Both the position numbers and the translations under genes were made by a program. This document shows positions 1 through 64,000 of a DNA stretch of 64,000 nt, in pieces. Source of the DNA: Caenorhabditis elegans (taxonomy: Eukaryota; Nematoda; Chromadorea; Rhabditida; Rhabditidae); assembly GCF_000002985.6 (NCBI RefSeq), contig NC_003284.9, forward strand, positions 15,624,001 to 15,688,000, given 5' to 3'. The number at the start of each line of letters is the position of its first letter. Position 1 is the stretch's first letter. The notes under the pieces were generated by a model. The model did no database searches. It saw only the letters and a list, made by a program, of their open reading frames with translations, and was not told where the DNA came from.

Positions 1-124
1 GATTTAATTATCGTCCTAGAATGGTATCATAATTGTGCCCGCATCCACCGAAAGATCATCCTAATCATCGAAATATCACGTAACCAAGACATGCATTAAA
101 GGGTGCTTATCAAATAAAAATTAA

Positions 125-318
125 GTTCCAACCCCTGCGACACTTAAAAGTTGTCAAAAATTTGAGGTTTTTGATAAAATTTGATCATTTTTTCCAACAC
201 TTTAAACGCTCATAACTTTTTTTGAAAAATTTCCGGAACGTCTCATTTCAAAATTTGGTAGATTTGGATCATTTTAAGTATAAAAAACAAAGTCTCAAAT
301 TTCGGTACTCCACCTTTA
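125..318. repeat. Partial palindromic element, family D
   Basis: The end reads CAAATTTCGGTACTCCACCTTTAA, with an internal block AACTTTTTTTGAAAAATTTCC and GGAACGTCTCATTTC. The same blocks recur in the fuller copy at 56713-57181. It lies in an intron or just upstream of the first visible MFS exon. Confidence 0.6.
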
Positions 319-387
319 ATTTGAGTCAGTTCTACTTGCGTTAATAATTGTTATTTTAAAATGCATATACTTTATAACAAATTTCAG

Positions 388-2281
388 GCCGTCACAGCAC
401 TGGCTGCATCGTATACCCTCAATTGGTACGCGTATCACACAATCTTCGCAATTGTCGGTGCTTGTATTGCAATTATTTCGGTAGGCTATTTTTTTATCAA
501 CTAATATATTTAAAAATTGTTCAAGCAATTTTAACAACTAAAGTACTACTTTGTGACCTGTTGCCCGGACTTTAGTTTCTATGGATTTTTGGCCGGCTAC
601 CCTCTATTACCCTAATAAAACAATTTCCTGAAATTTTTTAAGCTCTCAGTTTTCAGTTGGCAACTTGTTCGGAAAGTTGCCGTTGGCTATCTGCAAATGG
701 TTTGCAAAATGATGCGAAAAAGATAGCTCTGCAAATCACATTGTTGAATAACAATAGAGATATAGAAGAAGATGATATCAGCATTCTAAGTTGGCACGAG
801 ATATTGGGTTTCAGTGCTCCAACGCATACTGATGAGAAGAAAACTTGGAAAACATTGTTTAAGTGAGATTATAATTACTCATCTTCTTAATTGTAATATT
901 CGATTTTCCAGGTCCACAAGATTCCTAAAACCAACAGCTGTCATGTGCTACTCATTTATGGCTTCTTCCATTGTTTCATTTGGCTTTTACTTCTCCATTG
1001 ATGTTCTCCCAGGCAACCGATACTACAATATGACTATTATGGGAATTTTGAAGTTTATCTTAGGATTCACCCCCTTCTTCCTCAATAGATTTTTAACAAA
1101 ACGAGCGATTGCAATTTCTTCAGTTGGTCTCTGTTGCTTGGCAGCACTTATGATATTGCCAATGTGAGGATTTTATAATATTTTCCTTCAAGTGTATGTA
1201 TACATAATTGGTTGCACATTTACAGCCAGTACTACGACATTCAATGCATGCGGTGGGTAATTATAATGCTATCGTTAATGATAGCCGCAGGAATTGACCC
1301 AACGTGGAAGATCAATCATCTCTACTCAGCAGAGCTGTTTCCAACGTCTGTTAGAAGTATGGCTAGAGGTGTTTGTAATGCGGGAGGTCGACTTGGATCA
1401 GTAATGGCTCCAATGGTAGGTGGTCTAGTGAAAATGGATTTCAAAGCTCTAAGATGGAACATTGTTAAAAAGCAAATCCTGAGAAACAGTAACAGTGCAA
1501 TTTCTAATCAGAATTGTAGTTTTGGTTATGGTGTTATTCAAACAATGTTTTAAAATGTATTTTACATACGTCTATGACGTCACAACTGTATTAAAATACA
1601 TGTTTTTTAAATATATATTTTAATACAGTTATGAGGTAATTTTTCTACACTTTTTAATTTTCCGACACCGACAAAAATCTGTTGCTAGTGCTCTTAAATT
1701 TTAAAATATTATGCGCTCTATTTTATTTGAACATGTTGGTTACAGCGAATGTTGCCAATTTAATAAAACAAATATAAGAGGACTTCTGGTGGATTAATTT
1801 AACAAATAAACTCTACAATTGAGCGTGATTTTAAAACTACATGTTTTGTAAAAAAAAAGGTTGAAGTTGCTATTAACATATGTATTGTTCAAAAATAATA
1901 ACTGCTCCACATTTTCCTAGAGTGATTTTTCCATTAAAAATATTCAACAAAAATATGAATCAGATGCCCTATTATGTCCTACCTACAATGTCCTATTATG
2001 ACTAAAATCCCAAATGTGTAGAATTAGTAGAGGAGAGTAGAACTTGCCCGAAAATTCTGAAAAACCATACTCGATATTAGTGATTTTACACGTTGCAGAT
2101 TGTCTACCTCCGAACGTTTGGTTTTTTCATTCCAAATGCAATTTTTGCAGTTCTTCTTTTTATCCAGGTAAACCCATCGGTTGTGATCTTAAATTCAATC
2201 TTTCGTTTCCAGTTGGTCGTAATTGTGATCTTCTTGCCCGATGACAGTGACAAGGACGCCAACGAGATGAATGATGAGTAA
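388..2281 (+). CDS. Organic-cation-transporter-like MFS carrier, 5' end outside window
   Basis: Six exons join in frame: 388-480, 657-862, 912-1163, 1226-1415, 2099-2167 and 2213-2281 (TAA), giving 292 residues of the C-terminal two thirds of a major-facilitator carrier. The first exon is one membrane segment (AVTALAASYTLNWYAY...). The second carries ESCRWLSANG, which matches the ESPRWL motif of SLC22-type carriers except that Pro is Cys, and then the large cytoplasmic loop. Later exons hold membrane segments and the family signature ELFPTSVRSMARGVCNAGGR. The last two exons give TM12 and an acidic tail (LPDDSDKDANEMNDE). The family moves organic cations or carnitine-like solutes across the plasma membrane; the substrate here cannot be read. 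The ATG|GTAGGT donor at 1416 is preferred because it joins in phase 0 to TM12. Reading on to the TAA at 1551 would lose TM12. Confidence 0.85.
1416..2098 (+). other. Long intron of the MFS gene
   Basis: This is a 683-base intron between the last loop exon and TM12. It has an AT-rich palindrome near 1588-1626 (GTATTAAAATAC and its complement around a TTTAAATATA core). No exon or repeat of a family seen elsewhere in the window was recognised in it. Confidence 0.6.
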
Positions 2282-3955
2282 CGATTCGAAAACGATGAAC
2301 TCTTATCATTCAAAACAAAACTGTCCATTGACATAATTTATTATCTTCATGATTTATCATCTCATCTCAAAAGTCTCTGATAGTTTTAATTTCCTGTTGT
2401 TCAAGTAGTGACCGGTTCTTCCCACAACATTTGTTGTTTCTCTTTCTCACCCATTTCCTTCAAATTCCATTCCAAAGATTCCAATTTTCGTTCCGAGTAG
2501 TTCTCAATTCCAACCTAAATTCTTCAATGTTCCAGTTGTAAATCTGTAAACTACCATGTTCAACCCCTGCAAGCTTTTGCATCAAAGGCGGCATGAGGGG
2601 AGTAATAAAATCGAACAATATGTTGCAACTAAGAAATAGTGATTGACGGGCTGCGTGACATCTCAAGAAAACAGAAAGGAGGTCATGCGTGTGTTTTGGA
2701 ATTGAAAAAAAAATTGTAAAAAAATTAAACCAAAACCGCAGACAAATAACGATCAAATCCAATATGATGACAAAGTTAATGTGGTGTATCTGAAAATTAA
2801 ACGTTAGGAAAAAATAATAATTGCCAGGAAAAATTGTAAAATAAGGGTTTTTGCTTTCATAAAATCAACCAAGTTCATATAATGCTAATAATATAATTAA
2901 ATGTTCACATCATTTTTGTAGGGCTTTAGATGATAATGTCTAGAGAAAATGTACACTGGAGTTGAATTCTAATTGAATGCTCATTGATTTTCGATTAATT
3001 TAAGATTGCTCCAGTTCTTAAATTGATAGATAAATTTTTGTTCTTCTCTTGTATGCTGAAGACTAAGACACAAAAAATAAAATAATTGAAAAAAATGCTG
3101 TGATTTATATTCCAGCCCGTATTTTTACAACTTCTGATCATAAATATCTCCATGACAAATTTCCAGAAATATTGTATTATATTAATTAAATAAGCTTTGA
3201 TATTTGAGTTATTTAATTGAAATAACATAAATCAAACTTTTTTAATCACCTGAAACCATGATAAAACTTCGGCAGCTCATTTTCAGTTCAGCCTAAAAAT
3301 GCCTTTCAATCGGAACCTATAAGCCGGAAATCGTCGGCTTTTATCACCTTTGCAGTTATTTAGAAATCCGGAAACATATTAAATTCTCTGAAAAAAAACC
3401 ATGATAGCCAAATAATAATTTGTTTTTTTCCAGGAATCCGGTAGTTTGAAGATCAATGGCCTACTATACCGACTTCAGAACAGTGCAAAAGTTTGTAGAC
3501 AAATTTTTACATTTTGTATAAATTTAATTGGAAATACTTTATTCTGGTGGCAATTTCAAAAATATTTGAGTAGATCATTTAACTAAGAACTCATATTATT
3601 TTGATAAGTGAGCCAAAAATGTCAATTTTCGTTTTTTTGTATAAAAAAACGAATCAAAAACATTTAAAGCTTACTATTAATTCACAGTTGAAATATTGAT
3701 TTTTGAACAGAAAATTTTTCAGTTAATCCCTTTCCAGAAAAGTGCTGCAATTTCCATAAATTTTGATTTATATTTTTGATATTTGAACACGTGTTTTCCC
3801 AATACAAATTTTCTCAGCCGCCATGTCAAAATTGAATCATTTATAATACCCTATCCACCAGCTCTTTAAAAGTTGTTATGAGAAGAAATCCGTTTCGAAA
3901 ATCTCATTTCGACACGAGTGGGTGTGTGAACTTGTTACCAAAACTTCATCTTTCT

Positions 3956-3971
3956 CCCCCCCCCCCCCCCC
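3956..3971. repeat. Poly-C tract (16)
   Basis: A homopolymer run of 16 C, with a 12-G run about 430 bases to the right (4400-4411). On the minus strand this is a G-run able to form a quadruplex. Confidence 0.9.
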
Positions 3972-4176
3972 TCTCCGGTGCCATCTGTTTTCTCGCCCCC
4001 TACGTCATATGTCATTGTCACGTAGTATGTGTAGTGTACGAGGTCACACCTTTGAAAAATCGCTCCATCGGGATTTTGAACATTTTTAAAACTTTTTTTT
4101 GTTTGAAGAATATTTAAAGTTCTGTTTATTAAAAAAAAACATTGAAGTTATTCAATTTCGAGTTTAATTTCAAAAA

Positions 4177-4182
4177 TTTATT
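4177..4182 (-). terminator. Candidate polyadenylation signal for the PKI gene
   Basis: The plus strand has TTTATT, so the minus strand has AATAAA, about 620 bases past the PKI stop. No nearer canonical signal was found, so a variant signal closer to the stop is also possible. Confidence 0.35.
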
Positions 4183-4798
4183 AAAAATATAAAATAAAAT
4201 AGAGATAGTAGAACGGGCCGGGTAGGAATGTTAATAGCGAGATTCATAGTGCTAAATATTGTGCGTAATGGAGCAGGGGGCAAAAATTAATTCAACTGGA
4301 CGATTCAAAACAATGGAGACATTTTAAAGATGATCAAGAAACCCGTAAACGGTAAACTGTTATGGAAAATGGTGACTGGGAAAGGGGGTTGTAAGTAGAG
4401 GGGGGGGGGGGCAAGGATGAGTCAGTAAGATTCAATAATCTTTGAACACACAAGTAAATCGGTTTGGAATGAGGGTAACTGGGATGCGAATACATGTAAA
4501 ATTACAATTATGCAAAGGAAAAACACAAGCGGGTCAAGTTTCCGGCGCTGACTCTGAGTCATGTATGTGATTTCCGGTACCGGTTTTGTTCTAATTAGCA
4601 ATTCTAGTTTTCAACGCCAAACTAGAACCCGCTTGTTTTTTTGTTGCATTTGTTCAACTTAAAAAATTAAAACATTTTCAGAGTTGGTGAAAGTTATAAA
4701 AAAATGTTGGAAATTTACAAAATCGTTACAACAATCTTCACAGCGTCGTCTCGATGTTTGATCACTTCTTGGTTTTAATAGCGGAACGTTTTTCTCTA

Positions 4799-5777
4799 TT
4801 ACGAAGTTCCTTGTTTCGGTGGGGAAGGTCCTGCAATTTTTTTAAAACATTTTTGCGGTAATGGTTTTGGGGAAACAATTTTAAAAAAAAGCTCCCTTTT
4901 TATGAAAAAATATCGAAACATTTTTTCACGTAAAAAATGTTGGCTCTTGACAACAAAAGTTTAGGGGATGTTATGATAAATGCGCAGCCGACATATAAAG
5001 GGTCGTGATGAATCTTGACTTCCTTAACAATTTTTCTCAAAAATATAAAATTTATGATTGCCTAACCACACCATGGACAAGAGTTTTGAAGAGTAAAGTA
5101 ACATTGGAACGGTCATTTTGATTTTTAAAATCACTTTTTGAACACTTCTCACAAAAAAGTTATGACGGCTCGACAAATTACCTAAAAATTGATAAAATTG
5201 AAATTTGACCAACGTCCATCGACTGTAAAATACCTGAATGAAGTTGAAAACGCAAGATAGTTGCATTGTATATATACTCAAAATTTGACGGTGATTAAAA
5301 AAATTGTTTCCAGCCGCTACGACATTGACAAGTCGGTCAAATTTCAAATTTTAACTAATTTTAGGCCATTTTTTGAGCCGTCATAACTTTTTTTTGAGAA
5401 GTTTTCAAGAAGTTTCATTATGAAATTCGGCGTTTCCAGACAATTTTGAGTCTAACAAAGCAATTTAAAAAAAAAATCGACTACACCACCTTTAATACTC
5501 TACTCAACACTTCAAAAATAACCCCTCAAAATATATACCTGGTTGGTTTTGTGACTCTGCCGTCTGATCACAGTGAGCCTTCATGTCTGACATTCGCTCC
5601 GCAAGTTTTGCTGCATCAGGATCGTTGATCTCGACCTGAAAAAAACATCTTTAGCACATCTTATTGAATCATGTGCCTGATGAGCGCAAAAAATGATCCC
5701 ATTATGGCTCTCGAATTTCAATTTTTCCCTGGTAACTCTATACTAGACATGTTTGTGGCGTAGGGGAGTAGCAGCAG

Positions 5778-5830
<53 letters not shown>

Positions 5831-6416
5831 TTTGACGTCACGATAAATTTTTTTGGAAGAAAAAAGTGATAAGAAAATCAAATTTGTTGCTCTCTTGACG
5901 AAGTCTTCGACAAAGTTGGAATAGAGATTGATTTAGAGATAAAACTTTTTTTTCCTTATTTTTTTGGCACCTCATGCTTCTAAAAATGTAAAAATCCTGA
6001 CTTTTCGAAAAGGATGCGAACCAGCGAAAAAAAGGGAAAAAGATTGGAAGTAAAATCTAAAAACTACTGAACTGGAAAATTTACGTTACGTGTCGTTTTA
6101 TGGTCACAATTTGGAAAAAACCTTGAAAAAAAAAACTCCAAAGAATTTTCCGAAATATAGAAAAATTGGAAACGTTGTACTACAAAACTCAGGCGCGGCA
6201 CTTGTGTGTTATCAGGTGGTTTTGTCGTGCACATGAAGGTTTCGGTTTCAGGTTTCACGTAAACGACGTGTGCATACAAAGGGCGTGGGCTCAATGAGCA
6301 GAACCATAAATGACTTGGAGGCCCACCTCAATCTCCGGAAGTGCGTTACGGCGACCAGCTCGAGCCGATGTTGCGAAGTATTCGAGCTCTCTTTCTGGCA
6401 CTTCGAGTTCGCCCAT
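4799..6416 (-). CDS. cAMP-dependent protein kinase inhibitor (PKI family)
   Basis: Three exons on the minus strand: 6416-6327, 5635-5539 and 4830-4799, joined in phases 0 and 1, give 72 residues, the usual size for PKI. Residues 13-29 read EYFATSARAGRRNALPE. This is the PKI inhibitory segment: an amphipathic start with Tyr and Phe, then the pseudosubstrate R-x-G-R-R-N-A, where Ala replaces the phosphorylated Ser. Known members bind the PKA catalytic subunit tightly, block it, and carry it out of the nucleus through a hydrophobic export signal. Residues 39-47 (AAKLAERMS) occupy the place of that signal but are less hydrophobic. The C-terminal tail (GPSPPKQGTS) comes from the short last exon. 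The ATG lies 24 bases after a TTTTTTCAG acceptor (6443-6441), so the 5' end is either trans-spliced or has an upstream non-coding exon. The first intron is 691 bases and the second 708 bases. Confidence 0.85.
5095..5495. repeat. Palindromic element, family B, in PKI intron 2
   Basis: The right end reads ATCGACTACACCACCTTTAA. Internally it has the shared blocks TTATGACGGCTC, GACCAACGTCCATCGAC and CAGCCGCTACGACATTGACA. Other copies are at 24807-25358, 52050-52680, 53876-54435 and 61089-61646, with a partial copy at 21008-21338. The left end is degraded. Confidence 0.75.
5781..5828. repeat. (CA)n microsatellite
   Basis: Twenty-four CA units follow three GCA units. The tract lies in the first intron of the PKI gene. 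Confidence 0.95.
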
Positions 6417-6440
6417 TTTTGAATTTTTTTGAGTTTGAGG

Positions 6441-7565
6441 CTGAAAAAATGAAAATTTAATTTTTAAATTAATACAACTAGTTTTGAAAAAAAATTGGAT
6501 TGCGAAATAATAGTTAGTAATAGGTAGTAGAAAAATGAAACACAACAAAATTCAAAAGGAAAAGTTCAAATAGGTATTTGATTTCTAATTTTGAATATTT
6601 CAAGCTAAATGCTTTAATCATCAAATTTTATGCAAAATTAACTATCACCTGCAAAATATATAAAATAATATTCTCAAAGTGATGAAAAATTAGGTTTGAA
6701 ATTGGAATATTACGTTTTTAAAAAACCTTATTAGTTTATGCATTCTGCTTTTAAAAAAATCTAATTAGGTAGCCCAGACAGAACGGAGATTGCACAAAAA
6801 AAGTTAAAAGAAAAACCAACTAATGAGACATAGGGGCGCAAAGCAAAGCGAAGAAAAAAGTCATGGCGGTTGGTTGACAAGGGGGAGGGCAGTGAAAAGG
6901 GAGGCGGGGAAGAAGAAGAAAAAAGAGAAGGGAGGCATGTAGTGAATATTGAGAAGAGAAGGACGAAGCATTGGAGGGCGGAGAAGTAGAAGGAAATGGG
7001 AGGAGAAGAGGAGTGGAATTAGAAGAAAAAGGAAGGAATAGGGGGAGAAGGATGGAAAAACCGAGGGCTTTGGTCCGGCAACATGCAAAAATAAGTGTCG
7101 ATAGAAGAGGCATTGTGTTGCTCCAAAACTCATTTCGAGACTCGAAATTGAACTTTTTGAGCTCACGGAAAGCACGACATTTTCAATAAAAAATGAATTT
7201 TGCAGAATAGCAAGGAAATATTTAATTCATCATAAAGTGAGTTAGTTAAAATGTAAATTGGCAGCTATTTAGGCAAAAAACATTTTTATCGCCATTTTTA
7301 ATTGCTCTTAATAAAAGTTCTCAATAAAAATTTATATTAAAGTTTTTCCAGCTTGTCTCGGAAAAAAACCTCTATTAATTTATTTGATTTACTCAAGGAA
7401 CGCGTTTAGATTTATCAAAAATATTTTTCGTTACTTTTTTATACTTATTGTGTACTTGAGATAAAGAGATAAACAGTTAAAATATGCAAAATGGAGATCA
7501 AAATTTGTAAAAGTGATATGACCAGAACCGTTCAGTTTTAAGGCATTTTCTAAAGTTTCTCTAGT
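6441..7565. other. Upstream region of the PKI gene, purine-rich
   Basis: No coding exon was found. From about 6835 to 7060 the plus strand is strongly purine-rich (GAGG, GAAG and AAGAAG clusters), giving overlapping open frames on both strands that have no protein character. This may be part of the PKI promoter or 5' UTR region. Confidence 0.4.
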
Positions 7566-7999
7566 TAAAGGTGGAGTAGCGCCAGTGGGGAAAGTGTTAA
7601 AAGCTAATCCTTTGGTGTCAAAATGACCGAATATCATAACAAAACGTTTCAAAAAATTTTTTGAATAATTTTTATTTACTGTCAAAAAGTGACATTTCCT
7701 CAGTTTTTGTCACTCAATAATTTAGGAAGTCGACCAAAAAAAAATTTTTTTTTTCTACATTTTTTATACTTATATTTTGTTCTAATTATTTGTAATAAAA
7801 CATTGTAGGAGTCGGAACATGCGACATTGCTTAGGATTTTTTCAAAAGCTAATGTTTTTCAAACTTTTGGCAATGTGTCAAAAATTTGACCGGAAATTTT
7901 GAAAAATCTAAAAATCTAATTTTATTACGATATTTGGTCGTTTTTGATCAGTATAAGTGCATTTAGACAAAATCCTCACTGGCGCTACTCCACCTTTAA
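7566..7999. repeat. Palindromic element, family A, copy 1
   Basis: The left end is TAAAGGTGGAGTAGCGCCAG and the right end is GGCGCTACTCCACCTTTA. Shared internal blocks include AAATGACCGAATATCATAA, TTTTTGTCACTCAATAATTT and GAGTCGGAACATGCGACATT. It is one of eight copies in this window, and no coding capacity was seen. The near-complementary ends suggest a non-autonomous DNA transposon or a foldback element. Confidence 0.85.
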
Positions 8000-10850
8000 A
8001 TTTCGGTTGCACTGAAATATTTCTCAACAAAAATAGAAGCAATGGAATTTATTTTCAGAAAGTGAATCTCTGAAAATTACGAAATTATTTAATAGTGAAA
8101 TTAGAAACAATATGTACTGCAAGCTATGTAGTCTATGCGAAATTCGTGTTTTTTTTTCATTGTTATTTTAATCAGAAAAGGAATACCTAAAACTCAACTC
8201 AATATCAGAAAAATATTAAATTTCTTACTGATGTGATAGAAACAAAACTAGATATTATAATACTTTAACACGTCAAGTTACTAACATTTTAGAAAATCGG
8301 ATTTTGCAAAACTCTTAGATGTTTGTTCTGACTTTTGATTGCATCAAAAATACGAAATTCATCGTTGAAGCCGGATATGCTTTGCTTTTTAGAAATCCCA
8401 ACATCTTAGAATGTATGAAAAATGGCTCACAATTCGTTTTTTTTTTTTTGTTTTCTTAGCACATCTCTGACATTTGACCTTTCCTTTTCATTAAGATTTT
8501 TGTTTGCCATGGGTATTCAATTTAAAAGAAAAGTAACACAGAACTTTTCATTCTACAATATTGAAAGTTAGGATGGTTGGGGTGAATCCAATATAAGATG
8601 AAAAACTAATGTTCAAAGGTTTTACGTCAAATATTAGTCAGCTACGCAAATTAGAGATTAATGTGAATGTTAACGTGGAAAAATTAATAATGGCATATTT
8701 AGTGATAAAACTGAGTTTTAAAAATGCTCAGTTTATGAAAACTATTATTAACCAAGATAGTGCATTGCGGAAGTGTTAATAAAAATCTAATAAAAATTTC
8801 AATACAAATACACAAAAATATGGGTTTAAGGAAGTAAAGCTTTACCCTAAATGAACAAACTATGGATAAACTACAAAGGTGTTTTCTACCGTACCCTCAT
8901 CCTAATTTAAAATGAGCAGGCAATGTAAATTCTTTCGGTATAATTTTTTAAAGTTTTTTAAAACCTTTACAAACCTTAACTGGTAAAATAGAAAGTATCG
9001 ATGCGAAAGTAATAGTGAACATTGAATGTAGTCACAAATTTATAGAAATTTGGGTTCCTGTTTACAGATCTATTTTTGACACCTATAATCTACCTATGCA
9101 AATTTTTTAGTGGACGTGAAAAATGAGGCAAAGAAGAACGCCTGTCATTGACAAAGTTTGTGGAAATTTGAGAGTCACGTCAGTGGTTTGTGGTGGCGCC
9201 TTTTAAGATATTAGCGTTAAAAAGACTTTCAACCATGCTAACATGTGAAAACAATGCTATGGTCAAATTAAGTGTAAAGCATGTTTTTAAATGCCAAAAT
9301 GTTTGTTGCAAATATTGCATGTAGGTTAACCATCTATTATACAAATTTTATTAAAATTGTGTTCTGAAATCCCAGAAAGAAAATACTCAAAAATTAACTG
9401 CACATAATATTAAAAAAAAAAGGAAGTGCACTTGCACCTAGAGAGTATCGTTTTTCCTGCTTTTCAAACAAATTTTCTTCTGATGTTTAATTTTCAAATT
9501 GGATATTTAATTTTCAAATTACATTATAAATATTCTCTCGTAAAAAATCATTTTGGTATAAATACATAACATCGGAACATTTGAAGCAACTAACTATTTT
9601 TTAATTGAATCTTTTCATCACAATTTCAGCATTTTAGCAAAAATTATTTTTAGGTGCTCCCACCTCTGAACATTTTTTGAATGTTCAACCATCAATTTAC
9701 TTAGTCATTAGTAATCACTCTAGACAAAAGTTCTTAAGCTTGATCTCTGACACACGCGAAAAGCAAAAGTGCTGAGAATCCATTTAAGCATTGCCCCGCA
9801 GGCAATTCTAAGAGTGAGGGAGAAATGTGATTTGGTTTAAGAGCATTCTGTCGTCACTGTAGTCCGGTTTTTGACTCCGTCACCATGGAATTATGGTAAT
9901 TTGTGTCGGACTCCGCTAATAATTTTTTTCGAAAAACCAATTGACCGATTGTATTGTTTTTGGCGACGTCCTTCGTTTTTCCAATTTGGTAGTCACACTG
10001 ACCAGTTTTCAAAAGAAATGGAAAAATGGATGAGGCACAAGAGATGGGCCATGGGGGATAGAACAAGAAAATTGTGGAGAGGAGAGGAAGACGTCACTTT
10101 TTTCTCCCCCTCTTCTAGCTGTGTAGCGGATAAAGAACTCTTGAAAATCTTATTTGCTTTTTCTCCTTCTCTTGTCCTACATGGACCATGAAACTGACGC
10201 ATTTAGTAGGAAAAAAAGAATGAAGAAAAAAGAAACTGAAGATGGGAGAAAATGGGATGAAAAAAAAGAGGAGAAAATAAGTTTTTTGGGGGCCAACTCC
10301 TGGTCATTGATGCCTTGGGAGCAGATGGTTTTGTAGATAAACTCAATTTTTCTTTCCTTCTTCATAAATATTTCTAATGATGGAGTATGGATATGTTTTG
10401 AAAGGCAGTTCACTTCAAAAATGGCATATGTATGTTCCAAAAATAAACTCCATTTTTTTCTCGACATTTATGCAATTTGAATATTTAATTTGCTATATTT
10501 TATGAAGAGGTTTTTGATCACATTCTGCTCAAAAGCTGAAATCTGATTACGCAGAGTCTGAAAGTGCAGCTGGGAAAAGTCACACCATGCATTCTGAAGG
10601 TCTGATAGTGAGAAGCTTCAAAATAAGAAAAATATGAAGTTGGGAATTTTCGGTGATTTCTATAGTTAACTCAGTATTTTAATTGTTTCTCAAAAAATCG
10701 AAAGTTATTATTTCGGGGCATGGATTCAAGAAAAAGCAAGGAGATATCGAGATTAAACACTGAATCAGCGTGCGGCAATTTTAGCTTCATAGGAAAATCG
10801 TACTAAAACCCTGAAAATTACTAATAACAAAAACAACCATATTTCCTGTT
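8000..10850. other. Intergenic DNA with no gene recognised
   Basis: AT-rich, with only short open frames. Around 10020-10290 the DNA is purine-rich (GAAAAAGAGGAG type), which makes long frames on both strands with low-complexity translations. No repeat family known from elsewhere in the window was recognised. Confidence 0.45.
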
Positions 10851-11129
10851 AGGGGTGGGCGGCATACGACCTTTTCCGACGAATCGGCAAATTTGCGAAT
10901 TGCCGAAAATTTTCGGCAAATTGTGATTTTGCACTTATTTTTTTGGAAATTTCAGAATTTCAATTTCAAATGGCAAAATTAAACGCATCCAATGAATTTT
11001 CCGACATTTATTTTAAAAAATAAGCAAATTATATAAAAACCAGCCGCTGACCGCGCCTACGGCGCGGGCAACGACTGGCACCATTAAAAGTATTTGACAC
11101 ACATACACTTCCAGAATTTTCCCGATTTT

Positions 11130-11403
11130 TTTAGAAAGTTCTGGAACATTCCAGACTTTTCCCAATTTTTCTAGAAAGTTCTGGAACATTCCAGAATTTT
11201 CCCGATTTTTCTAAAAAGTTCTGGAACATTCCAGACTTTTCCCATTTTTTCTAGAAAGTTCTGGAACATTCCAGACTATTCCCAATTTTTCTAGAAAGTT
11301 CTGGAACGTTCCAGAATTTTCTCGATTTTTCTAGAAAGTTCTGGAACATTCCAGAATTTTCCCGATTTTTCTAGAAAGTTCTGGAACATTCGAGAATTTT
11401 TTT
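11130..11403. repeat. 40-bp tandem repeat carrying extended heat-shock elements
   Basis: About seven units of 40 bases. Each contains TTCTAGAAAGTTCTGGAA followed by CATTCCAGAA, i.e. alternating TTC and GAA triplets every five bases (GAA-nn-TTC-nn-GAA-nn-TTC-nn-GAA). That is the consensus binding site for trimeric heat shock factor (HSF-1). The units are separated by a TTTTCCCGATTTTT spacer. Reported Caenorhabditis Helitrons carry HSF-1 sites of this sort. Confidence 0.8.
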
Positions 11404-11447
11404 AGAAATTTCCAGAAGATTCTAGATTTCCAGAATTTTAGAATTTT

Positions 11448-11822
11448 CAGAAAATTTAAATTTCCCTCCAAACTTTTTTTCTCAGAAAATTTAAATTACC
11501 CGCCAAAATATCTTTCACAGAAAATTTAAATTTCCCTCCAAAATTTTTTTCTCAGAAAATTTAAATTACCCGCCAAAATATCTTTCACAGAAAATTTAAA
11601 TTTCCCTCCAAAATTTTTTTCTCAGAAAATTTAAATTACCCGCCAAAATATCTTTCACAGAAAATTTAAATTTCCCGCCAAAATATTTTTCTCAGAAAAT
11701 TAAAATTTCCCTCCAAAATATTTTTTTCAGAAAATTTAAATTTCCCTCCAAAATATTTTTTTCAGAAAATTTAAATTTCCCTCCAAAATATTTTTTTCAG
11801 AAAATTTAAATTTCCCGCCAAA
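11448..11822. repeat. 35-bp tandem repeat, about 10 copies
   Basis: The unit is CAGAAAATTTAAATTTCCC followed by TCCAAAATTTTTTTCT. It alternates with a variant containing TTACCCGCCAAAATATC, so the higher-order period is about 70 bases. It directly follows the heat-shock-element array. Confidence 0.85.
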
Positions 11823-11825
11823 GTT

Positions 11826-12130
11826 TTGGGTCTTACCACGGTGGGTCTCACCACGATGGGTCTCACCACGATGGGTTTCACCACGATGGGTCTCACCACG
11901 ACGGGTCTCACCACGGTGGGTCTCACCACGATGGGTCTCACCACGATGGGTCTCACCTCGATGGGTCTCACCACGGTGGGTCTCGCCACGATGGGTCTCA
12001 CCACGATGGGTCTCACCACGATGGGTCTCACCACGGTGGGTCTCGCCACGATGGGTCTCACCACGATGGGTCTTGCCACGATGGGTCTCACCGCGATGGG
12101 TCTCGCCACGATGGGTCTCGCCACGAAGAT
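11826..12130. repeat. 15-bp minisatellite, about 20 copies
   Basis: The unit is ATGGGTCTCACCACG with few substitutions. As 15 is a multiple of three, several frames stay open and translate to low-complexity repeats such as GETHR and MGLTT. These are artefacts of the period, not a gene. Confidence 0.95.
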
Positions 12131-12244
12131 CTCGCAGCAACTTTTTTTTTAAATTTTCCAGAAGGTTCTAGAACAATCCAGAATTTTCCAGAAGGTTCTG
12201 GAACGTTCTAGAATTTTCCCGAAGTTTCCAATTTCCCTTCCAAA

Positions 12245-12725
12245 GACGGAAAGTCAATTTTTCCCAAACTACAGTAATCCTATAGTACTCCTACAGTACT
12301 CCTACAGTACTACTACAGCACCCCGACCATATTCCACTACTAACCGAAAAACCTATATCTCTTCAAAAGACAAAAACACAATTTTTCCTAAACTACAGTA
12401 ATCCTACAGTACTCCTACAGTACCTCTACAGTACTACTACAGTACCCCGACCATATCCCACTACTAACTCCAAACCTATATCTCTTCAAAAGACAAAAAT
12501 TCAATTTTTCCTAAACTACAGTAATCCTACAGTACTCCTACAGTACCTCTACAGCACTACTACAGTACCCCGACCATATCCCACTACTAACCCCAAACCT
12601 ACATCTCTTCAAAAGACAAAAACACAATTTTTCCCAAACTATAGCAATCCTACCGTACTCCTACAGTACTCCTACAGTACTACTACAGTACCCCGACCAT
12701 ATTCCACTACTAACCCCAAACTAAT
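12245..12725. repeat. 120-bp tandem repeat, four copies
   Basis: Each unit contains AAACTACAGTAATCCTACAG, then several CTCCTACAGTA words, CCCCGACCATAT, CCACTACTAAC and TATCTCTTCAAAAGACAAAA. Units start near 12265, 12388, 12508 and 12628. The CTACAGTA words also occur in other Caenorhabditis repeats. Confidence 0.85.
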
Positions 12726-13344
12726 ATCCCTCCAACAGCCGAAAACGCCTTGCCTTTGTAAGCTATGACGTCACTTCTTAACAAACGGACACTATTTTTT
12801 TATATATAGGTAATGATATGTAAAAAAACGGGAAAAAATTCAAAAAGGCACAGTTTTAAGTGTTTATGTATTATAAAAAAATCCCTCTAAACATTTTCGG
12901 CAAATCTGATATCCGGCAAACTGCAAATCGGCAAACCGGCAATTTGCCGGAATTGAAAATTTCCGGCAATTCGGCAAACCGGCAAAAGAGTTCAACTCTT
13001 TTACACCGTCAAATTTTTTAACGAATTTTTTTCCCAACAAAAATTTCTTGAACGGCTGAAATTGAATTTCCAGGTTCAAAAATGTACTCGTAATATTTAA
13101 AATGAAAATTCTGCCAAAGATCCAATTTTTTTTTGGAATTTTCGCCACTGTATATATTTATTAAAAATGAATTCGACACAAAAAAACTCTCTAGAACGGT
13201 TGAAATTAAATTTCCAGGTCCAAAAATGTACCAGTAACATTTAAAAAAATTTAAACTCTTAGTTCAACTCTCCTACACCGTTTTCCCGATTAGCCGAACT
13301 TGTCGACAAGTCAATTTGCCGAACGGCAACTGCCGCCCACCCCT

Positions 13345-14416
13345 TTTCCTATCATAAAACACGTGAGAGTTTATTAAAAAAATAATGCATGTAATTTCTC
13401 GCAAGCCTATGTTAATGTCGGTTACTGAAATGTTTTTAAAATCTATGTTGCTGAAGCGGTATTAAACTTCACTTCAATTTTGACATTAATTGAACAAATG
13501 GGAAAATGAGAATAATAAAGCACACTAGTAATTTTAGTAATTTCCAGCTGGATGAAAATAAGATATGACAGCTGGAATAATACGTAATTTTAATGAACTA
13601 TGAATAATGTATTTGACACATCAAAAATAATATTTTAATTGCATTTTTGCGTTGCATTTTATTCTTTTATACCATGAACACATGAACATGCAAATCGGAG
13701 TGATTCAACACGTTTATAGACTAGTCACTCATGCGTGGGTTGTACTTATGATACACTGAAAGTGAGAAAACTGGGAAAATGTAGTGTGAGAGAAAATCGG
13801 TTTCTTTCTACGATAATAATAATCATAATAATTATATACGACAAGATAGAGAAGCTCAGTGCCAATTTTTTCCATCTCATTCACACGCAGCAGCAGTCTA
13901 CTGAATATTCAAGTGTAAATGCGATGGAAGGAAACGTTGAATATTTTGACGACTAACGCTGAAAAAAAAAACTATACGGATGTCGTGAGTTAATCGAGTT
14001 TTCACGTCAGGTGAACAAAATGTCGCAAAACAGAAAATGTGGGAAGAAAATTGGAGGGGGGGGGGGGAACACAGGGGAAGTTCTGCAAAAAAGGATTTAC
14101 ATGAAATCCAACGCACAAAATCCGATCGAGATTATAAGTAGACAGGTGGTAAATAAAATATAATGATTCATGGTTTGCGTGGGCTTTTTCTCCTCAATTT
14201 TTTTTTTATATTGTAGAAAGGTTTGAATAGAGAAAGGTAGGGGGAAAACGTCAATTTAAAAACGAGGAGTATACATAAAAGTGCAAAATGATATTTTATT
14301 AAAATTAAATACTTTAAAAGTTTTAATCAAAGTTTGCTACATTTCCTTTTTTAGGAAAAATTACACTTGTTGAGTAACTTTTAGCTTTGCTTTAGTTTTT
14401 TTTTCAAAAAAAAAAG
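13345..14416. other. Intergenic DNA with no gene recognised
   Basis: AT-rich, with an (ATA)-type simple tract near 13815-13840 and a 12-G run at 14056-14067. No exon-like frame with splice sites was found. Confidence 0.4.
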
Positions 14417-14848
14417 TTTAAAGGTGTAATATAGCCAGTGGGGATTTTGTCTAAATAGACATAGTAATCCAAAACGACCAAATATCATAATAAAACTCTC
14501 TAAAAAATTACAGATTTTTCATAATTTCCGGTCAAAGTTTTGACAAATTGACAAAATTATGAAAAATATGAGTTTTTAAGAAAATCCAAAGCAAGGTCGC
14601 ATGTTCCGACCCCTACAATGTTTTAATACAAATAATTAAAAACCAAGGTAAAAAATGTAGGAAAAACTTTTTTTTGGTCGACTTCCAAAGTTATGAGTGG
14701 CAAAAACTGAATAATTGGCACTTTTTGACAGCAAAAAAAAAATTTTTCAAAAAAGTTTAGAAAAGTTTTATTATGCAGTTCTGTCATTGTGGAACCATTA
14801 GAGTAGTTTTTAACACTTCCCCTGTAGGCGCTGCTCCACCTCTAAGTT
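14417..14848. repeat. Palindromic element, family A, copy 2
   Basis: The ends are TTTAAAGGTGTAATATAGCC and GGCGCTGCTCCACCTCTAA, both diverged from copy 1. Shared internal blocks include AACGACCAAATATCATAATA and GTCGCATGTTCCGACCCCTA. Confidence 0.75.
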
Positions 14849-17407
14849 TAACGTGGCGGGGGCGAAGCTTAGTTTTCTACAAAAAAGGCTACTTTTCAAT
14901 GTCATTGAGAGTTCGAAAATTAGTCTCTCAGCCATAGTCCTGCGATCTGTATTAGTCTTGCACCCCTACGGGTCAATTGAAAATTAGTCTTGCATGCAAG
15001 ACTAATAGAGGAAATCTGTTCCGAGACGGCACAGGTCAATCGTACGAAAACATCTGGTTCCTCCCCAGACGATATCAAATATATTACTATCTGTAATTGA
15101 AATGTAGTTGTTGTGTCCGTGAGAAAGACTTCGAGTTCAGTGGAATCACGATTTATTAGTGTAGTTAAATCGAGAATAAATAACTAACAACAAAACAAGT
15201 TCAGTTCTATTCACACGTGTTGATGCCCTCTTGATAACCTTCGCTCACGTCAATATACTTCTTTCTGAAGTGTTACATCATCGCACAACAGTAGTTCATT
15301 ACATAGTGAATCGACCGGGATCGGAAAACGAACTGGAAACTTCGGAGAAAATATGTCAGTTTTGGAGAATGAGATGATGGAGCTGGAAATTGTAAAATTG
15401 AAAGTTGTAGAATGGTCAAGAGAGAACTGATTGATATTTCGTGTTATATTCCAGTTTTTTAGAACACCAGTATGGAAATAAATACCTCTTTTATATTAAA
15501 TAAATAAAAACATATGTACTTTCTTTTATTTTACGTCAAAATTTCGAAAACTCCAAACTACAAAAAACTCAACAAAGCAACCGACACTTTGTAGGACAGG
15601 GAATCTTTTGCACTCAAAAATTGATTTAAGAACGATAATTTATATCACAAAACGTTGTTTTGAAACAGTTGAAAACTCGCCTTGCCGAGAAACTCAAATT
15701 CCGATTTCGCGTGCTCATTCGAAATCTCATGCCTCGCGAAAAAACATTTTTCTTCGCGAGGGGCGATGGGGGAACAGGAGAGCCTGTGCCGTAGGTGCCC
15801 TGAACCGGCGAACTCATGGAATCGAATGAAAAGAAAACGAAGATGGGAAGGCTATTTCGCAAAGGAAAAAAATTACCATTGACACAATACAATTTTAAAG
15901 TTTAGATTAAAAATTCTGAAAACGGAAAAAAAAAAACGAAATGTCTTTTTGCAATGTGGCCCGGAAATGACTCAACTCGGCCAACGCATATTATCACCTA
16001 GGTTCATAATTTTGAGACTTTTGGCTCCAGAAATACAGTTTGAATGAGTGTGCGCCTTCAAAGATACTTTCATATTACGGAAACCCAAAGTTCTGAGAAT
16101 GTGTATTACACTACGCATTTGACGCGCCAAATATCTAGTAGCGAAAACTACAGTAATTCTTTAAATGACAACTGTAGCGTTTGTTTCGATTTACGGGCTT
16201 GAATATTGAAATGAATTTATTTTCGAATAGTGACAACGATATTTCATTTTCCTTCGTTTATTCTTTTTTTTTTAGTTTTTGCTCGATTTTCATTCATTTT
16301 GAAAATCGAGCTCGTAAATCGACACATTTTTTTCAAACAAATTAGCATTAAAAATATTGTTATCAATTTATTGGAAAATTTAGCTGTTCTAATAGAATAA
16401 TTTTGCATTTTTTGAAAAATACTTAATACAAAGATTAATTGCAGCATGATTGTTTTTTTTTTCATTGTTTTTTTTCATAAAAATCAGTTTTTTTTCATAA
16501 AACTGTTCAGCGTAATCAAAAATACCAGAAAATACTTAACAAGGTATGCTAGCTTGTGGGGGAAGTTATTTTTAAAAATTGCAAAATTTAACCAAAAGCC
16601 AGAGAGTAAAAAAAATTATCAAGTTGAGTGGTCTCCAAAAAATGGGTAATTTTTTTCAAAGTTATAGTGTATCGAAAATTAGTCTTGCAGCCTCTAATTG
16701 TCTTGTGGTCTCTAATTGTATTGCAGCCTTACGGACCAATCGAAAATTTGTCTTGACTTATAGATGTAATACGGTATATATAAATTATATTTCCAAATTC
16801 TTCCAAACAAATATTTGAAAGAGTGTCCTTCTACAGCTGAACACTTTTCCTTTCCGTGACCTTTTCTGTTTTCTATCCTTTTCCTCCAAACAAAAAAAAC
16901 CATTTCTTATTTTATGTAAGAACAATTTATTGTTTTGTCTGCTAAGGACTCATAAACATCACGATTGGAATAATAAATGGTGAGGGACAGTGGTGTCAAA
17001 TGCCACATACTGATATTGAATCATACTCCAAATCATTCATAATGTTTATGCCTCGGGTGTAAATTGAGTGCACTGTCGTCTTCTTTCAGTTTGTTGTAAC
17101 ATTTATTGTGCTCACACACTTTTTTTCATACAAAAATGTTAAAAGCTTCCACTATGCTCAATGTTGTGATTTTTCCGATTTTTTCATGTTTTCACATTTC
17201 AAATCAGAGATAAAGCATTTTGTGGTTACTCGTGATACCGACTTAACGAGAGATTATGTGTGCAAGTCTCCGCTTGCGTTGAAATAATTATCCGGTGTGT
17301 CCTTATGCGAAATTTCTATCATAGGTATTGAGTTCAGTCAAAATATACCAACCACTATTTTTGACCACTGAAACAGCTGTTGAATTTGATCTCTAACATT
17401 AATACAT
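14849..17407. other. Upstream region of the first small gene, no coding exon seen
   Basis: It contains repeated ATTAGTCTTGCA-type words near 14925-15010 and again near 16675-16750. There is a hairpin CTCGCGAA/TTCGCGAG at about 15733-15762. A dispersed-repeat fragment at about 16110-16200 contains TTTGACGCGCCAAATATC and CTACAGTAATTCTTTAAATG. The stretch 15090-15330 has an LTR-like look, noted among the findings. Confidence 0.4.
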
Positions 17408-17415
17408 TTTTCCAG
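17408..17415 (+). promoter_or_regulatory. Splice or trans-splice acceptor before the first small gene
   Basis: TTTTCCAG lies eight bases before the ATG at 17423. Such a short leader right after a strong acceptor fits a spliced-leader site, or an upstream non-coding exon. Confidence 0.5.
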
Positions 17416-17422
17416 CTCTAAA

Positions 17423-18634
17423 ATGAATGTCAACTTCGGTGGATACTCTCCAATTCGCACTAGCATGGGTATTTGGGTGGTCGCGATGCTTGTCGAGCAC
17501 GGTAAAATAAAAGGCATCAAATTTTGGTTTATATCTGTTTTTTGGCAGATTTGATCACTCGAGTTCCGCGGAGCTTCCCAACAGTTGACGAGGCAGATTT
17601 TGTGTCCTACATGCTGCGCAAGAGTAACTTTGTGAGTTTTCTGAAGTTGTTATGGAAAAGGTTTTTTCGCTTCAAATTTCAAAATTCACATAATCAGAAA
17701 AAGTTAAATCTGGAAAAAAACGTTGTGCAAGGTTATAATGCTGATTAAACTCTTGCGATCGGCTATTTGTGGTATAAAAATTGTTATGACGAAACGAAAA
17801 AATAACAAGAAATCGATGGAAATTGCGTTTACGAAAAGTATATTTAAAATGTTGAATTGACCAAAAATTATGCCGAAACTTTTCTGAACTGTATATGTCA
17901 GAACGACAGAGTAATTCTGAAAAGTTGGAACAGTAGAGTACTTTTTTGAAACATAATGTTTTGAAAAAAAAATTGTTTAATCGGCTAATTTATTTTAGGA
18001 TGCCAACCAAGGTTTTGCGGCAAATTTCGAAATTTGCCAAGCTTAACAAATTCGGCAGAATCGAAAAAATTGCTGTGCATAACAAACTCTGAAAATTTTG
18101 ATTTTTTTTTGGAGCTTCAAAACTACTGAATTTTTAACACACATCTGGTTTCTGAATAAGTTCCATGTAATGTGTTTGTTTAAACACCAAAATAACTCAA
18201 TTTAGTGTTATTTTACTAAATTTTTGGGGACAAAATCAATAGTTTTGGCCAAAATTGTATTGTCAAAATTTTTGATGTGTGTGACAAATCTCGATATTTG
18301 CCGAGCTCGAGAAATTGGACAAATCTACTTTTTGTAAGTTGTAGTCCTTGGCAAATTCGGCAAACTGCAAATTCAGTAAATTCGGCAAATTTGCCGCAAA
18401 CCCCTGATGCCGACTGCACACAAAAACTGAGCACAAAAAGTGATCAAAAAACTTTTTTTTCAATGAAAAAAATTACATACATTTAAGGAATTGATGCTTG
18501 CTAATAACGCCGGTTGCATCCGCCGCTTCGGCTCCAAGAACCTGAACAACGTCATCACTGGACAAGACTTCTTTACCAAAATGAAAGAATTCGTCCGCAA
18601 AAACGCGTACAAAGAAGGGTACATTCCAATTTGA
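17423..18634 (+). CDS. Unrecognised 102-residue protein, member 1 of a tandem pair
   Basis: Three exons, 17423-17501, 17549-17631 and 18488-18634 (TGA), join in phases 1 and 0 to give 102 residues. There is no signal peptide or membrane segment. The N-terminus reads MNVNFGGYSPIRTSMGIWVV, exon 2 has VPRSFPTVDEADFVSYML, and the C-terminal exon is basic (GCIRRFGSKNLNN, FVRKNAYKEGYIPI). I do not recognise the family. The next gene has introns at equivalent places (phase 1 after E-H or L-H, phase 0 after a Phe) and a similar D-F-F-x-x-x-x-x-x-x-x-R stretch, so the two look like diverged paralogues. The last acceptor (CATTTAAG) is unusual, but it gives an open exon with good codon use. The first intron is 47 bases and the second 856 bases. 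Confidence 0.7.
17998..18412. repeat. Inverted-repeat element rich in GGCAAATTTGCC, in intron 2
   Basis: The left end reads AAGGTTTTGCGGCAAATTTC and the right end GGCAAATTTGCCGCAAACCC. They are imperfect inverted repeats about 400 bases apart. The word resembles the sub-terminal zones of the composite element at 10851-13344. Confidence 0.7.
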
Positions 18635-18919
18635 ATGCTTATCCAAACGGAAAGCATGAAGATTTTGGTACTCATCGACCTTTTTTTTATTGATATTCCG
18701 CCCTCATTTTCAGACCTTGAATTCCTTCAGCATGACTTGTTTTTAGTATTACTTAACTGAATTCCCATTGCTCCAATGTTGAGCATTTCTCTCATATCCA
18801 CATTGTCTGGTTTCTAATATTCATAATAGTCTGAAAATAAAATTTTTGTTGTTATGAGTTTCTCTAATTATTTTCCAAATATTATATCTATATGAAATAT
18901 ACGTAGTTTTTTCTTCCAG
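18635..18919 (+). promoter_or_regulatory. Intercistronic region with operon-like spacing
   Basis: A polyadenylation signal AATAAA sits at 18836-18841, followed 78 bases later by a strong acceptor TTTTTTCTTCCAG ending at 18919. A U-rich stretch lies between. In C. elegans operons the downstream acceptor receives SL2 about 100 bases after the upstream 3' end, and this spacing fits. Confidence 0.5.
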
Positions 18920-18937
18920 AAATCGAGCTTTTCAACA

Positions 18938-20336
18938 ATGGATTATCGCTCCCCAACTGTATCCGACATCCACTACGTTTTGGAACTTCATGGTACTGTT
19001 TTTTAACGTTCAATAAAATAAAACTAATTTTTAGGCTGCTCGAAAACTGTTATGATCAAGGCAGCTCGATCGATTGCAACTGTGGAGATGTTCGTTGAGG
19101 CGAAGACCTTTGTAAGTTCTGAAATATCAGGATTATATGTCCTATAAAAATATGATGTTTTTTTTTGGGGTCGCGATTCTAAAAACGATTAGCCGATTAA
19201 CTGAACTTTTGTTTTTGAAGGAAAAAACTATTTTAAAAATATGCCACCAAATGACTGGCGGCCAATGTGAAAGGTTATAGCAGGCGATCATCGGGCGACA
19301 ACGAGCGAGTAGCACACAAGGCTAGTTCAATAAGGTCATCCCTGCCAGGTCTATGCGGCAACCGGCAACAAATTTGCCGGTTGCCGGTTGCCGAAATTTT
19401 TCGGGTTCGGCAACTTCGGCAATTGCCGAACTTTTTTTCGGCAACTTCCGCAACTGCCGATATCAATGTCAAACATTTTAAAGCTCAGAAAAAAGCATTC
19501 AGAGAGCCTGAAAAATGCTATAATTTCACTGTAAACAAAAAAAAACGACCATACTTTACCAAAACGCTCAAAAATATAATCTCAACAAAAAAATTTGAAA
19601 CCTGGTTGACGGTTGCCGAAAAATTGCCGGTTGCCGAAATTTTTCGGGTTCGGCAACTTCGGCAATTGCCGGTTGCCGAAAATCTCGGTTGCCGCACAGC
19701 CCCCAACCCGCAACTCGCCCGTGTGGAGTCGCAACCAACCCTAACAAATTTAGTTAGGACTGAAAAATCCTTATCTTGACAATAACTTCATGCTTCCAAA
19801 TGGTTACTCACTATCAGATTTTAAGTTTTCAATTCAAATAGAAATCAATATCATTTTTTTTTATATGTCAAATTTCGTCATAAAAATTTTAGGTCACTAT
19901 ATTTTTCATTTTCACGCGTATTAGCACAACATGAACTTTATGGTAATTAGAGTGCAGAAAACATCAGGCAGTGCTCATAGATCATATTTGAATCTCACTC
20001 TGATATTCAAAAAAAAAGTTCACTGATCGCAAATATGTTTTCATGCTACATGTATGCAATATGCTCATTTTTGACATACATAATTATGTCTGGACAAATC
20101 CCAAAATCCATTTAAACTATTTCCAGGGTCGAGTCGCTGTGATATTCAAGAGGGAGTATCAGTTTTTCGAAAACCACGTCCTTCGTGATGAGCTGCTCTT
20201 CATCGACTTTTTCAACGGACTGCTCGACCGTCTTCAAATCCGAACCCACAAACCGGTAATAAATTTGGAAAAACATTTTAATCCTAACTTTATTTCACAG
20301 GTCGAGGGATTCGCCGTCTTGGACATGAGCGTTTGA
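18938..20336 (+). CDS. Unrecognised 98-residue protein, member 2 of a tandem pair
   Basis: Four exons, 18938-18992, 19035-19111, 20127-20255 and 20301-20336 (TGA), join in frame to give 98 residues. It begins MDYRSPTVSDIHYVLELHG. Exon 2 ends ARSIATVEMFVEAKTF, and exon 3 has the aromatic and acidic stretch EYQFFENHVLRDELLFIDFF. The short last exon ends AVLDMSV. No signal peptide or membrane segment is present. Intron 1 (phase 1) and intron 2 (phase 0) match the positions in the upstream gene. It probably shares a transcript with that gene. The extra last intron and different C-terminus show that the two have diverged. AATAAA lies only 11 bases after the stop (20348-20353). Function unknown. 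Confidence 0.75.
19345..19712. repeat. Repeat rich in GGCAACTTCGGCAATTGCC, in intron 3
   Basis: The block GCCGGTTGCCGAAATTTTTC followed by GGGTTCGGCAACTTCGGCAA occurs twice (about 19376-19425 and 19626-19675), with an inverted-complement character throughout. It makes open frames with similar peptides on both strands, which are not coding. Confidence 0.75.
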
Positions 20337-20347
20337 TTATTTTCTCA

Positions 20348-20353
20348 AATAAA
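20348..20353 (+). terminator. Polyadenylation signal of the second small gene
   Basis: AATAAA lies 11 bases after the TGA at 20336. Such short 3' UTRs are common in nematodes. Confidence 0.7.
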
Positions 20354-20820
20354 GCTTACGATATTCATGCAAATTTATTTTTGATTTGTTCTATACTTTT
20401 CTGTAAAGCTCCTGTGAAATAAACATATTTTGAAATTCTGAAAATTTTGAAAAAAAATTAACTAACATCTCTTCGTTTTTGGTCACACTTTTACAGCGGT
20501 AAGAAATTAACAAAAAATGTACTTTAGTCAACAAAGTAACGTAAGATAAACGACCAAAATATGCATTCAGTTTACGAATGTACGTTTTAAAACATTTCCT
20601 ACAAAATGAAAATATTAAAAAAAGATTCTGAAGTTAAAAAATTTTTGTAATTTTTTCAGTACGAGTACATGAAATGCCAAAGTTTCAGAAAAACGCTTAT
20701 ATCTCGGGCAATATTGCGAATTAAGGTAACCCAATTCACGAATTAAAAGTTCATAAATTTTTTAGCTTCAGAATATTTTTTTAGTATTCTTATATTGTAC
20801 ATTGCCTTTTTGATATTTTG
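20354..20820. other. Short spacer with no feature recognised
   Basis: AT-rich sequence between the second small gene and the duplicated sulfotransferase exon. No exon or known repeat was seen. Confidence 0.4.
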
Positions 20821-21338
20821 AATATTTTGCATTTAGTGAGGCAGAAAAGAAAGATTACCGGTGCTATGGTTGCAACAAAGATATGGTATGTGTTTTGAAA
20901 GAACAATATGAGAGGTTCAAGTTGATTGCGGAGGGAAGACTACTTAGTTTTTCTTACGAGGATCGGCATTTTGCTCCCATGTCTTGGTAAGTTAACTTTG
21001 AGACTTTAAAGCTGGTGTAGTCGAGTTTTTATTGTTTTGTTAGATTCGAAATAGCCTGAAAACTTCTCAAAAAAAGTTATGACGGCTCAAAAAATGACCT
21101 AAAATTAGTTGAAGTTTGAAATTTGACCGACTTATCACAGCGGCTGGAAACATTTTTTTTTTGAAATCATGGTCAAATTTTGAGTGTACAATGTAATTTT
21201 CTCGCGTTTTCAACTTCTTTAGGTATTTTAAAGTCGATGGGCGGCGAGTTTTTTAACTTTTTTAAAACCAAATCTCGCCGTCCTTCCACTTTAAAATACC
21301 TAAATGAAGTTGAAAACTTAAGATAATTACATTGTGTA
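20821..21338 (+). pseudogene. Inverted copy of one sulfotransferase exon and adjacent intron
   Basis: This 518-base stretch is almost identical to the reverse complement of 25025-25543. It carries the sulfotransferase exon at 20837-20986 with its TTTAG acceptor and GTAAGT donor intact, followed by the family B repeat of the next intron. Within the exon I saw two base differences, both silent: TGGTTGCAAC against TGGCTGCAAT. The intron just before differs by one base. No flanking sulfotransferase exon is present on this strand, so the copy is a gene fragment. The low divergence implies a recent duplication. Confidence 0.85.
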
Positions 21339-21475
21339 AACTCCTTTTTGTTCCTATTTCTTTTTTGCCTTTTTTTTTCTTTTTTTTTTCTTTTTTGTTT
21401 AAAGCTACTAAATAATACTAAATATATTAACACTTTTCTTTTTTTTAAAGTTTTTTTTATTTTGTAGTCGAATTT

Positions 21476-21603
21476 TAGTAAGTTTACCCTTGTTGGAGCA
21501 ATTGCCAAAACTCAAATTATTCAAGAAGAACTTTGGAAAAATTGGCAATGTGCCAAAATTTTGGAAAATGCTCCAACAATGGTAAACTCACTAAGTTCGA
21601 CTA
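21476..21603. repeat. 128-bp hairpin element
   Basis: The left arm GTCGAATTTTAGTAAGTTTA followed by CCCTTGTTGGAGCA pairs with the right arm TGCTCCAACAATGGTAAACT followed by CACTAAGTTCGAC. It would fold into a near-complete hairpin. Confidence 0.7.
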
Positions 21604-22570
21604 AAAAATGAACAAATCCAAAAAAATGTATTCGAAAATTATGAAACATTTACAAAGCATTTTTTTAAATAAAACTCTTGAAAAATATTATTTAACATAA
21701 TATAATAAAAAAAGTTTATAAAAAAAGTTTGGAAGCTTCGAAATGTGAATAAAAATGACCGAGGGTAAGTATTTTGTAAAATAAAATTAAATCAGTTTTG
21801 GAACAAAAAAATCGAAGTCACCATGAACGGTTAATAAAGATTGTTTTTCGCGTCTGTGTCTCTAGCAGTCGTCTGTGTCTCTGTGTCTAGTCGTCTGTGT
21901 CTCTGTCTCTCTCTCTATCACTGCGCATTGCGGACACACCGCGTCTCCTTCGTGTGAGTGTGTCGTTGCTCTATGCAGAGAAAAACAAAAAAAAACAAAA
22001 AACACCAATCTCAAAAACGATTTATGAAAAACTTTGTTGTATCAAGGGTAATCTTAATATATAATCAAAATAATAAATCACTCAATGTATCTCATTTAAA
22101 AATCACCAATAAGCTAAATCGAGCCCACTTGCGCGCCACGGCCGTGTGGATTTTTGAGTGTCTTGAGTTCTGTTCGGCTGTAGGTGGTGATAGATTTCAA
22201 GTTTTATATGTCGTTATGTTTGATTTTTTCTAACCAATGAAATGTGTATATTCACTTGTCTTGCTCGCTGTCCAAAAAAAAAGTTACAGTGCCCTAAAGT
22301 GGTCGCCATAATTATGAACCACCCTGTAAAATTTTCAATTATTGGGACGCGCCCGCCGGACACTGCAATAACAGAAAAAAAAAGTAAAATAATTTAATCA
22401 CATTTTGAAAATCAAGTGAAAAGTCTGATAATCACAGCATTGCTAGGGTAATGTCTAAATATACATTAAAAAAACTAATTTAATTTGAATAGGTACCCGT
22501 GAATTAACTAACGATTATGGAATGTAAATAAGAATAAAATTAAGACAAAATGATAATTGCGGTTCATAGC
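21604..22570. other. Spacer with simple sequence, no gene recognised
   Basis: It contains a GTCTCTGTGTCTAGTC-type simple region at 21850-21920 and short GC-richer patches near 22120-22150 and 22345-22365. It may include the 3' UTR of the minus-strand gene that ends at 22571. No canonical polyadenylation signal for that gene was found. Confidence 0.4.
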
Positions 22571-23357
22571 CTAATTTGAAGTACTTTCTTCTTCGACCAA
22601 CGGATCACCAGCATATTCCACTTGACGGAATGCAAGCTTCGCCTTCTGTAAATCATCGAGAAGTTTGTTCACCACCGCCGGAGCCACTTCCAGCTTTTTG
22701 TCCCAGTTTTGTGTGCTTAATGACATGTTGTAAGTGACTTTTGGAGCAGTGTCGAGAACACGAGTTGAGACCTGGAGATTGGAAAAAAAAACAGTGAATG
22801 CAAGTTTTTTTCAAAGCCATTATTTTGAAATATAAAGTTGGTTTTTCAAATTCTGATCAGTTATCCACAACTATTGACATTTAGAGTAGCGATGATAACT
22901 CTGACTTTGTAAATGTTCTCCATTAAACTTTTTTGAAGTGATAATTTGACGATCATGAGTAATGGTTTTTAATTTAAAATTTACTCACCTGAACATCCAT
23001 CCGAATAGCAGCTGACATAAAGGATCCTCGCTCAATGACGTTGTGCAGTCTTCGGAAAAACTCTTGAAGATTGACCAATGATTTTAATCCATTTTCCTCA
23101 AAATCCGTGGTTTCTAATGGATTTTTTTCGAGTGCAAGGCTCTGAAAGCAAATTTTTGGCAAAAGAAGCTTGCTGGATGGTCCTTACTGTGTTTTTGTGA
23201 GACATTATTTCTTCGATGAAGACCAAATGATGAGGAGCAGGAAATTGTCGGCCGAGACGATGGATTATGCCTTAAATTGTTTACTTATAATTAATTTTGT
23301 AAGAAAAAAAGTCTACTCACCCATTTCTGCACAAGTATACAGGACAGCAGACTCCAT
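22571..23357 (-). CDS. Small protein with COMM-domain-like C-terminus
   Basis: Four exons on the minus strand, 23357-23321, 23270-23188, 23141-22989 and 22771-22571 (TAG), join in phases 1, 0 and 0 to give 157 residues from the first in-frame ATG. The N-terminal half is helical (MGIIHRLGRQFPAPHHLVFI). The C-terminal 80 residues run as strands then a helix: AIRMDVQVSTRVLDTAPKV, then LEVAPAVVNKLLDDLQKAKL. The order and spacing resemble the COMM domain of COMMD2 and COMMD4, whose members form the Commander trafficking complex. The usual Trp-Arg at the start of that domain is Ile-Arg here. The exon also stays open upstream of the ATG to an acceptor at 23370 (E-S-K-V-M), so more 5' coding sequence may exist. 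The gene structure is firmer than the family name, which comes from remembered consensus. Confidence 0.65.
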
Positions 23358-23538
23358 CACTTTAGACTCCTATAAAAATAAGTAGAATTTGGTGGAAAAA
23401 GGAAACAATGGTTTGAACAAATAAAGATATAAATAAATAAACGCAACAATAAAAAAGGCGCAGTGTGCAAAACGGAGTGTCGTAGTTAACGAGTAGACTT
23501 TGGGTGGCAAGAAGAAGACGGGACACATGACAAAAAAA

Positions 23539-23747
23539 GGGTACTTGTGTATTATTTCCCCTCATTTTTAAAAATGAATTTTTAAATAAAAACGTGTGGA
23601 GTTTTTGTATTTTTATTATTGTTAGGAAATTACCACTGCTAAGCCTTAAGAGGGAAAATGGGCATCACGTTCTATTAAAATGGAATAAAAAAATAAAATG
23701 AAAGTTTAATTAATTTAAAAAATGAGGGGAAATAATACACAAGTACC
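23539..23747. repeat. Inverted-repeat element, family E, copy 1
   Basis: The ends GGTACTTGTGTATTATTTCC followed by CCTCA, and the exact complement, enclose about 160 bases with no coding capacity. Related copies lie at 30221-30425 and 55115-55294. It sits between the COMM-like gene and the sulfotransferase. Confidence 0.9.
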
Positions 23748-24204
23748 AAAAACGTATGCAAAGAAATTTGTGTTGAACATTAATTCTAAATTTTGTAGAA
23801 AAATGAAACATTATAGGGGTCAATTCAGATTTTTCAGATACTAGAAAATACTCATTCCTTGATTAATGAATTATTAGGTAGTGGTTGGTAAGGCTTAGTT
23901 TTTCAATTTTGATTCGCACGTAAATGTTGACTATGTTCATTTTATCACTTCAAAAATTGCATTTTCAGGGAACCAAACCCATTAGGACCAAATATTAAAA
24001 ACTTAAAAAAAACAAATTTTCTGTTCGGTGAAACACTAAATAACTAATATAGGTATGTACACTGTCTTTTATTTTGAAAAAAACCAAAAATTAATAATTG
24101 TTTGCATACCACTGTTTTCCTTTAAAAAAAGTAAAAGTTGTTCAAAATCTATACAATCACGTTTAAACTAGTGTTAGTAGAATTATCTGTTATCAATAGA
24201 AATT

Positions 24205-24210
24205 TTTATT
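24205..24210 (-). terminator. Polyadenylation signal of the sulfotransferase gene
   Basis: The minus strand reads AATAAA 53 bases past the TAA stop at 24263. Confidence 0.6.
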
Positions 24211-24262
24211 TTCGGGGCATGGCAAATTCATAACGGCTTTCACTATTATATTCACAAATAAA

Positions 24263-26905
24263 TTAACTTTGAATGAAAGGAGACTGCAATTTGAAAATTC
24301 GATAATCATTTTCATAAATCAAATGTAAAAGACGCATTGCTTCAGGATCACTACGCATTTCCTTTCCTATTTTTTCTCGAATGGCAGATCCGCTGGTGCT
24401 ATGTTTTGTTCGATTCGCTGAAATTGAAATACGAATAAGTTATTGATAATACTGAAAAATGTTCAGACACCCATACGTACCCAGGAAATATTTAAGCATT
24501 ATTTGTTATATTATATGTATTTTAATTTTCAGTTTCTTGAGTAACCCAATGTTTTCTAAAATTTACAAAAAAAACCTGATAACTCCTGAAAAATGTGCGA
24601 AATTGTGCCATTGTCAACTCCATGAACAGAAAATATATTCATCAGCTCACGGATCGTCTGACTTTGTTTCTCCTCAGTCTCCCCGAAAAATAGAAACCTG
24701 TAGTTTTTGATCGTTTCACTGTCAAAGTCGCAAAACCTGAAAGATCATAATATCAGGCAATATTGTGAGTCTATTATCGATTCTGATGTATTTCATGTTA
24801 GTACTTAAAGGTGGTGTAGTCGAATTTTTTTTCGCTTTTTTTAAAGACTATTAGACTGTCTAAAAACACCAAATTTCATAATGATACTTCTTGAAAACTT
24901 TTCAAAAAAAAAGTTGTGACGGCTCAAAAAATCGCCTAAAATTAGTTAAAAATTGAAATTTGACAGACTTGTTAATGTTGCAGCGGCTGGAAACTATCTT
25001 TTTTGAAATTACCGTCAAATTTTAGTACACATTGTAATTATCTTAAGTTTTCAACTTCATTTAGGTATTTTAAAGTGGAAGGACGGCGAGATTTGGTTTT
25101 AAAAAAGTTAAAAAACTCGCCGCCCATCGACTTTAAAATACCTAAAGAAGTTGAAAACGCGAGAAAATTACATTGTACACTCAAAATTTGACCATGATTT
25201 CAAAAAAAAAATGTTTCCAGCCGCTGTGATAAGTCGGTCAAATTTCAAACTTCAACTAATTTTAGGTCATTTTTTGAGCCGTCATAACTTTTTTTGAGAA
25301 GTTTTCAGGCTATTTCGAATCTAACAAAACAATAAAAACTCGACTACACCAGCTTTAAAGTCTCAAAGTTAACTTACCAAGACATGGGAGCAAAATGCCG
25401 ATCCTCGTAAGAAAAACTAAGTAGTCTTCCCTCCGCAATCAACTTGAACCTCTCATATTGTTCTTTCAAAACACATACCATATCTTTATTGCAGCCATAG
25501 CACCGGTAATCTTTCTTTTCTGCCTCACTAAACGCAAAATATTAATTTTCAACACTGTATTTAAAAACTCTCACTGTATGCATTTATCAACAAACCCAGA
25601 AAGAAACCTTTCCACTGGATCTCGAATAATAGCAAGTTTTGTGGTGAAAGTTGTGTTCATGGCAATATGGTTTGCATGCGTTTTGTTACATGTTTCCACT
25701 GATATACTGATAAATATTGATTAGTTAGTATTTTTTCATTTTCCAATACGCTTACTGATTTCTAAACTCCACTGTTAATGAATTTCCCGTTTTCGAAAAC
25801 TTTCTTGGGGTATTTAGAAAGCAGAAAAGATTGAGTAGAATTGTTGATAGATTTTTTTGTATTCGACAAGCAGCCAAACTATATTTTGGAGATGTCTGAA
25901 ATTCGCATACTTGTACTAAAAAATATTAGTAGATGATTCTTACAACAAAAGTCGATCGAAATGGAACATATGGTGGAATCAGTGGAGAAGATGACGTGTG
26001 CGTCCAGTTAGAAATACTTCTTAAATAGTTATAATTGCCTCTCAATAATTTTTCAAACCGATTAAATGTTTGAAAAAATCTAGAACGTTGCTTGTTTGGA
26101 AATGCTGATTTTTTCCTGTTTTTTTTGTTTTTGAACGGAGCTTCAACAGTTGTTTTCACTAAAATAAACACAGTTTAATTTCGATTTGTGTAAATTTACA
26201 TTGTAAACGCCCAATGTAAACACCGCTATAGGGCTTCCATCCGGCGTGGCTCCCACGCTGTAAACGCCTCACGAAATCTTTATATTACGGGACCATGAGA
26301 TCATGAGAATTCCTACTTTTCTGACGGCAAATATCTCGTAGCGAAGGGACCTGCGTCTCTCTTCGCCATATGCTTTCTTGATGCCGCGGCCTGCCAATAT
26401 TTTCGCGCCAGTAAATAGGCATTCTCATGATCTCATGGTCCCGTAATAGCGACGCGTCATACGCTATCGCACTATTTGGTGCAAACGTGGCTCCGCGTCC
26501 GAAACTTTTTGGGCTCCGCGCATCGCGATAAAGATTTCGATCACGGCGTGGGAGCGATGCCGGATGGGAGCCCTACACCGCTACTATGCAGTCGCAAAAA
26601 CGTCCACCGCTCCCGCCTCGCGGCGACCTCCGCCTGCCTCGAGTCGCGAGCCTGACCTCCCGTATAGTGCGGCGCGGAATCCAAAAAGTGTCGGCTGCTG
26701 ACGTGAACCGCACATATATCCCATCGAAGCCCTAACCTTGTTTTAAATGTATTTAACGGTACCTTGTTAAGTTGAATATTGAAAATCGTTCATCTTGAAT
26801 AACTGAATATCGATTCGCGTCTTTAGAGCAAAAGTATGATAAATTTATAGTTATAATAATTAAAATAGCAAAAAGTAGAAACGTGTTCAGTAGATTGATA
26901 GTCAT
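24263..26905 (-). CDS. Carbohydrate sulfotransferase, type II membrane protein
   Basis: Seven exons on the minus strand: 26905-26758 (3' boundary uncertain), 26158-25944, 25895-25756, 25706-25575, 25527-25378, 24736-24576 and 24417-24263 (TAA), about 366 residues. Exon 1 encodes a signal anchor (NLLNTFLLFAILIIITINLS). Exon 3 has the family block CRIQKNLSTILLNLFCFLN, and exon 4 has RDPVERFLSGFVDKC, the 3'-phosphate-binding motif of PAPS-dependent sulfotransferases. Exon 5 has CYGCNKDM and RHFAPMSW, and exon 6 continues FCDFDSETIKNYRFLFFG. These are hallmarks of the expanded nematode family that sulfates sugars in the Golgi. The acceptor sugar is unknown. Exons 2-7 join perfectly. Exon 1 joins in frame only through a weak C|GTTAAA donor (a better-looking AG|GTACCG donor breaks frame), so its 3' end or a further small exon is unsettled. 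The intron after exon 5 contains a family B element. Confidence 0.85.
24807..25358. repeat. Palindromic element, family B, in a sulfotransferase intron
   Basis: The left end TTAAAGGTGGTGTAGTCGAA and the right end ACTCGACTACACCAGCTTTAA flank two mirrored halves. Each half contains TATGACGGCTC (or its complement), CAGCGGCTGGAAAC, and the centre TTTAAAGTGGAAGGACGGCG opposed to CGCCGCCCATCGACTTTAAA. It is close to a full palindrome of about 550 bases. Confidence 0.9.
26210..26600. repeat. GC-rich inverted-repeat element inside the first sulfotransferase intron
   Basis: The outer arms are GGGCTTCCATCCGGCGTGG (about 26230) and CGATGCCGGATGGGAGCCC (about 26555). An inner pair, ATTACGGGACCATGAGATCA (26284) and TGATCTCATGGTCCCGTAAT (26429), is perfectly complementary over 20 bases. 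The element is much richer in GC than its surroundings and has no gene-like frame. Confidence 0.85.
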
Positions 26906-29370
26906 TTTTTTCAAAAATTATGTAGACATCGCAACAAAAAACTGAGAATAACCATGGCCTTTGTATTATTTTTCGCTCTCACATGAATCACACAACATGC
27001 AAACCCCATTTTTTAAAACAGATCATGTAATCCGATCGGCTTTGTTTTGTGATCAGACACGATGTCCCTATTCGATTGTCACCTTTTTCATTCAAACTTG
27101 CCCTTCCCTAGATTGATTTTTGTTCCATTCATTTCGTTCATTTTGTTCATTTCATCAGCGACAATTCCAGAAGCATAAAACGAGAAAGAAAAAAAACCAA
27201 CCCAACATGCGACCATCATTTTCTTTTTACACTAATGAGGCACAATTCAACAAACGTCATCAACGACTTCAATCAACTTGCTTCTTGCGCCCCGAATCCA
27301 TTAGAGACGGACAAAAAACGACTTGTAGAGCAAAAAGACGCACATGGAATAACTGAAAGTCGGAGTTGTTTTTGAGCCCGAGGCAGAGAGCGGCACGGCG
27401 TACGGAAAAAGAACACAAAAATACGCTACCTATCAAAAAGTACCCATCTCTGCAGAGCATTTGTCATTTTGTTATTATTTTGATTAACATAATCGCTTCT
27501 ATTGATATCATAGATATAAAAAAAAATTATTGAAGTGCATTTAATTTTTGTATTTGGCAGTAAATAAATTGGGGTATTTTATGTCGTTGAGTCTAGATGT
27601 ATGTACTTGACCCTTAAATGGAATAATTGTACAACGTGAGCTAAAATACATTTCAACTAGCTTATTTATTCGTCAGTAATAAAATATGATAAAATATAAG
27701 ACTTATATTTTTGTCCAATCTTCAGTTCATTGCCCAGCTGTGGAGGGAACAATAAATTATTACCATTTTTATTGAATTAAAATTTAAAAAAAACGAGTTG
27801 CCAAAGTTCAACATCTACGCGGAATGTATATCGAAACTTCCGCAAAAAGACAAAATTATTTTGCACAGTTTGATGTTCGAAGTTCAAACCAGAACAAAAA
27901 CAATCTTTTCATGAATGCTGAGATTCTTGTAAATTAGTCTGAGTTCTTCAAATGAATCAAGTTCTCGTGACGCAATTAGTTATTTTGATAGTCTGCGTAA
28001 ATGTGATAATATTATTGTTAACAATATACAAATAGTTATTAACTCCTATTCATTTCAAAATAAGAGTTTTGCGTCATCATTTGAAGAAAAAAAACTCTGA
28101 AATTCCAGACAGCTTTTAGTTGTCTCTTTTTCTATACTAGTTATGTCATTTAACATCGCTAACTGACAGTAACTACAAATTCCAGTACGCATCCCCATCT
28201 CTCTTGATTAATACGATAGACTCATAGGATTTTATTGAAAAGGTAGACTTACGGTATTTGTTTCTGTTATAGCGTACGTACATGGCGTACGTTTTAGTAT
28301 TGTGCATTTCCTTTGAAACGTTTACTCAAACAGTTGGATCACTTTAAAGTAAGTTGATTTATATTTGTTTTGTTTTAAATTCACAACAACACTACAAAAA
28401 ATACACTTGCAATTTCTAGTGAAAGCTTTTTATAAGGGTTTATGCTAATAGCAGAATACGATAATTATAATAGTATTGCATCCTGATATTATAATAAATA
28501 TACAGCAAACAATTTGAAATTGGGTGTTTTAGTCAATGCACACGGAAAGTATTCACTTTCTGTTCTGAAAAAGATGACTTATGAACCGAATTTCACATCT
28601 TGCCAGAATTACGTTCAAACTATTGATTAACATCAGATCAGTTGAGCGTAATCTTTAGTTTCAAGTTTAAGTTTGAAGCTATGATAATGGTTCTATAGGC
28701 ATCCGGCATCAATTAGTATATATCATTCAGTTAGACTACAAGTGGCAAAATCTAGATTATACAAAAACATGGCACGGTCACAGAAATGGTAGCAGCACGT
28801 GGAGTCAGAAAGTCCCATTTCGCTTTGATCTAAGAAAAATGCGGGAGAAGAGACGCAGACATCTCATCTGATTTTGCATGGTTAAGAGCGTGCTGACGTC
28901 ACAATTTTTCTAGAAAAATATTCCCGCGTTTTTCGTAGATCAAACATCAATGAGACAGCCTGCCACCACGTGTAGCAGGTGATAAAACTAGCTGACGAGT
29001 AATTTCTAGAAATAACTCTAGAGATTCAATCACAACAAAACCTTATAAAATTCTGATCTACAATATTTGTTCTTCAAACATTACTCGTTCATCTTACTTT
29101 CTAAGATCCTTAAAGATCTCTGGAAAACAAGTCCACGGCAGCCTCCAAACTAAACATATTTTGCACCTTGCTGGTCATCTCCATGGGCACATGCAAACAC
29201 TTTGCCATTTGCCCTCATTTCTTATTAATACATCAATTTTCAAGCGGCCAGCATCTCCGGTCCACTATCCGTTGAACATTTTCCTGAGCTGTGTTAGCCG
29301 GCCAGGGCGCCCACTCTACTGAGCGCGTCGCCGTCAATCATGGCATCGGTGCTAATCCAGAAATTGAATG
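26906..29370. other. Upstream region of the sulfotransferase and start of a gene-poor interval
   Basis: No exon with matching splice sites was found. Coding-like frames at 27120-27460 are low in complexity and unsupported by splice sites. A family F repeat lies at 28790-28980. Confidence 0.4.
28790..28980. repeat. Dispersed repeat, family F, copy 1
   Basis: Shared words are GAGAAGAGACGCAGA, GCATGGTTAAGAGCGTGCTG, ACGTCACA, and CCCGCGTTTTTCGTAGATCAA followed by GACAGCCTG. Other copies are at 38060-38225 and 59640-59795. Confidence 0.8.
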
Positions 29371-29388
29371 AATGGATGAAATTAGGAC

Positions 29389-29390
<2 letters not shown>

Positions 29391-29440
<50 letters not shown>
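29391..29440. repeat. (GT)n microsatellite
   Basis: Twenty-five GT units. Long CV or TH peptides on either strand come from this tract. Confidence 0.95.
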
Positions 29441-29444
<4 letters not shown>

Positions 29445-30220
29445 ACGTGTCTCGACGTGTTTGTGTATTAGTATGTGTGAGCGTGAGTGTGTATAAAGAA
29501 AGAAAGCGAGTAAAACCACCAGCAGCAGCACCATATACACAAGCACATATTTTTCAATAAATGTTTTCTTCTCCCCGGTGTGTATGTGACGTGATAGAAT
29601 TGTTTTTCTTTTTTCCTTCCTCTCTTTCTCTCTATTTTTCAAAGAAGACCAATTGTGCATCTTGCTTGCTCTTGTTTTTTTTTAAATTTTTCCCTTTTTG
29701 TGTTCCATTTTCCCATTCCTTTTTTCCCAGAGCGCTTTTAAAAATGAAGTGGAATTTCTAGTATTCTAGTATTCAGCATAGAGTCACACAATTACAGTCT
29801 GAAAACCACTTTCCCTAATCTGTCGCTGGGATCTGTCTGAGCTTTCAACGAATGCGTTCTGACTGCCCATTCACAATCCCATGGGACCGGTAGTTGAGCA
29901 TGAGGCGGCGGAGAAAAAAAACTGATGCACTATCTTTGCAAGCTCTTCACTGGTTGTCTCCTTTTTTGTGCTTTTCCCAAGAGTAATAGATGCGAGAATG
30001 AACTTGTGTCGTGGTATGTCCTTATGAACTAAATATTTCCCTAGTTTCCTTTTTTCAAGGTTACCGAAAAATTCATTTTACGAATCTATTTCATTTTTTA
30101 AAAATTATACAGTTGAGGTTTTTTGATTTGAAAATATCAAGAAAGGAAAGTCTACGTTGCTAGTAATACAGTAAGTTTTATGTTTTTTGTTTGTGGTGTT
30201 TTATCTTAACTAACACAATA

Positions 30221-30425
30221 AGTACTTGTGTATTATATGCCCTCGTGTTAAAATTAATTTAAACTGTCCTTAGCTTCTCCATTGAAAATAGACGCGTCAT
30301 GTATTTTTTTCGTTACCCGAAATGCTTATTTTTTAATCCTAAAATTCAAAACATATTCCACACGTTTTTATTTTTTAAATTAAAAAACATTACTTTCAAA
30401 TAAGAATCTTTGATACACAAGTACC
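30221..30425. repeat. Inverted-repeat element, family E, copy 2
   Basis: The ends AGTACTTGTGTATTAT and GATACACAAGTACC, with the internal block CACACGTTTTTATTTTTTAA, match copies at 23539 and 55115. This is the most diverged of the three. Confidence 0.75.
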
Positions 30426-30750
30426 ACAAAATATGTTGTATTCAGATAATTATTTTATTGGTACGTTTTTTAAGGAAATTCTATCATAAATTCTATATAT
30501 TGCCTATATTCACGTGGAAATTAGTTAAACTATTAAACGAACGTTTTCTTGTTTCTTAAAAAAAAATCAAAAAATAGACGAAGTTTTTTCATTAAAATTT
30601 ACAACAGAATTTTTAAAAAAAGTTAAGTGATCAACTGCATGAAAATTGTCAATAGGCAGAACTAAGTTGACCAGTTACGGACAACAAATTGTTGCAATTT
30701 GGAAAGGCATCCCTGATCTTTTTCATCAAATTCTTTCTAAAAATTGGTAC

Positions 30751-30955
30751 TTATGGGTTTTGTTCCCCCCAAAATGTTTTAATTTTCTAACTATAAGTTT
30801 CAATTAACCACAAAAACGTGAACTTTTTGGAACGATTTGTAGAAATGAATCCTTTGCTCCGTATTTTTGTTCAAGTTTTTTAATTTGAAAGGTGGTTAAT
30901 TGAAATTTAGATAATTAAAAACATTTTGGGGGGAACGAAACCTATAAATAAAATT
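30751..30955. repeat. Foldback element of about 200 bases
   Basis: The arm GGGTTTTGTTCCCCCCAAAA followed by TGTTTTAA pairs with AAAACATTTTGGGGGGAACG followed by AAACC. The inner arms GTTTCAATTAACCAC and GGTGGTTAATTGAAA also pair. Confidence 0.8.
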
Positions 30956-32113
30956 TTTTTTTGTTTCCTTAATTTTTTAAAATTACTTTTTGTTTCCTAG
31001 CTTAACGGACTGAGCTCAAACCATTCAAGTATAATTTTACCCGTTTGCAAAGATCATACTCTATTCATAAGTGATAACAAATCTTATAATACACCTCTCC
31101 TTTTAATAGTTTACCCTCCCCTTTCCAAACCTTACTAGCCACCAACTTGAACACTACTTGCCAGTTTGTCTCATCTCTCTCTTCATTTGTCTTTTCATTA
31201 GAAAAGCAAGCACGGAGGGCAAAAATGCGCTTATATCCGGTAGGCGGCGGCTAAAGGGGTGGCTGGAAAACATCGAAACGCGCACATGCACATACAAATT
31301 CTAATTAACAAACGTTTGTTTTGATTTGAAGAAGGAAAACGTCTACTTCAGCCTCTGAGGCGGTTTTTGTGATCTTAAATTTGTCGTTTTTTTGAACGAT
31401 TTGTCAAAGAAAAGTTGTTACTTTAAATTGATTTAAACAGGTACTTTTTAAAATAATTTGGTAATTTTTGTTGTGTACTTTACATATTTACTATCATCCG
31501 ATTTATCATCCGGACAATTTTAGATTTGTTTAAAAAAACTGATTCAAAATCTCTAGTGTTAAAAATTACTAGATTTACTTTCAAACTTTTTTTTGTTCTA
31601 CCAGTTTTTGATTACCCAAACTGTCTGATTTTGTCATCGGTGTACATAACTGAAGCCGAGCCCATGTCATGTTTTCGTACTCATTTTTTTCCAGTTTTTT
31701 CCTCATCCCTCCTGTTGCCTCCACTCCTTCTGGTTCTCTTGTTGGGGATGACGAATTCTAATATTTCTTGGCCTAATCCGTTTTTGTATTGTGAAAAATG
31801 AAGAATGGCGCGTGAATACAAAATATCATGTGTTTTTGTAGGAATTACACGTACATGTATACATTATGCACACTAATATCTAATATTTGTTTCACTGGAA
31901 CTGCATTGATTAATGTATGTATTACGTAGATTAGCGTAATAAGGGTCCGCGATTATGAACATTAGGGATTGAAATTAGATTTATTGTTTTTACATTGGTC
32001 ATTGGGATACACTGTGTTTCATTACTCAAAACAGTTCTGAGCATAGCGAAAAAATTTGAAAAATGCCAAGAAAGTGGTTGAGCCGGTTATTGTGTTTTTT
32101 TTTTCTTCAAACT

Positions 32114-32536
32114 TAAAGGTGGAGTAGCACCAGTGGGGAATTTGTCTAAATGCACTTATAATGATCCAAAACAACCGAATATCACAATAAAACACTCAAA
32201 AATTTTTAGATTTTTAATAATTTCCGGTCAAATTTTTGTCAAATTGCCAAAATTTTGAAAAATACTAGCTTTTGAGGAAATTTTAAGAAATGTCGCATGT
32301 TTTGACCCCATAAATGTTTTTATACAAATAATTTAAACACAATTTAAACATAAAAAATGTACAAAAAAATTTTTTTTTGATCGACTTCCAAAATTATGAG
32401 TGGCAAAAACTGAGCTATTTCCACTTTTTGACAGTAAATAAACAAATTAAAAACAATTTTTCAAAAGTTTTATTGTGATATTCAGTCATTTTGGGACCAA
32501 TTGAGTGGTTTTTCCCTGGCCCTCTCCACCTTTAAA
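32114..32536. repeat. Palindromic element, family A, copy 3
   Basis: The left end is TAAAGGTGGAGTAGCACCAG, and the right end CCTCTCCACCTTTAA is diverged. Internal blocks match family A (GACCGAATATCA-type words, GTCGACTTCCAAAATTATGA-type words). Confidence 0.8.
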
Positions 32537-32637
32537 TAAGTCAGTAAAACAGGTTAAAATAAAAATGCCACGAGTGACAATTCAAAAATCTTCCGGTAAT
32601 TTTGTTGAATTTATTCTGACACGTAGATAAGGTATAT

Positions 32638-33225
32638 TAAAGGTGGTGGTACTGAAATCTGGGAAATATTTTTAATTGACTCCAAATTCCCCCTTGATTC
32701 CGAATATCGATGTGAAAATTTTTTTTAACCCTGATTTTTTATTTACGCTTGAATTTACAAATTTCATTTGTGCCCCTGTCTATCTTTTCAAATGCGCGCC
32801 CCTTATAAATTCGCATTGGAGCACGCTTTCATCGTTTGATTTTCTTTGTTTAATTAATTAATTTTTGCCGAATTCAATTTTTTAAAACCAGTTTCATTCA
32901 TTTTTGTCGAAAAAAAAACAATTTTTTTTCGGAAAAACCGATAAAAACTCGTTAAAAAGGAATGAAACTGGTTTAAAAAAATTGAATTCGGCGCAAATAA
33001 ATGAAAAAAAAAACGAAGAAAATCAAACGATGCAAGCGCGCTCCAATGCAAATTTGTTTGGGAGCGCATTTGAAAAAATAAACGTGGGCACAAATAAAAC
33101 TCGGGAATTCAAGCGTGGATATAAAATCAGGTAATTGTGTTTTTTATTTTTCACATCGATATTCGGAATCAGGGAAACATTTGGAGTTAATAAAATAGTT
33201 CCCGATTTTCGGTACTCCATTTTTA
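32638..33225. repeat. Palindromic element, family C, copy 1
   Basis: The left half has GTACTGAAATCTGGGAAATA and TTCCGAATATCGATGTGAAA. The right half repeats these in complement, ending TTCGGTACTCCATTTTTAGT. The centre has complementary words GCCGAATTCAATTTTTTAAA and TTTAAAAAAATTGAATTCGG. Other copies are at 41298-41852 and 49331-49908. Confidence 0.85.
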
Positions 33226-34228
33226 GTATTCGCACAAGTTTTAGAAAACGTGGCATATAAACGAATTTATAAAAAGCCGTAAGTATAGTTTAAACTGGTC
33301 TGTTAGTGTTATATAGTTACGATATTTTCTAATCGAAAAATGTAAAACTAAAAACTGAAAATGGCAATTTGAAAATCGAACAAGGTCTCGCATTTCGATA
33401 AAATAAATATTTCGGCCTTCCTGGAATCCAGAAGCTATTTTCTCAAGAGTTTATTTAGGTGGTTAAGGTACAGTAGTATTCTTCAAGTACCCCCCCCCCC
33501 CCCCGTTTCTTCCATTTTTCTCCTTTTTCTTCGTCTATATTTGCAATTGCAATTCCATTCCCTTTTTTTTCGTTTTATTTCTATTTCCTTCAGTTTTTCC
33601 CTATTTTTCAATTTCCGGAATGTGAATTGAAAAAAAAACGAGAAATAAAAAGACAATCGAAATTGTAGTACTCCAGTCTTTGACAAGCTCGAAGAAGAAG
33701 CCGTTCATAAATCCCCCGATCAAGCTCCCCAGTCAATCTTGTGATGGTATAGGTGGGAATAGAATGAAAAAAGCTTCTTGTGGTCTTGAAGAATGAGAGA
33801 ATAGAAGAATTATTTTAATCTGAAAAAAGGGTTTCACAGAGGATTATCGTCCTTTTTTCTATTTCCCTGCACTTCTTCCACTTCTTTTTATTCTCGTGAC
33901 ATGAATGTGAATGATTCACACGTACGACAAAGCTAATGAGCATCATATATAGGCAATTGCTCGTTAGAATTCCAATATTATTATTTGACTAATTGCTAAT
34001 TATTAGCTATCGAAATTATGCAACGTTTTTGGGAATAGGCGAGATGAGAGCAGTTTTCCTGCGTGCTTTTGGTAATTAGGTATGAAAAAGAAATAGAACA
34101 AATAGAGCGTCTTATTAGCTTTTATTTTCTATTTTTAAGTTGAAAAATATAAACAAAACCATTATAAAATATCGAAAAGGGCACTTTTTTCAAAAAAGAA
34201 TTTTTAAGCATGGTAACGTTTTCAAATT
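33226..34228. other. Spacer with a poly-C tract and pyrimidine-rich DNA, no gene recognised
   Basis: A 15-C run at 33490-33504 is followed by about 100 bases of T and C (TTTTCTCCTTTTTCTTCG). Nothing coding was seen. Confidence 0.4.
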
Positions 34229-34648
34229 GTGAAAGGTGGAGTAGCGCCAGTGGAGAAAACGTTAAAAACTACTCCTATGGTGCCAAAATGATTGAATATC
34301 ATAGTAAAACTTTTCAAAAATATTTTTGAAAATATTTTAGTTACTGTCAAAAAGCGACAATTGCTCAAATTTTGTCACTCATAATTTTGGGAGGCGACCG
34401 AAATACTTTTTTTTCTATACTTTTTATTTTGTAACTTTGTTTTAATTATTCGTATTAAAACATTGTTAGGGCCCGAACATGTGACATTGCTTTGGATTCC
34501 CTCAAGAGCTTATATTTTTCAAAATTTCGACCGAAAACTATGAAAAATCTAAAAATTTATGGAGTGTTTTATTATAATATTCGAATCGTTTTGGATCATA
34601 ATAATTGTATTCAGACAAAATTTTTACTCGCGTTATTCAATCTTCCAT
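34229..34648. repeat. Palindromic element, family A, copy 4
   Basis: The left end GAAAGGTGGAGTAGCGCCAG is clear. The right end (ACTCGCGTTATTCAATCTTCC) is degraded. Internal family A blocks are present. Confidence 0.75.
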
Positions 34649-37600
34649 ATACTTCATAGCGTTTGGCAATCTTTTTAGGTTTATAGTACCGGAAAAAAAT
34701 TATCTTCTAAAATGTTCGTGTCACACAAAATGTGTTGTCTAAAATAAAATGACAAAATTTAAATTAATTCAAGTTTGACGTTATTCAGCTATTTGAAATG
34801 TAATTTAAACACTAGGGAAAAATATAAGAAAAACATTTATTTGTCGACTTAAAAAACTATGAGTTGCCGATTTTTTAAAAGTTAACAAAAGTTTTAAAGT
34901 TCGACGTTTAATTAGTTTCAGCTCTATGTGAATAATTTTAAATGAATAATTTGAAATATTTTCTACCTGGTGTAGCTGAACCTGAAGAAAATAAAAGAAA
35001 AACCTAGAAATTGTTCAGTTTCAAATTTAGTAGTATTTTAATGCCTATGCATGCGTTTGAAATAGTGCTCATTAATATTTTATTCTAAGAAGCTGATAGA
35101 CAAGTTTACAGACAGATTTTTTCAAATTTTTTTTTTCAAAATTTCACATACCACGTGAGTTTTGAAGTTTAGTCCATAAAAGTCAGGGAAATTAAAAATA
35201 ATATTAGTTGTTTTGAAATTTTCCAGTTATAAACATATTCTATTTTATGACAAAATCTAAATGGTAGACCTTTTTTTAATTGAAAAAGAGAATGCTGTAA
35301 AAACTCTCAGAAATACCTATGTACCTCTTTGTAGACGGGTATTCAAGTAAATTTAGAAGTTTCACAGTTTTCCAACAGTTTGAAATATTTGTCAGAAAAA
35401 GGCTTCCTTCTGCCCATGAACAGTTTTTTATGTTTTCTCATCCAATAATTCTTCCCAAATTCCAAAGTCTAATACGGTATTTGTGAATAATTACTTACAT
35501 GTGGTGCTCTTTACTCCTGTGTTTCTTTAATTTTCACTTTTTTCCCCGTTTTCCATTTCTTCACTCACTCGCATCACATATACACACTGTTTCATCCTGC
35601 TCTTCCTCTCTTATGCGATCCGCCGAGTCGTCCTTTCCTCCATTTTGCAACTGCTTTGCCCTCTTCTCTCGATTCATCGTCGTCGTCTCCTCTCTTACTA
35701 CTTCCACAAAACGATACTTCTTCTTCGCCTTTTTCTTCTTTTTCTCCGCCTTCTACGCTTTCTCCTCACTTTTCTCCTTTTTTCTTCTTCATGCAATTAG
35801 TGCTCTCACATAGTGCTTCTTTCTTGCCTTTTTTTTCCAGACGAGAAAAGTGGAAAAGTGAAACATTTTGAGGTGAGACGAAAAGCCTTCGGTTTTGGAA
35901 ATCACTCTACTCTGATGATGTTTTATTTAACAAGTGGACGTGAGGGTTTAGGACCCCTCTCAGTTTTTAGGGAAACACTTCATGAGTGTTTCCTGGTTTT
36001 TTTCTCTTCCTGGAGTCGCCATAAATAGAAAGCCTTCACTGAACTTTTGCTCCCCGTCTCCAGACTCCCAGACTTTTTTTTCCTGGTATACCATTACAAA
36101 ACTCGTCTACCATCATTTTCCAATGTCTAGTCTCCTTATCCGGCGACTTGGTACCCCGGTCGGTTTGGCGCCCCCGTCAAAACTTCCCGTTGGGAATTTA
36201 TAAAACGTGGTGCTCTTTTTGGTGCTTTTCGGGTTTTCTTTCCGCTTCTTCCCCTTTGTCCTCTTTAAACCAATGTCCGTCCCCAGTCCCCAATTTGTAA
36301 ATTTTTTTCTGAAAAAAAGTGAGTTGGTGACTCCTCTGGAGACTAGAACAATTATGATAATTCTTCTAGTAAATTCAATAAACTTTAATTTTGAGATGTA
36401 TTCTAATGTGAGTTTGACTGGATTGTAGAAGGATACGTTAGTTTCGGAAAAACTGCTATTTTTTTAATGTAATACGGTATTGATTCTTTTTGGAAATCAA
36501 CCAGTCAAAATAAAATAATGCGATTGAATGTTTTTAAATGCTAAAATTTCAAAATTTCCGAGAGTTTGTCGAAATTTTTTCAAAAACATAGCGTGAAGGT
36601 TTTACAGCGATGGGTCTAGAAAACTAGAAAATCCAATCGAGTCTAAATTAAAAATAACTTGTTATTTTTTAAGTCTTACTTGTTTTTTTTTCAAAGTTTC
36701 CTCACTTGTTAAAAATTTTGAAAAAAAAACTTGGTATGAGACAAAATAAAAAAATCGAACTGAGACCACTTTTTTAAAATGCGTATCCCATGAGCTCCCC
36801 TAGTGCAACTCTACCCATCCAAAAGTGCGAGCTCATAAATCTATAAGTTTTAACGGTTGGGAGTCGGGCTAAAAATCGGCTTCTGTTCCGATGCTTCCTC
36901 AAAAAAAATTTACGAAAATTCTGGTCACGCAAACTTGCCACAGAGAAACCTAGGAATATATAGTGAATACATTACGAAGCAACCCGTTTATTTGAAATAG
37001 CGAAACTCTATGCGAATATGTGCTATCCTGCAGTCGGAACCTCGGAATGGAATGAGAAATTTTTGGTATTTTTTCTTGCTGTTTTGGCTCAACTTTTTGT
37101 GTTTGTTCCTCTCATTTTAACATTTCTAACATTTCCCCAGGCTCGTTTTTCTCAGTGAGCCGAGCTGCTATTATAGGTGCACTATAGGGTGTAGTTGTAT
37201 CGAAAAAGCTGAGAAAAGAGAAAAAGTCGAGCCCTCCTCCCATCTCTCAGAAGCTCGACCCTTTTACGCGATTAAGATTGAATCAAAACACACGTCATTC
37301 TTTCCCACTTTTCTTGTCCTATTCCCGGTGCTCTCACTGTTGGCCGCGTCCAACAACTATGCATTTCGCCGCGTTTTTTTCCGAGCATTTTAGAGCATTT
37401 GCACCAGAAACTTCAATTGGACAATTTTATGACCACTTCATGAATATTGAATTACTGTACTTGTAGAGAGCCTTCGAATTCATCTCATGTCAAAGCAGCT
37501 TTGCGGGAGGTTCAAGAGCTTTTCTACATTTACATTCTTCAAAATTTAGGAATAGTTATACTGCAAAAAATATTGCCAATAAACTGATTAGATTCTGAAA

Positions 37601-38059
37601 ACCATAATTTTATTGTAGTAATTTTTCCGGTATCTTTGGCATTAATACCTAATATTTACAACTCAAAGAGGATTGCCCTGAATTACAAAAATACAGAAAT
37701 GTTCAGTTTTGGTGTTGAAAACTTTGTATTTAAAAAAATATTTTTTATTCAAATAAAATAGAATAATAAAAGAGGATCTAGGATCTATGTTCAAAAGAAA
37801 AACGAAAAAAAATTGAAAGTTTCGTTTAAAAATCGGTAAAAGTGGCTAAAATTTTCCATTTTTGATTTTCCGCACAAATGAGTAGAGCTCTGGAAATTTC
37901 ACTGTAGATGTGTAATTTTGAAGGAAACATTTGAAAGTCTTGTTATTCTCGAAACACTTATTGAAAAATAAATGGGGTTTTAAGGTATTTTAAAGGTTAT
38001 TTAACTCATTCTTAGGATATTTATATTGATTTTCCGATATGACTATCAGCAGTTTCTCA
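34649..38059. other. Gene-poor interval, pyrimidine-rich in part, no gene recognised
   Basis: From 35510 to 35840 and 36040 to 36270 the plus strand is very rich in T and C, making serine/phenylalanine-rich frames without splice structure. Some of this may be regulatory sequence for the flanking genes, but nothing in it can be named. Confidence 0.4.
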
Positions 38060-38225
38060 TTTCGGCTACGTAGATCTACAAAAATTGCGAGAGGAGAGAC
38101 GCAGAGTTCTCAACAACAAATTTTGGATCTTACATGGCTAAGAACGTGCTGACGTCACATTTTTTGGGCAAAACATCCCCGCATTTTTGGTAGATCAAAC
38201 CGTACTGGGACAGCCTGGCACCATG
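38060..38225. repeat. Dispersed repeat, family F, copy 2
   Basis: Shared words are TTTCGGCTACGTAGATCTAC, GAGAGGAGAGACGCAGAGTT, GTGCTGACGTCACA, and GGTAGATCAAACC followed by GGGACAGCCTGGCACCA. Confidence 0.85.
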
Positions 38226-39479
38226 TGGTTTTTATCATTTCATCATTTGTAAAAATACAAAAGTAGATATGAAAAATTAATTTATGTAGATCTTAAACAA
38301 AAACTTTAAAATCGAACAGAAATGTTCTACGCGGCGCCAAAACTGCTCTAGAAAAAAGCTGAGGTTCAGATGTTTTTTTAAATAAAATTATAAAAGATCT
38401 CTGAAAAATCTTTCTAAAGAAAAAAAAATTACAAGCTCTTTTATGAGTTTTGGACCTCACCAAACGAAAACTAGCAAAAAAAAACCGGAGAAAATTAATC
38501 ATGCGGAAAAAATTTTGCTCAATACGTACTTCCCCCAATTTCTATTTACTCTGTTTCCTGATTTTGCAGTATACCTATTCATTTATTATTGCAAGTGCCA
38601 GGTTTCTGGTTTTTCTTTTTTTTTTTTTAATTTTATCCGAATTCAATTCAGTTTAGTTTGACCAACTACTGTAAGGGAAACCAATTAATTTGTGATCTAC
38701 CAGAAAACTCCATTTTGATCCCAATTTCCTTCCCCATTCCGTTTATTCTTGCAAGTACGTTTTGTTTCTATACTCGTCATGGAATTTGGGTAGCGGCGGC
38801 CTTCTAGTTCCCACAGAATGTTAACGAAGTTGTCATGACTCATGGGTCACGAGGGAGAAGGTTTCGAGCAAAATGGAGAGTTATACTTTGTAGTTGGCAC
38901 ACAAAATTATTTTCTTCTTATTTTGTAGAATTTTTGGAAGACGAGAAATTTGCAGTTTTAATATGTTAAGTTGATTTCAGGCTTATCTAGATAAATTCAA
39001 AAAGCTGGATAAGATGGATAAAATGGATAAGCAAAAGTGTTAAAGGGTACACATGAATTTTGAAAAGAATTTGAACCGGATTTCAACTAATCTAGATTAA
39101 CCCAGTAATTCATAAATCTATCATCAATGGGCAAAATGTAAAGTTCTGAAGATTAAGTTCTGAAGTGCTATAATCTTAAGAGAAAGTTTTGAGCACAAAA
39201 CGAATTCTCACTGAGTTTGGCAAAGAAAATTCAAAAATTCCCTAAGATATGTATTTCTTATTTTTAGTAAGAGTCTTATTCAAAAATTTCCAATCAAGTT
39301 TGTAAAGCAGGTGTCTTTGTCGCAAAATCAGCTGTACTGACATCACATGTCATTTCGAAAATTTGATTTTGCGAAGAATATAATTTCAGAAAGGTTAAAT
39401 TCAGAAAAATTGGCAAGGATTTGATTTTCTATATCAATATGAGATCTCAAAAAACTAATCACAAATCCCGCCTTTTTTT
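38226..39479. other. Intergenic DNA with no gene recognised
   Basis: AT-rich. A short direct repeat of GGATAAGATGGATAAAATGG type occurs near 39005-39032. No coding exon was seen. Confidence 0.4.
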
Positions 39480-39675
39480 CGGAAAGTCATGGGAAAATGG
39501 CCAAAATCGGCACCCCAACCAGTATTAGGCCGCCGACATCTCACGGATTCCGTGCGCCACTGTGCCCGCTGCGAATTAAACACAGCGGCACGCAGAATCC
39601 GTGAGATGTCGGCGGCCTGATATTGGTTGGGATCCCGATTTTGGCCCTTTCTCCGTGGTTTTTTGAAAAAAAAAG
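39480..39675. repeat. GC-rich palindromic element, family G, copy 1
   Basis: The arm CCGCCGACATCTCACGGATT (39530) pairs with AATCCGTGAGATGTCGGCGG (39597) perfectly over 20 bases, with further pairing outward (GGCCAAAATCGGCACCCCAA against TTGGTTGGGATCCCGATTTT). Confidence 0.9.
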
Positions 39676-39815
39676 GCGGAGCCTAAATTTTGGAATTTGT
39701 GCGAACACGCCACGCAGTTTTAGAATTCTGAGTCTACTACACATTACAAAATGAAACTTTTTAAAATTTTACAGTCAGATTTGGCAGAATATTTTTTCTT
39801 TATCGACTTCTACAC

Positions 39816-40152
39816 TCAAAATAAAAAAACTGCGTGGCGTGTACTGCAGAAAACCTAATATTAAGGCCCCGCCTTTTTCTTGTCCACTCACGGAGAAAGG
39901 GCAAAAATTTGGACCCCAACCAATATCAGGCCACCGACATCTCACGGGTTCCGCGCGCCGCTATGTTTAACTCGCAGGGGCGGAGACAGCTCGCCACACC
40001 CACAGCGAGTTAACCGCAGCGGCGCACAGAACCCTGATATTGGTTCGGGTCTAAATTTTTGCCTTTTCCCGTAAGTGGACGAGTGAAAGGCGGGGCCTAA
40101 ATATTAGGTTTTCTGCAGAACACGCCACGCAGTTTTTTATTTTGAGTGTAAA
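39816..40152. repeat. GC-rich palindromic element, family G, copy 2
   Basis: The ends CTCAAAATAAAAAAACTGCG followed by TGGCGTG, and CACGCCACGCAGTTTTTTAT followed by TTTGAG, are inverted repeats. Inner arms include AACCTAATATTAAGGCCCCG with CGGGGCCTAAATATTAGGTT, and ACCAATATCAGG with CCTGATATTGGT. Words are shared with copy 1 (GACATCTCACGG). Confidence 0.9.
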
Positions 40153-41297
40153 ACTATAAGCGACAAAAAACTGAGTAAGTGCTGCTTTTTGACTAAAGTC
40201 TTACAATGATATTTTGCAATCATTTTAGCCCCATTTGAATGTTTTCAGACATTTTCCCCCAGATACACTGCTCCCGCTTTATTGCCATTTGCGCGAACGA
40301 CTAACCATTGAGACTAATTCTGAAATTTATTCTATTTCGTCGTTATATAAATGCAAATGATCTCTGAGCCCGAAACCAATGCCATTTTCCCCTTTTCACT
40401 CCATTAGACATATCGCATTCTAATCTCCTCTTGCCTGTCCCGCACCCACCTCTCTCACTTTCATCACCACAAACTTCCCTCGGTTCAGGATGACATAATT
40501 CCCCATATAAAACGTGATGGGTGAGTAGCACGCGGCGGCGGTGGCGGCGAAGGAGGGGGCCAGATTGCTAGTTACATAATTTTATACTTTTGCGGATTAA
40601 ATATCCATTGGCTTTCTAGGAGCACATGCCAGGGGCAGCAGGAGGAAGCAAAGAGCCGCTTCTCATGTCTCGTCTATTTCTGTGCTCTTTTCCTTAAGAT
40701 TTTTGTGTTTCTCTTACTTTTTTTGTCTCCTTTCGTTTCCCACCATCGGCGGTGCTCTCATTTCCCTATTTAGTTCGGTATTGTTCAAATTGGCCTACTG
40801 CCAAGATTTCTGAACTCCCATTCGAAACGTCATTGGAGGTTCCTGTTTCCCACCGAATGGCCAAACCGATTTGTCATTTTTCTTTTCGATCCCCCCTTCT
40901 CCATTCTGTCTCACTTCTTTTTCCCAGGAACCTAAAATTTCTATTAAAGCGTGATTCCACTATGAGTCATTTTATTTCTGAAAATTTGGTTATGGCTGAA
41001 GCGTGTTTTCAGGGAAAACGTGATAATATAGCATTTTAATTTTCTCAAAGTGAAAAACAAACAAATTTTTCTATTATAATTATCACTTTTATTCATGCTT
41101 GTTCGTTTTTCGGGTTTTGTCTTTTCAAAAATCTGATTGTTCTTTTTCTATCATGCTAAAACTATCAAACCTGATAATTTTTTTTCTTTGTAGTTCAAAT
41201 ACGCGGAACAGCTCTGAAATTTGCAGCAAAAAAAAAACCGATAAATTTTCAAATTTTCCATTTATTAATTGAAAATTTTTTTGTGTGTAAACTTTTT
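40153..41297. other. Intergenic DNA with no gene recognised
   Basis: It is GC-richer near 40500-40640 (GCGGCGGCGGTGGCGGCGAA). Short open frames are present, but none has splice context or recognisable protein features. Confidence 0.4.
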
Positions 41298-41852
41298 AAA
41301 GGTGGGGTACCGAAACCTGGGATATATTTTTATTTGACTCCAAATTTTCCCCTGATTCCGAATATCAATGTGAAAAAATGCAAAAAAGGTTTCCTGATTA
41401 TATAATTAAGCTTGAAATCATGATTTTAATTTGTGCCTCGGTCTCTTTTTTCAAATACGCGCCAAAAGAAATTCACATTGGAGCGCGCTTGCATTTTTTG
41501 ATTTTCTTAGTTTATTTTATTTATTTTTGCCGAATTCATTTTTTTAAACCAGTGTGATTAATTTTCGTCAAGTTTTCATCGTCGGTTTTTCTCGGAAATT
41601 TTTTTTTCGACCAGAATGAATGAAACTGGTTAAAAAAATTGAATTCGATTACAATTCAAACGCGCTCGAATGCGAATTTCTTTGAGCACTAATTTGAAAA
41701 AAGAGCCCGAGGCACAAATTAAAATCGTGATTTCCAGTTTAAATATAGAATCAGGAAAATTTTTTTGAATTTTTTACATCTATATTCGGAACCAGGGGAA
41801 AATTTTGATCAATTAAAAATATTTCCTAGATTTCGGTACTCCACCTTTAAAA
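41298..41852. repeat. Palindromic element, family C, copy 2
   Basis: The left end AAAGGTGGGGTACCGAAACC followed by TGGGATAT, and the right end ATTTCGGTACTCCACCTTTA, enclose mirrored halves with TTCCGAATATCAATGTGAAA and CACATTGGAGCGCGCTTGCA. Confidence 0.85.
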
Positions 41853-43453
41853 TTGTGATAAAGTTTTCAAAACCTTATACAAAAATTTAATTTCTAGATT
41901 TTGATTAACGGTAAAGTAACGTAACAAAAAATGTTAGAGTTAAAATTTTTTGTAATTCTTTCAAGTGTTCCATCCTTGTTCTTTCGTTATTCACTGTATT
42001 TCCGGTCAGATGTATTAACTGTAATTAGGAATGTTGTAGAAACATCTAAGTCTCCAGATACAGTCCCATTCACTTTTCAAAAAAATACTAATTCCCTAAA
42101 AGTTGAAAATTCAACAAAATATGTGGTCATCGCCATTAGTATCAACTTACGAACATTTTGCATTCCAGCCAGCAGATATTCACTTCCTATCCTTCTTCTC
42201 CTTTCGCCTTCTTCTCTCACTCGTCTTTCCCCGGCGGTGGTCCGTTTTTGGGCCCCCATCTCTATCCATCTTTTACTCTTCTTTTCCTCTCCCATGTCGC
42301 AATCCGTTTTCTTTTCCGAAAACGAAAACGATGTGTCCTTTGTTGGTGAGGCGAGTGAGCCATTTGTGGGGCAGAACGCAAATTGGCTCCTCTCTGATTG
42401 TGGCGGGGAGGTCCCACGCTAAATCCGAAAGCCACGACGACCACGACTAGAAGACTCCATCTTATCTTCCTTTGACCAACTATGTCTTCGTGTCTCTTCT
42501 GGTGGTGGTGTCCTGGTGCAATGCACAATTTTCTGTGTTACACTCCGGCACATATTCACACTTTTTTTCTATTTACATCCATCATAGGATGTTTCTGAGA
42601 ACTTCAGCACCTGCCAAACTTGTTTCCTGGTTTGGTTTGAACAGAATTTCTTTGAATATGATTGAATTTCAGTTTGTCAATTCTAGCCAAATTAACCTTT
42701 TATTTAAAATTGCCTCTCCCGTTTCTTGCTCGAGCACTTCTCGAAACTCAAAAATTACAGAAAGAACAGCGATAGGGTGGTCGTGCCGGTGTCGAACCAA
42801 TAATCCGCAACTTTGGCGTCACCTACTTACAATTTGATCTACAGAGTGATAACCAAGACAACATCGAGACTGGCACACCTTCGGTTTTCTCATTGGGGAA
42901 CCTGAATGGCCTCATTAGGCACAAGGTGAGAAGTTTTTTTTTTTCATACGGTAGTCTAATAAGATTGTGAACTGAAAATTTAAATAAAAATGTGATATAC
43001 ATAAATCACCTGTTCTCATTTTGAGGGTTAAATCGAGGATCTGATGTTTATGGCTAACACATATTCAGCAGCATAAAATTGTATTTCAGAGCCCCTATTT
43101 TCTTTGATAGCTGATAAATATCATTTCGGCTAACATGACAAATATTACGAAGTTTTCAAAAAACATCCCAGGACACCTTCGTTAACACAACTGGGTTAAC
43201 ACCACCCTGTATATTTTGAAGCAACAAAAAAAGGCAACACCTTGATGTTTTAAACGAACTCTTCAAAAAACGTTGAAACGAAATTACCATAGTTACACAT
43301 ACACGGCCCATGATTTATTACAACGTGCACTTGAAAAACTTTTCTTTTGAGTAGCTGCCGAGAAATTTCTACTAGATTTTCATTTTTCTTGCTCAACCTC
43401 CAGCTTAACCTTTCACAAACTTTCAGGTGGCACTGTGGACGACGAGCCCGAGT
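41853..43453. other. Upstream region of the GPCR gene, possibly with 5' exons
   Basis: In the phase that would join the GPCR exon at 43427, an open stretch without ATG runs from 42776 to a GTGAGA donor at 42926 (it ends GNLNGLIRHK). It could be an upstream coding exon if a further exon supplies a start. A leader-like pyrimidine-rich stretch follows an acceptor ATTCCAG near 42168. None of this can be settled from sequence alone. Confidence 0.35.
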
Positions 43454-47871
<4,418 letters not shown>

Positions 47872-48990
47872 TTTTTTTTTGATATTTCGATCGGAGTGGT
47901 GTTAAAAGTTGAAGTTGGTCGAAAAATGTTTTTCTTTGAGCCTAGCAGTTGCAGTGGCAGAACTGCTTTTATAAAGTAAGAACATTTTCAACCAAAATCG
48001 ATTTTAATTACACCACTTTGTTATTTCTTCAAATTAACAATTTTCAAAGTTCAATCATTTTCTTCCAAAACGCTCATTTTCAATCTCCAATTTTCTGGTA
48101 TACAACTTCAGATTCTACAGATCAACTATGATTTTCAATTTATTTTTTTTTAAATTTTTCTTATTTGAATATAAACATTCAAGATTTCTTCTCTTTAAAT
48201 CTGCCCAAAGTCCCAAGCACTCATCATTTTCTCGGGTTACCAATGAAAGTTCTTATAGGTTTTATTGTGTTCAGATATATATTTTTTCCAATCATTGAGA
48301 AAAAGATTCTATATGACTTTATTCGGCTTTTTATTTGTTTTTCTTATTTTTTTATAAAAATTATATTTTGTATTACAATACATTTTATCACTGGAACAAA
48401 ACCCAAAACCACTCTTAAATAATTGAAAATTGATAATTAATAATACGTTTCGTTTTTCGGTCTCTGAGTTAGATAAAAGCCGCCGTTAGTGTAAGGGGTA
48501 ATACTGGAGAGGTAATTCAAAAATGTTTATTCTGCCGAAAAATATGTTAAACGACCTATACAGTAAATGACTAGTTATTTTCGGTTTCATCCGTAGAGAT
48601 GAGTGTGAATGATGTTTGTTGCATCATAAGGAAGTTGTTTAATTAGGTTTCGCATATTAGTTGAAGCTGAGAGCACAAGGAAAGACATCATAAAATAAAT
48701 TGAAGAAAATTAGAAAAAAAATAAAAGGAAAAATGACGAGAAGGAGGAGAAAGAAAGCCCGCAATAATGCATAACAAAACGGAATAAATTAAAATGCAAA
48801 CGTCGTGAAATGTCGAATGAGTTGAAGTGGTTTCAATAATGTATCCATCATTTTTGAGCTGTCACCGGGCTTTGAGTAGAAGTCACACGTTTGAAAAATG
48901 AAGGTAGGGAGAATTTGGTGCAGCTGTTGCAATTCTGAAAAATGCATGTAAAAGTTGAAAATATTCATTGTTTTCAATAAAAAAATTAAA
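47872..48990. other. Downstream of the GPCR, no gene recognised
   Basis: Probably includes the GPCR 3' UTR, although no canonical AATAAA was found close to the stop. Frames at 47949-48422 are Phe/Ile-rich and low in complexity. Confidence 0.4.
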
Positions 48991-49311
48991 ACATTTAAAG
49001 GTGGAGTAGCGCCAGGGGGGAAATTGTTAAAAACCACTCCTTTGGTCCCAAAATGGCTGAATATCATAATTAAACATTTCAAAAATTTTTCTACATTTTT
49101 ATACTGTAATTTTGTTTAAATTGTTTGCATTAAAACATTAAATTTCATATTTTTCAAAATTTTGGCCATTAACCTTTTTTGCCAAAACTTTGAGCGGAAA
49201 TTATGAAAAATCTAAAACTTTTTGGAGTGTTTTACTATGATATTTGGTCTTTTTGGATCATAATAAGTGTATTTTGTAAAAATCCCCACTGGCGCTACTT
49301 CACCTTTAAGA
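48991..49311. repeat. Palindromic element, family A, copy 6, internally deleted
   Basis: The ends TTTAAAGGTGGAGTAGCGCC and ACTGGCGCTACTTCACCTTTA are present, but the element is about 320 bases instead of about 435. It lacks the middle part that holds the poly-A and CACTCATAATTTTGG words. Confidence 0.8.
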
Positions 49312-49330
49312 ACATTTTTTTATCATTTTT

Positions 49331-49908
49331 AAGGTGGAGCACCGAAATCTGGGAAATATTTTCAAATGACTCCAAATGGGCCCCTGATTTCGAATATCTA
49401 AGTGACAAAATTCAAAAAAATTTCTCTGATTTTTTTTTATTTAAGCTTGAAATCGCGAATTTCATTTGTGTCCCCATGAGATTTTTCAAGTGCGCGCCAA
49501 AATAAGTTATCCTTGGAGCGCGTTTGCCTCATTTAATTTTCTCCATTTATTTTCACTTGTGACAGTTTTTAGCTTTTTTCGTTCATTTTGTCGTATATTA
49601 TTGTTTTTTTAAATATATTCTTTCGTGTCAATTGAACATTATATTAGCATAGAAATGAATGAAAAAAGCTGAAAAACTGGAAGCAGTAAAAATAAATGGA
49701 GAAAATTAAATGAGGCAAACGCGCTCCAAGGATAACTTATTTCGGCGCGCATTTGAAAAATCTCATTGGGACGCAAATGAAAATCGAGATTTCAAGCTTA
49801 AATATAAAATCAAAGAAATTTTTTTAAATTTTTTCACATAGATATTCGGAATCAGGGGAAAATTTGGAGTCATTTGAAAATATTTCCCAGATTTCGGTAC
49901 TCCACTTT
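49331..49908. repeat. Palindromic element, family C, copy 3
   Basis: The left end AAGGTGGAGCACCGAAATCT and the right end CAGATTTCGGTACTCCACTTT enclose mirrored halves, with GGAGCGCGTTTGCCTCATTT opposed to AAATGAGGCAAACGCGCTCC (perfect 20-base complement). It starts 20 bases after the end of the family A copy. Confidence 0.9.
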
Positions 49909-50077
49909 CAAATTTTCAAAACGTTTCCAATTTTTAGACCAAGATTCCCCCATTGTTTTATTTCCAACAGCTAACATGTGCAAAGAGCGTATCTAAACCG
50001 AGAAAAACGGCGCAAGTCTTCACTTGCAAATCCAATATTTGATTAACGTGATAGGATATTGTCTAAGACTAATAGAA

Positions 50078-50395
50078 TTATTGACTTTTTGACAGTTTGA
50101 AATACACCTGAGCTAGGTTGATTACCTGATTGTAAGAGCACATGAAATAAAGAAGAGCAGTAGAAAGAAGTACCAGGAGGAGAAGTGAAATGATTGTAGA
50201 CATAAGAACGCACATTTTTATTGTTGAAAACATTTCACCCGCAGCCTGTAAGTTGATAATTTGAACTTGGAACAATGATGCGCGTTTTTTGGGAGCAACC
50301 TCTAGAATGAACAAAGCAGCAAATAAACCTGATTTTTCTGCCGAAAATGACCAAATTAGTACATCGGTTTTCTTATGTTTTCAAAGCTAGTGTTT

Positions 50396-50434
<39 letters not shown>

Positions 50435-51659
50435 GGATCTTTAAAACTTTTTGCAAGTTTATTGTAGTATGACGTCACTGGCGACAGTAAGATAATATTA
50501 TTGAACAGGTTTAGATTATAATATTAAACAAGTTAAAACATATTATTAAAGGTGGACCAGCGCCAGTGGGAAAGTGTTTAAAATTAATCCTATGGTGCCA
50601 AAATGACCGAATATCATAATAAAACGGTTCAAATTTGTTTTGAAACTTTTTAATTTACTGTCAAAAAGTGACAATTACTTAGTTTTTGCCACTCATAATT
50701 TTGAAAGTCGACTAAGAAAAAAAATTTTCCTACATTTTTAATATTTTAATTTTGTTTTAGTTATTCATATAAAGCATTGTAATGGTCAGAACATGCGAAA
50801 TTGCTTTGGATTTCCTCAAAATCTAATATTTTTCAAAATTTTGACTATTAACCTCTTTTGCCAAAACTTTGACCGAAAATTATGAAAAATCTAAAACTTT
50901 TTTGGAGTGTTTTATTATGATATTCGGTCGTTTTGGATTATTGTAAGTGTATTTAAACAAAATTCCTAATGGCGCTACTCCACCTTTAAAGAAATTTAGT
51001 TTATATTTAAAAATAAAACATCAGAATATTAGAATTATTCGTATATTTTCAAGTGACTCAATAATTGTTTCTGGCAAATTTATACATGCACAACGACTAT
51101 AAAATTTGATATAATACAATTACGGTACTTATGTGGTAGTCATGCCCAAGCACTTTGAACCGTTTCAAAAAAAAAAGACCGTTTTTTTTCAGAACATTTT
51201 TAGGTCTGAACTTGTGGTTTTCTAAGCTTTAAAATGCAACCTAATCACACGTTTCGAGATAATTATTATTTTAAATATAAATTAATGGGTAATTTATTTT
51301 TGGTAAACGGATATATACTAAATAAGTTCCAGTCTCCATTAAAAAAACCTTCATCTAAAAACATATTACGAATCGTCACTCACCCTTGCAGCAAATTGAA
51401 TATCTTCCATACCACAGGCCTTGAAACATGTGTTACCAAAAATATTACCAGCTATTGAAGGTCCACCTCCACCACCAGCACTGCTACTTCCACCAACTCC
51501 CGGCCCATCACCGGATGCTTCTGAAACTTTGGGTTACACTAATGAAATTTAGAAATGAGCCAGAAAACCTGCTCCAGCACCCATGATGTTCGAAATACCG
51601 CTTATGGTTCGTGAAACGTCGGAGAATAGTTGCGGTAGGTTGACCTCACGCTCTCCCAT
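50078..51659 (-). CDS. Unrecognised 131-residue single-pass membrane protein
   Basis: Three exons on the minus strand, 51659-51569, 51520-51384 and 50245-50078 (TAA), join in phases 1 and 0 to give 131 residues. The N-terminus (MGEREVNLPQLFSDVSRTIS) is hydrophilic, followed by a Gly/Ser-rich linker (GVGGSSSAGGGGG). Then comes a Cys-containing segment (NTCFKACGMEDIQFAARAAG) and one membrane helix (LMSTIISLLLLVLLSTALLY), with a short tail containing YNQ and VYFKLSKSQ. There is no signal peptide, so orientation is uncertain. The last exon could be shorter if the CAG|GTAATC site after YNQ is used as a donor, but no following exon was found. I do not recognise the family. The intron between exons 2 and 3 holds a family A element and a 35-base poly-T tract. 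Confidence 0.65.
50397..50431. repeat. Poly-T tract (35)
   Basis: An uninterrupted run of about 35 T within the intron of the small membrane-protein gene (poly-A on the transcribed strand). Confidence 0.95.
50546..50990. repeat. Palindromic element, family A, copy 7
   Basis: The left end is TTAAAGGTGGACCAGCGCCAG and the right end is ATGGCGCTACTCCACCTTTAA. It lies in the intron between exons 2 and 3 of the membrane-protein gene. Confidence 0.9.
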
Positions 51660-51820
51660 TCCGATGCGCAATCAACTTGGAAAATTGGTACAAGTAGAAT
51701 AAATGAACAAGTTGAAGTCGGTCTGCAAAAATGATAAATAAACAAGAAAAATAGGATGATTCCGTCTAAAAAGAAACATGCGTCGTGATGATCCGGTGTT
51801 CGGAGAAAACAGTGAGAGAT

Positions 51821-51838
51821 GGGGGGGGGGGGGGGGGG
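51821..51838. repeat. Poly-G tract (18)
   Basis: An uninterrupted run of 18 G upstream of the small membrane-protein gene. It is long enough to form a G-quadruplex and is the sort of tract known to be deletion-prone in worms lacking the DOG-1/FANCJ helicase. Confidence 0.95.
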
Positions 51839-52049
51839 TGAGAGGAGAGTTGTAAACAGACGGGGATTGTCCTAGATATAATATTCATGAGTGGTCTTTT
51901 CACCTGGAGAGGGGGGAGGTGAGATGAGTGAGGATCAAAGTGTACAAATGTATATACGGATTTGTAACCTCCGGAGGAGAGTAGGTCAAGAAATCTCTAG
52001 TAAATTAGTGAAAGTTTTGAGGTTTCTTTTTTTTAAATTGCACTCAAAG

Positions 52050-52680
52050 ATGTAGTACTTAAATTTTTTGTTGCTTTATCAGACTCAAAATTGCCTAAAA
52101 ACAACGAATTTCATAATGAAACCTTTTGAAAACTTCTCAAAAAAAGTTATGACGGCTCAAAAAAAGCCTGAATTTTGACCGACCTGTCAATGTCGCAGCG
52201 GCTTGAAACAATTTTTTTTGAAATCACCGTCAAATTTTGAGTATTCAATTTAATTATCTCATTTTAAACTCGATTTAGGTATTTTAAAGTCGATGGACGA
52301 AGAGATCTTAAAAGTTTTGTTACCAAATATTTTTGTTCATTGGCTTTAAACTACCTAAATCGAGTTTAAAACGCAAGATAATTATTATAGAAACCATACC
52401 ATTGCACAAATTTCTCATAATGTATTTTTGATCTACCTGTTGAACTTGACTCCGCCCCCAAACTTGTTGCCGTTCTTATTTTATTGTTGCTGTCTTGTCG
52501 ATGGAATGGGAGGAGCCTAGTCAACAAGGTAGATCAAAAATAAATTATGAGAAAATTGTCGTATTTTTTCGATAATAACTTGTATACTCTAAATTTGACG
52601 GTGATTTCAAAAAAATGATTACCAGCCGCTGCGACATTGACAAGTCGGTTACATTTCGAATTTTATCTAATAGCAACATT
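52050..52680. repeat. Palindromic element, family B, with a nested hairpin insertion
   Basis: Family B blocks lie on both sides: TTATGACGGCTC, TCAATGTCGCAGCGGCTTGA and AAAGTCGATGGACGAAGAGA on the left; TTTGACGGTGATTTC and CAGCCGCTGCGACATTGACA on the right. The right arm is interrupted at about 52412-52556 by an unrelated hairpin. Confidence 0.8.
52412..52556. mobile_element. Hairpin element nested in a family B copy
   Basis: The arm TCTCATAATGTATTTTTGAT followed by CTACCTGTTGA pairs with TCAACAAGGTAGATCAAAAA followed by TAAATTATGAGA. The loop has GACTCCGCCCCC opposed to a diverged GGGAGGAGCC. It splits otherwise continuous family B sequence, so it inserted later. Confidence 0.75.
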
Positions 52681-53875
52681 TTAAAAATTCAAAAAATATT
52701 CGGTCCTGGGTTCAAAAATTGCAAAGTTAATTAAGTGCTGCGATAACTTCAAAATCTGACGTAGCCTTTTTAAAAGTGCTCCACTCAAGTGCTTTTGACC
52801 AAAAGTGGCGCGCCAAGAGGTGACTATAGAAGTTAATGAAAAGAAAGAAAGGAGCACTTGAATGGCGTAACGCATAAAAAACCACTAATATATGTTCTAA
52901 AAGAGCACTGGACTGCGGGTGTATGTTTATTGTTAGTGAGCAGTGGACAACGAGGTGACTTCCGGTCAACCTCTCACGAAGAAGAAACGTTTACTTGATG
53001 ATGGAAAGACACAGGAAGCCGAAAAAAAATGTTGCATAGTAGCTAGCATTGGAGTGAAAGTAATACATTGGGTGTAGTATATATTTGAAATTTAATCTCA
53101 TCGAAATTAAAAGCTATTGTGAGTAGTAAACCGGCACATTTGAATAATGGCCTATTTTGTCATATAAAATCTAGTACGTACCTATCGAATACCTATTCAG
53201 CTTCAGTTTAAGTAGAATCGCAGTTTCAAATAATATTTCGAAGTAAAACTTTTTCATTTATGATACATTCGAAAAACAAGTAAAATTTCAATAGAAATAG
53301 AAAGGTGCACTGGATACACCTGTTCAGGAATTTATAAAGTCGTTTTTTTGCACACACCTTCACAATTCATAAAATACAAAAGAGAAGCTCTGATTTCACA
53401 GTCTACAGTGCTCAGACACTGAATAGGATGTTTAGTAAAAAAACTAAGAATCAAGTTTTCGCCTGTGAAATTTGAAACTCAGAACCGCAAAGAATGGGGA
53501 AATAGGTGAAAAACACACTTTCGGGAAAATGTATAGCCAAGTCCTGACCTTCATGCAGAAAAATGGAGAGAAGAACAGGGAAAAGAAAATATAACATTTT
53601 TTCCGCAAGAACTAGTTTTTTTAATGAAAATTTCTCTCGGTAACATTGATTAGACCCGAAAAGATTTTGTTTGACAGAACTTTCAACTTTTGGAAAATTA
53701 TAATAATATCTCATTGCAGCTTCATTTATTCTGATATATTTTCAGGATGTTTCAAGTTTTGCTAGACGAAATACCAAGTATGTTAATGGAGAATGAGCAA
53801 TTTACATAGTTATCCTAGACTGTTAAACTTATTAAATTGGTAACTTATTTGAATCAAATACCTAGTATCAGAGTT
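52681..53875. other. Intergenic DNA with no gene recognised
   Basis: AT-rich with short frames only. No splice-linked exon was found on either strand. Confidence 0.4.
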
Positions 53876-54435
53876 TAAAGGTGTGTAAAATGTTGCTTTA
53901 TTAAACTCAAAATTGTCTGAAAACACCGAATTTCGTAATAAAACTTTTTGAAAACTTCTCGAAAAAAAGTTATGGCGGCTCAAAAAATGGCCTTAAATTT
54001 GATAAAATTTGAAATTTGACCGACTCGTCAATGCCACAGGAAACTAATTTTTTTTGAAATCATCCTCAAATTTAGAATGTACACGTTGATTATCTTGCGT
54101 TTTCAACTTTATTTGGGTACATTTAGGGCCGATGGACGGCCAGAAGTTACCAAATTTTACCAAACGACCAGTTTTTGTAAAATTTGGTAGCTTCTGGACG
54201 TCCATCGACCTTAAATATACCTAAATCGAGTTGAAAACGGAACATAGTTAACGTGTATACCAAAAATTAGAAGGCAATTTCAAAAAAAATTAGTTTCCAG
54301 CCACTGCCCCATTGATAAGTCGGTCAAATTTCAGGTCATTTTTAGAATCGTCATTACTTTTTTTTTGAGAAGTTTTCAAAAAGTTGCATTATGAAATTCC
54401 GTGTTTTCAGACAGTTTCGAGTAAAATAAAGCAAT
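53876..54435. repeat. Palindromic element, family B
   Basis: The left end is TTTAAAGGTGTGTAAAATGT. Mirrored halves have GGGCCGATGGACGGCCAGAA opposed to TTCTGGACGTCCATCGACCT, and TTATGGCGGCTC opposed to a diverged complement near 54345. Confidence 0.8.
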
Positions 54436-56712
54436 GAAAAAAACATACGCAATAAATTTTTCCAGCAAGAAACAAATTCAGATTTCAACAGGTATTTATA
54501 AAATAACTTGACCGTGTAGCTTGTTGCTTCTCGAGCAACGGTCACTACTGTCATCAGTGTAGCTTTGCGTCCTCCTCCTACTCCACCTTCTTCCCCCCCC
54601 CCCCACTTTCTCTCCGTCTTTCTTTAACGCCTCCCTGTTTTGTTTGTCCGGTAAAAGGTGAAGAGAGCAAGCTCGGTGAGCGCTCGCGCGCGCGCGAGCT
54701 CGCGGAACGAAACGAGGGCGTACCGAGCAAGCTCCCCCATATGACAAATTTAATCCGGTGTATACGGGTTGCGAAAAGAACACAGAGACGGAAAACCATC
54801 GCGTTGTATTCGAGTCTCACACCGTGTTTAGCTCCCGCAGGACTGATTAGGCACCGGTAAACACGGAAAAAATGGGTGGTGTCTCCGCGAAATAGAGGCT
54901 GTTGTTTCTTAGTCTTGTCACTTCTTGTTGTCAGGTCGAAGGAAAATACATATAATGGAAAAAAGGTCATAAGGGAAATAATTTTGAAATATGGAAAAGG
55001 GATCTCCAAATTGTATTTCGATAATACATACAACGAGGCAAGTTTAAATATAGGTATTGGAATTTACAAAATCATTTGCACTGAACTTTTTTGGACTGTC
55101 AGATTAACTAATTAGGGTACTTGTTTATTATTTCCCCTCATTTTAATAGTATCCATTTTAATTAAACGTGATGTTCATTTTCCCTCTTTATGCTTTGAAA
55201 TGGTTATTTCCTAAGCCTAAAAATACAAAAACTCCACACGTTTTTATTTGAAAATTTATATTTAAAAATTAGGGGAAATAATACACAAGTACCCTAATTA
55301 GATGCAAAAAACAGTATACATAGTCCTATAAAAACGCACCCGTATACCATAATCTATTCACTTTTCAGGTTAATAAAAACAAGTTTGTTTGATTTTTTTG
55401 GTTTGGATATTAATATTCAACAAAATTACGAAAAAGTAGCCATTGAATTGCAAACAACAATTAAAACATTCTGCAGTGATTTTGAGTTTTCAAAAGAGTT
55501 AAAAAAGAAAACTGTTTCAACTAGTGTTAGAATTTAGTTTTTAATAGGAACATTTTCCAAACTGTAATCTATTAATAACAGACAGCGTTGTAATAAAGAG
55601 TACTAAAAATAGTAAGAATCTCTGAAAATGTAGACATTTATTCTCAAAAAGGAGCAACGGATCAACATTTATGCTTTAAAACCGCAAAATTACATTTTCA
55701 AACAAATGAGTTTAAGTTCAAAATTTTAGATAAAATGGCTAAATTCAGGTAATAATTTCAATCTTGTCAAGTTTTATGTATCGCAGTGGTTGGAAGTTTA
55801 TTTTAGGTGATTTTTTCATTTTGTACGTTTAGCATGACTATAGGCAATTGAGCAAAATGTCTACTGAACAAAATTAAGATTTAAAGAAAAACTTCACAAT
55901 TTTCACCTTAATAAGATTCATACAACCTCTTAATTTTTTTTTTCAAATTTTTGTTTTTTTGTGCTATACAGATTTATTTTGAACAAATAAAAATGATCTA
56001 TTAAAAAAACTACTAACTATTAAAAAAAAATCTAAAAACAAAATTTTAAAAAACAAGAAAAGAAAATGAACTCATCGGGATCTACAACGTTGGTATAAGT
56101 ACGTTTCAATATTTCCACAAAAGATTTGATTTGAAACATTTCAATTCAGCTGTTCTTCCGCATTTTCTTGACACCTTGTCTTGTCATTCACGCAATATCC
56201 AGTTCTCCAGCTCAGCTGTTCACCGATCTACATATATTTCCCCCTTCTTCCATTCACCGTGTTCCTGCTCACCGATAAGTTGCACGCCAAACATGGTGTC
56301 AATTTCCCAAGCGAAACCGACACATGTGGTCTCGAACAGACACACACAGACAAACACGTGAACAACAAACAGATCGTAAGTCCAGGAAGCGATTGAATGT
56401 ACTTTTGTACGCATCTCGAGATGAGCTTCCTGCTGCTCTTTTTTATGTCCGGCAGGCGTCTTTTTGTTCACAAGTGGTCGAGGGTATTGCTCATGCGGGG
56501 GATTATTGCGGGAACAAGGAGGGCATATATATGACAGTTATGATGAATTTACAATGTTTTTGAGTAAGGGAAGTGCATATGGTTAGTTTTTCTACTAACT
56601 ACATATCATTTGGGGTCAATTGTAGAAAAGAAAAATTGAAAACAATTATTGAAACATTGTACAAATTTTTTACATTTACCGTTTTATAATATTGTTTTTA
56701 TGCCCTCCATTT
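54436..56712. other. Intergenic DNA with a CG-alternating patch and a family E element
   Basis: It contains a 12-C run (54593-54604), a purine-pyrimidine alternating GC patch (GCGCTCGCGCGCGCGCGAGC, about 54680-54700) and the family E copy at 55115-55294. No exon was recognised. Confidence 0.4.
55115..55294. repeat. Inverted-repeat element, family E, copy 3
   Basis: The ends GGGTACTTGTTTATTATTTC followed by CCCTCA, and AGGGGAAATAATACACAAGT followed by ACCC, are inverted repeats. Outside both lie CTAATTAG or its equivalent, which may be an extension of the repeat or a target duplication. Confidence 0.9.
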
Positions 56713-57181
56713 AAATGTGGAGTACCAAAATTTGAGACTTTGTTTTTTAGACCAAAATCGGCCCAAAACTACCGAATTTTGTAATGAGACGTTCTGAAAA
56801 TTTCCCAAAAAAAAGTTTCGGCGGTTCAAAGTTCAAGAAAATAAAGCCCATTTTCAGCTAAAATCTAAAAATAAAAGTTACATTTTGTGCCCCAAAGACC
56901 ATATATATATATACTTAAATCAACGAATAAACGCCCAATCAAAGACCACAATATTAAAAAAAAAAGATGAATAAATAAGAATTAGGTTCCAGACGTTGCG
57001 ACACCGAGAAGTTGGGAAAATTTTTGCTTTTAGCTGAAAATGGTCCTTATTTTCCCGAACTTTGAACCGCCATAACTTTTTTTGAGAAATTTTCAGAACG
57101 TCTCATTACAAAATTCGGTATTTTGGACCAATTTGGGTCTGAAAAAAAACAAAGTCTCAAATTTCGGTACTCCATTTTTAA
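56713..57181. repeat. Palindromic element, family D
   Basis: The left end AAATGTGGAGTACCAAAATT followed by TGAGACTTTG, and the right end CAAAGTCTCAAATTTCGGTA followed by CTCCATTTTTA, are inverted repeats. Inner blocks TGTAATGAGACGTTCTGAAA and TTTCAGAACGTCTCATTACA are perfectly complementary. Confidence 0.9.
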
Positions 57182-57817
57182 TGTTATCTTATGCATACAA
57201 ACATCAAAAAGTTGATGTTAGCAAACGATTGACTGAAGTTGATTAAACATTTTTTTTTTATCCTGTAAAATTTTTTATTTTATAGTTCCATGGAAAAAAT
57301 TGAAAACTTTCCTATTGATCTTTCGACATCACTTTGTGTTAATGTTTCAACAAAAATTGTTTTTTTTTTCAACTCAACAAGATTTCATATGTACACACCA
57401 GGGATGCAAAGCAAGAAATTTCAAAAAAACTACAAAGGTTTACTTTTAAGCTCTGATTCCGTTTTCGTTATGGTACATGATTTAGAAAAGTTAAAAATCG
57501 ATTTTAAATTTTAAAATTGCGCTTCTTTGCTTCTTCCCCGTCAACTACAAAAATATATGACTCAATCCTCAACAAGGTCCTAGTAAAATGTCAAATTCAC
57601 CTTAAAAGTCACCAAGTTACTGTCTGACCTCAATGGTTGCCAAGGGGACTCCGCCCCCACTTTACCACCGTCAGCCTAACGCACACACACACACACACAC
57701 GCACAAAAAGCGAGCAGGAGACTCATTTAGACAGAAAGGCACTCTTCGCAACTGGTATCAAACGATTATTTTTGGTTTTCGATAACGAGGAAAAACCCAA
57801 GCTCGTATGCTTTTTCT
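57182..57817. other. Immediate upstream region of the glypican gene
   Basis: Likely promoter and 5' UTR. It contains GGACTCCGCCCCCAC at about 57645 and a (CA) run at 57682-57700. No TATA-like element or trans-splice acceptor directly before the ATG at 57818 was obvious. Confidence 0.4.
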
Positions 57818-60800
57818 ATGTTTTCTGACACTTTGGCCTGGCTCTTGATTTTGCTTCTTGCGATGCCACAAGAAACACATGGGTTTTATTTTACAAGGCG
57901 GGATATTCACGGAGGTATTTTTAATTTTAATTGGTTTTTAATTTATTAAACTTGTTTAACTTCTTTTTCAATTGGTAGAACTATTGAAAATATATATGTA
58001 TACAAAAATAAAAATATACAGCTTATACGTTCACAGTAACCATTTTATATTTCGTTAGTAAATTATGTTTTCTTAGACTAAACGTTTTCCAAACACCCGA
58101 AAATTGTTTTAATAGAACACATTTTCTCACACCCAGATTTTCATGTCCTCCATGACGCATAGCCCTTGCAACAGGCACATACAGGGGTCCGCAGCTAGAT
58201 GAAAGGTACCGCCGGTTACGTATGCCCTTTTGCGGTGAGGCATGAACTTTACTTTCCACTTGTCGCCTTCAGTTTTTCAATGAGATGTAAATATGAAATT
58301 GAAAAAATAATATATAAATTTGAACGCGCGAAATATAAAACTATTTTCTTGGAAGCTCAAATTCAATGTTTGATATATTTGAAGTTGGAGTAGCGCCAAT
58401 GGGGATTTTGTTTAAATACACTTATAATGATCCAAAACAACCAAATATCATATTAGACACACTAAAAATCAAAGTTTTGCCAAAATTTTTAAAAATATGG
58501 ATTTTTGAGGAAATCCATGGTAATTTTGCATGCTCCGACCCCTACAATGTTTTATTACGATTAATTAAAACAAAATTACAGTATAAAAAAGGTAGAAAAT
58601 TTTTTTATTTTTGGTCGACTTCCAAAATTATGAGTGACAAAAACTGAGTAATTGTCACTTTTTGACTGTGAATAAAAAATTTTTAAAAAATTTTTGAAAT
58701 TTTTTATTACGATATTCCATTATTTCGAGACCATAATAGTAGTTTTTAACAATTTCCCAACTTGCGCTACTCCACCGTAAAAAATAAACCATATCCAATC
58801 TTAACCATCATTTCAAAATTACCATTAACAGTGAGCCAGTTAATGTGACCTTTCCACTTTTGATGTGATAATTCAAATGGGGATTATTATGGGGACTATT
58901 GTTGCAGTGATGTGCTCATCATCATTTGAAGACCAGTGCACTATGGAAGAACGGAGTCGATTGCAAACGAATACGGTAGATATGTTGACAAGGAAACATC
59001 AAGACCGAGTGATAGTGATTCGCTCTTTTCTGACGTCACAGATTAGAATTTTTAACGAATTTTTTTCGAAAACCCTGCGAACCGTTCACATGGATCTTGA
59101 CTTGATGTTCTCGAAAACATATGGGTCGTTTTATCAAGAAAATATACAACTTTTGAATGATTTTTTCAAAAAGATCAAAGGTTTTTCTGTAAGCTTTGCG
59201 GAAACCAGCATGAAAACTATAGTGGAACTGTTTTTCGATGAACTTTTTCAAGTGATGTTCAGCATTGCCAATCCATTTGTAAGTTAACAATTTTTCAAAT
59301 CTATTACAAAAAAAACAAATATTTCAGTATTCAATCACAAACGATCAGCGAGTATGCATGGAAAGCTTCTACCGGGAAATTGAAGCATTCGATGATATCC
59401 CTCAAAAAATTGTTAACCAACTTTCTCTACCTCTGTCGAACTGGAAGCATTTTTTGGGATCCCTGGAATCGCTGAACGGGATTTTGGAGGGATACTTGAA
59501 TGTGAGTGTCTTTTTAAATTTAAATTAAACGATCAAAAATATAAGCAGGATTTATTTTGAAATCAAAAGCATTCTAACTTAGTAGATTGTTAGTAGATTC
59601 AATTCAGTGTATGCCTAAACTGATTCAATTTTTTGGCTTGATCTACGTAGATCTACTAAAAATGCGTGAGAAAAGACTCAGAGTTCTCAACTAATTTTGT
59701 ATGATTAAGAACGTACTGACGTCACATATTTTTGTGCAAAAATTCCCGCATTTTGTGTAGATCAAACCATGATGGACAGCCTGGCTCCACGGAATTTTTA
59801 GTCTCGCTCAACTTTACTCAAGTAAAATCGTAGCTAAAATATTTTAGAACAGATGTTAACAATTTAGTAGCAAAAATAATGATAACCAAGTTTGAAGCTT
59901 TTCAATTTGAGCATAAACTTATTAAGTAACGGTATCGAAAAGTGATCTATCATGAGAAAATGCAAAAAATTTGATAACGTCCAAAGTACCGAAATTTCAA
60001 AAAAAAAAAAGATTTTGCCTTTCATTTTTTGTTTAATTTTATACTTTAAGAAATGAAGTAAATGTATGGGCTACAGTGCCTCATATTGTATAACGTCCGT
60101 TTTTCTTTAATTTTCAAATCGAAGTGGGATTCATATAGTTTCCAAAAAATATGTCTACAACATTTTCACTTTTGAATTAAAAAACATATTCCCAATAAGA
60201 ATTCGGCACCGGAAGCCATTTGTCAATAGTTATTAATTTCAAACGTATAACATCTTCTCACCTTCCCAAGTAACACCAATTTGCACATCTGTAAACATAG
60301 ATGACGTGTTTTTTTGTACCAAAATGAACAAACATTTGTCACCGCCATCATCCAAGCACCTACAATCATCCAGCAGGTGTTCGCCAAAGACCTTTTCCGT
60401 CACAAAAACTAATTAGGCGGCTAGAATCTGGGTAACGGCAAAGGGAAAAAGTTAAGGTTATTCAACCTTTCTTTGTTCCGTTTATTTTTTTCAAATTCAA
60501 AACGTTTGTCAGTCGGGATAAAGGAAACACGGATATTGGTGGAGGACTGAGTCAAGCTTGCAAATTTCTTTGTTCAGTTTTTTTTGTCTCAGTCCTAACA
60601 ACGAATATTTTACAATTGGAATAAGAAATTGAAAACGGGGAAGTGACATCATAAGAAAGTAAGCCGCAATAAGCCCTCCCGATGCTGATGATTATTATTT
60701 GAAGTGTGAAAAAACGCTAATATTTTGGTTGCAGATAACATTTAAAGAAGAATGTGAACGGGGACTCACAAGGATGGAGACATGTGCACAGTGTCAGAGA

Positions 60801-63399
60801 ATTTCTGAAAAACCGTGCCAAGCGTACTGTGTGAATATTTTGTCAGGATGCACACATCAAATGCTGGACAGTGAAGGAGCATGGAGAGCGGCGACAGGTA
60901 GACGCAATAACCCTTCAAAGAAGTTTAAAGGATTTTTCAGAAAGTATGATTAAGCTGGGTAATCAACTGAATCACCGACAAAATCTGGTTTCCGCGCTAC
61001 AACCAATTCCGGTACTAATCAGTGAAGCCATTATGCATTTCCAAGAAAAACGGGATTATATAACAAACAAGGTAAGGTGCGGTGTTCTTAAAGGTGGTGT
61101 AGTCGAATTTTGTTTATTGCTTATTTCGACTCAAAATTGTCTGAAAACACCGCATTTCATAATGAAACTCTTTGAAAACTTTTCAGAAAAAAAGTACCTA
61201 AATTTGATAAGATTTTAAATTTGACCAAGTTGTCAATGTCGCAGCGGCTGGAAACTAATTTTTTGAAGTTGCCGTCTAGTTTTAGGTAAATAAATAAGTT
61301 ATCTGGCGTTTTCAACTCGATTTAGGTACAATTCATGTAAGGTCGATGGACAACCAGAATGATACCAAATTTTATCAAATCTGGCCGTCCATCGACCTTA
61401 AATATATCTAAAGCAAGTTGAAAACGCAAGATAGTTAATTTGTATATCTAAAATTAGACGGCAATTTCAAAAAAATTGGTTTCCAGCCGCTGTGACAAAA
61501 TACACATTGATCAAATTTTAGGTATTTTTTTGAGCCGCCAGAACTATTTTTTAGAGAAGTTTTCAAGAATTTTTATTATAAAATTCGGTGTTTTCAGACA
61601 ATTTTAAATTCAGTAAAGCAGTAAAAAATTCGTCTACACCACCTTTGACAATTAGAAGTAGAAATTTTGTTTTGAATAGTAAAATTTCATGAAGAAAAAA
61701 CAACAAAATGCACATCCTAGACGGGTACAAAAAAAGCGTTTAAAATTGTGAAAACTTCTAAAATTGATTCTTTACGTTTTTTTTTTCCAAAGAATCACAA
61801 AAAATTTTGAAAACTATTTGAATTTTCGGTCGTCTGACCTAATGGATACAACTCACACTAAGTTTAGGCAAAGTATAAATGAGTGTGCAAAACTATGAAA
61901 CTTCACTGTTCATTCAAAACCTTGAATTTTTATCGAGGTTAGCAACTTTTTAGAGTTCAAACATTTTAGTCGTGTTTTTTTTCAAAAAATTAGGAATAAA
62001 CACTTATTTGAACTACATCCCAACTTTTTGATAGTTTTTAAAAAGTAGTTTACTGAATAATCGGGTGACAGAAAACGTCAGGTAAGCCTGAAACCGCTAG
62101 CAAATTATTTTGATTAGATTCTAACAAAACATTCTGTTTTTTTTTGAATTTGGTCGTGATTTCAGGAAAAATTATTTTGCCTAAAAATGTCATGCAAACT
62201 TTTTATCGCCAGCTTTATCGTCGCTGAGATTTGGATTAATTTTCTGATTTTGGCCGAAACCTAACATTTTTTTTTGATTTTTGTGATCTTTTTGCAACTC
62301 ATTGAATCATCAATTAATTTTCAGATGATTGGAAAGTGCCTGCTCAATAATGAAGATTTCGGACTGCGCAAGAAGCGTTCCGCAAAGTTCAAGGCTTTTC
62401 CAGTGATCACCACCAAACGAAGTCGAGACCACCTGATACTCAATCAAATGTTTCAGTCATTTGCAAATAAGGTTTTTTTTGGTTTTTTTTCTGCTCCTCC
62501 TTTTCATTGTTATCACTTTTCTGTATGATCCTCCTTAAGCAATCCGCTTTTAGGGTCATTAAATGGTTGCGTCCTTATAGATTCTTTTTCAGATGGACGA
62601 ATGGAAAGTATTTTTTGGAAATTTGCCTGAATACTTGTGTAGGGGAGAGGACTGGGCTAGTAAGGAGGATGAGAGGTGCTGGAATGGAACTGGCGTTGGG
62701 GAGTACAAGCTCCCCTTAGTGAATTATACGAACCCGTTCTCAAATCCAGAGTATCAAGGGACTGATTTTCTGACATTTCGAGGTATGCATAAATGAGCTT
62801 TTAACTTTAATACGTTCTGAAAAATCTAGGAAACTACATTGAAGAACGATTACGCCTACACTGGTTGCATTCACGGATATCTCATATTCTGTCTGGGAAA
62901 GATTCTCAAAAGTCAGAGGCATACTATTCACACAAAGCAGAAGCCAGGATACAAAGTGATGATGAAGATTATGTAAGAATTTGTGAAAACTCTCAGAAAA
63001 ATTGGGTAGACAATTGCAGTTTTTCCTCAAAATTACTTTTAAAACTTGGCATTTTAACTGAGTTCTAAAAATAGTTTGGATGAAAAAGCGGTCATAATTT
63101 ACCACTTAAATTTGCTTTTTAAATTTGCAAATAAAAATATTAAAAAAAAAAAACATTACACCAATCAATCATTTTATTTGCAGTCCGATTACGAGTATGA
63201 AAGTTCTGGGAACTTTCCCGGATCCGGAAGCTACATGAGCTCTAAACGGGAATACTCGCCATATTTCCGAAAACATGACGATAAAATTGAAATTGTTATC
63301 GAACCATACCCAGTGATATCAACATCCCGTAAACATTTTCACAGTTTTGTAATTGTAATTTTTATGTTATTTTCTGCTTTGTTTCAATGTTCTAGGTAA
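57818..63399 (+). CDS. gpn-1: Glypican, GPI-anchored heparan sulfate proteoglycan
   Basis: Nine exons, 57818-57914, 58908-59278, 59328-59501, 60735-60897, 60941-61071, 62325-62471, 62593-62782, 62830-62972 and 63184-63399 (TAA), join in frame to give 543 residues. Exon 1 is a signal peptide (MFSDTLAWLLILLLAMPQET). Exon 2 has MCSSSFEDQCTMEE, matching the first Cys pair of glypicans, and FSKTYGSFYQEN. Exon 4 has CAQCQRISEKPCQAYC then NILSGC, the central Cys knot. Exon 5 has ISEAIMHFQE. Exon 6 has RKKR, a possible convertase site. The last exon has acidic Ser-Gly sites (YESSGNFPGSGSY) for heparan sulfate, and a hydrophobic end (FVIVIFMLFSALF) that signals GPI attachment. Such proteins sit on the cell surface and modulate growth-factor and axon-guidance signals. 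The intron 60898-60940 is only 43 bases; without it, frame is lost. The symbol is from memory of C. elegans. Confidence 0.9.
58382..58780. repeat. Palindromic element, family A, copy 8, in glypican intron 1
   Basis: The left end GTTGGAGTAGCGCCAATGGG and the right end CTTGCGCTACTCCACCGTAA are both diverged. The internal blocks ATGCTCCGACCCCTACAATG and GGTCGACTTCCAAAATTATG match other copies in inverse orientation. Confidence 0.85.
59640..59795. repeat. Dispersed repeat, family F, copy 3, in a glypican intron
   Basis: Shared words are GATCTACGTAGATCTAC, GACTCAGAGTTCTCAAC, GTACTGACGTCACA, and GTAGATCAAACC followed by GGACAGCCTGGC. It lies in the 1233-base intron before the central Cys-rich exon. 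Confidence 0.85.
61089..61646. repeat. Palindromic element, family B, in a glypican intron
   Basis: The left end TTAAAGGTGGTGTAGTCGAA and the right end TTCGTCTACACCACCTTTGA enclose mirrored halves, with TGTCGCAGCGGCTGGAAACT opposed to TTTCCAGCCGCTGTGACA. Confidence 0.9.
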
Positions 63400-63860
63400 C
63401 TTTTTGATTGAATTGCTTAGTTGTATATACAGAGTCTGTACTTGTTTGAAAATGAAACGTGTATCTTCTTTTTGAACATTATTTTATTCCTGTAAATTTG
63501 AAATTCTTTTACAACTGATTAAAAAAACGTCTACAAGAGACATTTTGCATGATAGTATACTAAATGAGCATTTTTCTTTGAACAGCGTTACCGGTTGTTA
63601 TAATTAGAGACTTTCACTTCCTATCAGAAAAGTAGCTCAGGTGAGATATTTCAGCTCGGAATTAGGCTTTTGAATTGAACCTGTTTCACTTGGAAAATAA
63701 CTTCCAAGCAATGCCCTTATTAAGAAGGGATTCCCTACAAAACATTAAGATGCATTGAAGCACTTTGCACTAAAAATAAGTCGATCTAAAATTGTTTCAG
63801 TGCTTCAAATTTTTTGCCTCAACTCAATCCAGAAATTTTTCCGACTTTTTTTTTCAAAAA
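63400..63860. other. Glypican 3' flank
   Basis: The 3' UTR probably ends within the first 150 bases. An AATGAA variant signal lies near 63451, and no canonical AATAAA was seen close by. Nothing else was recognised. Confidence 0.4.
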
Positions 63861-63861
63861 A

Positions 63862-64000
63862 ACTGGAAAATTCATCTAGTGGTCTAACTTTGGAAATTCA
63901 TCTAGTGGTCTAACTCTGGAAATTCATCTAGTGGTCTAACTTTGGAAATTCATCTACTGGTCTAACTTTGGAAATTCATCTAGTGGTCTAACTCTGGAAA
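63862..64000. repeat. 26-bp tandem repeat running off the window end
   Basis: Five or more units of GGAAATTCATCTAGTGGTCT followed by AACTTT, with T/C and G/C variants. The array continues past the last base given. Confidence 0.9.

Follow-up and report, generated by a model that had tools for sequence, protein, structure and literature searches.

Clusters of heat shock elements (HSEs) in the Helitrons of Caenorhabditis elegans, the binding of HSF-1 to these clusters and the heat induction of adjacent genes have already been published (2019). PMC6927752 places 61.4% of 18,766 HSEs within Helitrons and reports that heat shock raises the HSF-1 ChIP signal at HelitronY4_CE and at four other Helitron types. 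In the 2.5 kb downstream from the bound Helitron HSEs, heat-induced genes are over-represented (PMC6927752). In N2 the gene nhr-247 shows a 254-fold induction, and in QX1211, a strain without the HelitronY4_CE copy, a 3.2-fold one that is not significant (PMC6927752). Overall, the Helitron-linked genes show lower mRNA and Pol II and, on average, more repressive histone marks, with a similar fold induction (PMC6927752). The expression of fbxa-215 falls on heat shock despite HSF-1-bound Helitrons upstream, and deleting these upstream Helitrons alters fertility at 25 C and thermotolerance (PMC12062965). Helitron1_CE is another rolling-circle element with HSEs, and it is described as HSF-1-bound and heat-shock induced (PMC6765114, PMC6927752).

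The window analyzed herein is a 64-kb stretch of C. elegans DNA (chromosome X:15,624,001-15,688,000), and a Helitron with an internal HSE array lies within it. The initial annotation of the sequence placed seven 40-base units in a transposon-like element and stated that Caenorhabditis Helitron repeats can bring genes under heat-shock control; that precedent exists and covers HelitronY4_CE (PMC6927752). Both the observation and most of its interpretation in the initial annotation are upheld here. Taken as a whole, the locus is best explained, with high confidence, as a HelitronY4_CE copy carrying an HSE satellite, at which HSF-1 would bind on heat shock with little effect on genes.

An HSF-1 binding array is defined as three or more alternating nTTCn/nGAAn pentamers. 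HSE array 1 occupies positions 11109-11403 of the window and satisfies this definition at the sequence level. It is composed of seven 40-bp units and a partial unit, with the TTC/GAA subsites in one 5-bp register. Tandem Repeats Finder reported a period of 40 with 7.3 copies and 92% matches over 11109-11400. The number of subsites in register per unit is 6, 6, 6, 6, 6, 7 and 7 of 8 possible, so that the array itself stood as annotated and the count of five or six triplets per unit was slightly too low. The 40-bp period is divisible by 10, and the register therefore carries on from one unit into the next between 11109 and 11396. At most 7 consecutive subsites of the array are intact, and a further HSE, a chain of 4 subsites in a shifted register, starts just past the array (11405-11422). 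Two sequence variants had been taken to weaken their sites. This holds for CTAAAAAGTT, in which GAA is changed to AAA and one subsite is lost; in CATTCGAGAA the change falls in the free spacer, TTCGAGAA still reads TTCnnGAA, and no subsite is lost.

A second HSE block is found at 12156-12228; counted over the whole block, 14 subsites out of 14 keep the register. Its unbroken chains are 4 subsites from 12156 and 10 subsites from 12181, and the intervening subsite is ATC. The chain of 10 is the longest unbroken HSE in the window and was absent from the initial annotation. Relatives of block 2 are present elsewhere in the genome. All 13 four-subsite sites of the window fall in array 1 (9) or block 2 (4), and six sites of six subsites were counted. 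Outside the two blocks, one three-subsite site was found, at 5404. The backward-read three-subsite pattern was found 0 times in the 64-kb window. Most of the inverted repeats listed are HSE palindromes paired with one another. At the far end of the window, a 26-bp satellite of 5.1 copies (63868-64000, 95% matches) reaches the last base.

The register of array 1 was compared with that of shuffled sequence. A single register accommodates 46 of the 59 subsites in 11109-11403; in 500 dinucleotide shuffles the average was 5.5 and the highest count 10. Genome-wide, four-subsite sites numbered 3506 versus 9 for the backward pattern, and six-subsite sites numbered 1554 versus 0. A chance or low-complexity match is rejected by these shuffles and backward-pattern controls.

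Unit conservation was examined by pooling 358 units from 31 loci, the eight units of the window included. The fourth subsite (GAT or AAT here) is broken in 94% of the units and the second in 28%. The 40-bp unit thus holds at most 7 working subsites. Conservation was 0.978 for the cores versus 0.933 for the spacers, where the core figure omits the variable second and fourth subsites, the units were picked by similarity to a consensus in which the fourth subsite is already broken, and the spacers rise to about 0.96 by hand calculation when one strongly polymorphic position is left out. Such a narrow difference in consensus-selected units, together with one of eight subsites broken in 94% of them, is what a simple satellite of TTC/GAA-like sequence, unrelated to HSF-1, could also display. 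That reading is scarcely credible against the 46 of 59 subsites in register with shuffles never above 10, the genome-wide counts of 3506 and 1554 sites against 9 and 0 backward, and the published rise of the HSF-1 ChIP signal at HelitronY4_CE upon heat shock (PMC6927752).

Judged by the number of subsites, it is plausible that the array would be a stronger HSF-1 site than most natural promoters have, as had been proposed. Greater subsite number does not mean greater activity, because in the one pair compared in PMC6927752 the Helitron gene col-88 has lower HSF-1 occupancy than hsp-70 despite more HSEs, and because the mRNA and Pol II levels of Helitron-linked genes are lower overall.

Compared with the largest arrays of the family, that of the window is small. 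The largest array seen is at V:7,916,931-7,925,021, where overlapping array matches extend across about 8 kb; in the 2 kb of it that was read (L090), 286 of 398 subsites fall in one register, and 49 units were counted. Of 19 other loci scanned, many have HSE blocks that are longer, reaching about 1.3 kb within the 3 kb of L037, and some (L034, L043) have shorter ones.

Helitrons carry a 5' TC and a 3' CTRR terminus and are inserted between A and T, with a hairpin some 10-12 nt upstream of the 3' end. The element in the window is a complete Helitron of 1777 bp on the minus strand (11040-12816), with the 5' TC at 12816 and the 3' CTGG at 11040. The edges were verified on the best 30 of 40 left-edge matches and the best 30 of 116 right-edge matches, in which the window's own copy is counted once per set. 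Every one of the 30 left edges read A|CCAG and every one of the 30 right edges GA|T, which on the minus strand corresponds to TC...CTGG between A and T. The 3' terminal hairpin (11040-11078, minus strand) has an inner 7-bp stem, and 11 nt separate the end of this stem from the 3' terminus. The minus-strand fold of 11040-11090 gave z = -5.4, and 0 of 200 shuffles folded equally well.

Tandem repeats account for about 87% of the Helitron (1555 of 1777 bases). Besides the HSE array, a 35-bp satellite of 10.7 copies is located at 11447-11822, and its HSE register is not above that of shuffles. A 15-bp satellite, TGGGTCTCACCACGA, follows at 11827-12126 in 20 copies and matches the 15-bp HelitronY4_CE repeat of PMC4039745. 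A 123-bp satellite of 4.1 copies (12237-12746) adjoins the 5' end of the Helitron. Two of the Helitron's open reading frames, one of 160 aa and one of the two of 143 aa, were searched with Pfam, and no Rep or helicase match was found in them. An autonomous Helitron was rejected on this basis, and the element is classed as non-autonomous. Helitron1_CE, in contrast, is autonomous and encodes a Rep-Helicase (PMC6765114, PMC6927752).

Two observations were made on the smaller satellites. When translated, the 15-bp satellite matches the Pfam GETHR pentapeptide repeat (11739-12167, minus strand, 8.5e-51). This suggests that the GETHR family may be partly translated Helitron satellite; one apicomplexan paper uses the term 17 times, so other sources are possible. 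The 35-bp satellite contains TTTCCCGCCAAA twice, at 11671 and 11811, a sequence that we take to resemble an E2F/EFL-1 site. EFL-1 is one of the factors for which transposon-derived regions contribute at least 20% of the binding sites (PMC8896005).

The Helitron itself splits an older outer element (10852-13343) with terminal inverted repeats GGGGTGGGCGGCA...TGCCGCCCACCCC. The outer element had 47 matches, its own included, and 14 were fetched. In 11 of the 14, the paralogue spans the insertion point with at least 20 nt unbroken on each side, as expected for a precise insertion and its empty site. In 4 of these 11 the only gap is exactly the three Helitron bases that were kept in the joined query. 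For the remaining three paralogues, two end at the junction and one (L027) goes 16 nt past it. The HSE array as a part of the outer inverted-repeat element was rejected, since 11 of the 14 fetched paralogues align across the insertion point. The proposed transposon-like element is thereby identified as a Helitron for which the two ends and an empty site are documented. The outer element has many diverged relatives, and those of its left part have 81-91% identity in long matches. Among the matches listed, the Helitron termini have 96-100% identity at the left and 93-99% at the right (long matches other than itself). Being both nested and less diverged, the Helitron is younger than the outer element.

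The family was assigned by comparison with the 40-bp and 15-bp HelitronY4_CE repeats printed in PMC4039745. Aligned with the reverse-complemented 40-bp repeat, all 7 array units agree at 37-39 of 40 positions, and all 19 of the 15-bp units checked agree with one form of the 15-bp repeat at 13-15 of 15 positions. A second comparison used the primers with which PMC6927752 genotypes the HelitronY4 insertion at nhr-247. They map once each, at V:15,320,317-15,320,334 and V:15,322,895-15,322,912, and bracket a copy with both ends of the window Helitron, 99% and 96% identical. That copy, at about V:15,320,693-15,322,823, has in common with the window copy the two termini and matches to the 40-bp HSE and 123-bp satellites. 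The two copies differ in their setting: the nhr-247 copy lies upstream of a heat-induced gene, has 96 HSEs and is missing in QX1211 (PMC6927752), whereas the window copy has seven units and no recognized gene start within 4.6 kb. At the str-96 HelitronY1A primer site (V:15,294,190), no edge was nearby among the matches listed (the best 40 of 98 and the best 40 of 153 candidates).

Satellites of 40 bp have also been described as Fam_5_40_94 (PMC9918286). Its member at III:8,344,363 is part of a HelitronY4_CE and was matched by the array search. The Fam_5_40_94 paper presents RNA-seq of four adult tissues, and the words "heat shock" occur 0 times in its main text.

The gene search was performed with Pfam on 20 of the 104 open reading frames of at least 60 aa in positions 1-24000. 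The two families above the Pfam cut-offs were PKI and GETHR, the latter from the translated 15-bp satellite; MFS_1, Sas10_Utp3, SNaCT7 and Integrin_B_tail were below the cut-off among these 20 frames. The small tandem gene pair of the initial annotation was not recognized in this search. Rfam and tRNA scans of the 64-kb window returned nothing. PKI was scored at 2.1e-06 on the open reading frame 6294-6551. The nearest recognized gene is the PKI coding stretch on the minus strand (6294-6416), which reads away from the Helitron, and given the frames searched, a transcription start, a non-coding gene or a 5' exon may lie nearer. From the PKI ATG at 6416 to the Helitron the distance is 4.6 kb, which is beyond the 2.5-kb promoter window of PMC6927752.

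The proposed mechanism starts from a non-autonomous rolling-circle HelitronY4_CE copy whose 40-bp satellite is a run of overlapping heat shock elements. By analogy with other HSE-bearing Helitrons, HSF-1 trimers would occupy the array upon heat shock and recruit Pol II, and a promoter within about 2.5 kb would become heat inducible. At the window copy, HSF-1 would be expected to bind locally, and some non-coding transcription may occur. No promoter was recognized within about 2.5 kb, and therefore little effect on genes is expected. The array may also be silent in many tissues, because genes neighboring Helitron HSEs carry more repressive marks on average. An action as enhancer of the PKI gene or of another neighbor, over a range of more than 4 kb, seems quite improbable: the array does lie upstream of the minus-strand PKI coding start, and so many HSEs might work at a distance, but the heat-induced genes scored in PMC6927752 are within 2.5 kb of the bound HSEs and the start codon here is 4.6 kb away.

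The array could also serve as something other than an enhancer. According to a review (PMC9737000, citing its reference 68), HSF-1 in heat-stressed germ cells prefers Helitrons and HSF-1 activity is repressed. The array could then act mainly as part of a large set of Helitron sites by which HSF-1 is diverted from chaperone promoters in these cells, a role that we hold to be less likely than not. The abundance of six-subsite sites, 1554 genome-wide including 6 in the window copy, is consistent with such a sink, yet 6 of 1554 are too few for this copy to matter alone.

The large arrays of the family also bear on the nuclear stress granules of HSF-1. Worm HSF-1 nuclear stress granules reform in similar places, the granule composition is described as largely unknown, and worm chromosomes are said to be without satellite repeats (PMC9737000). 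The binding sites of these granules are called unknown in PMC6453478. Judged by their sequence, the Helitron arrays are satellites of HSE type and are obvious candidates for the granule sites. The HelitronY4 40-bp HSE satellites together might form the chromatin scaffold of the worm HSF-1 stress granules, as a transposon-made counterpart of human satellite III; this is a speculative proposal that we hold to be unlikely. Human satellite III at nuclear stress bodies is a satellite bound by heat shock factor (PMC9737000, PMC6453478), and the worm arrays would be alike if they seed HSF-1 foci. The human repeats are pericentromeric (PMC9737000), and homology to the worm arrays is not claimed. In the open-licence literature searched, no localization data for worm Helitron arrays were found. 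No statement of the scaffold idea was found there either, term searches of PMC6927752 and PMC6765114 included, although the idea may have been published outside this literature; the reference list of PMC6765114 includes human satellite III papers, and its text may draw the comparison. If the proposal is true, the window copy would be a minor seed, or else a control at which no foci are seeded.

With an array small for the family and the nearest recognized gene start 4.6 kb off, the window copy looks ordinary. This makes it usable as a control for HSE arrays away from promoters: both ends and the nested empty site have been established, and within about 4.6 kb no gene start is recognized. It is one further instance of the published phenomenon of a transposon family scattering ready-made heat-shock switches, and the large arrays of this family make it testable on which DNA the worm HSF-1 stress granules assemble.
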